DNA from: Gemmatimonadetes bacterium 13_1_40CM_69_22
Lineage (GTDB): Bacteria; Gemmatimonadota; Gemmatimonadetes; Gemmatimonadales; GWC2-71-9
Reading direction: 5' to 3'
Assembly: GCA_001917665.1 (NCBI GenBank)
Contig: MNEL01000042.1
Span: forward strand, 16,495-80,494
DNA length: 64,000 bases
Shown: positions 1 through 64,000 of the stretch, one piece after another
Position numbering within the stretch: position 1 is the stretch's first letter
Layout: each line of letters begins with the position of its first letter
Program-made: the position numbers and the translations under genes
Notes under the pieces: model-generated
Told to the model about the DNA's origin: nothing
Seen by the model: only the letters and a program-made list of their open reading frames with translations
The model's database searches: none

Positions 1-493
1 ACTCGCGATAAGTCGCCGACTGGCCGAAGTTCTCCTCGACCTCGACCTCGATCGCCCGCAGCGCTACGCCGGGCGACGCGGTGAGCTCGCGGCAGACGCG
101 CCCGGCGAGGTACTGCGCCAGCATCTCGACCGTGGTGTTCGGGATCGGGAGCAGCGCGCAATCGATCTTCGGAAAGACGTAGCGCGGCCTGCCGTTGACG
201 GCGACCGCCACGCTGTCGCCCTCCTCCCGAACCTGGAGCTTTGGGTTCTGGATTGGCAGCAGCACCTTGTGGTCGAGCTCGTCGGTGAGCCGCTTCATCA
301 GCTGTTTCAACTCCGAGAAATCGACCACGTAGTGCGCCTCGGGGTCGAGACCGCCTTCGACCAGGACCCGGGTGCGGTAGTTGTGGCCGTGCAGCGTCTC
401 GCAGCGGTGTCCCGGGAACGTGATGAAGTGCGCGGACGCGAAGACGTGGTTGTCCTTCGTCACGGCGACCGTGAACAGCTTACGCGCGGCCAT
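1..493 (-). CDS. 6-pyruvoyl-tetrahydropterin synthase / QueD-like protein (partial, runs off window start)
   Basis: Reverse-strand translation from ATG at 493: MAARKLFTVAVTKDNHVFASAHFITFPGHRCETLHGHNYRTRVLVEGGL...; CETLHGHNY is the PTPS zinc/active-site signature. Confidence 0.85.
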   Translation of the reverse strand, partial: MAARKLFTVAVTKDNHVFASAHFITFPGHRCETLHGHNYRTRVLVEGGLDPEAHYVVDFSELKQLMKRLTDELDHKVLLPIQNPKLQVREEGDSVAVAVNGRPRYVFPKIDCALLPIPNTTVEMLAQYLAGRVCRELTASPGVALRAIEVEVEENFGQSATYRE

Positions 494-1394
494 CGGCTGC
501 CCTTTCCCCCCGCTCCCCCCAGCCGCCCTCGAGCAGGACGACATAGATCGCCGCACCCGTGAGGTCAGCGGTGGCGCCGGGGTTTCTCGCGTTGCGCTCG
601 TCTCGCAGCTCGCGATCGAGGGCGGCGATTGCCGCCTGTCCCGTGGGTGTGCGCACGCCCCCTGCGTCGATCACGCCACGCGCCCGGCGCTGCACTCGAA
701 CCGCTTCCTCGGGGCCCAGCTTGCGCGCGATGTGCGTGTCGGGCCAGGCGGCGAGCAGGGTGAGATACGCCTCCACGACCGCGTCGCTCCAGGGGAGCCC
801 CGCGGCGAACGCCCGCCGCAGCGCCGGCGCGCCGGCGTCGAACGTGGTCTGGAAGTCGGTGGCGTACTCGCGCGCGACGGCATCCCGCTCGGCCGCGAGG
901 GCCATCGCCTCGCGCAACGTCACGGTCGGAGTGCCGGCGACATCCTGGTCCCGCGTGCGGCCGAGGCCGCCGGGCGCGGCGCGGCGGATCGCGGCGTATG
1001 CCTCCCGCGCATCGGCCACGGTGGTCTCAGCGAGCGTGGCGGCGAGGGCGCTCCGCAGCGGCGCGCCATCGGGGGGGAGGCGCAGCGCGGCACGGGCGAG
1101 CGGGGCGAGCAGCAACACCAGGCCGAGGTTGGTGTTGGACGGCGCCCAACGGGCGGTGGCCTCAACGGCGGCGCGGATCGTGGCGCCGAGCGGGTGGTCT
1201 CCCGCCGCGGCGAGTGCCGGGCCAATCGCCACGGCGCTCGCGAGGAAGTCTTCATAGGTCGCGTCGCGGAACGCGGCGAACGGGGACACGTTGCCGGGCT
1301 TGGGAGCGCTCGCTTCGAGCAGGCACGCGAGCTGCGCCGCGGCGGCGACCTCGGCCGCGCGCGCCGGGGCCGTGGCGCCTCCCGTCGGGCTCAG
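480..1394 (-). CDS. Triphosphoribosyl-dephospho-CoA synthase (CitG)-like protein of the H4MPT cluster; start uncertain
   Basis: C-terminal part of ORF 480..2246: LACLLEASAPKPGNVSPF...SNTNLGLVLLLAPLARA... typical of the CitG/MdcB fold. No clear ATG/GTG; a CTG overlapping the upstream stop (CTGA) is possible. Confidence 0.7.
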   Translation of the reverse strand: MSPTGGATAPARAAEVAAAAQLACLLEASAPKPGNVSPFAAFRDATYEDFLASAVAIGPALAAAGDHPLGATIRAAVEATARWAPSNTNLGLVLLLAPLARAALRLPPDGAPLRSALAATLAETTVADAREAYAAIRRAAPGGLGRTRDQDVAGTPTVTLREAMALAAERDAVAREYATDFQTTFDAGAPALRRAFAAGLPWSDAVVEAYLTLLAAWPDTHIARKLGPEEAVRVQRRARGVIDAGGVRTPTGQAAIAALDRELRDERNARNPGATADLTGAAIYVVLLEGGWGERGERAADGRA

Positions 1395-2296
1395 GGCGGC
1401 GTCAGGCGCCCGAGGAGATGCTCGACGATCGTCGCCGCGACGTCGATGGAGGTTGCTTCCTGCAGGCCGCGCCATCCCGGGATTCCGTTCACCTCGACTA
1501 CATAGTGCGTGCCGTCGCGCGCCGGGAGCAGGTCGACGCCGGCGTAGTCGGCGCCGACGGCCCGGGCTGCGCGGAGCGCGAGCTCTGCTTGCGCGGCCGA
1601 AAGCGTGGTCCCCCGCGCTCGCCCGCCGCGCGCCAGGTTCGTCTTCCAGCCGGCCGCGCTGCGCTCGATCGCGCTGACCACGCGGCCCCCTACCACGAAG
1701 ACCCGCAAGTCGCAGCCGTCGTGCTCGATGGCGCGCTGAACATAATATACCCCCCGGATCGTCTCCAGCGTCCGGAACACGCGGAACGCCATCTCCTCGG
1801 TCGTGACGCGCACCATGCCGAGCCCCATCGATCCGAACAGCGGCTTCACGATCACGTCCCCGAGCGTGCGGAACGCCGCCATGGCGTCGTCCGGGCTCTC
1901 GCACACCACGGTCTCGGGCACTGCGAGCCCCGCCTGCTCGAGGATCGCAGTCGTCCACAGCTTGTCCACGGTGCGCTCGATGGTGCGCGGGGAATTGATC
2001 ACCGGGATGCCCTGCTCCTCGAGCGCGTGCAGCGCATCCACCCGGAAGATGATCTGCTCCAGGGAGCCTGCGGGGATGATGCGCGTGAGCACCGCATCGC
2101 AGCGCGCCAGCTCGACGCCGCGGCTCGTAAAGCCCGGCCGCGAGCCGCCCCCCTCCCCCTCCCCCCGCCCTCCCCCCAGGCGTGCGGCCAGCCCCTCGTA
2201 GGGCAGCACGCGCCCCTCGTGGCCCCGCGCGGCGAGCGCGCGGCACAGTTGATTGGTGTGCCAGCCGTGCCGCGCGGCGAGGATCGCGATGCGCAC
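1391..2296 (-). CDS. RimK-type ATP-grasp ligase (H4MPT/methanofuran cluster)
   Basis: VRIAILAARHGWHTNQLCRALAARGHE...INSPRTIERTVDKLWTTAILEQAGLAVPETVVCES...VKPLFGSMGLGMVRV...VVEVNGIPGWRGLQ: ATP-grasp motifs. GTG start at 2296. Confidence 0.8.
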   Translation of the reverse strand: MRIAILAARHGWHTNQLCRALAARGHEGRVLPYEGLAARLGGGRGEGEGGGSRPGFTSRGVELARCDAVLTRIIPAGSLEQIIFRVDALHALEEQGIPVINSPRTIERTVDKLWTTAILEQAGLAVPETVVCESPDDAMAAFRTLGDVIVKPLFGSMGLGMVRVTTEEMAFRVFRTLETIRGVYYVQRAIEHDGCDLRVFVVGGRVVSAIERSAAGWKTNLARGGRARGTTLSAAQAELALRAARAVGADYAGVDLLPARDGTHYVVEVNGIPGWRGLQEATSIDVAATIVEHLLGRLTPP

Positions 2297-2298
2297 CG

Positions 2299-2700
2299 CT
2301 AATTCGTCTTTTCGCCGATCAGGATGGTCACGCCGCCCGTAGCAAAGTTGGCGAGATCCGCCGCCGCCGCCTTGAACCCCGGCGTGGCGATCCCCTTCTC
2401 GAGCGCGGCTCGGGACTCCCATCGGAGGTCGGCCATGCGGTATAGCGTCGGCCGCTGGCCGTCGATGGTCGCCGCGAACTTCACCAACTCCACGCGCGTG
2501 ACCCCGATCTCCTGTGCGTGGGAAGCGAACAGCGGCACGTGCTTCTCGGCGTAGTACTTCTCGAACGCCGCGGTGTCCTTCGGCTGGTTGTACAGCACGA
2601 GCACCGACGCCTGTACGCCGACGGGCGGGGGCGGGGCGGCCTCCTTGGTGCACGCCGTCAGCATGGCGACGGCGCAGAGACTGAGTAACGAACGCTGCAT
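2299..2700 (-). CDS. EthD-family lipoprotein
   Basis: MQRSLLSLCAVAMLTACTKE lipobox, followed by VLVLYNQPKDTAAFEKYYAEKHVPLFASHAQEIG...RMADLRWESRAALEKGIATPGFKAAAADLANFATGGVTILIGE (EthD-like). Confidence 0.75.
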   Translation of the reverse strand: MQRSLLSLCAVAMLTACTKEAAPPPPVGVQASVLVLYNQPKDTAAFEKYYAEKHVPLFASHAQEIGVTRVELVKFAATIDGQRPTLYRMADLRWESRAALEKGIATPGFKAAAADLANFATGGVTILIGEKTN

Positions 2701-2738
2701 GGAATCGCTCCTTCGTCGTGGGGAGTGGGCGCGACGTG

Positions 2739-3704
2739 TCAGCTCTCGACGAGCGACGCGCGCAGCACCTCGGGGTTGAGCCGTCCCGCGTGGTACGTCT
2801 TCCCGCTCTGGGCGCTCGTCAGCCACACCTCCGCCGGGCTGAACAGCAGCGGGTCGATCTTGTAGAAGTCTCCTGCGTACCGCTTGAAGATCTCGGAGAA
2901 CGGCGTGCCGTAGTCCTTCGAGGCGGAGGCCGGGATCTTGGGTACGAGGTCGGCGAGCAGGGCGTCCTCGGCGTTCACGGTGTAGCGCGCCTGCCCACCG
3001 TACAGGATGCAGTCGTTGGTGCGGCCGATGGCGCGCAGGTCGTTCTTGGCGACCGGCGGCAGCGCGGCCGTGCCGATGCCGCTCACGATCTGCTTCAGGT
3101 CGAATCCCAGTGTGTCCATCTTGTGCAGCCCGGTTTCGAGGATGCGGGCCGCGATCTGCACGCCGCCCGCCAGGCTCGCCGTCGGCGCCACGACGAACGT
3201 GAGCTGCGGCGGCGCGAGCCCCGCCTTCCGGCCCACCCACGCGGCCACCGCGTCCGTCGGGGCGTTCCGCGTCTCGAGCACCAGCACCCCGCGCTCCGCC
3301 GTCTCGCCGTAGCCGAGCTTCTCGAACAGCTCCCGCTCCACTCGGGCATGGGCACGGAGCGGCCCCGAGCCCATCGCGAAGTATTTGTCAACCTGGATTG
3401 CCCAGCCGGCGTACTGGGAGGCCATGCAGCTCACCGCCGGGTGGTCGGTCCACACCCGCACGCCGGGCCACGGGTCGCCGCCGATCTGGACTGGCGTGTA
3501 GTCGACGTGGCCAATCCCGCCCATGCAGATCTCGGCGAGCGCGAGCCCCGCGCCATAGCCCCCCGGCATGTCGATGCCGGCGTCGATGACCCGCGCGCCG
3601 CACGGCAAGGTCCGCACGGCGACCCGCATCGCGTCGGCCTTCGCCGCCATCTGGTCCGCAATCTCCCAGGCACGAGCGTTCAGGCGCAGCGCCCCGCTGC
3701 TCAT
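2739..3704 (-). CDS. mch: Methenyl-tetrahydromethanopterin cyclohydrolase
   Basis: MSSGALRLNARAWEIADQMAAKADAMRVAVRTLPCGARVIDAGIDMPGGYGAGLALAEICMGGIGHV... matches the Mch family; neighbours are fhc genes. Confidence 0.93.
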   Translation of the reverse strand: MSSGALRLNARAWEIADQMAAKADAMRVAVRTLPCGARVIDAGIDMPGGYGAGLALAEICMGGIGHVDYTPVQIGGDPWPGVRVWTDHPAVSCMASQYAGWAIQVDKYFAMGSGPLRAHARVERELFEKLGYGETAERGVLVLETRNAPTDAVAAWVGRKAGLAPPQLTFVVAPTASLAGGVQIAARILETGLHKMDTLGFDLKQIVSGIGTAALPPVAKNDLRAIGRTNDCILYGGQARYTVNAEDALLADLVPKIPASASKDYGTPFSEIFKRYAGDFYKIDPLLFSPAEVWLTSAQSGKTYHAGRLNPEVLRASLVES

Positions 3705-4465
3705 TCCGCCACCCAATGCAGGATCTCTCCCTTGCCCAGCTCGGCGAGGTCGCCCGAATGACGCTCGTACCGCCCGGCGATGTGCCGGTCCTCGACGGCG
3801 AGTCCGTAGCGGGCGCGCAGGTAGCGCAGCAGGACGGGGACGTGCGGTGGCTGGTACGTGCAGGCGTACCGGAACGTCGCCGGGCACTCGATGGCCCCGA
3901 GCGCCACGATCGACCCGCGCTTGAGGAAGCGGCCCGCGCCCGCTGCCGTGCTGCCGAACACCACCACTGTACCGGCGATCATTGCCCTCCCCGTTCGCGG
4001 TCCCGCATTCCCCGTCACCACGATGAGCCCGCGCCGTGCCCCGGCGCCCGCCCGCGCGCCTGCGTCGCCTCGAATGACGATCTCTCCGCCCGCCATCCCG
4101 CGGGACGCCCCCGGGCGCGCGCCCCCCGCATTCTCGCCGGCGCTTCCGTGCACGTCGATCCGGCCGCCCTCCATGGCGAGGCCGAGGTCAGGCCCGACGT
4201 TGCCGGCGATGAGCATTTCGCCTCCGGCCATCCCGGTGCCCACACCCTCGACCCGCTCCAGGTCGCCTTCGATCCGCAGGGACGTGGAGCGCTCGCCCGT
4301 CACGGTGAAAAAGTCGCCCAAGCGCGCGCGCCGCCCGCCGTGTAGCACGGGCAGCTCCCCGATGGCGCGCGCATCGAGCGACGCAAATCGGTCGGCGACG
4401 ATGCAATCCGCGACGAGCGTGTGCGCAGGCGCGGTGGCGAGCGTCAGCACGACGGTGTCGCTCAT
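3701..4465 (-). CDS. fhcC: Formylmethanofuran dehydrogenase/hydrolase subunit C
   Basis: Gly-rich beta-helix repeats (GGEMLIAGNVG..GGRIDVHGSAGENAGG..GGEIVIRGDAGARAG) as in FwdC/FhcC; 4-nt overlap with mch. Confidence 0.9.
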   Translation of the reverse strand: MSDTVVLTLATAPAHTLVADCIVADRFASLDARAIGELPVLHGGRRARLGDFFTVTGERSTSLRIEGDLERVEGVGTGMAGGEMLIAGNVGPDLGLAMEGGRIDVHGSAGENAGGARPGASRGMAGGEIVIRGDAGARAGAGARRGLIVVTGNAGPRTGRAMIAGTVVVFGSTAAGAGRFLKRGSIVALGAIECPATFRYACTYQPPHVPVLLRYLRARYGLAVEDRHIAGRYERHSGDLAELGKGEILHWVAE

Positions 4466-5352
4466 GCCATGATCTTTCTGAGATGAAAGTGATGCGGCCC
4501 CAGCTTACCGCCGTAATTCCCCGCCGTGATCCCCTGCACGCCGGGCCGGCACGCTGCGCGGATCCCGGCTTGCATCGCCGCCTCGATCGCCGGAGCGTCC
4601 GTCCCGTCGAGCACGATCTCGAGCACGCTGTTCACGCCCGCCGGCACCCGTGACTCGGTGATGGCGCGGAGCGTGGGGTCGAAGGCGTCGTTGGTCGTGG
4701 CGATCATGTTTCGGTAGCGCTTCGAGCCCACCTTGCTCCCGCTCCGCACGACGCCCCCCGGGAACGGGAGGATCACCCCCGGGAGGTCAGTCATCGCCAG
4801 GACGGCGGCCTCCGCCGCCGCGAGTGCCGCGTCGACGTCCCCGGCGAGGATCAGAAAGTTGCCGCCGCCCACCCCCTTCTGCATCCCGAACGTCTCCTCG
4901 ACGAGGAACTCTCCCTCCATCACCGGTAGGCGCCAATAGCGCTTGCCCCCGATCACCTTGCTTGCCTGGAACCCGTCACCGAACACCCGCAGCGCCTTGC
5001 CAACGGCGAGCCGATCGGGGACGTCGGGGAGGCCGTCGAAGCAGGCGGTCGTGGGACAGGTGAGCACGGTCTGGCCGATCCGCACGATCAGCTGTTGCGG
5101 CAGGCTTTCCTTGTCCATCGTCAGGAACAGCACGCTGACGCCGGGGCGCCCGTCGGGAGTCGCGCTTTCCGGCAGCTCGCGCTCGATTCCCGCCTCGCAC
5201 TTGCAACCGATCACCGACGTGGCGAAGCCCGTAAGTTTCACGGCTGCTGCTCTCGCCCACTTCGGGTTCCGCCCGGTGATGATCAGCCGGGCGACCCGCA
5301 TCGTGAACGCCTCGGCGAACGTGTCGTCGATGGCGACGCCGTTGATCTTCAT
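4462..5352 (-). CDS. fhcD: Formylmethanofuran:H4MPT formyltransferase
   Basis: MKINGVAIDDTFAEAFTMRVARLIITGRNPKWARAAA...TSVIGCKCEAGIE...: Ftr/FhcD family. Confidence 0.95.
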   Translation of the reverse strand: MKINGVAIDDTFAEAFTMRVARLIITGRNPKWARAAAVKLTGFATSVIGCKCEAGIERELPESATPDGRPGVSVLFLTMDKESLPQQLIVRIGQTVLTCPTTACFDGLPDVPDRLAVGKALRVFGDGFQASKVIGGKRYWRLPVMEGEFLVEETFGMQKGVGGGNFLILAGDVDAALAAAEAAVLAMTDLPGVILPFPGGVVRSGSKVGSKRYRNMIATTNDAFDPTLRAITESRVPAGVNSVLEIVLDGTDAPAIEAAMQAGIRAACRPGVQGITAGNYGGKLGPHHFHLRKIMA

Positions 5353-6983
5353 GATACCGGCTCCGCCCCGTAGTTCTCGAACGAGACGCAGGCGTAGTCT
5401 TGGAAGAAGCGCTTCAGGTCCTTCGTGACGGCGGCGTCGTACTCGGGGCGCACTGCCAGCCGGCGTCCGGCGGGCGCCCGGCGCAGTTGGCCCTCCTCGA
5501 CCACGATGGTCCCACCTTTGATCACGTGGCGCGGCGTCGCAAACATCTGCGCGCGGTCGGGATGGTCCGCGTAGATGGTCACGTCGGCGTCCGCACCCGC
5601 GCCCAGGTGTCCCTTGGTCGTCAGGCCGAGCAGGCGCGCGGGGCCCGCGCGCGTGATGATGGCGATCTCGGACAGCGTGTACTCGCGTGCCAGCCCGTCG
5701 AGCAGCGCGCTCCCCGCGAACATCTTCTGGTTGACCCGCTTCAACTGCTCGTCCCGGTAGGTCCGGTCCATGAGCAGGCGGATGAGCTGCGGATAGGAGA
5801 GGAAGGACCCGCCATTCGGGTGATCGGTAGAGAGCACCACGCGCCACGGATCGCGCGCCAGCAGGAACAGCTCGAGCCCCACCGCCCATTGCAGCGCCGC
5901 GACCGCGGCCTGCTCGCGGTACGCGTACGGGACGATGCCGCACCCCGTCTCGAGCTCGCTGTCCACGTTCACCCACTTGCGGCCGGTGCTCGTGTACAAG
6001 AGGTGCTCGACCGGCGCATCGGCGGTGAGGGTCGTCGCCGGCCCGAACATCACCTGGCCCACGTCCGCACTGATTTCCGGATGGGCGTTCACATGCTCGA
6101 TCACGTCCCGCGCGGCGGACTTCCACCCCTTCCCCCGCTCCCCACCGTAGCTGTGGAACTGGAGATGCGTGAAGTGCGCGCGCTGGCCCGCCAGCGCCTG
6201 CATGCTCTGGAGCGTCGTCGCGACGTTCCCCGGTTGACCCAGGTTATTGCAGTGAATGTGCACCGGGTGCGGAAGCTCGAGTGTGTTGGCGGCGCCCGCG
6301 AGCACCTCCAGGATCTTCCGCGCGGTCACGCTGCTCGACCCCACCGGATCGTCGATCCCGCCTACGTTGCGCTCTGCCCCCCCCGACTTCCAGCGCGCGA
6401 TGCCGCCCGGGTTCACGATCTTGATCGCGTAGGCTCGGGTGGCTCCGAGGAGCCACGCCACATACTGGCGCACTCGTGCCAGCTCGCCTGCCACCAGCTG
6501 GCGCAGCAGATAGTCGTCGTTGCCGAGCAGCACGAAACAGCCCGCATCGATGATCGGCGTATCGTCGAGCTCGGCGTGGGCATGCCGGGCCGCGAGCGGA
6601 GCGACCGCCGCTTCCATCGCGGTCGTGTAGCCGAGGCCGGCATAGCGGTAGCCCGTCGTGAACGTGCTCGGGATCGTGCCGCCCGTCCCCGACCGCGCGA
6701 TTGCGCCGTCTGCGAGCCTCGGCGCGGGCACCGGATCGGCGGCGTGCTCCTCCGGCAGCAACCGGCGGCCCTGGTTGACGCTCGAGCCGGCGATGTGTGC
6801 GTGGATGTCGACGCCCCCCGGCATCACGATCATCCCGCGCGCGTCGAGCCGCGGTACGTTGGAGGGGAGCTCGACTACGATGCGATCGCCCTCGATGCAC
6901 ACGTCGCGCACCTCCCCATCCACCCCGTTCGCCGGATCGTACACCGTGCCGCCGCTGATGCGGAGCCGCGAGGCAGCGCTCAT
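5349..6983 (-). CDS. fhcA: Formylmethanofuran dehydrogenase/hydrolase subunit A (amidohydrolase)
   Basis: 544 aa; GGVDIHAHIAGSSVNQGRRLLPEEH, AIKIVNPGG, VHIHCNNLGQPGN, THLQFHSYGG, LSTDHPNGGSF metal-binding motifs of FmdA/FhcA. Confidence 0.95.
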   Translation of the reverse strand: MSAASRLRISGGTVYDPANGVDGEVRDVCIEGDRIVVELPSNVPRLDARGMIVMPGGVDIHAHIAGSSVNQGRRLLPEEHAADPVPAPRLADGAIARSGTGGTIPSTFTTGYRYAGLGYTTAMEAAVAPLAARHAHAELDDTPIIDAGCFVLLGNDDYLLRQLVAGELARVRQYVAWLLGATRAYAIKIVNPGGIARWKSGGAERNVGGIDDPVGSSSVTARKILEVLAGAANTLELPHPVHIHCNNLGQPGNVATTLQSMQALAGQRAHFTHLQFHSYGGERGKGWKSAARDVIEHVNAHPEISADVGQVMFGPATTLTADAPVEHLLYTSTGRKWVNVDSELETGCGIVPYAYREQAAVAALQWAVGLELFLLARDPWRVVLSTDHPNGGSFLSYPQLIRLLMDRTYRDEQLKRVNQKMFAGSALLDGLAREYTLSEIAIITRAGPARLLGLTTKGHLGAGADADVTIYADHPDRAQMFATPRHVIKGGTIVVEEGQLRRAPAGRRLAVRPEYDAAVTKDLKRFFQDYACVSFENYGAEPVS

Positions 6984-8230
6984 GCGCCGAGCCGCTCGCG
7001 CAGCGAGCGCAGCGCGCCGGCCGCGGTGGGCGGGCCTGTGAGCACAGGCCGCAGCGGCAGTGGCACGTCGTCCATCCGGAACGCCGTGCCGCCCTCATGG
7101 ATGCCCGCGATGCCGGTGTCCAGCGCGACCGCTGGCTTGAACGACGCTGCGCTCACCCGCGGCCCGATCGCGACGGTCACGAGCGGCGCCAGTCCCGTGG
7201 CCATCGGCTCGGGGACGCTCGCCGGTGAGCCGATCACCAGCGCGGCGTCGATCTCACCGGCGGCGAGCAGCGCCACCGCGCCCGGCTGGGGGCGGTAGGT
7301 GGGATACCCCGGCGCGAAGTCCACCGCGAACGGAAAGCCGGTCTGCCAGGTGAACACTGCGTCCGCGCCCGAGCGGTTTCCTCCGCCGCGCAGCACGACC
7401 AGCGCGCAGCGGGTCGGCGCGTTGAGCGCCTGCGCGAGCGTCACGAGCGCCTCCGCCACGTCCGGGTCGGCCGGGGCGGCGCCCGGCTCCCCGTCGGCGA
7501 CGAGCGCCACGTAGCGGCCCGCGCTCATGCGCCGCGCGAGCTCCACAGCGGACCGGAACCGCTCGTGGTCTGTGGCCACTCGGCCCTGCACCGTCGCGCG
7601 CATGACGCCGAGCGCGTCCATCTCGTCCCCGGGCGCGACCGCGACACGGGCGGCGGCATCCCCGGGCCCACGCCGCGCGCCCACGTCCACCGCGATCACC
7701 GTGCGACTCCTCCGGCCCTCGGGGGTCTGGAGGCCCTGCGGCTCAACGGCGTAGCGCGAGGTGAAGCGCGGGTAGCGCTCCGCCGGGTCCGTGCCCCAGA
7801 ACACGATCACGTCGGCCCGCTGGCGGATCTCACCCAGCGTTGCCGCGGCCCGGCCGCGCCGCTGGGCGGCGAGAATCCCGGCTGCCGCGCCGGAGCTGAC
7901 GCTGTCGAGCATCGCGCCGAGACGATCGCCCAGCGCCACGGCTTCGCGCTGCGCTTCGCAGGACAGGTCGGCGGCGAGGTACACGAGCGGCCGCTGCGCT
8001 GCCCTCAGGAGTCGCGCGGCTTCATCGAGCGCCTGCTCGAGCGGCGCCGTGCGGCCGTGAACCCGCACGTCCGGCGTCATCGTGCCGTCGCCGAACCACG
8101 CGGCGCCCAACGCGCAGGCGTTCCGTGCTTCGCCAATGCGATCGTGCTGTAGGACGACGGTGATATCGTCACAGGCGCATCCGCAGCCAAGGCAGGTGAC
8201 GTGCTCGACTCTCCGCGTAGCGGCGCTCAT
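6980..8230 (-). CDS. fhcB: Formylmethanofuran dehydrogenase/hydrolase subunit B
   Basis: MSAATRRVEHVTCLGCGCACDDITVVLQHDRIGEARNACALGAAWF...: FmdB/FhcB; 4-nt overlaps on both sides. Confidence 0.9.
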   Translation of the reverse strand: MSAATRRVEHVTCLGCGCACDDITVVLQHDRIGEARNACALGAAWFGDGTMTPDVRVHGRTAPLEQALDEAARLLRAAQRPLVYLAADLSCEAQREAVALGDRLGAMLDSVSSGAAAGILAAQRRGRAAATLGEIRQRADVIVFWGTDPAERYPRFTSRYAVEPQGLQTPEGRRSRTVIAVDVGARRGPGDAAARVAVAPGDEMDALGVMRATVQGRVATDHERFRSAVELARRMSAGRYVALVADGEPGAAPADPDVAEALVTLAQALNAPTRCALVVLRGGGNRSGADAVFTWQTGFPFAVDFAPGYPTYRPQPGAVALLAAGEIDAALVIGSPASVPEPMATGLAPLVTVAIGPRVSAASFKPAVALDTGIAGIHEGGTAFRMDDVPLPLRPVLTGPPTAAGALRSLRERLGA

Positions 8231-9387
8231 GCGCTGCCCATGAGCGGCGCCTGGAGCGCGTGATAGATCCCGCGGGCCCGTTGCACGAGCCCAGCGTAGC
8301 AGGATTGTTGATCCTTGCCGCTGGCGAACACGGTGCATACCGGCTGGCCCCGCGCGATCCGCTGGCCCGGCACGGGGATGTCGCGGATGTCGTCGTCCTC
8401 GAGCCACGCCGACGTGTCGCCGACCTGCACGTCCCCCTGGGCGTAAACGATCGCCTTGCCGACGGCGTCCGGACGGCGCCTGGCGGCCTCGAGGTCGAAG
8501 CGCGGCAGCGCACCGGCGCAGGCCCGCGCGTGCGTCTCGAAGATCGAGATGCCGTAGGCGCGCTCGACCAGCTCCATGGAGGCGGTGTAGCGCGGGTTCA
8601 CGTCGACCGGGTACCAGTACTTCCCGCGCTCCGCGATCAGGTCGATGCCGTTCAGGCCGACGAGCCCGAACGCTGCGGCCGCGGCGTTCGCGATGCGCCA
8701 CGCCTGCTCGCACGGATCGAACAACTCGTGAGCGATCCGGTCTCCTGCGCTCGCCAGAATGCTGCCGCAATACCGAAACCCCTCGACGCCGAAGGCCGGA
8801 TCGCCCACCAGCATCCGCGAGATCCCCAGCGGCACGGCCCGGCCGCCCGCCGCTACGAACACGATGGACCCTGGAGCGCCGACGACCTGCTGCTGCAGGT
8901 ACCACCCCTTCGGCACCGGCTCGCCCGCCCGGTAGAGGCGCACCCCCCTCCCCCCTCCCGACGCCCGTGGCTTGAGCAGCCAGCGAAAGTCCAGCGGCTC
9001 GCCCGTCGTGGGGCCCGAGAAGGTGAGGGGGAAGGCGTGATTGATGGTGGAAAGCGCGCGCATCGGGTCGCGGGCGCGCGGCAGCAGCGCTGGCGGGTTT
9101 CCCCAGAGCGGGCGGCCATGGGCGAGGGCGCGCACCGCTCGCGGGTGGTTCTCGAAGCTCGCCACGTAGGCGACCGCGTCGCACGCGACGAAGCGTCCCT
9201 GCTGCACTGCGAGGGCGACACTGAACCGGCCTCGCGGCGTCCGCGCCACCGCCACCTGCCGGCAACGGGCGCGCAAGTCGAGGTCTCCAAACCCGTCCAC
9301 CGCGACCACGTCATACCCCGCCCGCGCGGCCGATTCGGCGAACCCACGCGTCGAAACGCCGGCGATGAGCACGCGGGTCGGCGTCAC
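8227..9387 (-). CDS. ATP-grasp protein of the archaeal-type C1 cluster (OrfY-like)
   Basis: VTPTRVLIAGVSTRGFAESAARAGYDVVAVDGFGDLDLRA...LLKPRASGGGRGVRLYRAG...LVGLNGIDLIAERGKYWYPVDVNPRYTASMELVERAYG; GTG start at 9387. Confidence 0.8.
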   Translation of the reverse strand: MTPTRVLIAGVSTRGFAESAARAGYDVVAVDGFGDLDLRARCRQVAVARTPRGRFSVALAVQQGRFVACDAVAYVASFENHPRAVRALAHGRPLWGNPPALLPRARDPMRALSTINHAFPLTFSGPTTGEPLDFRWLLKPRASGGGRGVRLYRAGEPVPKGWYLQQQVVGAPGSIVFVAAGGRAVPLGISRMLVGDPAFGVEGFRYCGSILASAGDRIAHELFDPCEQAWRIANAAAAAFGLVGLNGIDLIAERGKYWYPVDVNPRYTASMELVERAYGISIFETHARACAGALPRFDLEAARRRPDAVGKAIVYAQGDVQVGDTSAWLEDDDIRDIPVPGQRIARGQPVCTVFASGKDQQSCYAGLVQRARGIYHALQAPLMGSA

Positions 9388-10469
9388 GCGAGCCCGAGGC
9401 GCCGCCGCGCTTGGTCGCGGGAAATGACGTAGAGATGATCGAGGACCGTCCCCTGCGCCTCGCGGATGCCGAGCGCCGCGACGAGCTCGCGGTGCGAACC
9501 GCCGCACAGGCCGTCCGCGATGAGGGCGGCGCCCTGCGCGCCCTCCTTCGCGTCCGCCGCGAATCCCTCGAGCAGCCGCACCGGGGCGATGCCCTCGAGC
9601 CGTTGAGCGATGGCCCGGCGCACCCCCTCCACGCGCGCGAGGCGTCCCGATAGGACGATCTCGCGCGGCGCCGGCACGCTCGCCCGCAGGAAGCGCACCG
9701 TCTTCACCGCGCCTTCGACGAAGGCCTCCCGGGCGGTATGCTCGCGCGCCGTCTGGGGGTTGCCGAGCGCGTCGGGGGATCCGGGGCCGCTGTCCCAGCC
9801 CGCCACCGCGGCCGCGCCGCCGCCGAACAGCAGCGACTTGGGCACGGAGCCGGCGAGAAACGCGACCTCCCCGTCGAGCGCGCCGGGGGCACGAAAGCCC
9901 AGCGGCCCGGCCGAGCCCCCGACGCCGTCCACGATCTGTCCGTCGGCGACGGCCAGGGCCGCCGTGAACGCGCCCCCCAGCTCGAGCAGCACGAATGACA
10001 CGTCGCGCACCGACCGGCCGGTCCGGCGCGCCTGCTCGTCGATGGCCAGCGCCGCGGCGCAGACCTTCTCGGCCGTCCCCATGTCCACGCGGTTCACCTT
10101 GCGGTGCGCCGGGACCGAGGGCAGGTGGATGACGCCCGGCGTGAACAACACAGGGAGGGCCGACCGGGCGAGTGCCCGGGCCAGCGCGCGCAGTCCCCCG
10201 ATCCCTCCCGGCTCACCTTCCGCGGCGAGGAAGGCAAGCCGTAGGTCCTCCTCGGTTGCCTCTTGGGCCCGGGTGAGCGGGAGGCCGTAGCCGGACGGCC
10301 CGACGACGCAATCGAGCGGCCCCGCGGCTTCCAACAGCCCGACGAACCGGGCGGGGTCGGCGAGCGCTTCGGCGGTCGGAAGGGACCGGTCCAGGAACAG
10401 GCGGCCGTGCTCCAGGCCGCACGCGTCGATGGTGACGGTCCCCGGGTCGATGCCGATCACACGGGGCAT
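9384..10469 (-). CDS. DUF1464 / ASKHA-fold kinase-like protein associated with the H4MPT cluster
   Basis: MPRVIGIDPGTVTIDACGLEHGRLFLDRSLPTAEAL..., VNRVDMGTAEKVCAAALAID, LLELGGAFTAALAVADGQIVDGVGG: DUF1464-like. Confidence 0.75.
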   Translation of the reverse strand: MPRVIGIDPGTVTIDACGLEHGRLFLDRSLPTAEALADPARFVGLLEAAGPLDCVVGPSGYGLPLTRAQEATEEDLRLAFLAAEGEPGGIGGLRALARALARSALPVLFTPGVIHLPSVPAHRKVNRVDMGTAEKVCAAALAIDEQARRTGRSVRDVSFVLLELGGAFTAALAVADGQIVDGVGGSAGPLGFRAPGALDGEVAFLAGSVPKSLLFGGGAAAVAGWDSGPGSPDALGNPQTAREHTAREAFVEGAVKTVRFLRASVPAPREIVLSGRLARVEGVRRAIAQRLEGIAPVRLLEGFAADAKEGAQGAALIADGLCGGSHRELVAALGIREAQGTVLDHLYVISRDQARRRLGLA

Positions 10470-10473
10470 TCGT

Positions 10474-11355
10474 CTACTGCGGTTTCGCGCTCAACTCCCG
10501 CGCGACGTCGGCGATCGTTTCAGCGTCCAGCACGAGGTCGTTGCGCTCGAACAGGCGCACGATGCACGCCTTGTGCACCTTCATCTTCAGGTTGCCGATG
10601 GCAAGCGCGCCGAAGCACCGCACGCCGTGCTTCACGACGCCGTCGTCCATCACGTCGACGCCCTCGACGCCGAGCGGCGGGACGGCATTCACGTCCGCCA
10701 CGACCTCGAGTCCCGGGCGGTTCGCCCACGCCTGCTTCGGAACGAGCGTGACGCCCGCCGGCCCCGCGTTGAGCAGCAGCGCGGCGCGCTCGCAGGCGGG
10801 GGCTGCCTCGCTCGCGTCCCGCATCGTGGTCGCGCGCACCGTGCCGCCGAAGCGCTGGAGCACCAGGTCGCGTGCCCGCTCACCCGCGTCGGCCTTGCGG
10901 GACGTGATCACTACCTCCGCGCCCGCCCTGGCGAACAGCCCCGCCGCCCGGATCCCGACGGGCCCCGTCCCCGCGACGATCAGCACGCGCTTGCCGCGCA
11001 CGTCGCCCCCCCCTCCCGCCGCCTGCACCATCTTCGCGACGGCCGCGACGGCGGTCGTGTTCGACCCGTTCGAGTCCAGCATCACCGACACCGTGAACGG
11101 ACCGAAGAACGCTTGCTTCGCTGCGGCGAGGAGCCGCTCTCCCGCCGCCATGTCGGCCCCGCCGATGAACACGGCGGTGTTCTTCAGGTCGTTCGGGCCA
11201 CGCGTGAAGATGCAGCCGTGGATCAGGTCGCGGACGTCGGCTTCGGTGATGGCGCCGTAGCTCATCACTGCGTCGGCGCCGGCGTCGTACGCCACCACCC
11301 GGTCGAACACGCTCGGCAGCCGGGAGCTGTCGAGCTGCACCAGCAGCTTGCGCAT
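10474..11355 (-). CDS. NAD(P)-dependent methylene-H4MPT dehydrogenase (MtdB/MtdC-like)
   Basis: MRKLLVQLDSSRLPSVFDRVVAYDAGADAVMSYGAITEADVRDLIHGCIFTRGPNDLKNTAVFIGG...GKRVLIVAGTGPVGIRAAGLFARAGAEVVITSRK. Confidence 0.9.
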   Translation of the reverse strand: MRKLLVQLDSSRLPSVFDRVVAYDAGADAVMSYGAITEADVRDLIHGCIFTRGPNDLKNTAVFIGGADMAAGERLLAAAKQAFFGPFTVSVMLDSNGSNTTAVAAVAKMVQAAGGGGDVRGKRVLIVAGTGPVGIRAAGLFARAGAEVVITSRKADAGERARDLVLQRFGGTVRATTMRDASEAAPACERAALLLNAGPAGVTLVPKQAWANRPGLEVVADVNAVPPLGVEGVDVMDDGVVKHGVRCFGALAIGNLKMKVHKACIVRLFERNDLVLDAETIADVARELSAKPQ

Positions 11356-11399
11356 CGGGATTCGGGCTCCAAGGCCTCGGACAGGGAGAAAACAGTCGA

Positions 11400-11421
11400 G
11401 GGGCGGCAACCCCACCGCCCC
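11400..11421 (-). terminator. Candidate attenuating/processing stem-loop between fae and the mtdB-like gene
   Basis: Minus strand GGGGCGG-TGGGGTTG-CCGCCCC followed by TCGACTGTTTTCT: 7-bp GC stem, weak T-run. Confidence 0.4.
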
Positions 11422-11452
11422 CCGACCGCAGGATCCGACGACCGCCGGGGCG

Positions 11453-11968
11453 TCAGCTCTTGTCGGCGCCGCCCGCGAACGGGTGGGTGGCGGTCTTCGC
11501 GCCGCTGATGACGGCGTCGACGCGCGGTTGGTTCTTCAGGGCGCGCTCGATCGACTCCTTCACCGCCCGGTAGTTGAAGTCGAAGATCTTCTTGTCGTTC
11601 TTCGCCTGCCAATGGATGAAGACGCCCACCAGGATGCAGTAGTCGTCCACCTTGTCGCGCGGGATGACGCCCGAGGACACGCTGTCCACGACCGCCCGGG
11701 CGACCGCCGCCTGCGCCGGGCCGAACATCTGCACGGCCTGGGTGGCGCCCTTGATGGTGACCTTGTTGAAGAGGAGCGCGTCGGGCTTGGCCGGCAGGTT
11801 CGGACTGACCACGGCCAGGAGGGTGCTATGCCCTTCGCGTTGGTTCGACAAGGCGTTCACGAATGCCTGCCCTGCGGGACCCGACTTCGACCCGATGATC
11901 AAGTCGATGTGGGCGACCTCATTCCCGTCGCCTACCAGCGATTCGCCGATGAAGAAATCCGCTGCCAT
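11453..11968 (-). CDS. fae: Formaldehyde-activating enzyme
   Basis: FIGESLVGDGNEVAHIDLIIGSKSGPAGQAFVNALSNQREGHSTLLAVVSPNLPAKPDALLFNKVTIKGATQAVQMFGPAQ...: Fae. Confidence 0.97.
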   Translation of the reverse strand: MAADFFIGESLVGDGNEVAHIDLIIGSKSGPAGQAFVNALSNQREGHSTLLAVVSPNLPAKPDALLFNKVTIKGATQAVQMFGPAQAAVARAVVDSVSSGVIPRDKVDDYCILVGVFIHWQAKNDKKIFDFNYRAVKESIERALKNQPRVDAVISGAKTATHPFAGGADKS

Positions 11969-12189
11969 AACTACCTCCCGATCCGGATGGGGTCCACGAG
12001 TGCCGACTGCCGGCCGTTACGAGTGCGGTGTTGAGAGCGGCGTGGCTGCGGGGGTCAAATAGGACCACGCGGTCCCGCCTGTGCGGGTAGCTCTTACGGA
12101 ACCGTATCGATGGGGTGCTAAGCTGCCCGCGGTGTAGACCGGTGTCAAGGCCGCGGAAGAGGCCGCGAAACGGGAACGTTTCCGGGCGC

Positions 12190-12390
12190 CTACTCCGGCG
12201 CCGCGGCGCCCGTCGCCACGCGCCAAACCTCGTCGGCAAGCCATTCGAGCCGTTGCTGCGAGTAGTCGAGCTCGGCGGGGGTCATCTCCTTGGAGCGCCG
12301 TGCGATCTCCCGCGCGTGGACCAGCAGCTCGTCCAGCACCTCGCGCAGCGGCCGGTTCGTGCGCCGCTCCGCTTTCGGGCGCGGACTCAC
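12190..12390 (-). CDS. Small conserved-looking hypothetical protein (66 aa)
   Basis: GTG start with 4-nt overlap to the upstream ORF; VSPRPKAERRTNRPLREVLDELLVHAREIARRSKEMTPAELDYSQQRLEWLADEVWRVATGAAAPE. Confidence 0.55.
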   Translation of the reverse strand: MSPRPKAERRTNRPLREVLDELLVHAREIARRSKEMTPAELDYSQQRLEWLADEVWRVATGAAAPE

Positions 12391-13331
12391 GCGGTCTGGA
12401 TCCCGAGCGCCCGGTCCTCCGCCGTACGGAACTCTTCGGCTGCGGCGCGCAGCGTCGAGGCGATCCCCCGTTCGGCGAGGTAGTTCTCGACCAGGCGCAG
12501 GCCGAGGTAGTACCCGGCGCGCTCCGGCAGCACCTTCCCGCCCATCAGCCGGGCGGCCGGCGTCATCCCGCCGGCCAGGAAACGCAGCCGCAAGCCCAGC
12601 CCCGTCTCGTCGAGCACGGGGGCCGTCACGCGGCGAAGGAACGCGTCGAGCTCTCGGATCCGACGGTACTGCCGTCGCGTGTAGCCAAAATACTCCCACG
12701 GCTCGAACCCCGGAGCCACCGCCTGCGCCGCCGCGACCGCTGCGCCCTCGTTCACGAGCAGCTCGCGCAGCGTGGCCCGGCTTCCCGTGTCCCAGTAGTC
12801 GTAGTGGCCGCGCAGGTCGGCGACGAGGCGCCGCAGGTCGGCCCGGCTGGCGGGCGACGTGTACCGCACGGCGTGCGCCGCCTCATGCGCGACCCACAGC
12901 GACAGGAGATGCGGCGCGAGCCCCATCCCGTACGTCTGCGGGTTTGCCCGCCCGGTGAAGTGCTCGAGGCACACGAACGCGATGCCGCGCCCGCCCACCA
13001 CCAGCTCGCCCGCGTTCGCCGCGCCTACGCCGACCATCAGGTAGAGGTCCACGGGACAGTCGGCCTCGAAGCGCTCCAGCGCGCGCTGCAGCGCGTCTTC
13101 GCTGATCGACACGACGTCCACGTCTTCGAGCAGCCGCTTCAGGTCGGACCGGTCAGCTCGCAGCGCCGCCGCGATCACCTGCTCGGCGTGGGGCGATGCG
13201 GGGTCGAGCACATAGTTCTGCCAGTAGCTCGTGAGGACGGGCCGGTGGCGGTCGAGATACTCGTGGTAGGCCGCGGTGGGATCGGGCGCGGCGAGGACCG
13301 CCAGGAATTCCGGCACGAGATTGACGAGCAT
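12387..13331 (-). CDS. Putative zinc-dependent protease-like protein (DUF2268-like)
   Basis: MLVNLVPEFLAVLAAPDPTAAYHEYLDRH...LLSLWVAHEAAHAVRYTSP... contains HExxH. Confidence 0.6.
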   Translation of the reverse strand: MLVNLVPEFLAVLAAPDPTAAYHEYLDRHRPVLTSYWQNYVLDPASPHAEQVIAAALRADRSDLKRLLEDVDVVSISEDALQRALERFEADCPVDLYLMVGVGAANAGELVVGGRGIAFVCLEHFTGRANPQTYGMGLAPHLLSLWVAHEAAHAVRYTSPASRADLRRLVADLRGHYDYWDTGSRATLRELLVNEGAAVAAAQAVAPGFEPWEYFGYTRRQYRRIRELDAFLRRVTAPVLDETGLGLRLRFLAGGMTPAARLMGGKVLPERAGYYLGLRLVENYLAERGIASTLRAAAEEFRTAEDRALGIQTA

Positions 13332-13384
13332 GGACCGGGCGGCCCCAATTTGGGAAGGCGCCCCGTCGGAGACAAGCGTCAGGT

Positions 13385-15349
13385 TTAGCGGACCGTGATC
13401 TCGACCGCCACCGACTCTGACTTGACATTTCGCACGGCGTCGGTCACGCCGAGCGTCACCCGGTAGCGCCCCGGTGGCACGCGTCCGGGCTCGAGCACCA
13501 GCTGCTCGACCGTGACGTCCTCGGCCGGCGCTTCGCGCGTGAACTCGACCACGACCGGCTGCCGCGCCCCCAAGACCCGGGCAAGCAACGAGCGCACCGG
13601 GGCGAAGCGGTAGCGGGCGACGTAACGCGCCACGCCGCGCTCGTCCGCCGCGAGCCCGTACACCTCCGCGTACGCCGCGAGCGGCGCGCCGGTGCGGTAC
13701 ACCAGATCCGCGGGCATCGCGGCGAGCAGCGCATTCCGGTCGCCCGCACGGTCGGTCGCACCCAGGATGAGGCTCGAGAGCATCGGCGCGGCGGCGCGCG
13801 CGAAATGCGGGACCGTCACGGCGCCGCGGATCCGGCCCAGCACGCCGGCCGAGTCGACGTCGAGCCCGAACGTGTAGCGGCCCGGGGGGACGCTGGCGCG
13901 CAACAGCCCGGGCCCGCTGGCCAGAGCCGCCGCCACGCCGCGCTCGTCCCACAATGCGAGCCCGGCGGTGTCGGGCGCGCTCCGATAGTAGACCTCCGTG
14001 CGCCCTGGCGTCCGGCCGCGGAAGAACGCCGCCCACACCCGTGCGGCGAGCGGCGCGCCGAGCGTCGTGCGGTCGCTCTCGAGCAGCCGCCGCGTGTCGC
14101 TCATCTGGCGCTCCGTCGTCGGTGTGAAGATGTAATCACCGCCGAGCTGGAGCCCGGCGCTCGCGGTGGCCCGCGTGAAGGTGATGGCGACCGGCCCGCC
14201 GGCGGTCTCGTAACACCACGCTTCCGCGTCGAGCGAGCTCATCCCCGGAAGGTCGGGCAGCCGCACCGAGGCGCGCGCCTGCGGCACGCGCGAGTCGGGG
14301 GGACCGTGGCGCAGCCACACGAGGCCGCGGGCATCGAGCCCGCTCTGGTTGTAGATCGAGCGCTCGCCGGCCGGGTCGTCGGCGTCCCCCGACTCCGGTC
14401 CCAGGCCGACAACGACGAACCGCTGTGGCGAGCCCGGCAGGGCGGCCGGGGCGAGGCTCCGGGCGGTCGCGGAACGGTGGTACAAGCTCAGCGGGTGCAG
14501 CAGGCGGAAGCGGCGCCGCACCACCGCGAGCCGGCGGAAGTGCTCGGCGATCCGCTCGTTTTGCGGCGTGATCAGATTCGGATCGCGCTTGCCCCAGAAC
14601 CACAGGAAGAACCGCCGCGCATCGTCGGGGCCCGTGGCCGCGAAGCGGGCCGCCTCGTTCGGAGTGGCGATCAGCCGGGCGTTGGCCCACACGGCCCCGC
14701 TCGAGTCGAGGTCGGCGTGCGCGAGCGTGCTGTCGTACCACGCGTAGCCCGCCGAGTCCCGGCCCAGCTGGAAGCTCGCCTCGGCGCGCACCAGCCAGGC
14801 GGGGACGTGCGGTCCACGCCGCGCGAGGACCCGGGCGGCGAGCGAGTCCGCGCGCTCGGGCTCCTCGAGCGCGATGGCGATCAGCGCGCGCCGCTCCAGG
14901 GCCGCAACATCGTCCGGGTGGAGGGCGAGCACCCGGTCGGCGTGGCGCCAGATGGCGTCGTCGTGGTAGAGCTCGAGAAAGCGCGCCCAGGCAGCGCGGT
15001 CCCCCGGGCGGAGCTCGAGCAGCCGGAGCAGCGCGCCGCGGGCGATGCCCTCGCCCTCGTCGCTCCCCAGCCGATACCCCACCTCGACTTGCCCCCACAG
15101 CGGCGCCGGCTCGGCTGGAGCGAGCCGCTCCGCCGTGCGGAACTCGTCGAGCGCGCGGTAGCGGCCCGCGGCGGGCCACGCGTGCCACACCCACCCCAGC
15201 GCGAGGTGGGCATGCGGGTCACTCGGCTGCTGGACGACCAGCCGCTCGGCGGCGCGGCGGGCCTCGGGGAGACGCCGCGCGGCGAGCAGGGAGTCGGGAT
15301 CGCGGCCTGCGGCATCCTGCAGGGACAAGAGAACGAGCAGCGCGAGCAC
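13385..15349 (-). CDS. GWxTD domain-containing TPR-like protein
   Basis: FAATGPDDARRFFLWFWGKRDPNLITPQNERIAEHFRRLAVVRRRF motif; TPR-like N-terminus. Confidence 0.75.
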   Translation of the reverse strand: MLALLVLLSLQDAAGRDPDSLLAARRLPEARRAAERLVVQQPSDPHAHLALGWVWHAWPAAGRYRALDEFRTAERLAPAEPAPLWGQVEVGYRLGSDEGEGIARGALLRLLELRPGDRAAWARFLELYHDDAIWRHADRVLALHPDDVAALERRALIAIALEEPERADSLAARVLARRGPHVPAWLVRAEASFQLGRDSAGYAWYDSTLAHADLDSSGAVWANARLIATPNEAARFAATGPDDARRFFLWFWGKRDPNLITPQNERIAEHFRRLAVVRRRFRLLHPLSLYHRSATARSLAPAALPGSPQRFVVVGLGPESGDADDPAGERSIYNQSGLDARGLVWLRHGPPDSRVPQARASVRLPDLPGMSSLDAEAWCYETAGGPVAITFTRATASAGLQLGGDYIFTPTTERQMSDTRRLLESDRTTLGAPLAARVWAAFFRGRTPGRTEVYYRSAPDTAGLALWDERGVAAALASGPGLLRASVPPGRYTFGLDVDSAGVLGRIRGAVTVPHFARAAAPMLSSLILGATDRAGDRNALLAAMPADLVYRTGAPLAAYAEVYGLAADERGVARYVARYRFAPVRSLLARVLGARQPVVVEFTREAPAEDVTVEQLVLEPGRVPPGRYRVTLGVTDAVRNVKSESVAVEITVR

Positions 15350-15356
15350 CTGGCCC

Positions 15357-16184
15357 TCAGGCCTTGTCGCGCATCTTCCGGCTCATCTCCGCGAGGAATT
15401 TCCGCTCGGCCGGCGTGAGGCTCTCGATCCCGCGTGCCGATATTTTGTCGAGTACGCGGTCGATCTCCGCCTGTGCCGCGTCACGTGGCGGGCGGCGCGG
15501 CTTGAGTCCCGCGTCGCTCGCCCGGGCTGCGCGGCCCGGGTGGACCAGCACGCTCGGCTGCGAGGCGCGCCGCACATGACGCTCCGCCCGCGCCAGCCGC
15601 CAGTCGGCGACCTTGAGATAGAGGAAGCCCGCCCCGAAGCCGCCGAGATGCGCGAGGTGCGAGACCTTGTCGATCGGTGGGAAGATCGCGAGCCCCAGGG
15701 AGACGGCGACCGTGAACGTCACGAGCCATTTGGCGGGGATCGGCTCAGGGAGCGGGAACACGTAGATCGGCCGGTCGGGCGCCGCCCACGCGAACGCCAG
15801 CAGTACGCCGTACACGGCGGCCGACGCGCCGATCACGAGTTCCACCGGGCGGAACTGCATCAGCGCGAACGACAACGCCGCGCCGCCTAGGCCGCACAGC
15901 AGGTAGTACGCCAGGAACGGCCCGCCGCCCATCCGCTCTTCCACGTCCGGCCCGAACACGAACAGCGCGAGCAGGTTGAACGCCAGGTGGAGCGGCCCGC
16001 CGTGCAGAAACATGTACGTGACGAACGTCCACGGCTGCGCCAGGGCGCGCAACGGCACGAACCCGAACGTCGCAAGGAAGCGCGGGTCGACGAAGATCGT
16101 CATCTGGAAGAGGAAGACGACGAGGTTGGCGACGAACAGTCGTCGCACCCAGGGGGTCATGCCGAAAATCCGCTGCGGGCCCAT
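15357..16184 (-). CDS. Rhomboid family intramembrane serine protease
   Basis: Multiple TM segments; FLHGGPLHLAFNLLALFVFGPDVEERMGGGPFLAYYLLCG, IGASAAVYGVLLAFA, HLAHLGGFGAGF. Confidence 0.85.
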   Translation of the reverse strand: MGPQRIFGMTPWVRRLFVANLVVFLFQMTIFVDPRFLATFGFVPLRALAQPWTFVTYMFLHGGPLHLAFNLLALFVFGPDVEERMGGGPFLAYYLLCGLGGAALSFALMQFRPVELVIGASAAVYGVLLAFAWAAPDRPIYVFPLPEPIPAKWLVTFTVAVSLGLAIFPPIDKVSHLAHLGGFGAGFLYLKVADWRLARAERHVRRASQPSVLVHPGRAARASDAGLKPRRPPRDAAQAEIDRVLDKISARGIESLTPAERKFLAEMSRKMRDKA

Positions 16185-16193
16185 CTACCCTCG

Positions 16194-16217
16194 GCGCCTA
16201 TGCGCCTGTGCGCCTAG
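16194..16217. repeat. Tandem octamer repeat (GCGCCTRN)x3 at the ddl/rhomboid junction
   Basis: GCGCCTAT GCGCCTGT GCGCCTAG read directly; the last copy overlaps the ddl stop region. Confidence 0.7.
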
Positions 16218-17242
16218 CCTGTTATTCCCCCGCGCCCAACCCCCGAGTTCCCCGCCAACCGGCAGATCCGCTCGCACAGCTCGGGAAACTCGATCCCGGC
16301 GGCCCGCGCGGCCTGTGGGAGGAGGCTCGTCCGCGTCATGCCGGGGAGCGTGTTCGCCTCCAGGCAAAAGATGTCCCCCTCGGCGGTCAATCGGAAGTCG
16401 ACCCGCGAATACCCCCCGAGCTTCAGCGCCCGGTGCGCCGCCAACGCCAGCTCCTGGAGCTGGCGCGCCGGCTTCGGGTCGAGCTTCGCCGGGAAGTGCT
16501 CCTCCGACATGCCGGGCGTGTACTTGCACTCGTAGTCGAACAGCTCGTGCGTGGGAATGATCTCGCCCACCGGCAGGGGGACTTCGCCCAGGATACCCAC
16601 AGTGAGCTCGCGCCCGGCGATGAACTGCTCGACCATCACTTCCGCATCATAGCCATGGGCCAGCTCCACGGCCGCGTCCAGGCCTTTGGCGTTCTTCACG
16701 AGCGACATCCCCACCGACGAGCCCATGCGGGAGGGCTTTACGATCACTGGCCAGCCGAGCGCCGTGGTCACGTCGTCGGCGGCGACCGGAGTCATGAACC
16801 AGGCCGGCACCGGGACCCCGGCCGCCCGAAACAGCCGCTTGGACAGGTCCTTGTCCATCGCCAAGGCGCTCCCCAGCGCTCCGCTTCCCGTGTAGGGAAC
16901 GCCGATCACATCCAGGATCGCCTGGAGCGTCCCGCCCTCGCCCCGGCCGGCGTGGAGGCAGAGGCACAGCACGTCCGCGCCTTTCACTTCGGCGAGCTGG
17001 GCGAGCCCGTTGGACAGGAACGCCCGCTCACGCTCGTCGAGCTCGCCCACCGGCGGGGGCTCCCGGCCCACGGCGCCCGTCAGGAGGCGCTCCTCCTCCC
17101 CACGCGTGAGCAACCCGGCGACCGTGTCCACAACGGCGACCTCGTGGCTCCGGGCCCGCAGGCCCGCGACGATCTGGCTGGCGCCCGCGAACGCGACGGC
17201 GCGCTCCGCGGTCGCGCCGCCGGTGAGCACGGTGACCCGCAT
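16214..17242 (-). CDS. ddl: D-alanine--D-alanine ligase
   Basis: MRVTVLTGGATAERAVAFAGASQIVAGL...ALHAGRGEGGTLQAILDVIGVPYTGSG...VKPSRMGSSVGMSLV...LEANTLPGMTRTSLLPQAA. Confidence 0.92.
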   Translation of the reverse strand: MRVTVLTGGATAERAVAFAGASQIVAGLRARSHEVAVVDTVAGLLTRGEEERLLTGAVGREPPPVGELDERERAFLSNGLAQLAEVKGADVLCLCLHAGRGEGGTLQAILDVIGVPYTGSGALGSALAMDKDLSKRLFRAAGVPVPAWFMTPVAADDVTTALGWPVIVKPSRMGSSVGMSLVKNAKGLDAAVELAHGYDAEVMVEQFIAGRELTVGILGEVPLPVGEIIPTHELFDYECKYTPGMSEEHFPAKLDPKPARQLQELALAAHRALKLGGYSRVDFRLTAEGDIFCLEANTLPGMTRTSLLPQAARAAGIEFPELCERICRLAGNSGVGRGGITG

Positions 17243-18627
17243 CAGCGGATCCCGGCCAGCTGGTGGAGCACGTCGTAGCGGGTGACGATCCCTGCGATCT
17301 TCCCCTCGCGCCGCACCAGCGCCGCCGGCGTCTCGCGCGACAGCAGCGCCGTGAGGCGCTCCACGGGGAGATCGATGTCCACGACGGGGAACGGCGCGTC
17401 CATGACCTCTGCGACGGCCTGGTCGAGCGTGGCGGGCTGCTCGAGCGCCTTGGCCATGAGCGCGGGCTCGGACACCGCGCCCACACCGTCCCCACCGTCG
17501 AGCACCGGCAGCTGCGAGACGTTGTAGGTGCTCATGAGGTTCAGCGCCTGCCGCACGGTGGCGGTGGGAGCGACCGAGATGAGCGGCGGTGCGCCCGAGT
17601 TCTTCGCCTCGAGCACGCGCGCCACCGTCACGCGCTCGGTCTCGAGCATCTGATTCTCGCGCAGCCATTCATCGTTATAGACCTTGGAGAGGTAGCGCTC
17701 GCCGGTGTCGCACAGCACTGTAACGACCAGCGCCTTCGGGTCGTCCACGCGGCGCGCCACCTCGAGCGCCGACACCAGGTTCACGCCGGTCGAGCCGCCG
17801 CAGAACAACCCTTCCTCTTGCGCGAGCCGCCGAACCGAGAGCATCGCGTCCTTGTCGGACACGGTGATCCACTCGTCGATCACGTCCCAATGCAGCGACG
17901 TCGGAATCTTGTCGCCGCCGATCCCCTCGACCTTGTAGGGATGACCTTCGGTCTTCTGGCGCGTGCGCGCGTAGTCCGTGTAGATCGAGCCGAGAGGGTC
18001 GCCCGCCACGACCTTGATCCGGGGATTCTGTTCCTTCAAGAAGCGGCCCGCGCCGCTCACCGTGCCGCCCGTCCCCGGCGAGCAGACGAAGTGTGTGACC
18101 TTGCCCTCGGTCTGCTCCCAGATCTCCGGGCCCGTGGTGCGGTAATGCACCTCCGGGTTCACAGGGTTGTAGTGCTGGTCGGCGAAGATCGCGTTGGGGT
18201 GCGCCGCCGCGATCGCGCGACCCTTCATGATGTAGTTCTCGGGATGATCCGGCGGCACGGCGGTGGGGGTGATGATGACCTCGGCGCCGAGCGCGCGCAG
18301 CAACCGGGCCTTCTCTTGCGACATCTTGTCGGGCATCGTGAAGACGCAGCGGTAGCCCTTCACCGCGGCCGCGAGTGCCAACCCGACGCCCGTGTTCCCT
18401 GAGGTCGCTTCGACGATCAACCCGCCGGGCCGGAGCCGCCCTTCGCGCTCGGCCGCCTCGATCATCGCCACACCGATCCGGTCCTTCACGGAGCCCCCGG
18501 GGTTGAAGAACTCCGCTTTAGCGTACAGCGGTGTGCGGATCCCCTGGGTCAGGTTGTTGAGGCGGACGAGCGGCGTCCACCCGATCGTCTCGAGGACGTT
18601 CGCGTACGGCCTAGTGTGGGCCGGCAC
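17242..18627 (-). CDS. Cystathionine beta-synthase / PLP-dependent cysteine synthase with C-terminal CBS domains
   Basis: NVLETIGWTPLVRLNNLTQGIRTPLYAKAEFFNPGGSVKDRIGVAMIEAAEREG...EATSGNTGVGLALAAAVKGYR... plus CBS pair. GTG start inferred at 18627. Confidence 0.9.
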   Translation of the reverse strand: MPAHTRPYANVLETIGWTPLVRLNNLTQGIRTPLYAKAEFFNPGGSVKDRIGVAMIEAAEREGRLRPGGLIVEATSGNTGVGLALAAAVKGYRCVFTMPDKMSQEKARLLRALGAEVIITPTAVPPDHPENYIMKGRAIAAAHPNAIFADQHYNPVNPEVHYRTTGPEIWEQTEGKVTHFVCSPGTGGTVSGAGRFLKEQNPRIKVVAGDPLGSIYTDYARTRQKTEGHPYKVEGIGGDKIPTSLHWDVIDEWITVSDKDAMLSVRRLAQEEGLFCGGSTGVNLVSALEVARRVDDPKALVVTVLCDTGERYLSKVYNDEWLRENQMLETERVTVARVLEAKNSGAPPLISVAPTATVRQALNLMSTYNVSQLPVLDGGDGVGAVSEPALMAKALEQPATLDQAVAEVMDAPFPVVDIDLPVERLTALLSRETPAALVRREGKIAGIVTRYDVLHQLAGIR

Positions 18628-19264
18628 CGCTGTCCGCTTTCGCCTTGCTCGTGTCCCGCCGCACACCGCCCGTATCCCGCGGCGCGGCGGCGGTGTCGCG
18701 CCGCGCGCCGGTGGTATCCGGGAGCACGCGGGGCGGTGCCCCCCGCGCGGGGCTCGTGTCCGGCCGGGTTCGGGGGAGCAGGGAGGGCGGAGCAAGCGGC
18801 GCGGGTGTGGGGGGCGGCGCCGGCCGCCGGGCAGCGCTGCTATCCGGTTTTCCCGTGCCGGCCGCCCCACCGGCCGTGGGGCGGCGGAACTCGATCGGCT
18901 GCAGGAACGCCGTCGCGACCGCGAGGCCGCGCCGCCGCGCGGGGGCGAACCGCAGCTTTTTCGCGCCCGAGAGCGCCGCCGAGTCGAGCGCCGAATACCC
19001 GCTCGACTCGGCGACCTTGCTCGACTCCGCCACGAGCCGCCCCATCGAGTCGACGAACAGCCGCAGCACGACGTCGCCTTCGACCTTCTGGTCGTACAGC
19101 CTCGGCGGATACTGGATCGGCGAATCCGGGTTGAGCGGCACGGGCGGCTCTTGATCCGGCGGCGCGGCGGGCGACGCCTCGGCCTGGTCCGCTGGCGGCG
19201 CCGGCGTGCCGCATCCGGCCGCGGTGAGCCCGGCCACCCCGGCGAGCGCGAGCCACCTTCTCAC
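18611..19264 (-). CDS. TonB C-terminal-domain lipoprotein-like protein with a disordered C-terminal tail
   Basis: LTAAGCGTPAPP; PPRLYDQKVEGDVVLRLFVDSMGRLVAESSKVAESSGYSALDSAALSGAKKLRFAPARRRG (TonB_C), then an RRDT-rich tail. GTG start overlapping mutS stop. Confidence 0.75.
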   Translation of the reverse strand: MRRWLALAGVAGLTAAGCGTPAPPADQAEASPAAPPDQEPPVPLNPDSPIQYPPRLYDQKVEGDVVLRLFVDSMGRLVAESSKVAESSGYSALDSAALSGAKKLRFAPARRRGLAVATAFLQPIEFRRPTAGGAAGTGKPDSSAARRPAPPPTPAPLAPPSLLPRTRPDTSPARGAPPRVLPDTTGARRDTAAAPRDTGGVRRDTSKAKADSGAGPH

Positions 19265-21861
19265 GGCGCTTCCTCCAGCCGCTTCTTCCACGTCGCCAGG
19301 CGGTTGAGCGCTTCGAGCGGCGACAGCGCGTTGACATCCAGCCGATCGAGCTCGGCGAGCAGCGGGTGCGTCCCCGGCGCGAACAGGCCGAGCTGCTGCG
19401 CGTCGGGCGCGGGCGGCGGGGACTGGTGCGCCACATGATGCCCGGCCTCGAGCAGTTTCAACACGCGCCAGGCGCGCTCCACGACCGCGCTGGGCAGACC
19501 CGCGAGTCGGCCCACGTGGATGCCGTAGGAGCGGTCGGCCCCACCCGGCTCGAGCCGGTGCAGGAACACGACCTCGTCCCCGGCCTCCCGCACCGCGACG
19601 TTGAAGTTGCGCGCGTGGGCGAGCTCCTCCGTGAGCTGGGTCAACTCGTGGTAGTGGGTCGCGAAGATCGTCTTGCAGCCGATCACGTTGTGCAAGTGCT
19701 CGGTGACCGCCCACGCGATCGCCACGCCGTCATACGTCGACGTCCCCCGGCCGATCTCGTCGAGCAGCACGAGGCTCCGGGCGGTGGCGCCGTGGAGGAT
19801 CGCGCTCGTCTCGCTCATCTCCACCATGAAGGTGGACTGGCCGCGCACCAGGTTGTCGGACGCCCCGACGCGCGTGAACAGCCGGTCTACCACGCCGATC
19901 ACCGCGCGCCGCGCCGGCACGAAGCAACCCAGCTGCGCGAGCACCACGCACAAGCCCACTTGGCGCAGCAGCGTGGACTTCCCCGCCATGTTCGGCCCGG
20001 TGAGGAGGATCACCCGACTGCCCTCGTCGACCCGAACGTCGTTCGGGATGAACGCCTCGCGCGCCATCATCCGCTCCACCACCGGGTGGCGGCTGGCTTC
20101 GAGCTCGATCGTGAAATCGGCGTTTACCTGGGGGCGCACGTACCCTTCGCGGTGCGCGAGGTCGGCGAGCCCGCTCCAGACGTCGAGCTCGGCGACGACC
20201 CCTGCGGTCGCTTGCACCCGCGCGACCGCGTCCGCGACTCGCGTCCGCAGGGCCTGGACCAGCTCGGCTTCGCGGGCGGCGATCCGCTCCTCGGCGCCCA
20301 GGACTTTCGCCTCGTACTCCTTCAACTCGGGGGTGACGAACCGTTCGGCCCCGGAGAGCGTCTGACGCCGCTCGTAGTCGGGCGGCACACGGTCTTTGTG
20401 CGGGTTCGTGACTTCGATGTAGTAGCCGAAAACCTTGTTGAAGCCGACTTTGAGCGACGGGATCCCGGCGCGCTCCCGCTCGCGCGCTTGCAGGGAGGCG
20501 ATGTACTGCTTGCCGCCGTCGCGCGTGTCCTTGACGTCGTCGAGCTCGCGGTCGTAGCCCGCGCGGATGGCGTCGCCGTCGGCGAGCTGGGCGAGCGGCC
20601 GCTCGACGAGCGCGCGACCGAGCTCGTCCCCCAGGTCGGCGAGCAGGTCGAAGCGCTCGGCCGCCTGCTCGAGCGGCGCGGCGCGGCCCCTCGCCTCGAG
20701 ACCGTCGAGCGCCGAGCGCACGTCGGGCAGTCGAAAGATCGAGTCGCGCAGCGCGCCCAGCTCGCGCGGGGTCGCGCGACCTAGGGCCGCGCGGCCCGCC
20801 AGTCGCTCCAGGTCCCGCACGTCGTCCAGCGCCTCCCGCACGCGGTCCCGGCCACGGGGGTCGTGCACCAGCACGTCCACCGCATCGAGCCGCGCCGTGA
20901 TGGCAGCGGGGTCGACGAGCGGCGCGAGCAGCCAGCGGCGCAGCAGGCGCGCACCCATGGGCGTCATGGTGCGGTCGAGCACCTCGAGCAGCGTCGCCCC
21001 CGTGGCCCCGGGGCGCAACGGCTCCACCAGCTCGAGGTTGCGGCGCGTCATCTCGTCGAGCGGCAGCACGTCGCCACGCCGCAGCACGCGGGGACGCGCG
21101 AGATGCGGCAGCCCGCCCGGCTTGAGCTCCCGCGCGTATCGGAGCAGCGCCCCTGCCGCCCCGACGGCCGCTCGGTCTCCCGGCTCGATGCCGAGGCCGT
21201 CGAGCGAGGCGAGCCGGAATGTGCGCGCCAGGTCCTCGCGCGCCAGCTCGGGGTCGAATTCCCATGCCTCGCGCTCCGTCACCGTGACCGATCTGTGAGC
21301 GGGCGCGACCTCGCAGCCGGCCGGCAGCACGACCTCGGGCGACTCGTAGCGGGCGAGCGCGCTCGCTAAGTCCTCGACCGGCACCGTCTCGAGTGCCAGC
21401 TCTCCCGTGGTCAAGTCCAGCGCGGCCAGCCCCAGGGCGGTGCCTCCACTCCGGGGATCGAGCGCTACCAGGAAGTTGTTGCGGTCCCGCTCGAGCCAAT
21501 CCTCGGCGAGGACCGTACCCGGCGTAACCGTTTCCACTACTTCGCGCCGCACCAGCCCCTTGGCGAGCTTAGGGTCCTCCACCTGCTCGCAGATCGCCAC
21601 TCGATGCCCCTTCGCGATCAGGCGTCGCAGGTACTCGGTCCCGGCCTTGACCGGCACCCCGGCGAGCGGCACGTCTGCCGCTCCGCCGTTGTTGCGCGAC
21701 GTGAGCGTCAGACCGAGCTCGCGTGCGGCGAGGCGGGCGTCGTCTTCGAACATCTCGTAGAAGTCGCCCATCCGGAAAAACAGGATGGTATGAGGGTAGC
21801 GCGCCTTGATCTCGCGGTACTGTTGCATCAGGGGGGTGTCGGTTTCCACCCGCGGCGTCAC
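19261..21861 (-). CDS. mutS: DNA mismatch repair protein MutS
   Basis: TPLMQQYREIKARYPHTILFFRMGDFYEMFEDDA...LTGPNMAGKSTLLRQVGL...LVLLDEIGRGTSTYDGVAIAWAVTEHL. Confidence 0.97.
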   Translation of the reverse strand: MTPRVETDTPLMQQYREIKARYPHTILFFRMGDFYEMFEDDARLAARELGLTLTSRNNGGAADVPLAGVPVKAGTEYLRRLIAKGHRVAICEQVEDPKLAKGLVRREVVETVTPGTVLAEDWLERDRNNFLVALDPRSGGTALGLAALDLTTGELALETVPVEDLASALARYESPEVVLPAGCEVAPAHRSVTVTEREAWEFDPELAREDLARTFRLASLDGLGIEPGDRAAVGAAGALLRYARELKPGGLPHLARPRVLRRGDVLPLDEMTRRNLELVEPLRPGATGATLLEVLDRTMTPMGARLLRRWLLAPLVDPAAITARLDAVDVLVHDPRGRDRVREALDDVRDLERLAGRAALGRATPRELGALRDSIFRLPDVRSALDGLEARGRAAPLEQAAERFDLLADLGDELGRALVERPLAQLADGDAIRAGYDRELDDVKDTRDGGKQYIASLQARERERAGIPSLKVGFNKVFGYYIEVTNPHKDRVPPDYERRQTLSGAERFVTPELKEYEAKVLGAEERIAAREAELVQALRTRVADAVARVQATAGVVAELDVWSGLADLAHREGYVRPQVNADFTIELEASRHPVVERMMAREAFIPNDVRVDEGSRVILLTGPNMAGKSTLLRQVGLCVVLAQLGCFVPARRAVIGVVDRLFTRVGASDNLVRGQSTFMVEMSETSAILHGATARSLVLLDEIGRGTSTYDGVAIAWAVTEHLHNVIGCKTIFATHYHELTQLTEELAHARNFNVAVREAGDEVVFLHRLEPGGADRSYGIHVGRLAGLPSAVVERAWRVLKLLEAGHHVAHQSPPPAPDAQQLGLFAPGTHPLLAELDRLDVNALSPLEALNRLATWKKRLEEAP

Positions 21862-22721
21862 GGTTCCTCCACCACGAACGGCTGCCCGCCGATCCGGGTC
21901 TTGAGCCGCCGCTGCACCTGCTGCGCCTCGTCCCGCGTGGCGTAGCGCCCTACGCGCACCTTGAAGAGCCCGCTCGTGTCGCGCACGACGCGGGCGTCGA
22001 AGCCCATCACCTTGAGACGGGTCAGCATCTCGTCCACCTGGGCCGCGCCCTTGACGGCGAGCACCTGCACCGCGTAGCCGCCAGCGCCCGAGGCGGTCTT
22101 CGGTTGACTGTCGGCGGTCGGGGCGGCGCGAGGGGGCGTCGCGGTCGTCGTGAGCGCCGCGCAGCGCGGCGCGTAGAAGGTGACCTGGTTCCTGAACTCG
22201 ACATCGCTCCCAGCCCCGGCGAGCGCCTCTTGGATCAAGGCGCACCCGTGCGCGTCGTCCTTCAGGTCGAAGTAGGCCCGGGCACCCCAGAAGTCCGCGC
22301 GGGGCTTGAGCGGCGAATCGGGGTAGTCGCGCCGCAGCCGCTCCGCCGCTTGCACCGTCGCCGCCGGGTCGCCCTGCGCGAAATAGAGCTGCGTGAGGAG
22401 CACGAGCGCCGAGTCGGCCCAGACCGAGCGCCCGTACTCGACGACCACGCGCTGGAGATTGGTAGCGGTGGCAACGGCGTCGGTCGCGATGCGCGCGGCG
22501 GTAAACAGCGCCCCCGGATAGAGCGAATCCTGAGGCGAGAGGCGCGCGAGCAGTCGACGCATGATGGCGCGGCCAGAGTCCGGACGGGTCTGGGCGATCC
22601 GCAGCGCAACCGCGCGGACGGAGTCGGTTTGAGCGGACAGGCGGAGGGCCGGATAGCTGGATAGTAGCAACGCTGCCGCGAGACGAACCGCCCATCCGCC
22701 TATCCGCCTATCAACGATCAC
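21858..22721 (-). CDS. TPR/SPOR domain secreted protein
   Basis: C-terminal YAVQVLAVKGAAQVDEMLTRLKVMGFDARVVRDTSGLFKVRVGRYATRDEAQQVQRRLKTRIGGQPFVVEE (SPOR). GTG at 22721 is possible, but the N-terminus covers an octamer repeat, so the start is uncertain. Confidence 0.75.
   Translation of the reverse strand: MIVDRRIGGWAVRLAAALLLSSYPALRLSAQTDSVRAVALRIAQTRPDSGRAIMRRLLARLSPQDSLYPGALFTAARIATDAVATATNLQRVVVEYGRSVWADSALVLLTQLYFAQGDPAATVQAAERLRRDYPDSPLKPRADFWGARAYFDLKDDAHGCALIQEALAGAGSDVEFRNQVTFYAPRCAALTTTATPPRAAPTADSQPKTASGAGGYAVQVLAVKGAAQVDEMLTRLKVMGFDARVVRDTSGLFKVRVGRYATRDEAQQVQRRLKTRIGGQPFVVEEP
22652..22712. repeat. Inverted pair of octamer repeats at the holA/SPOR junction
   Basis: GATAGCTGGATAG (22652-22664) and CTATCCGCCTATC (22700-22712); the right side extends to CGCCCATC CGCCTATC CGCCTATC (22689-22712). 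Confidence 0.65.
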
Positions 22722-23785
22722 GCTGCCTCCTGCTGGAGCGCGCCAAACGACAGCACCAGCTGTACGAGGATTCCCGGCTCGTGGGTGAGCGTGGTCGACT
22801 TGAGCGCGCGGTCGGCATCGAGTGCGAGCCGCAGCGCCTGGCGCAGCGCCGCAGCGTTCCACGCCGCAGCCCAGCGTGCCCAGCGCGAACCCGTCTGCTG
22901 CCAACTCCCGAGGCCGTACGGCCGCGCAGCCCGCAGCTGGCCGAGCAGGGCGGCCTCGAGTCGCGCTGGCGGCGTGCCGCGGTCGAGCTCGGCACGTGCC
23001 AGCGCCGTCCCGACGAGTGCCGTGCCGAGCGCCATGAGGATGCGTACCCCGCTCATCCCGGCTTGCTCGAGGACCGCTTCCACGAGCCGCGCCGCGACTG
23101 GAGCCCGCCGCTCGAGGGCCGCGTCAATCAGGTCCTGGAGCGTTTCGCCCGGTCGCGTGCCGACGAGGGCGGCGACGTCCGCCCGCGTCGCCACTCCTCC
23201 ACCCGGGCGGCCGGCCGTCAGGGCGGCGAGCTTCTCGAGCTCCCCACCGAGCGCGCCGAGGTCGCGCCCGACGGACTGGACGAGCAGCTCCACCGCATCC
23301 GGTTCGAGCGTGAGCTGGAGCTGCCCCGCCCGGTGCGCCACCCATTTGAGCACGCGCGCGGGGGGCAGCGGCTCGACGGCGACGGCGGTGGCGGAGCGCG
23401 CCAGCTCCGCGTCGAGCGGCTCGCCTGCGCCCTGCACGAGGATGAGCAGCGTCGTCGGACTGGGGGACTCGAGGTACCGTAGCAACTCCTGGCGCACCTT
23501 GGACATCTTCCGCACGTCCTCGATGCCCCGAATCACCACGACCCGGGTCGCGGCGAGCATCGGCGGCGTGTTCACCAGGCTGTGGAACACCTCGGGGTCG
23601 AGGTCAGCCGCGCTGCGTTGGTCGAAGTTGAAGTCCCGCGCGCCGGGGTCGAGGACGCGGTCGACGAGCGCCCGAATGGCTTCGTCCTTAAGGACGTCCT
23701 CGTCGCCGTGGAGATAGTAGAGCGCCTCGGGCGTCCGCCCCTGCTTGAGGCTCCGCAGCAGCGCGTCGAAGCTGAGGACCGCCAT
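22718..23785 (-). CDS. holA: DNA polymerase III subunit delta
   Basis: MAVLSFDALLRSLKQGRTPEALYYLHGDEDVLKDEAIRALVDRVL...FNFDQRSAADLDPEVFHSLVNTPPMLAATRVVVIRGIEDVRKMS. Confidence 0.88.
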   Translation of the reverse strand: MAVLSFDALLRSLKQGRTPEALYYLHGDEDVLKDEAIRALVDRVLDPGARDFNFDQRSAADLDPEVFHSLVNTPPMLAATRVVVIRGIEDVRKMSKVRQELLRYLESPSPTTLLILVQGAGEPLDAELARSATAVAVEPLPPARVLKWVAHRAGQLQLTLEPDAVELLVQSVGRDLGALGGELEKLAALTAGRPGGGVATRADVAALVGTRPGETLQDLIDAALERRAPVAARLVEAVLEQAGMSGVRILMALGTALVGTALARAELDRGTPPARLEAALLGQLRAARPYGLGSWQQTGSRWARWAAAWNAAALRQALRLALDADRALKSTTLTHEPGILVQLVLSFGALQQEAA

Positions 23786-23874
23786 ATCGCGCGGAAGTTA
23801 CCGTGGGCCGGGGCCCGGAGAAAGGTCGGGGCGCGGCGTGCCGCGCGCCGGAGCCCAGCGGATCGAAAAAACGC

Positions 23875-24363
23875 CTAACGGCCGGCGCTGGCGGGTTCGA
23901 CTAGGGCGGTCCCGTACGGGCTCGGGTTGCCCGTGACCACGCTGGCGCGCGGGTCCTGGAACGAGACGAACGGCACGCCTGCGTGCGCGACCGGCTTTGG
24001 GAAGGGGACCGGCGGCAGGGCGTGCGCCCGCGCCACCTCGGGCCGTCGCACTCCTTCGAGGGCGAGCAACGCGAGGGCGGCGGCCACGAATAGTGCCGCG
24101 GCGATCCCTGCGCTTGCCGGGACCTCGACCAGCGCCCGGCGCTCCTGCGCCAGACGCGCTTCGAGCCGGCGCCGAAAATCCGGCGACGGCTCGATCGTTT
24201 CCAGCGCCTGGAGCGCGCGCACGCCCCGGCGCACCGCGGTGTCGTAGCGGCGACAGGCGGGACAGCAAGCGAGGTGGCGCTCGAAACGCCGGATCTCGGA
24301 CGGGGCCGCGATCAGCCCGTCGCGAAAATCCGTATAGCGGTCCAGGAATTCAGCGCACGTCAT
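23875..24363 (-). CDS. Anti-sigma factor with zinc-finger (ZAS-type) motif
   Basis: MTCAEFLDRYTDFRDGLIAAPSEIRRFERHLACCPACRRYDTAVRRGV: HxxxCxxC; one TM; adjacent to a sigma gene. Confidence 0.75.
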   Translation of the reverse strand: MTCAEFLDRYTDFRDGLIAAPSEIRRFERHLACCPACRRYDTAVRRGVRALQALETIEPSPDFRRRLEARLAQERRALVEVPASAGIAAALFVAAALALLALEGVRRPEVARAHALPPVPFPKPVAHAGVPFVSFQDPRASVVTGNPSPYGTALVEPASAGR

Positions 24364-24406
24364 GACGGCTATGTTGTACCGTGGCGAGCACCGGCGGTTC
24401 CGCCGG

Positions 24407-25051
24407 CTATTCGAGCAGCGGCTCGATGAGCTGCGCGAAGCTGTTGCGTGCCCGGTTGAGCCGGCTTTTCACCGTTCCCAGGTTGCAACCAGTGATGTCC
24501 GCAATCTCGGCGTAGCTCTTTCCCTCGAGCTCCCGCAATACGAACACCGCCCGGTGGTGGTCGGGGAGCTGCCCCACGCACTGGTCCACAGCCTCCTTGA
24601 GGTAGCGCTTGCGGTAGAGGTCGTCCGGGCGCGCGGTCGCGTCTTCGAACTGCAGCGGGCGGTGGTCGGCCTCCCAGTGCTTCTTGATCGTCTGGAACAG
24701 CACGAGCGGGTTCCGGCTGCGGTTGCGAAGCTCGTTCTTCGCCAGGTTCGACGCGATCGTGTAGATCCAGGTCGAGAACTTCTTGGTCTGGTCGAACCGG
24801 TGCAGGTGCCGGAATACGCGGATGAAGACCTCCTGGACCAGGTCCTCGGCTCGTTCGCGGTCTCCGATCGTGCGGTTGATGAAATTGAGCAGCCGGGTCT
24901 GGTAGCGGTCGACCAGGGCGCCGAACGCCTGATGGTCGCCGGCCAGGTGCTCGAGCACCACCTGGCCATCGTCAAGCTCGTGCAGCGCCTCGCGCTCCAG
25001 CGCGCGGGCGGTGACGGCGGGCTGTGTCTTCCGTTTGAGGGCTGCTCGCAT
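24407..25051 (-). CDS. ECF RNA polymerase sigma factor
   Basis: DHQAFGALVDRYQTRLLNFINRTIGDRERAEDLVQEVFIRVFRHLHRF...HRAVFVLRELEGKSYAEIADITGCNLGTVKSRLNRARNSFAQLI. Confidence 0.93.
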   Translation of the reverse strand: MRAALKRKTQPAVTARALEREALHELDDGQVVLEHLAGDHQAFGALVDRYQTRLLNFINRTIGDRERAEDLVQEVFIRVFRHLHRFDQTKKFSTWIYTIASNLAKNELRNRSRNPLVLFQTIKKHWEADHRPLQFEDATARPDDLYRKRYLKEAVDQCVGQLPDHHRAVFVLRELEGKSYAEIADITGCNLGTVKSRLNRARNSFAQLIEPLLE

Positions 25052-25267
25052 AAGACTGGCTCCGTTGTTTCAGCTAGAAACGACCCCGGAACTGGGCGAG
25101 ACCTCCTCCTGCGCTCGGACCTATCGCACGAACCGTACCCGTCACCGGGCGATTTTACGGCGATTTCACTAAGTGGCAAGACTACAACGTCTTCGTGCAA
25201 AAGCTCGGCGGGTGCCGCGTACGTCAATATCGTCCACCTGAGGTGACATTGCAACGTGACGGCGATG

Positions 25268-25807
25268 TCACAGGCCCAAACGAAACGCTGCCATATAAAG
25301 GATAGCGACAATCGTCTTCGCGTCACGAACTTCGCCATCCCGAATTCCCGCAAGGACTTCGGACAGCGGTCGGGGGACGACCTCGATGAACTCATCGCGC
25401 TCCCGGGCGGGCCTCGCCGTCCCCAACCCGCTGGCCATGAAGAGGTGAATCACCTCGTCGGTAAACCCCGGCGTGGTCAAGATCGCCGTGAGCCGCTCGA
25501 GCCGCTCGGCTGTGACGCCTGCCTCCTCAAGCAGCTCGCGCCGCGCGCACGCTTCCGGCGCCTCACCGGACTCGAGCGTGCCCGCCGGCACCTCCCACAG
25601 CGGCCCGCCCGCAGCGTAGCGGTATTGCTTGAGCATGAGGATCGTGGGGTCGGGTCCTGCGGGATCCGAAAGGCAGGGGACGACTGCCGCGGCGCCGGGA
25701 TGCCGAATCAGCTCCAGCTCCCCGGTGGAGCCGTCGGGGAAGCGCACCGTGTCGACGTCGAGCCGCACGACCCGGCCCGTGTAGATGCGGCGGGTGGCGA
25801 GTTGCAT
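25268..25807 (-). CDS. NUDIX hydrolase (ADP-ribose pyrophosphatase-like)
   Basis: PLWEVPAGTLESGEAPEACARRELLEEAGVTA Nudix box. Confidence 0.9.
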   Translation of the reverse strand: MQLATRRIYTGRVVRLDVDTVRFPDGSTGELELIRHPGAAAVVPCLSDPAGPDPTILMLKQYRYAAGGPLWEVPAGTLESGEAPEACARRELLEEAGVTAERLERLTAILTTPGFTDEVIHLFMASGLGTARPARERDEFIEVVPRPLSEVLAGIRDGEVRDAKTIVAILYMAAFRLGL

Positions 25808-25817
25808 TGGAGCGCCC

Positions 25818-26420
25818 TCAGCGGTTTAAGAGCCAGGTGACAGGGACCTTGAACCCCTCGGCGAAGAAGTAGGAGGCGTTGCGGCGGAGGTTGGCGCGGA
25901 TCGGCGAATTGGGGGCGGGGGATGTGAACGGCACGAGTCCGAGCCGCGTCGCGATGATCTGGAGCCGGAGCATGTGAAATCCGTCCGAGACGAGCAACAC
26001 GCGCCGGCTGTCCCGGCCGCTGAACCAGCGCGCCACCCCGTCGAGGGATGCGGACGTGCTGGTGCCCGCAGGGAGCGCCAGCACCGCCACGTCGGGGAGG
26101 CCCGCCTTGACGAGGTAGTGGCGGCCCACCTCGGATTCGCTCACCGTGTCGCCCGTCCCGACGCCCCCCGTCACCAGCACCACGGGCGCGAGCCCACGTT
26201 GGTACAGGGCGGCGGCGTGGTCCAGCCGCGCCCGGAACACGGGCGAGGGCCGACCGTTGTACTGCGCGGCCCCGAGCACGACGATCGCGTCGGCGCTCGT
26301 CGCCTGGTCGCGGGCTGCGGCCAGGGCGGCGGCCACCACGACGGCGGCCCAGCCCAAGGCCAGCACGATCGCCAGCACGAGCGCCCCCGCGAGCTTGCGG
26401 GGCAGGGTCCAAAAGGGCAT
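25818..26420 (-). CDS. YdcF/DUF218 family membrane-anchored protein
   Basis: DAIVVLGAAQYNGRPSPVFRARLDHAAALYQRGLAPVVLVTGGVG...SESEVGRHYLVKAGLPDVAVLALPAGTSTSASLDGVA. Confidence 0.85.
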   Translation of the reverse strand: MPFWTLPRKLAGALVLAIVLALGWAAVVVAAALAAARDQATSADAIVVLGAAQYNGRPSPVFRARLDHAAALYQRGLAPVVLVTGGVGTGDTVSESEVGRHYLVKAGLPDVAVLALPAGTSTSASLDGVARWFSGRDSRRVLLVSDGFHMLRLQIIATRLGLVPFTSPAPNSPIRANLRRNASYFFAEGFKVPVTWLLNR

Positions 26421-26480
26421 GCAGGGAAAGACAACAGGGGAAAGGGGCAGAGGGAAGGGGCTCAGCGCTTGCTCCCCTCC

Positions 26481-27257
26481 TCACTGCTTCGTGAGCAGCT
26501 CCTCGAACAGCGCGAGTGCGCGCGGATCCTCGGACTGGCCCAGCCAGAACAGGGCCTTCTTGCGCACCCCCGGACTGGCGTGGGTGCGCGCGATGCGGAT
26601 CAGGGCCGGGACGCCTTCGTCACGCGGGCGCTGCGATAACGCGAACACGGCGCTTTCCTTCACGTCGAGCGCGACCGTGGTGTCGTCCAGCAGCTCGGTG
26701 AGACCGCGCGTCGCAGCCTCGCCCGCCGCCTGGCCGAGCCAGAAAACGGCCGACCGCCGCGTCTCGCGCGGCACGGTGGTCGAGCGTGCGAGGCGCAGCA
26801 GGTCGGGCCACACCGTCACGCTGTCCGCCAGGATGGCGGGGAAGACGGCATCGTGCCCGGCCTCACCGGCGCGCGCGGCGAGATCGAGGAGATAGCGCGC
26901 GGCCGCGGCGGCTGAGGTGGTTCCCAGATCCGTGACCTGGGCGTCGGCGGCGGGCCGCCAGGCGCCACCAACGTACGTTCGCACGCGGCGGATCTGGCCG
27001 CCGCGCTTCTGGAGCGCGACGCGAGCCGGCCCCGCTTCGCACGGGCAGCCGGTGTCATCGTCGGAGTAGCTGCCGAACGACATCCGATGCCGGCCGCAGC
27101 TACCGTCATCGCACTCGAGCGAGATGATGTTGCGGCCGTTGCCGCACACGCCGGCGCGGGTGGCGTAGGATAACCGCACCTCGCCGTCAGGCGCGGCCGC
27201 CACACGGTCGGCCAGGCCGCCTTGGAGGGCGAGCGCCACGACGAGCGAGGCGATCAC
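26481..27257 (-). CDS. HEAT-repeat domain secreted protein (paralog of the next gene)
   Basis: RRSAVFWLGQAAGEAATRGLTELLDD..VKESAVFALSQRPRDEGVPALIRIARTHASPGVRKKALFWLGQSEDPRALALFEELL. Confidence 0.8.
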   Translation of the reverse strand: MIASLVVALALQGGLADRVAAAPDGEVRLSYATRAGVCGNGRNIISLECDDGSCGRHRMSFGSYSDDDTGCPCEAGPARVALQKRGGQIRRVRTYVGGAWRPAADAQVTDLGTTSAAAAARYLLDLAARAGEAGHDAVFPAILADSVTVWPDLLRLARSTTVPRETRRSAVFWLGQAAGEAATRGLTELLDDTTVALDVKESAVFALSQRPRDEGVPALIRIARTHASPGVRKKALFWLGQSEDPRALALFEELLTKQ

Positions 27258-28804
27258 TGGTTGATGATCTCCAGGAGGACCTGCGCGGCGCGCGGGTCGT
27301 GCGACTGGCCGAGCCAGAAAATCGCCTTCTTGCGGAGCTCCTTGTCCGGCTCGGTCTTGGCGATCTTGATCAGGGCGTCCAGCGCCGCCGCCTCGTGGCG
27401 CTGCGAGTACACGAAGATCAACTGCTCCTTCATCTCTCTGTTCTGCATCCGGTCGTACAGCGGGGCGAGCTGGTCCAGGTCGGCGCCGGTCTGGCCCGCC
27501 CAGAACAGCGCCTTCTTGCGCAGCTCGATCGGCTCGCGCTCGTTCAGCGCGATGTCCATCAGCCAGCGCGCGTTCTCGGCGCCGCCCATCTGCGAGAGCG
27601 AGAAGATGACCTTTTCCTTCAAGTCGTCGTCGCTGAGCTTCGTGTACAGACCGCGCAGGAAGGCGGCGTTCTCGGCCGAGTGGCGCTGCCCCAGCCAGAA
27701 GATGGCTTTCTCCCGCACTGCGGAGGGAGCGTCCGAGCGCTCGGCGTAGACGCGGAGGATGTCGGCGGCCTTGGGGCTGTGCTGCTGCGACAGCGCGAAG
27801 ATCGCCTTCTCCTGCAGCTCCTGATCGCTGGACGTCTTGAGAATCGAGTCGAGCATCCCCACCGCGCGCTCGGTAGGCACCTGCGAGAGCCAGAACACCG
27901 CCTGCTGGCGCACCTCCGAGTCCGGGTCGTGCTGGGCGGCGTCGAGCAGGATGTCCTCGGTCTCGGCGGTTCGCTTCTGCGACACGATGAACACCGCCTT
28001 GCGGCGCAGCACCGTGGAACAGGCGTCGCGGCGGGCCAGCACCTTGCGCAGGATCGGCACCGCCTTGGTGGCGTCCATTTGCAGCAGGCCGTTGAGCGCA
28101 GCGATGCGCATGTCGTCGTCATCGTCGTCGCTCACGCAGCCCTTGGCATGCGTGGTATCCGTCTCCGGCCGGGGTTGCGCGTGCTCGCTGATCCACCGGC
28201 CCGCTTCCTCGTCGCCCTGCTTGGCGAGCGCCGTCTGGATGCGCGCGAGCAGTGCGTCGCCGTCCCGCAGGGTCGCTGCCTTGGGGTAGCGCCGCTGCTG
28301 GGTGACGAGGAGGCTGCGCGCCCGGCCGAGGTCGTCGTTCTTGTAGAGGGCGAACGCCGCCCAGTAGAGCGCGTCGCCCGCGCGGGTAGAGTTCGAGTAG
28401 CGACGGTTGAGATCACCGTACAGGTTCGCGGCGCTGGTGTAGTCACCGCGGTTGAACGCCTGCCGCGCGGCCCGCCACAAGGAGTCGGTGGGGTCCTGCT
28501 CGTCGAGTGGCTCGAACGCCGCGACTCCCTCGAACCCCTTCAGCGCCTCGAATCCCTCCAACGCCTCGAATCCCTCCAGTGATTCGAACCCCTGGAGCCC
28601 TTCGAGTCCTGCCAGCCCCTCGAGTCCCTGGAGCCCCTCGAGCCCCTCGAGCCCGGCGAGTCCTGTGAGTCCTTCGAGCCCCTGCAGCCCCTGCAGCGCG
28701 TCGACTTGACCGGCGAGCTGAAGCGCCTCCAGCCGCGGGCTGGGGGGCGCCGCCGGCCGCTGGATTGCCATGACGGCCGCCAACACGAGCTGCATCGTCT
28801 GCAT
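27254..28804 (-). CDS. HEAT-repeat protein with N-terminal Leu-x-Gly triplet repeats
   Basis: MQTMQLVLAAVMAIQ...ALQGLQGLEGLTGLAGLEGLEGLQGLEGLAGLEGLQGFESLEGFEALEGFEALKGFEG... then multiple [RK]KKAIFWLGQ HEAT units. Confidence 0.8.
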   Translation of the reverse strand: MQTMQLVLAAVMAIQRPAAPPSPRLEALQLAGQVDALQGLQGLEGLTGLAGLEGLEGLQGLEGLAGLEGLQGFESLEGFEALEGFEALKGFEGVAAFEPLDEQDPTDSLWRAARQAFNRGDYTSAANLYGDLNRRYSNSTRAGDALYWAAFALYKNDDLGRARSLLVTQQRRYPKAATLRDGDALLARIQTALAKQGDEEAGRWISEHAQPRPETDTTHAKGCVSDDDDDDMRIAALNGLLQMDATKAVPILRKVLARRDACSTVLRRKAVFIVSQKRTAETEDILLDAAQHDPDSEVRQQAVFWLSQVPTERAVGMLDSILKTSSDQELQEKAIFALSQQHSPKAADILRVYAERSDAPSAVREKAIFWLGQRHSAENAAFLRGLYTKLSDDDLKEKVIFSLSQMGGAENARWLMDIALNEREPIELRKKALFWAGQTGADLDQLAPLYDRMQNREMKEQLIFVYSQRHEAAALDALIKIAKTEPDKELRKKAIFWLGQSHDPRAAQVLLEIINQ

Positions 28805-29445
28805 CACAGTGCTCCTTGCGTACGCACCGGTCCGGGGCCGGCGGGGTTCGCCGTCCGCAACCGCAGCAGCACGCTGTGTTGTTCCAGTCCTTGGTTGATC
28901 AACTGCACATCTTCCGTGTCGCCGCCTGGCGGGAGCTGCGCGATCTGTGCGAGCACCAGCTCGAGGTCCTCGAGCAGGCCCTTCAGCCGGGCATCCGTGG
29001 CGGCGGGCGAATCGAGCATCAGGCGGGTGGTGGCCAGGAGGTCGCGGGCCTGCGCCGCGAACTGGACGTCCCGCTGCCCCACGCGGGTCTCCGTCCGAAA
29101 CCCGGTGAGCAGCGCCTCCGCGCGGGTGAGATACTGAGCCGCTGCGACGCGATACGCGAGTGCGCCCTGGTCGCTCGCGCCCGCCGTCGCGATCGGGGCC
29201 GGGCCCAGGCCCGTCGGGCGCGCTGTCCAGCGCCCGATGCCAATGCCGAGGGCGAGCACGGCGGCGATGCCGATGCCCCAGCGGACCCAGGGGGCCGCGA
29301 CGAGCACCCGCCGGCGGCGGCGCGCTTCGCGCACCGCCATGATGCGCCGCCACAGCTCTTCGCGTGGCGTCTCCGGCGGGCGATGATAGTCCTGCGCGGC
29401 ATCCCGCAGCAGCTGCTCGAACCGGTCTTCAGTCATGACACCCAT
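28804..29445 (-). CDS. Putative membrane anti-sigma factor
   Basis: One TM (WVRWGIGIAAVLALGIGIGRW), located directly downstream of an ECF sigma gene with overlap. Confidence 0.6.
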   Translation of the reverse strand: MGVMTEDRFEQLLRDAAQDYHRPPETPREELWRRIMAVREARRRRRVLVAAPWVRWGIGIAAVLALGIGIGRWTARPTGLGPAPIATAGASDQGALAYRVAAAQYLTRAEALLTGFRTETRVGQRDVQFAAQARDLLATTRLMLDSPAATDARLKGLLEDLELVLAQIAQLPPGGDTEDVQLINQGLEQHSVLLRLRTANPAGPGPVRTQGAL

Positions 29446-29975
29446 TCTCCTGCGAAGTCCGCCAGTGCCTCGCGCAACCTGGCGCGGGCACGCGACAACT
29501 GCGCCTTCGAAGTTCCCGTCTCGATGCCGAGCGCCGCGCCGATTTCCTCGTGCGTGTAGCCCTCGACGTCGTGCATCACAAACACTGTGCGGTAACCATC
29601 CGGCAACCCGTCGATCGCCACCGCGAGCCGTCGCTTCAGGTCCGGCTCGGCCTGTCGTCCGGGGCGCGAGACCCCGGTCGCCTCCGTGAGGTCGGTCTCG
29701 CGCCGTTGGAACCGCTTCACCTTCCGCAGCCCGTTGAGCACCACGGAGGTGGTGATCGCATGCAGCCAGGTCGAGAGCCGTGCCTCGCCCCGGAAGGAGC
29801 CGAGCCGCTCGAACGCGCGCACGAACGTGTCCTGGGTGAACTCCCGGGCCAGCTCGTCGTCACCGGACAGGCGGTAGGCCAGCCGGTACACGCGATCCAC
29901 GTGCGTGTCGTACAGTGCACGCTCTGCGGCGCCGTCCCCGGCGCGGACTCGAGCAATCAGTGCGCTTTCGTCCAC
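29433..29975 (-). CDS. ECF RNA polymerase sigma factor
   Basis: MDESALIARVRAGDGAAERALYDTHVDRVYRLAYRLSGDDELAREFTQDTFVRAFERLGSFRGEARLSTWLHAITTSVVLNGLRK...YRTVFVMHDVEGYTHEEIGAALGIETGTSKAQLSRARARLREAL. Confidence 0.95.
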   Translation of the reverse strand: MDESALIARVRAGDGAAERALYDTHVDRVYRLAYRLSGDDELAREFTQDTFVRAFERLGSFRGEARLSTWLHAITTSVVLNGLRKVKRFQRRETDLTEATGVSRPGRQAEPDLKRRLAVAIDGLPDGYRTVFVMHDVEGYTHEEIGAALGIETGTSKAQLSRARARLREALADFAGEWVS

Positions 29976-30074
29976 CGGGCTCCGAAACGGCGGTGACGGT
30001 TAACCCTGTGACACAGGGGGGGTTGAAAGGGTTGCGTGGCAGCGGGACGGGGGCGGGCAGCGCTCCCCCGGTCC

Positions 30075-30620
30075 CTAGCGCAGCAGAATCCGCATGCCGA
30101 TCCCGGTGAGCAGGGCGAGTAGGAACGACGCGAGGGTGCCGATCAGGAAGTACTCAGCGAACTCACGGTCCTCCAATGCCTTGAAGCGGGCGAGGGACTT
30201 GGCGGCGATGATCCAGCCGACCGCCGCGTATTCGCCCAGCAGCACCAGGGTGAGGGCCAAGGCACGCTCGAGGGCACCGATGGCCCGGCCGCGGGCGATA
30301 TCGATCGCGCCTGCAGTACGGTCGTCGTCGCGCCGCATTTGGAGCGTCGGCAGCTCGAGCACGGCCCGGATCACGACCATCCCGCGGCCGCACACGTACA
30401 AATAGCCCGTTGCGAGCAGCCCGACCCGGCCCCACCACAGGCCTTCGCTGCGCGGCACGACGAGTTGCGCGAGGTAGCCGCCCGCTCCGACGGCGGCGGC
30501 GACGATCACGGCTTCCACGAGCAGCAGGCTCGCCCCGCGCCGGCGGGTGTCGACCTGCGCCGGCCACAGCGTGGCGGCGAGGGTGTAGACGAGCAGCGGG
30601 ACGACGGACAGCGGGTTCAC
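30075..30620 (-). CDS. Membrane protein resembling the C-terminal half of DUF3307 proteins
   Basis: ALERALALTLVLLGEYAAVGWIIAAKSLARFKALEDREFAEYFLIGTLASFLLALLTGIGMRILL; lies next to satD-like gene. Confidence 0.6.
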   Translation of the reverse strand: MNPLSVVPLLVYTLAATLWPAQVDTRRRGASLLLVEAVIVAAAVGAGGYLAQLVVPRSEGLWWGRVGLLATGYLYVCGRGMVVIRAVLELPTLQMRRDDDRTAGAIDIARGRAIGALERALALTLVLLGEYAAVGWIIAAKSLARFKALEDREFAEYFLIGTLASFLLALLTGIGMRILLR

Positions 30621-31240
30621 AACGCCTCCTGCAGGGCTGCCTGGAACATCTTATCGCCGGCCGCGACGAGGGGCCAGGCCATGCGGCGCGCGAGGTGGGA
30701 GATGGCGCTGCGATCGACCTTGAGCTGGGCGGCGGCGAAGGCGGGCGGGCCGAGCCGGAGCAGGGTCGCGGTGCGGCGCTGGCGCGGCGTCCAGCTCCAA
30801 TACAGCGCGGAGTAGTAGCTCGCGAGCGGATCGAGGGCCGGCACGAAGCCGCCGAACCCGACGAGCAGACGCCGGCGCTTGGCGTGTTCCATGGCGGCCC
30901 GGGCGGCGTGGAAGCAGGGCCCGTCGACCTCGGGGGCGGTGGCGTGACGCTCGAGCCGGGTGGCGATGGGGCCGAGCCCGCAGGCGACGACCCACTCGAC
31001 CTCGGGGAAGCGAAAGTGCACCTCGTGCAGGAGCTCCCAGACCGGCCGCGCGGTGGTGAAGAGTGCCTGGAACTCGTCGCCCAGCGTGACGGCGAAACGG
31101 GCGGCGAGGGCGGTGCGCCAGCGGCGGTTGAACTCCGGGATGGCGCTGCGGAGCGCGCGTTGCAGGCGCGCGCGACGGGGCGGCGGCAGCGCGCGGGAGG
31201 CGACGGCGTCGGCGATGAGGGCGATATAGCTGTTGGACAC
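30617..31240 (-). CDS. SatD-family protein
   Basis: SNSYIALIADAVASRALPPPRRARLQRALRSAIPEFNRRWRTALAARFAVTLGDEFQALF...; C-terminal HTH-like FAAAQLKVDRSAISHLARRMAWPLV. GTG start. Confidence 0.75.
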   Translation of the reverse strand: MSNSYIALIADAVASRALPPPRRARLQRALRSAIPEFNRRWRTALAARFAVTLGDEFQALFTTARPVWELLHEVHFRFPEVEWVVACGLGPIATRLERHATAPEVDGPCFHAARAAMEHAKRRRLLVGFGGFVPALDPLASYYSALYWSWTPRQRRTATLLRLGPPAFAAAQLKVDRSAISHLARRMAWPLVAAGDKMFQAALQEAL

Positions 31241-31259
31241 TTTATGTCACATCTAGCGA

Positions 31260-31280
31260 TTGTGACGTATTACGTCACAA
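31260..31280. promoter_or_regulatory. Perfect palindromic operator candidate upstream of the satD-like gene
   Basis: TTGTGACGTA-T-TACGTCACAA; extra half-sites TGTCAC (31245), TGTGAC (31289), TGTCAA (31301). Confidence 0.6.
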
Positions 31281-31312
31281 AGTATCTATGTGACGGAAAA
31301 TGTCAACTGGGC

Positions 31313-31957
31313 TCACCGGGTGCCGAACAGCCGGTCCCCCGCGTCGCCCAGCCCGGGCAGGATGTAGCCCTGCGCGTTCAGCTCGCGGTCGAGCGCGGCG
31401 GCGAACACCGGAACGTCGGGGTGGGCCTGGAGCATGCGGCGCACGCCCTCGGGAGCGGCGACGAGGCAGAGGAACCGGATGCGCTGCGCGCCGGCGTGCT
31501 TGAGCGCGCCCACGGCGTCCACCGCGGAGCCGCCGGTCGCGAGCATCGGATCGAGCACGACGAAGTCGCGTGCGTCGCGCCCCTCGGGAATCTTGAAGTA
31601 GTAGTCGACGGGCTGGAGCGTGTCGTGCTCGCGGTAGATGCCGATGTGCCCGACGCGCGCTGACGGAATGAGCTGGGCGATCCCTTCCACCATCCCGAGG
31701 CCGGCCCGCAGGATCGGCACCAGCGCGAGCTTCTTCCCCGCCACCCGGGCGCCCCGCATCGACTCGAGCGGCGTCTCCACGTCGACGGGCTCGAGCGGCA
31801 GATCCTTCGTCACTTCGTACGCCATGAGCATCGCGATCTCGTTCACGAGCTGCTTGAAGTCGCGCGTCGTGGTGTGCTTGTCGCGCAGGATCGTAAGCTT
31901 GTGCCGGATCAGGGGATGATCGAGCACGGTGAGGTTGGGGAACTGGGGGTGGGGCAT
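31313..31957 (-). CDS. upp: Uracil phosphoribosyltransferase
   Basis: [48 protein letters not shown]...[17 protein letters not shown]. Confidence 0.95.
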
Positions 31958-32002
31958 GGCCGAGAAAGTACGGCGCGCTGCCCGACGACGCCACGGGGCA
32001 GG

Positions 32003-33067
32003 CTACGACCCGAAACGCGCCTTGAAGGTTTGACCGTAGGGCGTCGGCGTGCCATCGTAGCTCAGGATCAGGTCCAGCGGCTGGCCCCACACGTTCCACA
32101 CCCAGGCGAGGTAGCTTCCTTGCCGGGCGTCCATCCAGTCCATGAGCGCGGTGACGAAGGCACTGCCGCGGTCGCTCTCCCCCAGCTCCCCGAGCACGAG
32201 CGGCACCTGTTGCGCCACCGGTGCCGCGTCCGAGTCCCAGCACGGCTGGGTGTTGCACCAGCTGAAGTTGTAGACGTGCCACGACGCGACCAGATTGTCG
32301 AGCGGATCGGTGGGCTTGGACGCGAGCCAGCCCGAGAGACGCGCGGCGTACTGGACGCCGCCGAGCATGATGACGTTGGTCGCGCCGGTGCCGCGGACCG
32401 CGTCGACCAGCTCCTGCATCCCGGCCGCGGTGAAGCTCACCCCCCGGCAGGATCCGCCGTCGCGCCAACAGCGCCAGGCCTCCGGCGTGTCGGCGTTGTT
32501 GTCGGGGAACGGCTCGTTGAACAGGTCGAAGATCACGCTGGTGTTGCCCTTGTAGGCGGCGGCGACTTGCCGCCAGAACTCCGGTGAGTGGTCGCGGTTC
32601 GGCATCGGCGCCTGGCTGAGCGCCTTCGCCGTATCGGCCGCGCTCCAGTGCAGGTCCAGGATGACGACGAGCCCCGCCCGGTTGAGCAGGGCGACGTAGG
32701 CGGCGATCGCGCGGCGATAGCTGTCGCCGGAGTAAGCTGGTGCGACGCCGTTGATGCCGAGCCAGCAGGTCTCGTTGAGCGGCACGCGGACGGCGTTCGC
32801 TCGCCAGGACGCGATCGCCGCAACGGACGCGGAGTCCGAGCGACCGTCGAAGATGCCCCATCCCTGCGCGCAGGCGTACTCGGCTCCGGAGCGGTTCACG
32901 CCGCGCAGCCGGACGGGACGTGCAGTCGCGTCGACGAGCTGGTTGCCCCGCACGTGCAGCGTCGGCGTGCCATACGATGGTGGCGGCTCCTCTGTGGTGC
33001 CGGGGGGGCGGTTCTGGCAGGCGGTGAGCGCACCGATCGTCAGCACGGCGTAGAGCCGAGGGCGCAT
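32003..33067 (-). CDS. Secreted glycoside hydrolase family 5 (endoglucanase-like)
   Basis: VRLRGVNRSGAEYACAQGWGIFDG...NAVRVPLNETCWLG...VVILDLHWS...VIFDLFNEPFPDN: GH5 motifs including the NEP motif. Confidence 0.85.
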   Translation of the reverse strand: MRPRLYAVLTIGALTACQNRPPGTTEEPPPSYGTPTLHVRGNQLVDATARPVRLRGVNRSGAEYACAQGWGIFDGRSDSASVAAIASWRANAVRVPLNETCWLGINGVAPAYSGDSYRRAIAAYVALLNRAGLVVILDLHWSAADTAKALSQAPMPNRDHSPEFWRQVAAAYKGNTSVIFDLFNEPFPDNNADTPEAWRCWRDGGSCRGVSFTAAGMQELVDAVRGTGATNVIMLGGVQYAARLSGWLASKPTDPLDNLVASWHVYNFSWCNTQPCWDSDAAPVAQQVPLVLGELGESDRGSAFVTALMDWMDARQGSYLAWVWNVWGQPLDLILSYDGTPTPYGQTFKARFGS

Positions 33068-33140
33068 GGTACGAATGCTAACGCCGGAGCCTACTTGGCG
33101 TCCGGCCGCCGGCTTTCTATGTTCCGAGCCCGCGAGGTGA

Positions 33141-33213
<73 letters not shown>

Positions 33214-33364
33214 CTTTCAGCACATGCAGTTAGCGCAAGCCCGCCGCGCGGCTGTATCAACCCTGTGTCCATCGGGATTCGCGCACGGAGGACCCGCGCG
33301 AGCAAGCGGCGCTCACGCGGCTGCTTGACTCGTTATTGACAGGCAGATCGTAGTTTCGGGCGTT

Positions 33365-34045
33365 ATGGGTGCTCGAGCCCCCTTTGTCGCCGCGCTGTTT
33401 GCCGTTACTTCCACCGGCGCTGCTTCAGGTCAGGCGACGGGGTTGCCGGTGTATCACCGCTGGATCTTCGACGGCACCGCGTTCGCGCTGGACTTGGGCT
33501 TCGACGCTGGCGACCAGTCCAAGGGTCAGATTTCGGTGAGTGCGTTCACTGCCGGACTTGCTCGCAAGCCGTTTGCCTTCACGGCAACGTTGGCGCACAA
33601 CAACGACACCGCGGACGGCATTTCGGGCGGTATCTCGGCCGGGATCGTGGCCCGCCCAAACGAGTGGGCCGCGCTGGGTGCGGCGCAGGTGGACGCCGGG
33701 TTTTCGGCTTTCGGGGGCGTGAGGCGCATCCGCGTGCCTGTTAGCGTCGCTATCCCTCTCCTCGCTTGCTCAGGAAAACGCTTCGCCCTGATCGTGTGGG
33801 GGCGCGGGGGGATGGACGCCGAGCGAGTGTCGCGCACCGGCCAGAGCGCGACGACGAGTTACCTGCTCGGTTACGGGTTCGGCATGGACATGGAGTTGCG
33901 GAACGGCCTAGGCTTCCAGTTCGCGTTCGGGGGACAGATGGTGCGCGGCCCGGATCCGCAGCTCGGCTCCCTGGGGCTTCACTTTTCCACGAGATCGCTT
34001 CCACGGATCAGGCCGTCTGACGCTGGGGAAGGCTGCCGACTCTAG
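33365..34045 (+). CDS. Secreted hypothetical protein (possible beta-barrel)
   Basis: Signal peptide-like MGARAPFVAALFAVTSTGAASG; alternating amphipathic pattern; no family recognised. Confidence 0.6.
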   Translation: MGARAPFVAALFAVTSTGAASGQATGLPVYHRWIFDGTAFALDLGFDAGDQSKGQISVSAFTAGLARKPFAFTATLAHNNDTADGISGGISAGIVARPNEWAALGAAQVDAGFSAFGGVRRIRVPVSVAIPLLACSGKRFALIVWGRGGMDAERVSRTGQSATTSYLLGYGFGMDMELRNGLGFQFAFGGQMVRGPDPQLGSLGLHFSTRSLPRIRPSDAGEGCRL

Positions 34046-34176
34046 CGCGCCGGGGTAGCGGCTCCGCCTCACGGTCTAGGCGACGTCCACGCGTTTGCCG
34101 GATCGAACAAGCCTGTGAGCGAGACGATGCAGCCGCGTGACCCTCGTCACGCCGCGCGCGCTCCGCCCGGTCCATC

Positions 34177-34467
34177 GTGGTACTAATGAATGCCCGGCCC
34201 CCGACGGTTCTCGTCGTAGACGACGACGCGACGCGCGCTGGACAGCGTCTGTCGGGACTCGCCCTCTACCTGGTCATCGTGAATCGCTGGCCGGCGCTCG
34301 ACGGGCGGATAGCGATCATGACGGCGGACCCGGACGCCGCGGACGTGCGCCGTTGGTTTCAGCTCAACCGCTGCCCTGTCTTCCGCAAGCCGTTCCGTGT
34401 CGATCTCCTCGCCGGCTGGCTGGCGGCCGCACTCCGCCCCACCCGCCGTCGGGTTGGGGAGGGCTGA
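34177..34467 (+). pseudogene. Internally deleted response-regulator receiver domain fragment
   Basis: PPTVLVVDDDA (N-terminal receiver) runs straight into GLALYLVIVNRWPALDGRIAIMTADPDAADVRRWFQLNRCPVFRKPFRVDLL (C-terminal receiver); the phospho-Asp region is absent. Confidence 0.55.
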
Positions 34468-34505
34468 ATGCGGTCTGTCGCGCGGGCGGCACATGTTGCA
34501 GGCTG

Positions 34506-34602
34506 TGTCGGCGCGACCGCGCGACGTCGTTCCTGATCTACTGGTGTTGTCCGCAGCGCGACATTCTGGTCCCGCTTTCGGCGGTGTGTCGCCAACGCGA
34601 CA
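34506..34602. promoter_or_regulatory. Array of TGTCGC-N4-GCGACA-like operators upstream of a Crp/Fnr gene
   Basis: TGTCGCCAACGCGACA at 34587-34602; TGTCCGCAGCGCGACA at 34548-34563; weaker TGTCGGCGCGACC at 34506. Confidence 0.55.
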
Positions 34603-34605
34603 ATC

Positions 34606-35394
34606 TTGTGCCGTTTCCGAAGGCCTGTCCGCCGCCGCCCTTGGCGGCCGTGTGGCCCCAATCTTGATGGCGGTGCTGTCGGGTATTTCCAGACATCGCC
34701 CGTTTCAAAGGCCGCATCTTTGGAGCTCGTCGCCAGCGAGATCGCCAAGCTGCCCGGCGTCGCGACCCGAGAGTATGGATCGGGCGAGCTGCTGCGCCCC
34801 GAGCGACTGAAGCAGCTGCACATCTACATCCGCACGGGCGCGATCGGGCTGCACGCGGCGCTGGGGCGGCCACCGCATGCGATTCTCGAGGTGTGCGGTC
34901 CCGGTTGGCTGCTGAGCCCGCCGCTGTGGGAGCCGACGCCGACCCCCGAGCCTCTACACGCCGTGGCGCTGCTTCCGACCACAACGCTGGAGCTGCCGGC
35001 CGACGTGTTCAGCCGGCATTTGGCCGCGCATGCACCGCTCGCGTCCGCCGTGGCGTCCCTCGACGCGCACCAGTACGCGTCGGCGCTGGACCACCTCGCC
35101 ATGCTCACGGTGCGCGACCCGTTGCGGCGCGTGCCGGAGGCCCTGCTGTTGCTGCTGGAGCGGCTCGGCAGCGGGCCCGACCCCGCAGCGAGCGGGCGCT
35201 TGGAAGTCAGCCAGCAGCTCATCGCCGCGTTCGCGAACTTGAGCCGCCAGACCACCAACAAGCAGCTGCGCCGGTTGGCGCGGGCGGGCCTCGTGGGCCT
35301 CGAACGCGGCGCGGTGCACGTGCGTGACCCCGTGGTGCTGCGGGATGTGGCGGCGGGAAGAGCGCCCCACGCGAGCGGTTCGTCAACGGCGTGA
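34606..35394 (+). CDS. Crp/Fnr family transcriptional regulator (start uncertain; TTG at 34720 likely)
   Basis: REYGSGELLRPERLKQLHIYIRTGAIGLHAALGRPPHAILEVCGPGWLL (cNMP-like); GRLEVSQQLIAAFANLSRQTTNKQLRRLARAGLVGLERGAVHVRD (Crp HTH). Confidence 0.8.
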   Translation: MCRFRRPVRRRPWRPCGPNLDGGAVGYFQTSPVSKAASLELVASEIAKLPGVATREYGSGELLRPERLKQLHIYIRTGAIGLHAALGRPPHAILEVCGPGWLLSPPLWEPTPTPEPLHAVALLPTTTLELPADVFSRHLAAHAPLASAVASLDAHQYASALDHLAMLTVRDPLRRVPEALLLLLERLGSGPDPAASGRLEVSQQLIAAFANLSRQTTNKQLRRLARAGLVGLERGAVHVRDPVVLRDVAAGRAPHASGSSTA

Positions 35395-35537
35395 GCCTCC
35401 CTGTGTCCGTCTGTTGACAGAACCCTCGCCTTCGAACGACGAGGATCAGCCAGTGTGCAGCTTGTGCAGTTCCGCCCCGGCACCCATGTTGTACGCGGCA
35501 GGAGGCGTTGGCCGTCCGCAACCGGTTGGGCGTCACA

Positions 35538-35846
35538 ATGGCTACCAGAGTCACCGTGCAGCAGGATCCACCCGACGCGTTTCGACAGTGTCTGCGGGAG
35601 CGTGTGCGGTTGGCGCGGGAGCTCGCGGCGCTGCGCGCCGGGTTCGCGACGGTGGCCGAGCACTACGAGCGCGTTATTCGCACCATGCTCGCGCTCGGCC
35701 CGACCCTCGGCATCGAGCTGAACGACATCGGTCATCCGACCGACCCGGAGTGGGGCCCCCCCGCCCTGCTCATGTACGGCGACGAGCGCTTTCTGAAGCA
35801 CGAGCAAGCGGTTCTGGACCGGCTGCTCCGCAAGCTTCCCGACTGA
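35538..35846 (+). CDS. Hypothetical protein
   Basis: MATRVTVQQDPPDAFRQCLRERVRLARELAALRAGFATVAEHYERVIRTML...; clean ORF, no family recognised. Confidence 0.45.
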   Translation: MATRVTVQQDPPDAFRQCLRERVRLARELAALRAGFATVAEHYERVIRTMLALGPTLGIELNDIGHPTDPEWGPPALLMYGDERFLKHEQAVLDRLLRKLPD

Positions 35847-35947
35847 ACGCCCACCCCGCGGCTACGTCATCTCCAGCAGCACATTGAGCACGCCCCGCTG
35901 ACGGGCGCGCTCGAAACGCTTCCACCCCTTCACGCAGGTTACGCTCC

Positions 35948-36913
35948 TTGCCGGCGCGCCGCGGGCGGTACATCTTCGCGGGCACCCCCCCCGTTCGTCC
36001 AACGATTTCGCGGAGGTGCTCAACGCTCCCGCCAGTGTGGTTGCTTGCGGTGCTGACCCTGGCGGACAGCGCCCGCAGCTTCAAGGTCCCGCTCGCGCCC
36101 GGCGAGTCGCTTGCCGTGGCGACGGCCGGCGCGGGCCGGTCGGTGGTGCTCATTCCCGGGCTGTTCGGCTCCGAGTTCGGTTTTCGCCAACTGGTTCCGC
36201 TGCTCGACGCCGCCGGCTACCGCACCATTGTGATCGAGCCGCTCGGAATCGGCTCGTCCACCCGGCCGCCGCGCGCCGACTACTCGCTCACGGCGCAGGC
36301 AGACCGGATCGCCGGCGTGCTCGATTCCCTGGGGGAGCGTCAGGCGCTGATCGTGGCGCACTCGATGGGTGGGTCGGAGGCGTTCCGGCTGGCCTACCGC
36401 CGGCCCGACCTGGTGCGGGGCATGATCTCGATCGAGGGGGGCCCCACGGAGGCGGCTGTGACCCCGGCGTTCAAGCGGGCGCTCAAGTTCGCGCCCTGGA
36501 TCAAGCTGTTCGGGGGGGTCAAGCTCGTCCGGCGGAAGATCCGGAGCATGCTCATCGCGTCCTCCGGCGACACGACCTGGGTGACCGACGATGTCGTATC
36601 GGGCTACACCGCCGGCGCGGCACGCAACCTCGACGCGACGCTCAAGGCCTACTTGGCCATGGCGAACTCGCGTGAGCCCGGAAAGCTGTGGCCGCACCTC
36701 GCCGACGTCCGCTGCCCCGTGCGGCTGATCGTGGGCGGGGAGCCCCACGACGGCGACGTGAATGCGGCGGAGGTCAGGCTGCTGCAGCGGACCGTGGGGG
36801 CGTTCGCCCTTGACTCCGTGCCGGGGGCGGGTCACTTCATTCATGAAGAGCAACCCCAGGCCGTTGTCGCGGCCCTGGGCCGTCTCGAGGCGAGTCTCGC
36901 GCGGCGCCCGTGA
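35948..36913 (+). CDS. Alpha/beta hydrolase
   Basis: VVLIPGLFGSEFGFRQLVPLLDAAGYRTIVIEPLGIGSSTRP...LIVAHSMGGSEAFRLAYRRPDLV...GAGHFIHEEQP. Confidence 0.9.
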   Translation: MPARRGRYIFAGTPPVRPTISRRCSTLPPVWLLAVLTLADSARSFKVPLAPGESLAVATAGAGRSVVLIPGLFGSEFGFRQLVPLLDAAGYRTIVIEPLGIGSSTRPPRADYSLTAQADRIAGVLDSLGERQALIVAHSMGGSEAFRLAYRRPDLVRGMISIEGGPTEAAVTPAFKRALKFAPWIKLFGGVKLVRRKIRSMLIASSGDTTWVTDDVVSGYTAGAARNLDATLKAYLAMANSREPGKLWPHLADVRCPVRLIVGGEPHDGDVNAAEVRLLQRTVGAFALDSVPGAGHFIHEEQPQAVVAALGRLEASLARRP

Positions 36914-36998
36914 CGTCGAACCGAACCGCCGGGTCATGCTCTCTGGAGCCGCTCCGGCGGCGCAGGATCACCGTCAACCCTTCGCTCGCGGGACCCGA

Positions 36999-38168
36999 AT
37001 GCGCATCGCGCTCGTCGCCGAAGACTACTATCCCCAGCTCGGGGGTGTCCCCGAGCACGTTCACAACCTCGCCCTGCAGCTCAACAGCTGGGGGCACACC
37101 GCCACCGTCGTCAGCTCCCACATGGGCACCTACCCGGATGCGGCCTTCGTGCGCCGGTTGGGGACGAGCCGGGTGATCTACTCGAACGGTGGCGTCTCGC
37201 GCATCACCACCGGTTGGGGGCTGCGGCGCCAGCTCGAGGCCGTGTTCCGGGAAGGTCGCTACGACCTCGTGCACGTGCACGGTGGCCTCGCCCCGACGTT
37301 CGGGCTGGCAGCGCCGCTCGCCGCCTGGCAGGTCGGCATCCCGGTGGTCGCCACCTTCCACTCGTGGTTCGCGCGCTCGCTCGGCTGTCGCGTGTTCCGG
37401 CGACCGCTCCAGCGAATCCTCGACCGGCACGCGGCGACGATCGCGGTGAGCGAGCCGGTGGTGGCCGCGAATTCGCGGTATTTCCGTGCCCACTGGGACA
37501 TCATTCCGAACGGCGTGGACGTCGAGTTTTTCCAGCCGAACGGGCGTCGCCCCACGGACGCGCTCACGCACGGCCCGCGGCTCTTGTTCCTCGGTCGCAT
37601 CGAGCCACGCAACGGCTTGGGCACGGCGCTGGCGGCACTGCCTCGCATCCTGGCGCGCCACCCGAACGCGGTGCTCACTGTTGCCGGGGACGGCCCGTGG
37701 CGCGGCTACTACGAGCGGCGGGCGCGGGCGCTGGGCGACAGCGTGCGGTTCGTCGGGCAGGTGTTCGAGGAGCGCCCGGAGTACTACGCTGCGGCGGACC
37801 TCTACCTGTGTCCCACGACGATCGCCTCCTTCGGCGTCACGCTGCTCGAGGCGATGGCGTGCGGCACACCGATGATCGTGTCGGACAACCTGGGCTTCCG
37901 CTCGGTGATCGACGGCGGTGCCGAGGCGGTCATGGTGCCGAAGGACGATCCGGCGGCGTGGGCCGGGACGGCGCTCGAGCTGATCGCGGACCCGGAGCGA
38001 CGCCGGGCGATGGGGGAGGCGGGGCGCGCCAAGGCGGCGCGGTTCGCGTGGCCGCGGATCGCGCGGCGCGAGCTGGCGGTGTACGAGCGCGTGCTCGGCG
38101 CCCCGCCGAGCGAGCCACGCTACGTCCGCGCCGGGCGGACCTGCGCGATCGGGTCACCGAGTCGCTGA
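36999..38168 (+). CDS. Glycosyltransferase family 4
   Basis: MRIALVAEDYYPQLGGVPEHVHNLALQLNSWGHTATVVSSHMGTYPD...LLFLGRIEPRNGLGTALAALPRIL...ASFGVTLLEAMACGTPMIVSDN. Confidence 0.93.
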   Translation: MRIALVAEDYYPQLGGVPEHVHNLALQLNSWGHTATVVSSHMGTYPDAAFVRRLGTSRVIYSNGGVSRITTGWGLRRQLEAVFREGRYDLVHVHGGLAPTFGLAAPLAAWQVGIPVVATFHSWFARSLGCRVFRRPLQRILDRHAATIAVSEPVVAANSRYFRAHWDIIPNGVDVEFFQPNGRRPTDALTHGPRLLFLGRIEPRNGLGTALAALPRILARHPNAVLTVAGDGPWRGYYERRARALGDSVRFVGQVFEERPEYYAAADLYLCPTTIASFGVTLLEAMACGTPMIVSDNLGFRSVIDGGAEAVMVPKDDPAAWAGTALELIADPERRRAMGEAGRAKAARFAWPRIARRELAVYERVLGAPPSEPRYVRAGRTCAIGSPSR

Positions 38169-38174
38169 GCGGCG

Positions 38175-39425
38175 TCAGCTGGCCGCGGGGTTCATCACCC
38201 GGCCCATGAACAGGATCGTCCCCGAGAGCCGCTCGCGAATCGCAAAGACGAAGGGGTGATCCACCACAAGGGACGCGGGCAGGCTCGTGATGCCGAACTC
38301 GATCGACGTCGCGGCTGCGGCCTCGGTGCCCTGCTCGTTCACGTCGACGAACGCCTTGTGCTTCACGTTCGTGATGCAGACCCGTCCGCTCGGGTCCAGG
38401 CGCGTGAAGTCGGTCTGCCACGGGCCGCAGAACGCCGACGGCATGCCCAGGGCCGCGAGCACGTTGTTCATCGTGAGATCGTAGACGAGGGTGAACTTGG
38501 GCAGGTACACCTCGAAGGACGCCGAATCGAGCGCGGCCGTCCAGCCACTCCACCGCTCCTCGGTCAACCTCCGGACCAGCGAGTCGATCCCCGCCGGGTC
38601 GCGCGGCAGCGCGATCGTCATCGTGAACGCCCCGCCGCTGTAAGGCAGGTCGAGCACGGTGACGTCGCCGTCGCGCAGGTATCCGATCGTCACGGCACGA
38701 CCGTGCGTCATCCTCGGGACGCTCGTCGTCGCTCCAGTGGCGAGCGTGAACGGGCCCGGCGCGGTGCGGGCCGGGTCAAACTGCATCGTCCAGTCGCCCT
38801 TGAAATAGATGGCGTTGATGAGGTAGGCGACCGCGTCGTCGGGCACCGGATCCGGCACGATCGTCGGGATCTTGCCCCGCGTCTGTTCGCTGACCCAACC
38901 GTTGATCGTCGGTGCCGCGGCGGGGCTCGCGAAGTCCAGGCTCTCGACGGTGGCGTCGAAGTAGTTACGGGTCGCGTCCAGGAACCCGGGCAGGGGGTTG
39001 AACTGCTGCCGGTACCACACGGAGTTCGCGAGCGTGAACGCGACCCGTGGGTCGAGCCCGCGCAGCAGCGCGATCAAGCTGCGGTACGACTGGTTGACGT
39101 CGTCGAGCGTCATCCCGTCGAGCTGGAGCGCGCGCTGCATCTCGTCTCGCGTCGCGCCGCCGGCGCCGTTGTACGCCATACCGAGCGCCATCGCCGCACT
39201 GAGCGGCGAGATGAACAGGTTCGAGTCGGGGCCGGCCTGCCGCGCGATCTCGCGGAACAGCTTGAAGGCGAATTGGTTGTCCGCGGCGATGAGGCCGTGT
39301 TCTGCGACGCTCAGCTGGCGTGGCAGGCTGGTGATGGGTTGCGGCGCGGTCACGGGGGCTTCGTGGCACCGGGCGGCGAGCACGCCGACGGCCACGACCA
39401 GCAACGGACGGACGAGCGGTCTCAT
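38175..39425 (-). CDS. Secreted serpin (serine protease inhibitor)
   Basis: NLFISPLSAAMALGMAYNGAGGATRDEMQRAL...AYLINAIYFKGDWTMQF...VDVNEQGTEAAAATSIEFGITSLP..VVDHPFVFAIRERLSGTILFMGRVMNP; serpin hinge GTEAAAAT. Confidence 0.95.
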   Translation of the reverse strand: MRPLVRPLLVVAVGVLAARCHEAPVTAPQPITSLPRQLSVAEHGLIAADNQFAFKLFREIARQAGPDSNLFISPLSAAMALGMAYNGAGGATRDEMQRALQLDGMTLDDVNQSYRSLIALLRGLDPRVAFTLANSVWYRQQFNPLPGFLDATRNYFDATVESLDFASPAAAPTINGWVSEQTRGKIPTIVPDPVPDDAVAYLINAIYFKGDWTMQFDPARTAPGPFTLATGATTSVPRMTHGRAVTIGYLRDGDVTVLDLPYSGGAFTMTIALPRDPAGIDSLVRRLTEERWSGWTAALDSASFEVYLPKFTLVYDLTMNNVLAALGMPSAFCGPWQTDFTRLDPSGRVCITNVKHKAFVDVNEQGTEAAAATSIEFGITSLPASLVVDHPFVFAIRERLSGTILFMGRVMNPAAS

Positions 39426-39442
39426 GATCTCTCCCGAGACGG

Positions 39443-40321
39443 GTGCGTTCCTTGCGTGACTGCCGCATGACCGGCGGACCGGCCGCCGCAATCCTCGGCC
39501 TACCTAAATTACCCCCGGGACTCCGCCGCGAGGTCACAATCCAGTTCGTCGCCGCGCTGATCGCTCGCTGTTGCGTCATCGCCACGCTCGTCGCCGGCCT
39601 CCCGGCGGGGTGCCGCGCCCAGGCCCATCAGGGCCACCAGGACGCGGCCGAAATGGGGGCCATGGACTCGACGGATCAGCACGTAACCGGTGCGGCGCAC
39701 GACGCGATGAGCGGGCCGCTCGGCGCCGATCCGCACATGCTGCTCACGCCCCCCCGGCCCGCGAGTCCTATGGACTCCGCGCGCGCGGCGGCGCTCGTCG
39801 GCGCGATGCGCGCGGCACTCGCAAACTATCGCGACGTCCGCCTCGCCGAGGCGGACGGATTCCGGCAGTTTCTTCCCGGTGTGAAGCAGCCCGTCTACCA
39901 CTTCACCAATTGGCGCTGGGCCATGGGCGAGATGTTCCGCTTCGATCCTGCGAAGCCGACGTCCCTGTTGGATCGCCAACACGCGGACGGCGGATTCGTG
40001 CTGGTGGGCGCGATGGACGCCGCACCGGCCCGCGCGTCGCTCGACGAGCTCGACCGGCGCGTCCCGCTCGGTGTGGCGCGCTGGCACGAGCACGTGAACC
40101 GGTGCGTGCCGCCGCGGCGCCAGAGCCGGCGCTGGCGTGAGACGCGCGACGGAAAGCCGGTCTTCGGGCCCAATTCGCCGATCGCCACGGCGGAAGCGTG
40201 CGCGGCGGTCGGCGGGCGCTTCTTCCCCCGGATCTTTGGTTGGATGGTGCACGTGATGGCGTTCGAGGGCGACGATCCCGCGGTCATTTGGGGCGGCGGG
40301 CACGACCACCCACATTCGTGA
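39443..40321 (+). CDS. Secreted hypothetical protein, His-rich ends
   Basis: Signal-like N-terminus then QAHQGHQDAAEMGAMDS...VYHFTNWRWAMGEMF...VHVMAFEGDDPAVIWGGGHDHPHS; start uncertain. Confidence 0.65.
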   Translation: MRSLRDCRMTGGPAAAILGLPKLPPGLRREVTIQFVAALIARCCVIATLVAGLPAGCRAQAHQGHQDAAEMGAMDSTDQHVTGAAHDAMSGPLGADPHMLLTPPRPASPMDSARAAALVGAMRAALANYRDVRLAEADGFRQFLPGVKQPVYHFTNWRWAMGEMFRFDPAKPTSLLDRQHADGGFVLVGAMDAAPARASLDELDRRVPLGVARWHEHVNRCVPPRRQSRRWRETRDGKPVFGPNSPIATAEACAAVGGRFFPRIFGWMVHVMAFEGDDPAVIWGGGHDHPHS

Positions 40322-41652
40322 CGTCACGCCCGGCGCTCCGGTTGGGGGCCCTGGTGGCGGTGATGTTCTTCACCGTCTCCGGTGGGCCGTTCGGCTTGGA
40401 GGGGCTCGTCGGCTCGGTGGGTCCCGGCGTGGCGATCCTGCTGCTCGTCGCGACGCCGCTCATCTACAGCATCCCCGAGACGCTGCTCATCGGGGAGCTC
40501 GCGTCGATGCTCCCCGCCGAGGGCGGCTACTACCAGTGGGTGAAGCGCGCCTTCGGGCGCTTCTGGGGGTTTTGGAACGGGTGGCTCTCCTGGGTCTATT
40601 CGCTGATCGACATGGCGATCTACCCGGTCCTGTTTCTGCAGTACCTGCGGTTCTTTGTCCCGGGGCTCGGGCCCTGGCAGGCGTGGCTCGTCGCGCTCGC
40701 GCTGATTTGGGGCGCCACGTGGCTCAACCTGCGGGGCACGCGGGTGGTGGGGATGGCGTCCGGGTGGTTCGTCGCCCTCGTGCTCGCGCCGTTCGGCGTG
40801 CTCGCGACGGTGGCGGTGGCGCGCTGGCTCGGGCAACCGACCACCCCGTTTCCCGCAACGCCGTTCCACGCAACGGATACATCGTTTCTCGGCGCCCTGG
40901 GCATCGGCGTCTCGCAGAGCATCTGGAACTACAGCGGGTGGGACAACGCGTCGACGATCGGCGGCGAGATCGAGCAGTCGTCGGCGACCTACCCGCGGGC
41001 GCTGGCGCGCACGCTGCCGCTTGTCACCGGGGTCTACCTGGTCACGATCCTTCCCGCGCTGGCGCTCACCGACTGGAAGACGTGGACCGACGGCGCATGG
41101 CCTCAGATTGCGGGGGCCGTGGTGGGCCCCTGGCTCGGCGTCTGGGTCGCCGCCGCGGGTTTGGTGAGCGCGTTCGCGCTGTTCAACGCGCTGCTCCTGG
41201 CGTACTCGCGGATCCCGCTGGTCCTGGCGCAGGACGGCTTGCTCCCAGTCGCGCTGGCCCGCACGGACGAGCGCGGCACGCCCCGCAACGCCGTGCTCGT
41301 GTCCGCGCTCGCGTACTCCGGGTTCACACTCGTGCCGTTCGGCGGCCTGCTCGCGGGCGACGTGCTGCTATACACGGCGGCCCTGGCGCTCGAGTTCGCG
41401 TCTCTGCTGCAGCTGCGGCGCGCCGAGCCCGAGCTGCGCGGCGCGTTCCGCGTGCCGGCGGGCGTCCCCGCGCTGGCGGTGCTCGCCACCCTGCCGATCC
41501 TGCTCATCGTGATCGCGGTGGGGCTCGAGATCCAGAGTCGCGAGATCGGCTTGCCCGGCGTGCTGGTGGCGGGCCTGCTCGCCGCGGTGGGGCCGGTGGC
41601 GTACGTGGTGCTCGGCGGGGGCCGGCGAACAAGGGACGGAGTGGCCGCTTAG
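40318..41652 (+). CDS. APC-family amino acid permease
   Basis: FFTVSGGPFGLEGLVGSVGPGVAILLLVATPLIYSIPETLLIGELASMLPAEGGYYQWVKRAFGRFWGFWNGW; ~12 TM. GTG start overlapping upstream stop. Confidence 0.9.
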   Translation: MTSRPALRLGALVAVMFFTVSGGPFGLEGLVGSVGPGVAILLLVATPLIYSIPETLLIGELASMLPAEGGYYQWVKRAFGRFWGFWNGWLSWVYSLIDMAIYPVLFLQYLRFFVPGLGPWQAWLVALALIWGATWLNLRGTRVVGMASGWFVALVLAPFGVLATVAVARWLGQPTTPFPATPFHATDTSFLGALGIGVSQSIWNYSGWDNASTIGGEIEQSSATYPRALARTLPLVTGVYLVTILPALALTDWKTWTDGAWPQIAGAVVGPWLGVWVAAAGLVSAFALFNALLLAYSRIPLVLAQDGLLPVALARTDERGTPRNAVLVSALAYSGFTLVPFGGLLAGDVLLYTAALALEFASLLQLRRAEPELRGAFRVPAGVPALAVLATLPILLIVIAVGLEIQSREIGLPGVLVAGLLAAVGPVAYVVLGGGRRTRDGVAA

Positions 41653-41727
41653 GCGGTTTTTCCCACCTCCTTGCGAAGTTCGCGAATCGCCTACAAGCTA
41701 GCCCCCTACTCCGTTCCTGGCGGATCC

Positions 41728-44694
41728 GTGATCAAGCACTGCTGGGTGGCTCTGCTCGCACTTTCGTTCGTAGCGGTGGCGGCGGACGCGCGGCCTCCTC
41801 GGCTGGTTGTGCGAACTATCACCGGACGTGTCACGAGCGCGCTGACCGGAGATCCGGTGGTGGGAGCGTCTGTGTCCGTCGTGGGAACCCAGACCACCGC
41901 GGAGACGAGCGACAAGGGCGAGTTCTCGCTGTCCGCCCCGGATGGAGCGATCACGCTGCTGGTCCGGAGCGTCGGCTACAAGCGCCGCACGGTGGCGGTG
42001 GGCGCGGATCAGAACAGGGTGGACGTCAAGCTCGAGCCAGACGTGTTCAACCTCGAGGCGGTCGTGATCACGGGGCAGGCCACCAGCGTCGAGAAGCGCT
42101 TTGCGCCGAACGCCGTTGCCACGGTTGGGGCGGGCGACCTGAGCCGCGTTCCCGTTCCGAGCGTCGAAACCGCAATCCAGGGCAAGGTACCCGGCGCCGT
42201 GATCCAGCAGAACTCGGGCGCTCCTGGCGGCGGGATCCAGGTGAAGCTGCGCGGAGTGTCCACGCTCAACGGCCTCTCCTCTCCGCTATATGTTGTGGAC
42301 GGCGTCATCATGAGCGATGTGGCGATCACCAACAATCAGCAGGTCGTGACGCTGTCGAACTCGGGCTCCAACCCGTCGCCCCTGCAGCAGAACCAGGTGA
42401 ACCGCATCGCGGACCTGAACCCGTACGACATCGACAACATCGAGGTCCTCAAGGGAGGGTCGGCCGCGGCGATCTACGGGTCGAAGGCGGCAAATGGGGT
42501 GGTAGTGATCACGACCAAACGCGGCCAGTTGGGTGTGCCGCATTACACGGTGACCCAACGCTTCGGCTTTTCCGAGCTTTCGCACGAACTCGGCTCGCGC
42601 GCGTTCCGGGATTCCGCGGACGCGGTCACGGTGTTCGCCGACTCGGCGCGGGCTGGCCAAATCTGCAGTGGCGGCTGCCCCTTCTTCGACCACGAGCGGG
42701 AACTCGGCGGTCGGAAGGATCTCAGCTACGAGAGCGCGGTAGACGTCGGGGGCGGGAGCGAGAACACGCGCTACTATTTCTCGGGCCTCACCACCAAGGA
42801 CGCCGGGATCATTCAAAACACCGGCTACTGGAAGCAGTCGATCCGGGCGAACATCGACCAGCGTCTCAGCAGCCGGCTCAACCTGAGCCTCAACACAAAC
42901 TTCGTCCACACGTTGGCGCGCCGGGGTCTCACCAACAACGACAACGCGTTCGTGAGCTACTACATGGCGCTGGGGTTCACCCCGAGCTTCATAGACCTCC
43001 GGCCGTTGAACGGCGTCTATCGCACCAATCCGGCTGTGGGGAGTAACCCCCTGCAGACCGCAGCGCTCATGAATCCCAACGACGAGGATGTGGATCGCTT
43101 CGTGGGCTCCGTGAAGGCGGCGTTCGACATCGTGACGCGCCCCGAGCACCATCTCCAGTTTGTGGGGCTCGGCGGCGTCGACCGGTTCACGCAACAGGAC
43201 GCGCTGCTGTTTCCGCCCGAGCTGCAGTTCGAGCAAACGAGCGGCCAGCCGGGTGTCTCGCTGCTCACGAACGCCGACAACCACAACGCCAACTGGAACA
43301 CGAACCTGGTGTACTCGTACCGTCCTGCCTCCGGAGCCCTGGTGGCGACGACCTCGGCCGGGCTGCAATACGAGGACCGTGAGCTGGGCGTCACGCCGAT
43401 TGTCAGCCGCAATCTCATCGCCGGCCAACAAAACGTGAACGCCGGCACCAGCATCAACGTCTCCCAGCGTCGCGAACGTGCGAAGGACTACGGTTTCTAC
43501 GGGCAACAGGAAGTGCTCACACTGCAGGGGCGGCTGTTCCTGTCGGCGGGGTTCCGGGCCGACCGCAGCAGCAACAACGGCGATCCGGACCACTACTTCC
43601 TGTATCCCAAGGCGGCCGGCTCGTATCGCCCGCCCTCCGGCGTCGGCCCCTTCGGAGACTTCAAGGTACGCCTCGCCTGGGGACAGTCGGGCAATCAGCC
43701 GCTCTACGGCATGAAGTTCGCCGAGCTCGACGCCACGCAGAACATCGGCGGGCTGCCCGGCTTGGTGGTCCCCGGCGCGGTGGGCGATGCGGCAATCAAG
43801 CCGGAGCGCCAGACGGAGATCGAAGGCGGCATCGACGCCACACTCGCAGACGGGCGCGCGACCTTCGAGGCGACCCTGTACCAGAAGAGCGTCAGCGATC
43901 TCTTGCTGCTGCGGACGCTCGCGCCGTCGACCGGCTTTCGCAGCCAGTTCTTCAACGGCGGCAAGCTGCGCGATCGCGGCATCGAGCTGTCGGTCGGTGT
44001 GATCCCCGTCCAGCGCCCCGACGTTTCGTGGCTGCTGCGGTCGGTCTTCTTCTCGAACTCGAGCCGGATCGTCCAGCTCCCGGTGCCGGCATTCGCCTTG
44101 ACCAGCCCTTCGGGCGGCTTCGGGACGAACCTCGGTCAGTTCCTGATTCAGGAAGGCCAGTCGACGACGCAGATTTGGGGGAACGTGCCCGACGCGTCGA
44201 CACTCGGCTTTCACGCGGAGCGGATCGGCGACGCCAACCCGGACTTTCTCTGGTCGTTCGTGAATGACCTGACGGTGAAGCGCTTCAACGTGCATGCGCT
44301 GGCCGAGTGGCAACACGGCGGGGACCTCATCAACCTCACCAAGCTGATCTGGGACTTCGGCGGCACCACGATCGACTGTCCGACGGCGTGCAACCAGCGG
44401 TTGGCCGGATTCGGCAAGGACACGCGAGCGTGGCTCGAGAGCGCCACCTATTTCAAGCTCCGTGAGGTGACGCTCAGCTATACCTTGCCGACTCGGTTCG
44501 TCGAGTGGACGGGAGCCCGCGACGCGCGTGCCAGCGTCAGCGGGCGCAACCTGATCGTCGTCACGGGCAGCACCTACACCGGGATGGACCCGGAGGTGAG
44601 CAACTTCGGGATCCAGCCGGTCGCCCGGAACATCGAGGTCGCGCAATACCCGCGCAGCCGCAGCTTCTGGTTCACCCTCAGCGTGGGGTTTTGA
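41728..44694 (+). CDS. SusC/RagA-type TonB-linked outer membrane protein
   Basis: ITGRVTSALTGDPVVGASVSVVGTQTTAETSDKGEFSLSAP (CarboxypepD_reg), VKLRGVSTLNGLSSPLYVVDGVIM, NIEVLKGGSAAAIYGSKAANGVVVITTKRG. GTG start inferred. Confidence 0.92.
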   Translation: MIKHCWVALLALSFVAVAADARPPRLVVRTITGRVTSALTGDPVVGASVSVVGTQTTAETSDKGEFSLSAPDGAITLLVRSVGYKRRTVAVGADQNRVDVKLEPDVFNLEAVVITGQATSVEKRFAPNAVATVGAGDLSRVPVPSVETAIQGKVPGAVIQQNSGAPGGGIQVKLRGVSTLNGLSSPLYVVDGVIMSDVAITNNQQVVTLSNSGSNPSPLQQNQVNRIADLNPYDIDNIEVLKGGSAAAIYGSKAANGVVVITTKRGQLGVPHYTVTQRFGFSELSHELGSRAFRDSADAVTVFADSARAGQICSGGCPFFDHERELGGRKDLSYESAVDVGGGSENTRYYFSGLTTKDAGIIQNTGYWKQSIRANIDQRLSSRLNLSLNTNFVHTLARRGLTNNDNAFVSYYMALGFTPSFIDLRPLNGVYRTNPAVGSNPLQTAALMNPNDEDVDRFVGSVKAAFDIVTRPEHHLQFVGLGGVDRFTQQDALLFPPELQFEQTSGQPGVSLLTNADNHNANWNTNLVYSYRPASGALVATTSAGLQYEDRELGVTPIVSRNLIAGQQNVNAGTSINVSQRRERAKDYGFYGQQEVLTLQGRLFLSAGFRADRSSNNGDPDHYFLYPKAAGSYRPPSGVGPFGDFKVRLAWGQSGNQPLYGMKFAELDATQNIGGLPGLVVPGAVGDAAIKPERQTEIEGGIDATLADGRATFEATLYQKSVSDLLLLRTLAPSTGFRSQFFNGGKLRDRGIELSVGVIPVQRPDVSWLLRSVFFSNSSRIVQLPVPAFALTSPSGGFGTNLGQFLIQEGQSTTQIWGNVPDASTLGFHAERIGDANPDFLWSFVNDLTVKRFNVHALAEWQHGGDLINLTKLIWDFGGTTIDCPTACNQRLAGFGKDTRAWLESATYFKLREVTLSYTLPTRFVEWTGARDARASVSGRNLIVVTGSTYTGMDPEVSNFGIQPVARNIEVAQYPRSRSFWFTLSVGF

Positions 44695-44696
44695 CC

Positions 44697-46220
44697 ATGA
44701 CCCGGCCAGCGCATCCTCAGGTCGCCCCAAGGTCCCGGCGCACGTGGCGGGCCACCGCTCTATCCCTCGTCGCGGGAGCGGCGCTCTGCGCGGCGTGCAT
44801 GGACTTGAACGTCCCGGACTTGAACAATCCAGCGATCGGGGATCTGCAATCGAGCCCGACGCGCGCCGGCGTCATCACGGCCACCCAGGGTCTGTTCATC
44901 GGGGCGCGGGCGAACATCGCTCCGTTCAACGGCTACATTGCCGAGCTCGGCGTGCTGGGTCGCGAGTCCTACGTGTGGAACGCCGGCGACCCGCGCTTCA
45001 TCACGGAGCTGCTCCGCGGCCCGCTCGACGGCGGCAGCCCCCGGTTCGGCGGCAATCTCTGGAACGATCGGCTCGCGAACATTCGTAACGCCGGTATCGT
45101 GCTCAAGGCACTCGCGGTCGTGGGCCCGACGCCGCCGGTAGGCATGACGGCAACCGAAAAGGCCGCCACGGGCGGCTTCGTGAAGACGATCGAGGCGCTC
45201 GATTTCCTGCTTCTCATCGATACACGCGACACACTCGGTGCGCCTGTGGATGTGAACCAGGACGTCGGCGCGCCGCTGGGCCCGTTCGTGAAGCGCGACT
45301 CGGTGTTCGGCTTTATCGTCGGATTGCTGGATTCGGCCAACGTGGCCCTCGCGGCGGGCGGCACCTCGTTCCCGTTCGGCCTCCCGCCCGGTTTCAGCGG
45401 GTTCGCGACTCCGGTGAAGTTCATCCAGTTCAACCGCGCGCTGAAGGCACGCGTGGAGGCGTATCGGGCCACGCTCCTGGCCTGCGGCGCCGCCTGTTGG
45501 ACCCGCGCCAGGTCGGCACTCGATTCGTCCTTCTTGAGTGTGCCCGCCGACACGCTGCTGAAGGACGCGGTGGATTCTGTCGGGACGGCCACCATGTTGG
45601 CGGGCGGTGCCTATTACGACTTCGGCACCGGGTCGGGCGACCTGACGCACGGACTATTCGACCCCACCGGGCTGAACGAGCGCGGGCATCCGTCGCTCCG
45701 CACCCAGGCCGACACCCAGGCGAACGGGCAGCGCGACCGGCGGTTCCTGAAGAAGATCGTGTCCGTCCCGCTGCTTTCCCGACCGTTCAATCACACCGCG
45801 GACATGGCGTTCACCATTTACGGCAGTGTGGTCGCGCAGGTCCCGATCATTCGGAAAGAGGAGCTCATTCTGCTGCGTGCCGAGGCCGAGCTTGGGCTCG
45901 GAAACGCGCCGGGCGCGGCGGCGCTCATCAACTACATTCGGGTCAACTCGGGACGCCTGCCGCCACGAGTGGGCCTAGCCGCTTCGCCGACCGACACGAT
46001 CATCAATGAGCTTCTGAAGCAAAGAGTCTACTCTTTGCTGTTCGAGGGTGGACACCGTTGGATTGATGCTCGCCGGTACGGCCGGCTGTACCCGAGCGCC
46101 GTAAGCCCAGGGCTACCCAACCCCGTGGCGGGAGACAACGTGTTCGCCGTCATGCCGATCCCGACGGATGAGTGCAGTGCGCGGGGCCTCCCGGCCAACT
46201 GCCACCCGCTGACTCCTTAG
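44697..46220 (+). CDS. RagB/SusD-like lipoprotein
   Basis: LVAGAALCAACMDLNVPDLNNPAIGDLQSS...ELILLRAEAELGLGNAPGAAALINYIRVNSG...ELLKQRVYSLLFEGGHRWIDARRYG; immediately follows susC. Confidence 0.9.
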   Translation: MTRPAHPQVAPRSRRTWRATALSLVAGAALCAACMDLNVPDLNNPAIGDLQSSPTRAGVITATQGLFIGARANIAPFNGYIAELGVLGRESYVWNAGDPRFITELLRGPLDGGSPRFGGNLWNDRLANIRNAGIVLKALAVVGPTPPVGMTATEKAATGGFVKTIEALDFLLLIDTRDTLGAPVDVNQDVGAPLGPFVKRDSVFGFIVGLLDSANVALAAGGTSFPFGLPPGFSGFATPVKFIQFNRALKARVEAYRATLLACGAACWTRARSALDSSFLSVPADTLLKDAVDSVGTATMLAGGAYYDFGTGSGDLTHGLFDPTGLNERGHPSLRTQADTQANGQRDRRFLKKIVSVPLLSRPFNHTADMAFTIYGSVVAQVPIIRKEELILLRAEAELGLGNAPGAAALINYIRVNSGRLPPRVGLAASPTDTIINELLKQRVYSLLFEGGHRWIDARRYGRLYPSAVSPGLPNPVAGDNVFAVMPIPTDECSARGLPANCHPLTP

Positions 46221-46351
46221 GGCCGGACGCCCGGGCGCGCCGGTTTTTCTGCGCCGCCCCAACTTGCTTGACGCCCACCCGACCCCGCGCTATATCGGGC
46301 GGCGTGCGGATTCGTGACCGCCGTTACCCCCGGGAACATGAAGGAGACCCT

Positions 46352-49180
46352 ATGCGACGCGTCGTCGGTGTCATCGCCTGCGCGGTCCTGATACTGATCG
46401 CGACCTCGGGGCGGCTCGCCGCGCAAGGCGGGTCGGTCCGCGGCCGCGTGGCCGACACGACGGGGGCGCCGCTGGCGCGCGTGAGCGTCAGCATCGAGGC
46501 GATCGGGGCGCGCGCCACCACCAACGAGAAGGGGGAGTACGAGATCCGCGGCGTGCCGGCTGGCACGCACGCGGTACGTGCCAGGTTGCTCGGCTACGTG
46601 CCGCAGATCGTGCGTGTCACGGTGAGCGAAGCGCAGCCCGCCCGCCAGGACTTCGCGCTGCACACGCAGCCGATCGGGCTCGCGCCGGTGGACGTCGTGG
46701 TCGGCTCCCGCGCGCGGCACGCTGCGTCGGACGAGCTGGCCGTCCCGGTGGACGTGTTCACGTCCGAGCAAATACAGCAGCAAGGGACCACGGAGACGAG
46801 TCAGGTGCTCCAGGCGCTCGCTCCCTCGGTGAATTTCCCCCATCAGAGCGTCACCGACGCGGGCGACATCGGGCGCCCCTTCACCCTGCGGGGCCTCTCC
46901 CCCGACCAAACGCTCGTGTTGTTGAACGGCTGGCGCCGGCATCAGACCGCCCTGGTGAACAACTTCACCTACGGGATGGGCGCCGGCTCGAGCGGCGTGG
47001 ACTTGAACACGATCCCGCAGAGCGCCATCGACCGGATGGAAGTGTTGCGGGACGGCGCGTCGGCCCAGTACGGCTCCGATGCCATCGCGGGCGTCGTGAA
47101 CCTGGTGATGAAAGAGGGTCCGTTCACGCCCTACGTCAACGTCGACGCGGGGCGCTACGCCACCGCCAACTACTCCGGCGACGGCACGACGACGGACGTG
47201 AACGGCGGCTGGGGCGTGAAACTAGGCCGCGGCTCACTCGCCCTGTTCGGAGAGTTCCTCGACCGCGAGCCGACCAACCGGGCGTGGGCCGATCCGTACG
47301 ACAACAGCGTGAACGGGGTCGCGGACTCCGTCAACAGCCAGGGGCAGGTGGTGGTGAAGCGGAACCCGGTCCCGCAGCCGAGCAGCCATTGGGGCGACGG
47401 GCTCGAGAAGGACATCATGACGTTGGGGAACTTCCGCCTGCCGCTCAACGACCCGCGCACCAGCGAATTCTACGCGTTCGGCGGATACAGCTTCCGCCAC
47501 GGGACGGGGAACGCCTACCGGCGGTACGGCAACAACTCGCGGAACTGGCCGGAGATCTACCCGTTGGGCTTTCTGCCGCAGTTCTCACCGCACGTGACGG
47601 ACTACTCGGCTGCGGGTGGCTGGCGCGGAGCGACCGGCGGCTGGTCGCTGGACTTGGGCGCGAGCTTCGGTCACAACCACTTCGATTACGACTTGACCAA
47701 CACGCTCAACGCGTCGTTGGGACCGTGCCTGACGCTCGACCCCACGCTGTGCTCGGCTCCGGCCCCCGGCCCCGACGGGACGGCCGGCACGGGCGACGAG
47801 ATCCCCAACCAGACGTCGTTCTACGCCGGACGCTTGCTCCGCGAAGAGCTGATCGCCCAGGCGAACGTCACCAAGGCGGTGACCCTGGGCCTGCGGGCGC
47901 CCGTGAGCCTGGCGCTGGGCGCGGCGTGGCGCCGGGAGCGCTACCAGATCGGAGCGGGCGAGCTGGCCTCGTACATCAACGGCCGGGACAGCACCCAGTT
48001 CGGCGGCGGCTTGAGCAGCTCCGTCAGCGGCTCACAGGGCTTCCCGGGGTTTACGCCCAATGATGCGTCGGATCACAATCGGACGAACTTCGGGGCGTAC
48101 CTGGACGCGGAGGCGGAGCTCTCCGCGAAAGTCCTGGCGGACGTGGCGGGACGGTTCGAGCACTACAGCGACTTCGGCTCCCGGATGACGGGCAAGCTGG
48201 CGTTGCGTTATCAGCCGTCCAGGCAGCTCACGCTGCGCGGCGCCGCGAGCACGGGGTTCCGCGCCCCGGGCATCAGCCAAGAATACTTCAGCAAGGTGGT
48301 CACCAACGTGATCGCCGGTGTTCCGGTGCAGGTCGGCATCTTCCCCGTGAATACGCACGCCGCCCGCGTGCTCGGCGCGAAGCCGCTGCGCGACGAGACC
48401 TCGGTGAACCTGAGTGGTGGGTTCGCCTACTCGCCGACGGGCAACGTGACTTTCACGGCGGACTACTTCTACATCAAGATCGATCACCGCATCATGCTCA
48501 GCGCGACCTTCCTCCAGGACAGCACTGTCAGGATCCTAGTGGACAGCGGCGTCAGCGGCGTGGGGGCCATCCAGTACTTTACGAATGGCCTGAACACGCG
48601 CACCCAGGGCGTCGACGTCACGGCCAACCTGCGCGTTCCCGAGGTCGGGGGCGGCACGCTCGACTGGACGGCGGGGGTCAACTGGACGAAGAACAAGATC
48701 ACGAGCGTCGATTCCTTGCCTCCGATCTTCAAGGGCACCGGTGAGACCGGCCTAATCGATTCGGTGACCTGGATCGGGATCACGGAGGAGCGCCCCGACT
48801 GGCGCGGCACGTTGACGGGCCAGTATTCCGTGAGCCGATTTCATGCGCTGGCGCGGGCGTCGTATTTCGGGAAATTCTCCTCGGCGCAACCGGGTTACTG
48901 CGACCGGTGCCGCGACAGTTACGGCGGGAAGACGCTGTTCGACGCGGAACTGGGCTACCGCTTCAACGGTGCGGAGCTCTCGGTCGGCGTCCGGAACATT
49001 TTCGACACGTATCCGGACCAGCCGAAGTCTCTTGCCCTGGTCGATCCCTCGGACCCGAGCGCAGGCACGGCCAAGGACTGGAACAACAACTACGGGGTGT
49101 TCCCCTGGGCGGCGGCGTCGCCGTTCGGGTACAACGGGCGCTACCTCTACACCCGGGCGTCGATTTCTTTGAGTCGGTAG
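46352..49180 (+). CDS. TonB-dependent receptor with N-terminal carboxypeptidase-regulatory-like domain
   Basis: GSVRGRVADTTGAPLARVSVSIEAIGARATTNEKGEYEIRGVPAG...FTLRGLSPDQTLVLLNGWRRHQTALVN...IDRMEVLRDGASAQYGSDAIAGVVNLV. Confidence 0.93.
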   Translation: MRRVVGVIACAVLILIATSGRLAAQGGSVRGRVADTTGAPLARVSVSIEAIGARATTNEKGEYEIRGVPAGTHAVRARLLGYVPQIVRVTVSEAQPARQDFALHTQPIGLAPVDVVVGSRARHAASDELAVPVDVFTSEQIQQQGTTETSQVLQALAPSVNFPHQSVTDAGDIGRPFTLRGLSPDQTLVLLNGWRRHQTALVNNFTYGMGAGSSGVDLNTIPQSAIDRMEVLRDGASAQYGSDAIAGVVNLVMKEGPFTPYVNVDAGRYATANYSGDGTTTDVNGGWGVKLGRGSLALFGEFLDREPTNRAWADPYDNSVNGVADSVNSQGQVVVKRNPVPQPSSHWGDGLEKDIMTLGNFRLPLNDPRTSEFYAFGGYSFRHGTGNAYRRYGNNSRNWPEIYPLGFLPQFSPHVTDYSAAGGWRGATGGWSLDLGASFGHNHFDYDLTNTLNASLGPCLTLDPTLCSAPAPGPDGTAGTGDEIPNQTSFYAGRLLREELIAQANVTKAVTLGLRAPVSLALGAAWRRERYQIGAGELASYINGRDSTQFGGGLSSSVSGSQGFPGFTPNDASDHNRTNFGAYLDAEAELSAKVLADVAGRFEHYSDFGSRMTGKLALRYQPSRQLTLRGAASTGFRAPGISQEYFSKVVTNVIAGVPVQVGIFPVNTHAARVLGAKPLRDETSVNLSGGFAYSPTGNVTFTADYFYIKIDHRIMLSATFLQDSTVRILVDSGVSGVGAIQYFTNGLNTRTQGVDVTANLRVPEVGGGTLDWTAGVNWTKNKITSVDSLPPIFKGTGETGLIDSVTWIGITEERPDWRGTLTGQYSVSRFHALARASYFGKFSSAQPGYCDRCRDSYGGKTLFDAELGYRFNGAELSVGVRNIFDTYPDQPKSLALVDPSDPSAGTAKDWNNNYGVFPWAAASPFGYNGRYLYTRASISLSR

Positions 49181-49239
49181 GACAGCACCGGCGGCAAGGG
49201 CGGCAGGGCCTCAGACCCTGCCCCCCTTGCTGTCCCTAC
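49177..49239. repeat. REP-like hairpin (GTAGG...CCTAC) beginning in the receptor stop codon
   Basis: GTAGGACAGCA-ccggcgg-CAAGGGCGGCAGGG CCTCAGA CCCTGCCCCCCTTGCTGTCCCTAC. Confidence 0.6.
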
Positions 49240-49290
49240 ATCATCGGCGCGTCGCCTGTGCTTCATCACCACGGCGTAGACATGTCCGCA

Positions 49291-50385
49291 CTACGGCACG
49301 AGCAACACCCCGACCATGCCCCCCAGCCCGTCGGGTACCGCGGCCACACCGTTGGGCACGACCCAGTCGTTGCCGTCCACGAGGAGGTTGAAGTGGTACA
49401 GGCCGCGCTTGAGCGCGAGCGTTCCCTCCCACAGATCCGCGCCCAACGAGCGTAGCGGCGCCGGCTGCCACTGGTTCCAGTCGCCCGCAATCGCCACCGA
49501 GCGCACACTCTCGAAGCGGAACTGCACCACGAGACTGTCGCCGCGGGGGTCGGGAACGAGCGGTGACCACTGCGGACCCTTGGGGGAGGCAATAGGCGCG
49601 GCAGGCGTGGTGTGTAGCCGCACGCCGAGCGTCAGGAACGCCGCCCGCGGCAGGCCCTGATACGGATCCTTCAGGTAGCTCCCGCCGCCCACCTCGAGCG
49701 CGATACTCGGCGAGACGAAGAATCGGAGAAAGGCGCTCCCCGCTGCGGTTGAAGCGGAGACACGGGAAAGCCGCGCGGCGGCCCAAACGGATGCGATCGC
49801 GGGCCCCCGTGTGAGCGTGACCTGTGCGGCCGCATCGGTGAACCACCCCTCGGGGAGCCGCGTCGGCTCTATCGTAAGCTGCCAATCAGCGCGTGCCGCA
49901 TCCCCGGCCGGCCGCCACCAGGCACGCGCGCGGGTGTGAAACGCCGTGGTCGATGCGTCGTTCGCGATCCAGCCGGCTGAGGGCCCCGCGCCGACGCCGA
50001 ATCCCCACCGCGGCCGGGACCACAAGAGCTCGCCGATGCCGTGGGCCGCCGCGGTCCAACCGCCATCGGTCCAACTCATGCCCGCGAGGATTCCCTCCAC
50101 GCCGATCCGCCACCCGTCGCGGATCGGGCGCGACGCGAGCCACAGGTCGCCGCGCCCTTGGCTCGACCACACTCCGCCGGGAAGCGAGGCGAACGAGCCC
50201 GAGACGTCGGCGCTGACGGTCGGGGACCCGAAGTGCAGGGTGGGGGAGAACGACCCCGAGCTGAACGTTGTCCCGCCGGTATCGCGCACGGTGCCGACGC
50301 CCAAGCCGAACGACGCCCGCGCTTGAGCGCCCACCGGTCGGACGCCAAGGCCGGCGGCACAGAGAAACAGCAAGAGCCGCCTCAC
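49291..50385 (-). CDS. Secreted protein with C-terminal CBM48/AMPK-type glycogen-binding-like domain
   Basis: SLVVQFRFESVRSVAIAGDWNQWQPAPLRSLGADLWEGTLALKRGLYHFNLLVDGNDWVVPNGVAAVPDG. Confidence 0.8.
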   Translation of the reverse strand: MRRLLLFLCAAGLGVRPVGAQARASFGLGVGTVRDTGGTTFSSGSFSPTLHFGSPTVSADVSGSFASLPGGVWSSQGRGDLWLASRPIRDGWRIGVEGILAGMSWTDGGWTAAAHGIGELLWSRPRWGFGVGAGPSAGWIANDASTTAFHTRARAWWRPAGDAARADWQLTIEPTRLPEGWFTDAAAQVTLTRGPAIASVWAAARLSRVSASTAAGSAFLRFFVSPSIALEVGGGSYLKDPYQGLPRAAFLTLGVRLHTTPAAPIASPKGPQWSPLVPDPRGDSLVVQFRFESVRSVAIAGDWNQWQPAPLRSLGADLWEGTLALKRGLYHFNLLVDGNDWVVPNGVAAVPDGLGGMVGVLLVP

Positions 50386-50442
50386 GCGTACAAAGCTAGT
50401 TCTGCGCGGCGGCTGCGGTGAGCGGGATCTGGGGCAAGAAAA

Positions 50443-50475
50443 GCGTAGGGGCGCAGACTTGCTGCGCCCCTACGC
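50443..50475. repeat. REP-like perfect 14-bp hairpin
   Basis: GCGTAGGGGCGCAG-ACTTG-CTGCGCCCCTACGC. Confidence 0.8.
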
Positions 50476-50502
50476 CGATCGATCAGCTGTTTCCCGCCCG
50501 GC

Positions 50503-50856
50503 TTACGGCCGGTGACTCCCGGACTGGCCCGGGCTCGCCGGCTTATGCGGTGGCTGCGCCGGCACCGCCATGTGCGGCGGGCTACCGGTAGGTGGCGCAG
50601 CAGGTGTGGTCACGCCGCCCGCCTCAGGCACCGCCCGTCCGACGGGCGGAGTTGCGATCCAGCCCGGCCGGTGGGACAGTCCGCCTGCTACCTCGCCGCG
50701 ACGCTGGGTCGCCCGGTGCTGAGCACCCTTGGAATGCGCGGTGACCATCGCCTGCCCCTGCGGAGACGCGTGGTCGTTGGGAATCGTGGGCGTCTGGGCT
50801 GCCAACACGCTCGGTAATGCAAGCGCAGCCGCGAGCCCGATAAGTTTACTAATCAT
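50503..50856 (-). CDS. Small secreted Pro/His-rich hypothetical protein
   Basis: MISKLIGLAAALALPSVLAAQTPTIPNDHASPQGQAM... signal peptide and low-complexity tail. Confidence 0.5.
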   Translation of the reverse strand: MISKLIGLAAALALPSVLAAQTPTIPNDHASPQGQAMVTAHSKGAQHRATQRRGEVAGGLSHRPGWIATPPVGRAVPEAGGVTTPAAPPTGSPPHMAVPAQPPHKPASPGQSGSHRP

Positions 50857-51092
50857 GCACCCTCCTACATCCGCCACCCTCCTACATCCGCACGTGAGGG
50901 GGGCGGTGCCCCCCATGGCTTCGGATCTTCGCTATGAAGACGGCGGCCAAAGGCTTCGGGTAACCAGCCTACCGGAAGTCGCGGTGGGACCGAACGTTAC
51001 CTGCGTGCCACAACGCGACTCTTTAGGCCAGGAGCCGGTTGCCGCAGCCTCAGCGGGCGTCTACCATCCTCTGCGTACCTCTGGCAGCTGAG

Positions 51093-51653
51093 GTGGCTCG
51101 GTTGGGTCTGCGGGAACAGGCGACAGACGGGGAAGTCGTCCACGCCGTGCTGGCGGGGGATGTGGAGCAGTATGCGGTGCTGGTACACCGCTACCGCGAC
51201 CGTTATGCGCGCTTCGCCGCCCGGATGCTCGGCTCGCTCGATGCGGCCGAAGACGCGGTCCAGGACGCGCTGGTTCGGGCGTTCGATCAGTTGGCGCAGT
51301 GTCGGGAACCCGACAAGTTTGCGGGGTGGCTGTTTCTGATCCTGCGAAACCGCTGCTTCGCCGAGCGGCGCCGCCAGACGCGCGAAGGGCGAGGGCTCGA
51401 GGACGCCGACGAAGCGGTGGCCGGGCCGGACCGACCGGATGGGAATGTGGAGCAGGTGGAGCGGACGCGCGCGCTCGAGCAGGCGCTGGTCAAGCTGACG
51501 CCGGAGCAGCGCGAAGTGTTCGTGCTGAAGCACGTGGAAGGGTTGGCGTACGAGGAGATCGCAACCATGACCGGCGCCACGGTGGCGTCGCTCAAAATGC
51601 GGATGCATCGCGCGTATGATCGGCTGCGGGAGCTGCTGAAGGAGCACTCATGA
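51093..51653 (+). CDS. ECF RNA polymerase sigma factor
   Basis: LAGDVEQYAVLVHRYRDRYARFAARMLGSLDAAEDAVQDALVRAFDQLAQC...LTPEQREVFVLKHVEGLAYEEIATMTGATVASLKMRMHRAYDRL. Confidence 0.93.
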   Translation: MARLGLREQATDGEVVHAVLAGDVEQYAVLVHRYRDRYARFAARMLGSLDAAEDAVQDALVRAFDQLAQCREPDKFAGWLFLILRNRCFAERRRQTREGRGLEDADEAVAGPDRPDGNVEQVERTRALEQALVKLTPEQREVFVLKHVEGLAYEEIATMTGATVASLKMRMHRAYDRLRELLKEHS

Positions 51654-52306
51654 CCCAGGCGTATCATCAGTTGGTGAAGCGGCTGTTGGACGGGGAGCTG
51701 TCGCTCTCGGACCTGCCGCCCGAGCTCCGCGCCGAGGGCGCGGAGGCGCTGCGCCTGCTGGGCGCCGTGGATCGCACGCCCGTGTTGCTCCCGCTGCAAC
51801 TCGACGCTCGCGTGATGGCCGAGGTGCGGCGGCGCGCCCGCTCTCCGGTGCGGCGCGCGTGGCGTCGGCTGGTCGAGCCCCGGGACGTCGAGCTGCGGCT
51901 GCGGGTCCGACCCTGGGTCGTCTGGGGCGGCGCGCTCGCCGCGGCAGCCACCGTCGCGTTGCTCCTCGCCTGGCCGCCGGCATCGCCGGGCCGCATACGG
52001 CCGGTTCGTGTCGCGGCGCGCGACAGTGTGTACGTCCGGTTCGTGCTGTACGCTCCAGGGGCCAAACAGGTCGCGGTCGCGGGGACGTTCAACCAATGGG
52101 ACCAGAACGCCGCACGACTGGTGCGGCTGGGGGCCGACGGGATCTGGACGATCACGCTGGCGCTGCCTCAGGGCCAGCACCAGTACGCCTTCGTGGTGGA
52201 CGGCCAGCGCTGGGTCCCCGATCCGGCGGCCCCCGGTATCGATGACGGGTTCGGGCGGCGGAACAGTGTGGTCGCGGTGACCGCTCACGGGGCGCGCACT
52301 CTGTGA
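51650..52306 (+). CDS. Anti-sigma-like single-TM protein with periplasmic CBM48-like domain
   Basis: Overlaps sigma stop by 4 nt; TM VVWGGALAAAATVALLLAW; YVRFVLYAPGAKQVAVAGTFNQWDQNAARLVRLGADGIWTITLALPQGQHQYAFVVDGQRWVPDPAAP. Confidence 0.8.
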   Translation: MTQAYHQLVKRLLDGELSLSDLPPELRAEGAEALRLLGAVDRTPVLLPLQLDARVMAEVRRRARSPVRRAWRRLVEPRDVELRLRVRPWVVWGGALAAAATVALLLAWPPASPGRIRPVRVAARDSVYVRFVLYAPGAKQVAVAGTFNQWDQNAARLVRLGADGIWTITLALPQGQHQYAFVVDGQRWVPDPAAPGIDDGFGRRNSVVAVTAHGARTL

Positions 52307-52983
52307 GACGCGCGGCTCTCGCCCTCGCGATCGCCTCGAGCGGGGCGCTGCGCCTCGCCGCGCAGCAGCCGGACGTGGCGGCGCGGCTGAACGGCCGGGT
52401 CCCCGCCGAGGTGGTGCCCGCCGTCGCGGGCGTCGCGGCTTCGGCTGCCAGCCGGGGCCTCCCGGTGGAGCCACTCATCCAGAAGGCGATCGAAGGGGGC
52501 GCGAAAGGCAGGCCGGCCCAGCAGGTGATCGCGGCGGTGCGCGCGCTTGCCGACCAGCTCGGTGCGGCGAGCGGTGCGCTCCGCTCAGGCGGCTTCGATC
52601 ACGCGGACGCTGATCTCGTGGAAGGCGGGGCCTATGCGCTCGGCGCCGGGCTCAGCGTGAGGCAGGTGCAGCACCTGGCCCGCGCGAGCCGGCCGCCCTA
52701 CGAGCCGGCGCTCACCTTGCGGGTGGCGGGCACGCTCGCGGCGCTCGGTGTCCCCCCGAAGAACACCCTCGACCTGGTGGAAGGCCTGATCAATGCGGGT
52801 CGCTCGCCCAGCGACCTGCTCGATCTTCCCAGCGAGGTCCAAGCGGGCGTCGCCCGCGGCGCGACCCCGGCGCAGGCGGCCGACGGCTTGGCGCGCGCCG
52901 CAGCGCATGCGCCGGGCAGCGGTCCGCCTGGCGGCGTGCCGCCGGGGCAGGCGAAAGGGCACGGGAACCCGCACAAACCCTGA
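52303..52983 (+). CDS. Secreted hypothetical protein, co-operonic with the sigma/anti-sigma pair
   Basis: 4-nt overlap with the upstream gene; signal peptide; C-terminal PGGVPPGQAKGHGNPHKP. Confidence 0.65.
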   Translation: MRRAALALAIASSGALRLAAQQPDVAARLNGRVPAEVVPAVAGVAASAASRGLPVEPLIQKAIEGGAKGRPAQQVIAAVRALADQLGAASGALRSGGFDHADADLVEGGAYALGAGLSVRQVQHLARASRPPYEPALTLRVAGTLAALGVPPKNTLDLVEGLINAGRSPSDLLDLPSEVQAGVARGATPAQAADGLARAAAHAPGSGPPGGVPPGQAKGHGNPHKP

Positions 52984-53098
52984 GCGCGCGCCGGGGTTGC
53001 TGACGTACGCACGCCGCGCCGGGCCGCCTCGAGCGACCCGGCGCGGTCGTTTTCCCTGCACTCCCCTCGGCACCCGCCCTCGCTAGATTCCCCTTCCC

Positions 53099-55405
53099 AT
53101 GGCCATTGCCCACAATCTCGGCTTCCCACCGCTGGGCGCGAATCGCGAGCTGAAGCGCGCCACCGAAGGCTACTGGAGCGGCAAAGTGTCACGCGCGGCG
53201 CTGCTCCAGACCGGCGCAGAGCTGCGGGCCGCGCACTGGCGGCTGCAGCGCGACGCCGGCGTCGATCTCATTCCGTCGAACGACTTCTCGTATTACGACC
53301 GCGTGCTCGACACGTGTGCCATGGTCGGCGCCGTTCCGGCGCGGTACGGCTGGTCGGGCGGCCCGCTCGACCTCGACAGCTACTTCGCGATGGCGCGGGG
53401 TGTGCCGTCGGGGGGGCGCGACGTGACCGCGATGGAGATGACCAAATGGTTCGACACGAACTACCACTACATCGTGCCCGAGTTCGAGCCGGGCCAGACG
53501 TTCCGCCTCGCGTCGACCAAGGTGATCGATGAGTTCAACGAGGCGAAGGCGCTCGGCTTCCACACGAAGCCCGCGCTGATCGGGCCGGTGACGTTTCTCC
53601 TGCTCGGGAAGACCCGGGGGGAGGGGGCGGCGCGGTTCGATCGCCTCGAGCTGCTCGAAGCGCTGCTGCCGGTGTACGGCGACGCGCTGGCGCGGTTGGC
53701 CGCGGCCGGGGCGACCTGGGTCCAGCTCGACGAGCCGTGCCTCGCCCTGGACCGCACCACGGCGGAGCTCGCGGCATATGCCCGGGCCTATCGCTTCCTC
53801 GCCGAGCGCGCACCGCAGCTGCAGCTACTCGTCGCGACATATTTCGCGGGGCTCGACGACAACCTTGCGACGGCGCGGGACCTCCCCGTGGCAGGGCTGC
53901 ACGTCGATCTCGTGCGGGCGAGGGCAGGGCAGCTCGACCAGCTGCTCAAGGCCTGGCCCAAGGGTCGGGTGCTCTCGCTGGGGATGATCGACGGGCGCAA
54001 CATCTGGCGCGCCGATCTCGGCGCGGCGCTCGGGCTGCTCGAGCGCGCGCGCGAGCGGATCGGCGCCGACGACCTCTGGGTGGCGCCCTCGTGCTCGCTG
54101 CTGCACGTCCCGGTCGACCTGGATCTGGAGCGCCGGCTCGACGCGGAGCTCAAAAGCTGGCTCGCGTTCGCCAAGCAGAAGCTGGTCGAGGTGGCCACGC
54201 TGGCGCGGGCGGTGCGCGACGGCCGCGCGGCGGTGGCGGCGGAGCTGGAGGCGAACGCTCGGCTGATCGCCGGCCGGCGCTCGTCGCGGCGGATCCACGA
54301 GCCGGCCGTCAAGCAGCGCGCGGCCGGCGTGAGCGAGAAGGACATGCGGCGCGCCTCGCCGCACGCCGCGCGTCGCAAGCGACAGCTCCGTCTGCCGGTG
54401 TTTCCCACGACGACGATCGGTTCGTTCCCGCAGACGGCCGAAGTGCGGGCGGCGCGAAAGAAGCTCCATGACGGCAAGCTGACGCCGCAGGAGTACGATG
54501 CCTTTATCGCCGACCAGATCGCGCGCACGCTCAAGCTGCAGGAGGAGCTGGGGCTTGACGTGCTGGTGCACGGGGAGTTCGAGCGGAACGACATGGTCGA
54601 GTACTTCGGCGAGCAACTCCAGGGCTTCGCCTTCACGGAGCACGGCTGGGTGCAGTCGTACGGCACGCGATACGTGAAGCCGCCGCTCATCTACGGCGAC
54701 GTGTCGCGCCCCAAACCGATGACTGTGCGCTGGAGCACGTACGCGCAGTCCAGAACGTCGAAGCCGGTGAAGGGGATGCTCACCGGCCCGGTGACCATCC
54801 TGCAGTGGTCGTTCGTGCGCGATGATCAGCCGCGCGCCGAGACCGCGAAGCAGCTGGCGCTCGCAATCCGCGACGAGGTGAAGGACCTCGAGGCCGCGGG
54901 GATCCGCGTGATCCAGATCGACGAACCGGCCCTGCGCGAGGGCCTGCCGCTGCGGCGGGCGGAGTGGCCGGCGTACCTCGACTGGGCGGTGAACGCATTC
55001 CGTCTCGCGACGAGCAGCGTGTCGGACGCGACCCAGATCCACACCCACATGTGCTACAGCGAGTTCAACGACGTTATCCGCGTGATCGAGAAGATGGACG
55101 CCGACGTCATCTCGATCGAGAACGCGCGCTCGGGCTCGGAGCTGCTCGAGGCATTCAAGGAGTACAAGTACCCGAACGAGATCGGTCCGGGGGTCTACGA
55201 CATCCACTCGCCGCGCGTGCCGAGCGCGGCGGAGATCGGGGTGGCCCTGAAGCGGATGCAGGGCGTGCTGAATGACCGCCAGATCTGGGTGAACCCGGAT
55301 TGCGGGCTGAAGACGCGCGGCTGGGAGGAGACGCTCCAGGCGCTACGCAACATGGTGCAGGCGGCGCGGCAGCTGCGGCCGGTCCGGACGGCGGTGGCCG
55401 ACTGA
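53099..55405 (+). CDS. metE: Cobalamin-independent methionine synthase
   Basis: 768 aa; [28 protein letters not shown]..., [62 protein letters not shown]. Confidence 0.97.
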
Positions 55406-55429
55406 CCCCGGGCTTGCGCCCGGGGTCAG
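55402..55429. terminator. Perfect 12-bp stem-loop overlapping the metE stop codon
   Basis: CTGACCCCGGGC-TTGC-GCCCGGGGTCAG; no U-run follows. Confidence 0.6.
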
Positions 55430-55465
55430 TTCCCCGGGACTGCAACCGGGGTTAGGTTCCCAGAC

Positions 55466-56083
55466 ATGGATGTCGCTGAGATCCGCATCACGGCCGAGCC
55501 GATCGACAACGCCCGCTGCAAGTTCCTCGTAAGCCTGCCGGTGCACTCGGGCGGCGTGCGGCGGTTTTCGTCGTCCGAGGCGGCGCAGGGCTCGCCGCTC
55601 GCCGAGGCGCTCTTCGCGATCCCGGGTGCCGAGGTGACCGAGGTCATCGTCTCGGGCAACCTCGTCACGGTGGTCAAGCGGAGCGCAGCGCCGTGGCAGG
55701 CGATCGGCAAGTCGGTCGGCGCGGCGATCCGGTCCGTGCTCGCGAGCGGCCACGCGGCTGTCGCGCCGAAGCCCGCGGCGGCGGCCGCGCCGAGCGGCGT
55801 CGACGACGATGCGCTCTACGACCGCGTGGCCGAGCTGTTCGACGCTCAGGTCAACCCGATGGTCGCCCGGCACGGGGGACGGGTGGAGCTGATCGATGTG
55901 CAGGACGCGGTCGTCATGCTCCGGATGGCCGGCGGCTGCCAGGGGTGCGGGATGGCCGACGTGACGCTGCGCCAGGGCATCGAGGCGATGCTCCAGGAAG
56001 CCGTCCCGGAAGTCAAAGGGATCGTCGACATCACTGATCATACGGCGGGCACCAACCCCTACTTCGCCGCCGCTAAAAAGTAA
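55466..56083 (+). CDS. Nfu/NifU-like Fe-S scaffold protein
   Basis: ARCKFLVSLPVHSGGVRRFSSSEAAQGSPLAEALFAIPGAEVTEVIVSGNLVTV (Nfu_N); MVARHGGRVELIDVQDAVVMLRMAGGCQGCGMADVTLRQGIEAML (NifU). Confidence 0.9.
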   Translation: MDVAEIRITAEPIDNARCKFLVSLPVHSGGVRRFSSSEAAQGSPLAEALFAIPGAEVTEVIVSGNLVTVVKRSAAPWQAIGKSVGAAIRSVLASGHAAVAPKPAAAAAPSGVDDDALYDRVAELFDAQVNPMVARHGGRVELIDVQDAVVMLRMAGGCQGCGMADVTLRQGIEAMLQEAVPEVKGIVDITDHTAGTNPYFAAAKK

Positions 56084-56104
56084 GGGCACGGCAATGCCGT
56101 GCCC
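56084..56104. repeat. REP-like hairpin around the annotated start of the next gene
   Basis: GGGCACGGC-AAT-GCCGTGCCC directly after the Nfu TAA. Confidence 0.7.
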
Positions 56105-57362
56105 CCCCAAGCCGCGGCTGCTGCTGCTGCTTCCCACCGCCACCTACCGCGCTACGGCGTTCGTGGAGGCGGCGCGCCGGTTGGATGTCGAGCTCACCGT
56201 CGCATCCGAGCTGCCCAGCACCTTCGAACAGGCCCAACCCGACAGGCTCCTGACGCTCGACTTCTCCGACCCGGAGCGAGCGGCGCAGCAGGCGTACCAG
56301 TTCGCGCGGACGCACCCGATCGCCGGCGTGACCGGCGTGGACGACACCGCCGCGGTCGTCGCCGCGGCGATTGCCGAGCGCCTGGGGCTCAAGGGCAACT
56401 CGGTATCGGCCGCCCTCGCGGCGCGCGACAAGCACATCCAGCGGAGCGAGCTCGCCCGGCGCGGCGTGCCCGTGCCGCGGTTCGAGCGGCACGGGCTCGA
56501 TGAGGACGTGCCGGAGCTGGCCGCGCGCACGCGCTACCCGTGCGTGCTCAAGCCGCTGCGGCTCTCGGCCTCGCGCGGCGTGATTCGCGCCGACGACCCG
56601 TCGGGGTTCGTGGCGGCATTCGCGCGCCTCCAACAGATCCTCGAGCAGCCCGAGGTGGCGGCGTGCGGCGCCTGGACGCGGTACGTCCTGGTCGAAGATT
56701 TCGTCCCGGGGCCCGAGGTGGCGCTCGAGGGTCTCGTGATCGAAGGCCGGATCCATGTGCTCGGGCTGTTCGACAAGCCCGACCCACTCGACGGCCCCTT
56801 CTTCGAGGAGACCATTTACCTCACACCATCGCGCTTCTCGGAGCCGGCCCGGCAGGACATCGTCGGGTGCGGGCAGGCGGCCGTAGCCGCGCTGGGCTTG
56901 TGGGAGGGGCCGATCCACGCCGAGCTGCGCTACAACGCGACGGGGCCGTGGCTGATCGAGCTCGCGGCGCGGCCGATCGGGGGACGATGCAGTGCAGTAC
57001 TCCGGTTTACGGCCGGGGAAGGGGGAAGGGGAAACGCGCTGGCGTCGCTCGAAGAGCTGATCATTCGTCACGCGCTGGGGATGCCGCTTCCCGCGCTCGA
57101 GCGGGAGGAGCGGGCCGCGGGCGTGATGATGATCCCGGTGCCGGGAGCGGGGGTGCTGCGGGACGTGCGGGGGATCGCCGAGGCGCGTGCCGTGCCGCTC
57201 GTCGAGGACGTGGTGATCACGGCGCACCTGGGCCAGGCGCTCGTGCCCTGGCCGGAAGGGTCGCGCTACCCGGGGTTCATCTTTGCGCGGGGGGAGACAC
57301 CAGAAGCGGTCGAGGCGGCGCTGCGCGCCGCGCACCGCCGCCTCGCCTTCGTCATCGGATAG
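56094..57362 (+). CDS. ATP-grasp domain protein (start uncertain)
   Basis: GVTGVDDTAAVVAAAIAERLGLKGNSVSAALAARDKHIQRSELARRGVPVPRF...YPCVLKPLRLSASRGVIRADD...YVLVEDFVPGPEVALEGL...ELAARPIGGRC. Confidence 0.85.
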   Translation: MPCPPKPRLLLLLPTATYRATAFVEAARRLDVELTVASELPSTFEQAQPDRLLTLDFSDPERAAQQAYQFARTHPIAGVTGVDDTAAVVAAAIAERLGLKGNSVSAALAARDKHIQRSELARRGVPVPRFERHGLDEDVPELAARTRYPCVLKPLRLSASRGVIRADDPSGFVAAFARLQQILEQPEVAACGAWTRYVLVEDFVPGPEVALEGLVIEGRIHVLGLFDKPDPLDGPFFEETIYLTPSRFSEPARQDIVGCGQAAVAALGLWEGPIHAELRYNATGPWLIELAARPIGGRCSAVLRFTAGEGGRGNALASLEELIIRHALGMPLPALEREERAAGVMMIPVPGAGVLRDVRGIAEARAVPLVEDVVITAHLGQALVPWPEGSRYPGFIFARGETPEAVEAALRAAHRRLAFVIG

Positions 57363-57385
57363 GGCGCAGCGTGCTGCGCCCCTAC
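57360..57385. repeat. REP-like hairpin beginning in the stop codon
   Basis: TAGGGCGCAGC-GT-GCTGCGCCCCTAC; perfect 9-bp stem. Confidence 0.7.
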
Positions 57386-57386
57386 A

Positions 57387-58208
57387 TCACACCGCCGTCG
57401 CCACGCACTCCAACCAGTTGCGCGGCACGTTGTGGAACCCTGTCTCGTCCATGGCGCGGCGCAGTCCTTCCTGAAGCGCTGTGGCGCCCTCCTCGAGCGG
57501 CACGCCCGGCAGCGCGCCCTCGATGAAGAGGGAGAAGCGCCCGATGTCTTCGATGCTCTCGGGCGTCATCTCGATGCGCACGAGCTCGACGCTCGGCCGC
57601 GAGAAGCCGGCGTGGACGCACAGCTCGGCGTACTCGTCCGCCGTGAGAAACTGGCGTGCGACGGCCGTGGCAGTGTGCTGCACGTCCAGCCCGCGCTCCC
57701 GGAGCACCTGCACCGCCCGCACGACCCAGCGCCGCCAGAAGCCCGACGTCCCCTCGACATAGGCGCCGTTGAAGAACGTCGTGTTGAATGCGAACACGCC
57801 ACCTTGCTTCAGAACTTTGCGAATCTCCCCGATGACCTGGGCCTTGTCCGGCACGAGGTGGATCGCGTTGAGGAAAACCACGGCGTCGGCTGACGAGACG
57901 AGGCGCGAGACCCACTCGGCACTGCCCTGGACGAAGTCGACGACTTTGGAATGAATCGCGGCCCGCGCCTTGGTGAGCGCCGACGGGGACGGATCGATCC
58001 CAATCACCTTCGCGTTGCGAGCGTCACCCAGGCGTTCCAGGATCAGCTTCGTGACCGCCCCCGGCCCGCACCCCAAGTCGACGATCTTGCGGCGCCCGGG
58101 GCAGATCACTCGCTCCACGATCCAGCGGTTGACCTCGGTGAAGAACGGATGCCGCGTGAACGCTTCAAACGAGAAGCGTTCGGACTCATCCACCGTGCGA
58201 CCAGCCAT
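57387..58208 (-). CDS. SAM-dependent methyltransferase
   Basis: RRKIVDLGCGPGAVTKLILERLGDARNAKVIGIDPSPSALTKARAAI...ADAVVFLNAIHLVPDKAQVIGEIRKVLKQGGVFAF. Confidence 0.9.
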   Translation of the reverse strand: MAGRTVDESERFSFEAFTRHPFFTEVNRWIVERVICPGRRKIVDLGCGPGAVTKLILERLGDARNAKVIGIDPSPSALTKARAAIHSKVVDFVQGSAEWVSRLVSSADAVVFLNAIHLVPDKAQVIGEIRKVLKQGGVFAFNTTFFNGAYVEGTSGFWRRWVVRAVQVLRERGLDVQHTATAVARQFLTADEYAELCVHAGFSRPSVELVRIEMTPESIEDIGRFSLFIEGALPGVPLEEGATALQEGLRRAMDETGFHNVPRNWLECVATAV

Positions 58209-58221
58209 GCGACCTCCCGTC

Positions 58222-58887
58222 CTACAGCTTGTGGACCCCGAGCGCGCTCAAGTGTACGTCGAGGTTGTGATTCACGCGATACCCCACGATTCCCCGCGTG
58301 TCGAGTCCCCCCCCAGGGGCGGAGTAGACGTCCTTCCCATTCACCTGGAAGGTGACTTTGCCGCCGCGGACCAAAATGCTCAGCTCGTTCGTCGCCTGGC
58401 CGGCCGAGTCCGCCTTCACGACCGCGTCGTTGTCAGTCCAGTCGGGGGTGACCACGGCGGTCGAGTCGCCCGCGACGCGCCGCTTCACCAGGAACTTCCC
58501 GTCACCGCGGACTAGGAAGTAGGTGTAGCGATTCTGGGCGTCGGCCAGATGGCTGCCGCCGATGAACAAACCGTACGCCTCCGGGTGGCGCGGGTTCTTG
58601 GTCTGCGTGAACGTGGCGACTACGTGGTAGTTGCCCGTGGCCTTATCTCGGTCCCGCCACAGGATGACGGCCGGACCGAGCGTCACGTGCATGCCGTTCC
58701 CCATCGTCGTGATCTTCGCGTCGGCGAGCGGCCGGTTCTTGTCGGTCCTGGCGTGCCAACCGGTGGGGAGTGTGCCGCCTCCCGCGATCTTCATGTCGGG
58801 ATCGCGGTCTTGGGCGGACGCCCTTCCCGCGGGACCCAACCACAGCAGCATGCAGACGGCCGCAGCCGACAACGGGGTAGCACGCAT
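58222..58887 (-). CDS. Secreted hypothetical protein (DUF1080/LamG-like fold possible)
   Basis: Signal peptide; NYHVVATFTQTKNPRHPEAYGLFIGGSHLADAQNRYTYFLVRGDGKFLVKRR...VTFQVNGKDVYSA. Confidence 0.65.
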   Translation of the reverse strand: MRATPLSAAAVCMLLWLGPAGRASAQDRDPDMKIAGGGTLPTGWHARTDKNRPLADAKITTMGNGMHVTLGPAVILWRDRDKATGNYHVVATFTQTKNPRHPEAYGLFIGGSHLADAQNRYTYFLVRGDGKFLVKRRVAGDSTAVVTPDWTDNDAVVKADSAGQATNELSILVRGGKVTFQVNGKDVYSAPGGGLDTRGIVGYRVNHNLDVHLSALGVHKL

Positions 58888-58969
58888 CGGCAACCATGCC
58901 TCGCGCAACGGGAATAGGGCTAGACGGCCCCCGTAATGGTGCTAGTATGCAAATCTAACGAAAATCTAA

Positions 58970-59566
58970 GTGACCCAGCCAAAACGTCTTAGTCAAGAGG
59001 CCGAGCGAACGCTGATTCGGCGCCTGAAGGCGCGGGACGAGCGGGCGCTGGAGGAGCTGTACGACCTCCTGGCGCCGTGGGTGCTGGGCCTCGCCTTCCG
59101 CATCCTGCAGGACGAAGACGAGGCCGAGGAGGTCGTGGCGGACGCGTTCGCGCAAGTGTGGCGTCGTGTCGACAGGCACGATGCGCAGCGCGGCCCCCTG
59201 GTGCCGTGGATTCTCGCGATCGCGCGGAACCGGGCGCTGGATGCGCTGCGACGACGGCGACGGTGGTGGCGCAAGGCCGAACGGTGGGAGCAGGCGCCGT
59301 CCGCTGAGCAGGGTGCCGACGCCGGACCCGCGCCCCACGAGGCGTCGGTGCCGGGCTGGCCCCTGCACCGCGAGGTGCACGCGGCGCTTGCGGCGCTACC
59401 TGAGGAGCAGCGCCGCGTCGTGCTGCTCGCCTACTTCGAAGGGCTGACGCACAGTGAGATTGCCCGGCGGCTGGACCAGCCGCTCGGCACGGTGAAGACG
59501 CGGCTGCGGATCGCCCACCAGAAGCTGAGCGCGGCACTCGACCACTTGAAGGATTGGGCGCGATGA
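58970..59566 (+). CDS. ECF RNA polymerase sigma factor (SigK-like)
   Basis: RRLKARDERALEELYDLLAPWVLGLAFRILQDEDEAEEVVADAFAQVWRRVDR...LPEEQRRVVLLAYFEGLTHSEIARRLDQPLGTVKTRLRIAHQKL. Confidence 0.95.
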   Translation: MTQPKRLSQEAERTLIRRLKARDERALEELYDLLAPWVLGLAFRILQDEDEAEEVVADAFAQVWRRVDRHDAQRGPLVPWILAIARNRALDALRRRRRWWRKAERWEQAPSAEQGADAGPAPHEASVPGWPLHREVHAALAALPEEQRRVVLLAYFEGLTHSEIARRLDQPLGTVKTRLRIAHQKLSAALDHLKDWAR

Positions 59567-60147
59567 CGGACTGGCTGGGCATGGCGGCGCATCCGAGAAG
59601 CCCGCACCCCGAGCTGAAGGCGCGGGTGCTCGGGCGCGCCCTGCAGCGGCCGCGGCGGATCTGGCCGCTCGCGGCGGCGGCGGCGTTCCTGCTGGCCGTC
59701 GGCGGGGGCGGCGGCTACTGGGCCTCCCGCACGATCCACGGGCTGCGCGCGGAGCGCGACACGCTCTCGGCCCGCCTCGCGGCACTCGAGGACACCGTGC
59801 ACAGCTTCATTCACGGGACGGCGACGCGGCTCGTGCAGGTGCCGGTGTCGACCGGAGGCCGGCTCGGGGCCGTCACCATCTTCGCCGACGGCGCGCGCCA
59901 TCGCTGGCTGGTCCGCTGCGACGGCCTCGCCCCGAACGAGCCCGACCAGGCGTATCAGCTGTGGTTCATCACCGACAAAGGGATGAAGACCGCGGCGATC
60001 ATGCCCATGGATCAGGAGCGCCCCATGGTCATGGCGCTCGAGCTGCCCGGGGGTGACGCGCGGGTGATGGGTGCGGCGATGAGCATCGAGTCCCGGGCGG
60101 GCTCGGCCGAGCCCCGCGGCCCGATGGTCTTCCACCTGCTGCTCTAG
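59563..60147 (+). CDS. Anti-sigma factor, RskA-like
   Basis: 4-nt overlap with sigma; one TM; NEPDQAYQLWFITDKGMKTAAIMPMDQERPMVMALELPGGDARVMGAAMSIESRAGSAEPRGPMVF. Confidence 0.85.
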   Translation: MTDWLGMAAHPRSPHPELKARVLGRALQRPRRIWPLAAAAAFLLAVGGGGGYWASRTIHGLRAERDTLSARLAALEDTVHSFIHGTATRLVQVPVSTGGRLGAVTIFADGARHRWLVRCDGLAPNEPDQAYQLWFITDKGMKTAAIMPMDQERPMVMALELPGGDARVMGAAMSIESRAGSAEPRGPMVFHLLL

Positions 60148-60638
60148 ACTTTCTTCTCCGCGAGATCGTGCACCGTCTCGAGCTCGACGATCTTGAGGCG
60201 CCGCTTCCCCAGCGGCAGCGTGATCGCCACCGCCTCGCCCACCTTGCCGCCGAGCAGCGCCTTGCCGAGGGGTGAGGCCATGGAGACGGGCATCTCTGCC
60301 GCGTCGTCGTCGCCCTCGATGAACTCGCCGAGCGTGAGGGCGTAGGTCTCCCGCTTCTTCGTGTCGAGATCCTGCACCGTGACCCGCGAGCCAAAGCCCA
60401 CGCGATCGCGCGGGATGTCGTCCTCCTTCACACTCGAGAGCTTGGAGAGCCGGAGCCGGAGGTGCGACGCCCGCGCCTGAGCGAACTGCTGCCGCTCGAG
60501 CGCCGCCTTGTATTCGGAGTTCTCGCGCAGGTCCCCGTGGGCGCGCGCCTTCTCGATCTCCTTCGGGAGGACGAAGTTGATCTCGTGATTGAGGCGCTCG
60601 ACCTCGGCCTGCAGCTTGTGCTTGAGCTCGTCGATCAT
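60144..60638 (-). CDS. greA: Transcription elongation factor GreA/GreB
   Basis: LNHEINFVLPKEIEKARAHGDLRENSEYKAALERQQFAQAR...VGFGSRVTVQDLDTKKRETYALTLGEFIEGDDDAAEMPVSMASPLGKALLGGKVGEAV. Confidence 0.93.
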   Translation of the reverse strand: MIDELKHKLQAEVERLNHEINFVLPKEIEKARAHGDLRENSEYKAALERQQFAQARASHLRLRLSKLSSVKEDDIPRDRVGFGSRVTVQDLDTKKRETYALTLGEFIEGDDDAAEMPVSMASPLGKALLGGKVGEAVAITLPLGKRRLKIVELETVHDLAEKKV

Positions 60639-60650
60639 ACGAGCACAAAT

Positions 60651-60750
60651 CTAGACGGGTAGACGGGTAGACGGTTAGACGGGTGGCCTCGCGACACCGA
60701 TGGCGTTGCTCTTTCCACCCGTCTAGCCGTCTACCCGTCTCGCCGTCTAG
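60651..60750. repeat. Inverted pair of tandem octamer arrays (TAGACGGG-type) between divergent greA and mrp
   Basis: Left arm CTAGACGGGTAGACGGGTAGACGGTTAGACGGGTGG (60651-60686); right arm CCACCCGTCTAGCCGTCTACCCGTCTCGCCGTCTAG (60715-60750); 3 mismatches over 36 nt. Confidence 0.85.
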
Positions 60751-60759
60751 TATTCTCCC

Positions 60760-61554
60760 GTGCCCCTGAATTTTCGCACCTATCACGACCTGACTGAACC
60801 GGACCGTTCCGGGCTGGCCGAGCAGATCGGCGCGCAGCGGCGCCGGGTCGCCGAGCGTCTGGCGGTTGTGGCCCGGGTCGTGGCGGTCATGAGCGGCAAG
60901 GGGGGGGTGGGTAAGAGCTTCGTAACGGCCCACCTCGCCCGGGCCCTGGCCCGGATGGGGGGCGCGGTGGGCGTGCTCGACGCGGACCTGAACGGCCCGA
61001 CCGTCCCCCAATTGCTCCGCGTCCCCGTTGCCAGTTGCACGTTGCACGACGGCGTCGTCGAGCCTGCCGTGAGCCCGGAGGGGGTCCGCTGCTTCTCGAT
61101 GGGCCTGCTCATCGAGGACGGCCGCCCGCTGGCGTTCCGCGGCCCGGCCGCGGAGAGCTTCGTGTGGCGAGGAGCGCTCGAGGCCACGGCGTTGCGCGAG
61201 CTCCTCGCGGACGTGGCGTGGGGCCCGTTGGACGTCCTGCTCGTCGATCTACCGCCCGGGATGCAGCGATTCACCGAGCTCGCGGAGCTCTTGCCCGAGC
61301 CTCCACCCGTTGTCGCCATCACCATTCCGACCCCGGAGTCCGAGGATGCCGTGCGCCGTGCCTTGCACGCCGCGCGCGACCGTGGCGCACCCTGCCTCGG
61401 CGTCATCGAGAACATGGCCGGCGGGCCGTTCGTGGGCGACGCGGGCGACACGCTGGCGCGGGAGTTCGCAATCCCGCTGCTCGCCCGGCTCCCATTTCAT
61501 CCCAGCGCTCACGAATGGGACAGGATCGCACACAGGGTCGGGGGGTCGGCGTGA
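60760..61554 (+). CDS. mrp: Mrp/ApbC/NBP35-type P-loop ATPase
   Basis: VVAVMSGKGGVGKSFVTAHLARALARMGGAVGVLDADLNGPTVPQLLRV...VLLVDLPPGMQRFTELAEL...GVIENMAGG. Confidence 0.9.
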   Translation: MPLNFRTYHDLTEPDRSGLAEQIGAQRRRVAERLAVVARVVAVMSGKGGVGKSFVTAHLARALARMGGAVGVLDADLNGPTVPQLLRVPVASCTLHDGVVEPAVSPEGVRCFSMGLLIEDGRPLAFRGPAAESFVWRGALEATALRELLADVAWGPLDVLLVDLPPGMQRFTELAELLPEPPPVVAITIPTPESEDAVRRALHAARDRGAPCLGVIENMAGGPFVGDAGDTLAREFAIPLLARLPFHPSAHEWDRIAHRVGGSA

Positions 61555-61557
61555 GAC

Positions 61558-61588
61558 ATTCCGCATTCCGCACTCCGCATTCCGCACT
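61558..61588. repeat. Tandem heptamer repeat (ATTCCGC-type) between mrp and the PCP_red gene
   Basis: ATTCCGC ATTCCGC ACTCCGC ATTCCGC ACT read directly. Confidence 0.75.
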
Positions 61589-62035
61589 ATGAAGTTCCTC
61601 TGCGTCGAGTGCGACCGCCAAATGGCGTTCGAGGAGCGGCAGCTCCCGGGCGACGGCACCCTCGCCGCGGCGTTCCGCTGCCCGCAGTGCGGACGGGTGG
61701 TCGCGATGCTGACGAACCCGATGGAAACCCAGCTCGTCGCGTCGCTCGGCGTGAAGATCGGGGGAGCGACGGTTTCGCCCCAGCCACTGGAAACGATCCG
61801 CGCGGCGGTCGCGACGGGGAAGGACGACGCCTTCGTTGAGGACGGGAAACGGGAAACGGGAGACGCGCCTGCGTGGTCGGCCGAGGCCCAGGAGCGCCTG
61901 GCCCGGGTTCCGGGGTTCGTGCGAGGAATGGTCAAGCGGATCTACGCAGACTACGCGCGGGATCACGGCGTGGCCGAGATCACACCGGCCGTCATGGACA
62001 CGGCGCGGAGCGAGCTGGGACTTGAGGGGATGTGA
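61589..62035 (+). CDS. Zn-ribbon + PCP_red (protochlorophyllide-reductase-like) domain protein
   Basis: MKFLCVECDRQMAFEERQLPGDGTLAAAFRCPQCGRVVAM (two CxxC); WSAEAQERLARVPGFVRGMVKRIYADYARDHGVAEITPAVMDTARSELG (PCP_red). Confidence 0.8.
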   Translation: MKFLCVECDRQMAFEERQLPGDGTLAAAFRCPQCGRVVAMLTNPMETQLVASLGVKIGGATVSPQPLETIRAAVATGKDDAFVEDGKRETGDAPAWSAEAQERLARVPGFVRGMVKRIYADYARDHGVAEITPAVMDTARSELGLEGM

Positions 62036-62283
62036 GCGGCCAGCGGGAGCGGATCGTCCATGGCCTGCGGGTCGTCATCGATCGCGACCAGTGTGTGGGG
62101 TTCGGGGACTGCGTGAGGGAGGCACCCGAAGGTTTCGAACTGGACGACGCGACCGTGGCGGTGTTCGCGAACCCGGAGGCAGTGGAGCGTGAGCGGTTGC
62201 TGCGCGCGTGCGACGCGTGCCCGGTGGATGCGATCACCGTGTACGACGAAACGGGCAAACAAATCGTCCCTCGCCCGGCTTGA
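62032..62283 (+). CDS. Small ferredoxin, [3Fe-4S]-like motif
   Basis: VVIDRDQCVGFGDCVREAPEGFELDD...LLRACDACPVDAITVYDETG: CxxFxxC...CxxCP. Confidence 0.8.
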   Translation: MSGQRERIVHGLRVVIDRDQCVGFGDCVREAPEGFELDDATVAVFANPEAVERERLLRACDACPVDAITVYDETGKQIVPRPA

Positions 62284-62472
62284 CAGCCCCCGGAGCGGGT
62301 CGCATACTCGCCGCACGCTGCACTGACACTTGAGTTTCCTGGCGGGCGCCGCCCGTCGTGACGTCGGACATACACTCACGCCTCGACGCAGATCGATACC
62401 GACCCGTCGGTTCGCACCGGGTCCGGCGCGAGGGGAGTGTATGCCCGGCCCGTGCCCCCAAGGGAGGTGCCG

Positions 62473-64000
62473 GTGTACCGCGAGATCTTCGTCCCCGTCG
62501 ACAACTCCCGGCATTCGGACTGGGCTGTTGACCGGGCGATCGAGCTGTGCCGGAGGGCCGGCGGTCGCATCACCGGCAATCACGTCTACGCCGCGCGCCT
62601 GCACGACGTCCGCTTCCGGCAACTCGAAACCGGGCTCCCCGCTCAGTTTCAGACCCCCGAGGAGATCAAGAAGCAGCGCAAAATCCACGACAAGCTGATC
62701 GAAAAAGGCTTGCAGCTGATAGCTGACAGCTTTTTGGACCAGCTCGGCAAGCGGTGTGACGCGGCGGGCGTCGGCTTGACTCGCCAGCTCCTGGAAGGCA
62801 TCAACTACGAGGAAATCGTGAACGAGGTGAACCGCGGCGCCGGCCGGCTGCCGGGGCTCATCGGCTTCGACCCCAACCGCGCCGCGGGCTACGACGGTGG
62901 GGAGCGGGTGCGCAGCGATGTAAAAGTCGCGGCGAACGGCCGGCTCGTCGCGGAGGAGGAGGATGCCGCCGCCCGGCTCGTCGGCTCGTCGGGACGCCGC
63001 TACGACCTCCTCGCCATCGGCGCACACGGCCTCGGCCGCCAGCCCTACTCGCAGCTGGGCGGAGTGGTCGCCCGCGTGCTGCGCGGCGTCGAGAAGGACG
63101 TGCTCATCGTGCGCGACGACCGGCCCTTCGACGGCGGCCGCTTCCTGGTGTGCGTCGACGGCTCGTCGTACGGGTACCGAGCGATGCGCGTCGCGCTCGA
63201 GCTGGCGCACGCGTTCGGCGGGTCGCTGTACGTGTGCAGCGCGTTCGACGTGGAGTACCACCACGTCGTGTTCCACAACATCAAGGATGTGCTCTCCTAC
63301 CAGGCCTCGAAGGTCTTCAAGTTCGAGGAGCAGGAGGAGCTGCACAACAACATCATCGACAAAGGACTCCTGAAGCTGTGTCAGGCGAACCTGAAGCGCG
63401 CCGAGGTGATGGCGCGGGAGTTTGCCGACGTTTCGATCACGACCCAGATCCTCATCGGCAAGCCGTTTCAGGTGATCATGCAGTGGGCCGAGGAGATCAA
63501 GCCGTCGCTGCTGGTGCTCGCCCGCCATGGTGCACACCGAATCGAAGGCACCCAGATCGGCAGCCAGGCGGAAAACCTGTTGCGGCTTGCGCCCTGCGAC
63601 GTGCTGCTGGCGGGGACGGTGGGAATCCGCCCCGAGGACATCCCCTGGATCGAGGAAGACGGTGTGGCCGGGCTCCCCTGGGCGCCCGAGGCCGAGGTGC
63701 GGATCCTCCGCGTCCCACCGTTCGCGCAGGGGATCGCGCGCCGGGCCGTCGAAGAGTACGTGCTCGAGCAGACGCACGGCGAGCCGGCGACGGTCACGAA
63801 CAAGTGGCTCGACGAGGCGATCCGGAAGCTCCTCCCCACGCATATGCAGCTCATCATGGGCATCGGCACGGCGGAGGAGCTCGCGCTCGCCGAGGTGAAG
63901 GCGCAGGAGCAGCTGAAGGCGACGAAGGTCCTAGGGCACGACGCCGACCCCCAGCCCCTGACCCCTGACGTCGAGGTCCGGTGTCCGGTGACCGGAGCAG
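62473..64000 (+). CDS. Tandem universal stress protein with C-terminal PCP_red-like domain (runs to window end)
   Basis: VYREIFVPVDNSRHSDWAVDRAIELCRRAGG...RYDLLAIGAHGLGRQPYSQLGGVVARVLRGVEKDVLIVRDD...FLVCVDGSSYGYRAMRVALELA...WAPEAEVRILRVPPFAQGIARRAVEEYVLEQTHGEPATVTNKWLDEAI; no stop before window end. Confidence 0.8.
   Translation, partial: MYREIFVPVDNSRHSDWAVDRAIELCRRAGGRITGNHVYAARLHDVRFRQLETGLPAQFQTPEEIKKQRKIHDKLIEKGLQLIADSFLDQLGKRCDAAGVGLTRQLLEGINYEEIVNEVNRGAGRLPGLIGFDPNRAAGYDGGERVRSDVKVAANGRLVAEEEDAAARLVGSSGRRYDLLAIGAHGLGRQPYSQLGGVVARVLRGVEKDVLIVRDDRPFDGGRFLVCVDGSSYGYRAMRVALELAHAFGGSLYVCSAFDVEYHHVVFHNIKDVLSYQASKVFKFEEQEELHNNIIDKGLLKLCQANLKRAEVMAREFADVSITTQILIGKPFQVIMQWAEEIKPSLLVLARHGAHRIEGTQIGSQAENLLRLAPCDVLLAGTVGIRPEDIPWIEEDGVAGLPWAPEAEVRILRVPPFAQGIARRAVEEYVLEQTHGEPATVTNKWLDEAIRKLLPTHMQLIMGIGTAEELALAEVKAQEQLKATKVLGHDADPQPLTPDVEVRCPVTGA

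Follow-up and report, generated by a model that had tools for sequence, protein, structure and literature searches.

Positions 51093-52983 of the 64-kb window (the whole stretch of DNA analysed here, from a soil member of the Gemmatimonadota) hold three plus-strand genes: those of an ECF sigma factor, of a single-pass membrane protein carrying a CBM48 domain (TM-CBM48) and of a predicted secreted protein, here called X (Table 1). The sigma gene begins with GTG, and there is an in-frame TTG alternative at 51039. Its product matches Sigma70_r2 (3.9e-14) and r4_2 (2.7e-15) in Pfam, and TIGR02937 in NCBIfam at 94.2 bits against a cut-off of 42.9, in agreement with the coordinates and domains given in the preliminary description of this DNA. 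The TM-CBM48 gene starts inside the sigma stop codon (4 bp overlap, ATGA), and the start of the X gene in turn overlaps the stop codon of the TM-CBM48 gene.

The preliminary description was right about the sigma/TM-CBM48 pair, but it overlooked two minus-strand genes that belong to the picture: a second CBM48 protein, predicted to be an outer-membrane barrel (49291-50385), and a small secreted protein (50503-50856). The latter ends in PASPGQSxxHRP and has no Pfam match, and its homologues occupy the same position in most loci with a divergent arrangement. Likewise, the window member of the X family matches no Pfam or NCBIfam family. In at least 56 of 68 loci the gene directly after TM-CBM48 encodes a homologue of X, as screened by motif; the family has the motif ...LPxEPLVxKALEGxAKxAxxxRIVAAVR... 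(alignment A4). A TonB-dependent-receptor-like protein is encoded at 46172-49180 on the plus strand, adjoining the barrel-CBM48 gene.

Table 1. Features of the sigma operon and the divergent barrel operon (window coordinates)
Feature	Position	Strand	Basis
Predicted outer-membrane beta-barrel with C-terminal CBM48, 364 aa	49291..50385	-	AlphaFold2, Foldseek, PF16561
CBM48 of barrel protein	49297..49551	-	Pfam, AlphaFold2; predicted periplasmic by even strand number
Small secreted proline/histidine-rich protein, between divergent promoter and barrel gene	50503..50856	-	ORF; homologues in relatives
Divergent putative promoter copy facing barrel operon, GTTACC-N17-GTCTT	50937..50964	-	motif search
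Putative promoter of sigma operon, GTTACC-N17-CTCTT	50996..51023	+	unique in 64 kb, expected 0.00
ECF sigma factor (sigma2-sigma4)	51093..51653	+	Pfam/NCBIfam; partner kept in relatives
Single-pass membrane anti-sigma-like protein with periplasmic CBM48, 218 aa	51650..52306	+	Pfam, AlphaFold2, Foldseek
N-terminal cytoplasmic domain, residues 1-76, zinc-finger anti-sigma homologue without HxxxCxxC	51650..51877	+	hhalign
Transmembrane helix, residues 88-106	51911..51967	+	AlphaFold2; hydropathy
Periplasmic CBM48/AMPK-beta-type domain, residues 126-217	52025..52300	+	PF16561 2.7e-14; PDB; Foldseek
Conserved secreted helical protein X, third gene of sigma operon	52303..52983	+	relatives; alignment A4

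The membrane protein and the predicted outer-membrane barrel

The AlphaFold2 model of the TM-CBM48 protein (56 homologues, whole-model pLDDT 85) has helices at residues 7-13, 24-41, 49-63 and 66-75 before the transmembrane helix, and a C-terminal beta-sandwich with pLDDT mostly >90, about 20 residues from the membrane. Within the sandwich, AMPK1_CBM (PF16561) covers residues 134-212, above cut-off. A PDB sequence search with the protein returned AMPK beta-2 (3.8e-12), and Foldseek aligned the sandwich to AMPK-beta CBMs at 2.6e-8, with 32% identity and 1.4 A rmsd. Family profile and predicted fold place the domain in the CBM48/AMPK-beta CBM family. The claim that a membrane protein coupled to the sigma gene carries a CBM48 is therefore upheld, given the PF16561 match, the one hydrophobic segment and the agreement of AlphaFold2 with Foldseek.

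The N-terminal domain is more divergent. It has no match among the Pfam anti-sigma models, a PDB sequence search with it found nothing, and the zinc ligands HxxxCxxC are not present. A profile of 24 long-form N-termini nevertheless aligned by hhalign with the zf-HC2 anti-sigma domains of the same genome group at 93% probability (P 3.5e-7), over 76 columns beginning with the first residue. As controls served profiles of the two sigma termini (N and C), 40 profiles with shuffled columns and the reversed profile, and none of them exceeded 3%; profile homology thus supports the earlier label of an anti-sigma-like partner. Absence of HxxxCxxC is common among class I anti-sigma domains, in which the zinc motif is optional, and about 79% of Gemmatimonadetes ECFs were reported to be linked to such domains (PMC7406223). 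The four helices preceding the membrane segment in the model agree with the three-helix bundle plus helix 4 of class I anti-sigma domains, a feature that applies to the long class of homologues, including the window protein, and not to the short class. In 29 of 56 homologues the N-terminus is shortened. This short form matches the long form over its latter half (97.9%), is without the first anti-sigma helices, and when compared alone with the zinc-finger anti-sigma profile scores 1.3%. RseA, considered as the nearest anti-sigma factor on account of a shared RVMA motif, was dropped after a single-sequence hhalign comparison gave 1.9%. Judging from sequence, the sigma factor and the membrane protein very probably form a sigma/anti-sigma pair, and we infer that the membrane protein inhibits the sigma factor.

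The second CBM48 protein is modelled by AlphaFold2 (52 homologues, pLDDT 88) as a barrel of 14 strands (residues 21-258) followed by a flexible linker and a CBM48 (279-363). The nearest solved barrels are OmpG and CymA (Foldseek 3.5e-8 to 2e-7), and the CBM48 aligns with AMPK-beta at 2.5e-5. PF16561 scores 2.2e-5 by hmmscan and lies above cut-off in a genome search. With an even number of strands, the N- and C-termini of a barrel are both periplasmic, and therefore the two CBM48s of the system should face the same compartment. On the model, the CBM48 of the barrel would be located in the periplasm, facing the CBM48 of the anti-sigma factor.

Conservation of the module and its promoter

Of 200 genomes sampled across the phylum, 135 have the TM-CBM48 protein by profile search, and almost all of these belong to the class Gemmatimonadetes. 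Among 61 relatives (Gemmatimonadetes soil MAGs, identified as such with the window protein alone as query), PF16561 occurs in 47, typically as pairs 1.2-3 kb apart. Eighty regions from relatives were classified for locus content. TM-CBM48 is immediately preceded by the sigma gene in 63 of 68 loci, with overlapping or abutting genes in 56 of those 63, so their adjacency is not due to chance. Barrel-CBM48 and TM-CBM48 share one locus in 53 of 64 cases; the rest include some that were misclassified by the simple rule used, lie at contig ends or are unrelated (L047 looks like a subtilase). The position of the barrel gene varies: in some loci it follows the other genes within their operon, in others it is divergent, like that of the window. 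Fifteen loci, some near contig ends, have TM-CBM48 without a barrel CBM48. The window's own genome has a second module, on contig C15, that is without a barrel. Throughout the class, the set of sigma factor, TM-CBM48 and secreted protein, in most cases with barrel-CBM48, is found again together with the promoter, often in two to three copies per genome. As an exception, the CBM48 barrel of one locus (L106) adjoins a sigma gene whose anti-sigma factor is of the ordinary zinc-finger type. A locus with sigma factor, TM-CBM48 and barrel-CBM48 also occurs in a contig labelled Proteobacteria (L169, SXON01000017.1), where transfer or a binning error is possible.

The pattern GTKACC-N17-STCTT has exactly two matches in the window, where 0.01 are expected from shuffles, and these are the two divergent sites of Table 1. 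An unsupervised count of gapped word pairs upstream of sigma genes in relatives returned GTGAC-N17-GGTC as the top pair. The wider form GTKAC[CGT]-N17-[GC]TC[TA] lies no more than 200 bp upstream of the sigma gene in 35 of 63 cases; for the other 28 the strict motif was not found upstream. The density of the pattern there is 75 times that in the rest of the loci, a figure that characterizes the motif without testing it independently, given that the pattern was derived from those same upstream sequences. Of 43 relaxed-pattern sites, 38 have the same distance of 23. In an independent set of sequences, the barrel-facing strand carries the motif in nine of eleven divergent loci.

The pair of motifs in the window resembles autoregulated ECF promoters, and barrel-CBM48 is therefore a likely target. 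We consider that the sigma operon is likely autoregulated and that barrel-CBM48 probably belongs to the sigma regulon. No CAZyme was found beside the handful of putative target sites inspected. Isolated motif matches (e.g., L130, L144, L133) were left out of the regulon, since single-motif patterns of the genus also match inside apparent coding frames.

Another putative target recurs. In seven divergent loci, all outside the window's genus (L051, L053, L059, L061, L067, L071, L077), the barrel-side promoter region is followed first by a gene for a protein of 97-127 aa that consists of Sigma70_r2 alone; the members scanned score 4.6e-13 to 9e-4 in Pfam. Two of these loci (L059, L071) gave no match to the strict motif on the barrel side, and no such gene follows the barrel-side promoter in the window's genus. 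Stand-alone mini-proteins of this type are situated behind the same motif in the window's genome (L125/C28, L143/C44) and in relatives (L118, L120, L127, L147). The sigma-region-2 mini-protein could act by titrating the anti-sigma domain as a decoy, or by competing for RNA polymerase.

How the module may signal

With moderate confidence, we suggest that a self-regulated ECF sigma/anti-sigma module that senses the envelope is the best explanation of the locus. Architecture, anti-sigma-domain homology, the promoter pair and class-wide conservation, all drawn from sequence and predicted structure, argue for it. In this scenario, the zinc-less class-I-type anti-sigma domain of the membrane protein would hold the sigma factor while its CBM48 samples the periplasm, and a change in the state of the CBM48 would lead to release of the sigma factor. 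Regulated proteolysis is the usual release step for class I anti-sigma factors. The freed sigma factor would transcribe its own operon (sigma factor, anti-sigma factor and secreted protein X) and, from the divergent promoter copy, the genes for the small secreted protein and for the barrel, whose periplasmic CBM48 would lie opposite that of the anti-sigma factor. We infer that the state of the CBM48 controls sigma release and that the barrel protein is among the targets and may also serve as an input. The most likely input would be occupation of the anti-sigma CBM48, either by a glycan, from the envelope or imported, to which the barrel CBM48 binds as well, or by the CBM48 of the barrel itself. 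Both the ligand and the direction of the signal are presumed here.

One alternative reading is that the module is a sensor of protein contact. The two CBM48s, or the anti-sigma CBM48 and protein X, would bind each other and thereby monitor the assembly or state of the outer-membrane barrel, by a logic like that of FecA/FecR or RseA/RseB. The preliminary description had left a protein ligand as an alternative, and the co-regulated outer-membrane CBM48 protein now provides a concrete candidate. Both CBM48s are predicted to face the periplasm, the barrel and sigma operons have the promoter motif in common, and CBM48s double as contact modules in AMPK. Moreover, distances among TM-CBM48 and barrel-CBM48 proteins correlate beyond the divergence of the sigma factor (partial r 0.39, permutation maximum 0.14), which fits joint evolution and is no proof of contact. 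However, the correlation is a weak and indirect sign of co-evolution, some modules have no barrel, and the kept tryptophans speak for stacking on sugar and not for contact with a protein. We regard a contact sensor as possible but less than probable, and give the same tentative weight to direct contact of the anti-sigma CBM48 with the barrel CBM48 or another envelope protein.

The second reading is that of a glycan receptor, in which the anti-sigma CBM48 binds alpha-glucan or another exogenous polysaccharide and induces genes for its use, as RsgI does for cellulose. There is precedent in RsgI anti-sigma factors with CBM sensors (PMC12203970). In AMPK-beta1 the sugar contacts are W100, K126, W133 and N150 (PMC4032982). 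The TM-CBM48 class retains W100 in 100%, W133 in 83% and N150 in 69% of its members, with K126 replaced, mostly by Ala; in the barrel class W100 is retained in 100% and W133 in 96%, and both K126 and N150 are replaced. The counterpart of W100 in the anti-sigma CBM48 of the window is W150. Given that plant AKINbeta2 binds starch with only the two tryptophans kept and K126 and N150 absent (PMC4032982), sugar binding is plausible in both classes.

Against this, the CBM48 is so close to the membrane that a large polysaccharide could reach it only by entering the periplasm. The occurrence of the module also does not visibly follow that of GlgB-type enzymes: across 41 relatives, enzyme-type CBM48s are found in about 14 of 30 genomes with the module and 6 of 11 others (approximate hand counts), with no visible association; five genomes of the window's genus have no GlgB-type match despite two to three modules each, and six related genomes show the reverse, GlgB-type enzymes without the module. 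Given this lack of a visible association, and with no CAZyme at the few sites inspected, the alpha-glucan idea is weakened. Sensing of the cell's own glycogen was downgraded on the same grounds, as the module does not track GlgB-type enzymes. Of the alpha-glucan ligand proposed in the preliminary description, the glycan part survives, with W100 invariant and W133 nearly so, while the specific identification as alpha-glucan has lost ground through the loss of K126 in both classes and of N150 in the barrel class and through the findings on GlgB and CAZymes. A glycan ligand of some kind is quite possible, falling just short of probable; the full reading as a receptor for exogenous polysaccharide appears rather unlikely.

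Finally, the membrane protein may be no inhibitor at all, with the CBM48 as a passive anchor or fold, the N-terminus as a sigma co-activator and X or the small secreted protein as the sensor, a reading that could draw on the lack of the first anti-sigma helices in the short class and on the wide retention of X but that we deem improbable, given that the long class, to which the window protein belongs, is homologous by profile to anti-sigma domains and that the surface tryptophans of the CBM48 are strongly retained.

Returning to the self-regulated envelope-sensing module, a more elaborate version is conceivable, although we would not count on it: a cross-envelope relay in which CBM48 domains on both the anti-sigma factor and the co-regulated barrel report how the outer membrane fares, touching each other directly or through a glycan bridge, and the sigma-region-2 mini-protein of the same regulon feeds back on the anti-sigma factor or on RNA polymerase.

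Relation to known systems

Several described systems share parts of this design. Like SigI/RsgI of Clostridium thermocellum (PMC12203970), the module includes a probable sigma/anti-sigma gene pair in which the membrane protein has a C-terminal CBM as its putative sensor. Here, however, an ECF sigma factor (TIGR02937) takes the place of SigI, the CBM is of family 48, the envelope is Gram-negative and a barrel has a second copy of the domain; the TM-CBM48 protein has no Pfam match to the RsgI N-domain or autocleavage domain. The FecI-FecR-FecA system similarly combines an ECF sigma factor, a single-pass regulator and a co-regulated outer-membrane protein, with periplasmic domains that face each other (PMC9249621). 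In contrast to a FecA-type transducer, the barrel described here is predicted by AlphaFold2 to have 14 strands and a C-terminal CBM48, with no plug or N-terminal signalling domain. CBM48 takes the place of the signalling domain of FecA as well as of the periplasmic domain of FecR, no Pfam match to FecR was found in the TM-CBM48 protein, and the sigma operon, unlike that of FecIRA, appears to be autoregulated.

Class I anti-sigma factors such as RseA, RskA, ChrR and RsiW also have an N-terminal helical domain followed by one transmembrane helix, but the proteins studied here have no zinc ligands, a CBM48 as the periplasmic domain and, in about half of the homologues, an N-terminus of half the length. 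In ECF52 of Actinobacteria (SCO4117) an ECF sigma factor is linked to a transmembrane segment and a carbohydrate-binding module (PMC5826349); there, everything is fused in one protein with a zinc finger, whereas the present module has separate genes, a CBM48 and a barrel partner. With the glycogen-binding domain of AMPK-beta the CBM48 shares the fold and both sugar-stacking tryptophans, yet it is extracytoplasmic, sits on a sigma regulator, has lost K126 and keeps N150 only in the anti-sigma class. The system resembles a blend of RsgI, ECF52 and FecIRA, but lacks those defining features of each that were tested.

In the open-access literature searched we found no description of CBM48 combined with an anti-sigma or ECF factor, and the class-wide pairing of an anti-sigma CBM48 with a barrel CBM48 has apparently not been described before. 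If our interpretation is correct, an AMPK-type glycogen-sensing fold has entered bacterial envelope signalling, and most genomes of a poorly studied soil class gain a named, testable sensory module. The paired CBM48s would allow a simple separation of glycan sensing from protein-contact sensing, and targets should be predictable from the promoter motif. At two loci in relatives of the same genus (L135:1500, L141:960), the motif is located about 40 bp before similar lipoprotein genes (CDQ.STGP/STDP...), which are possible members of the regulon.
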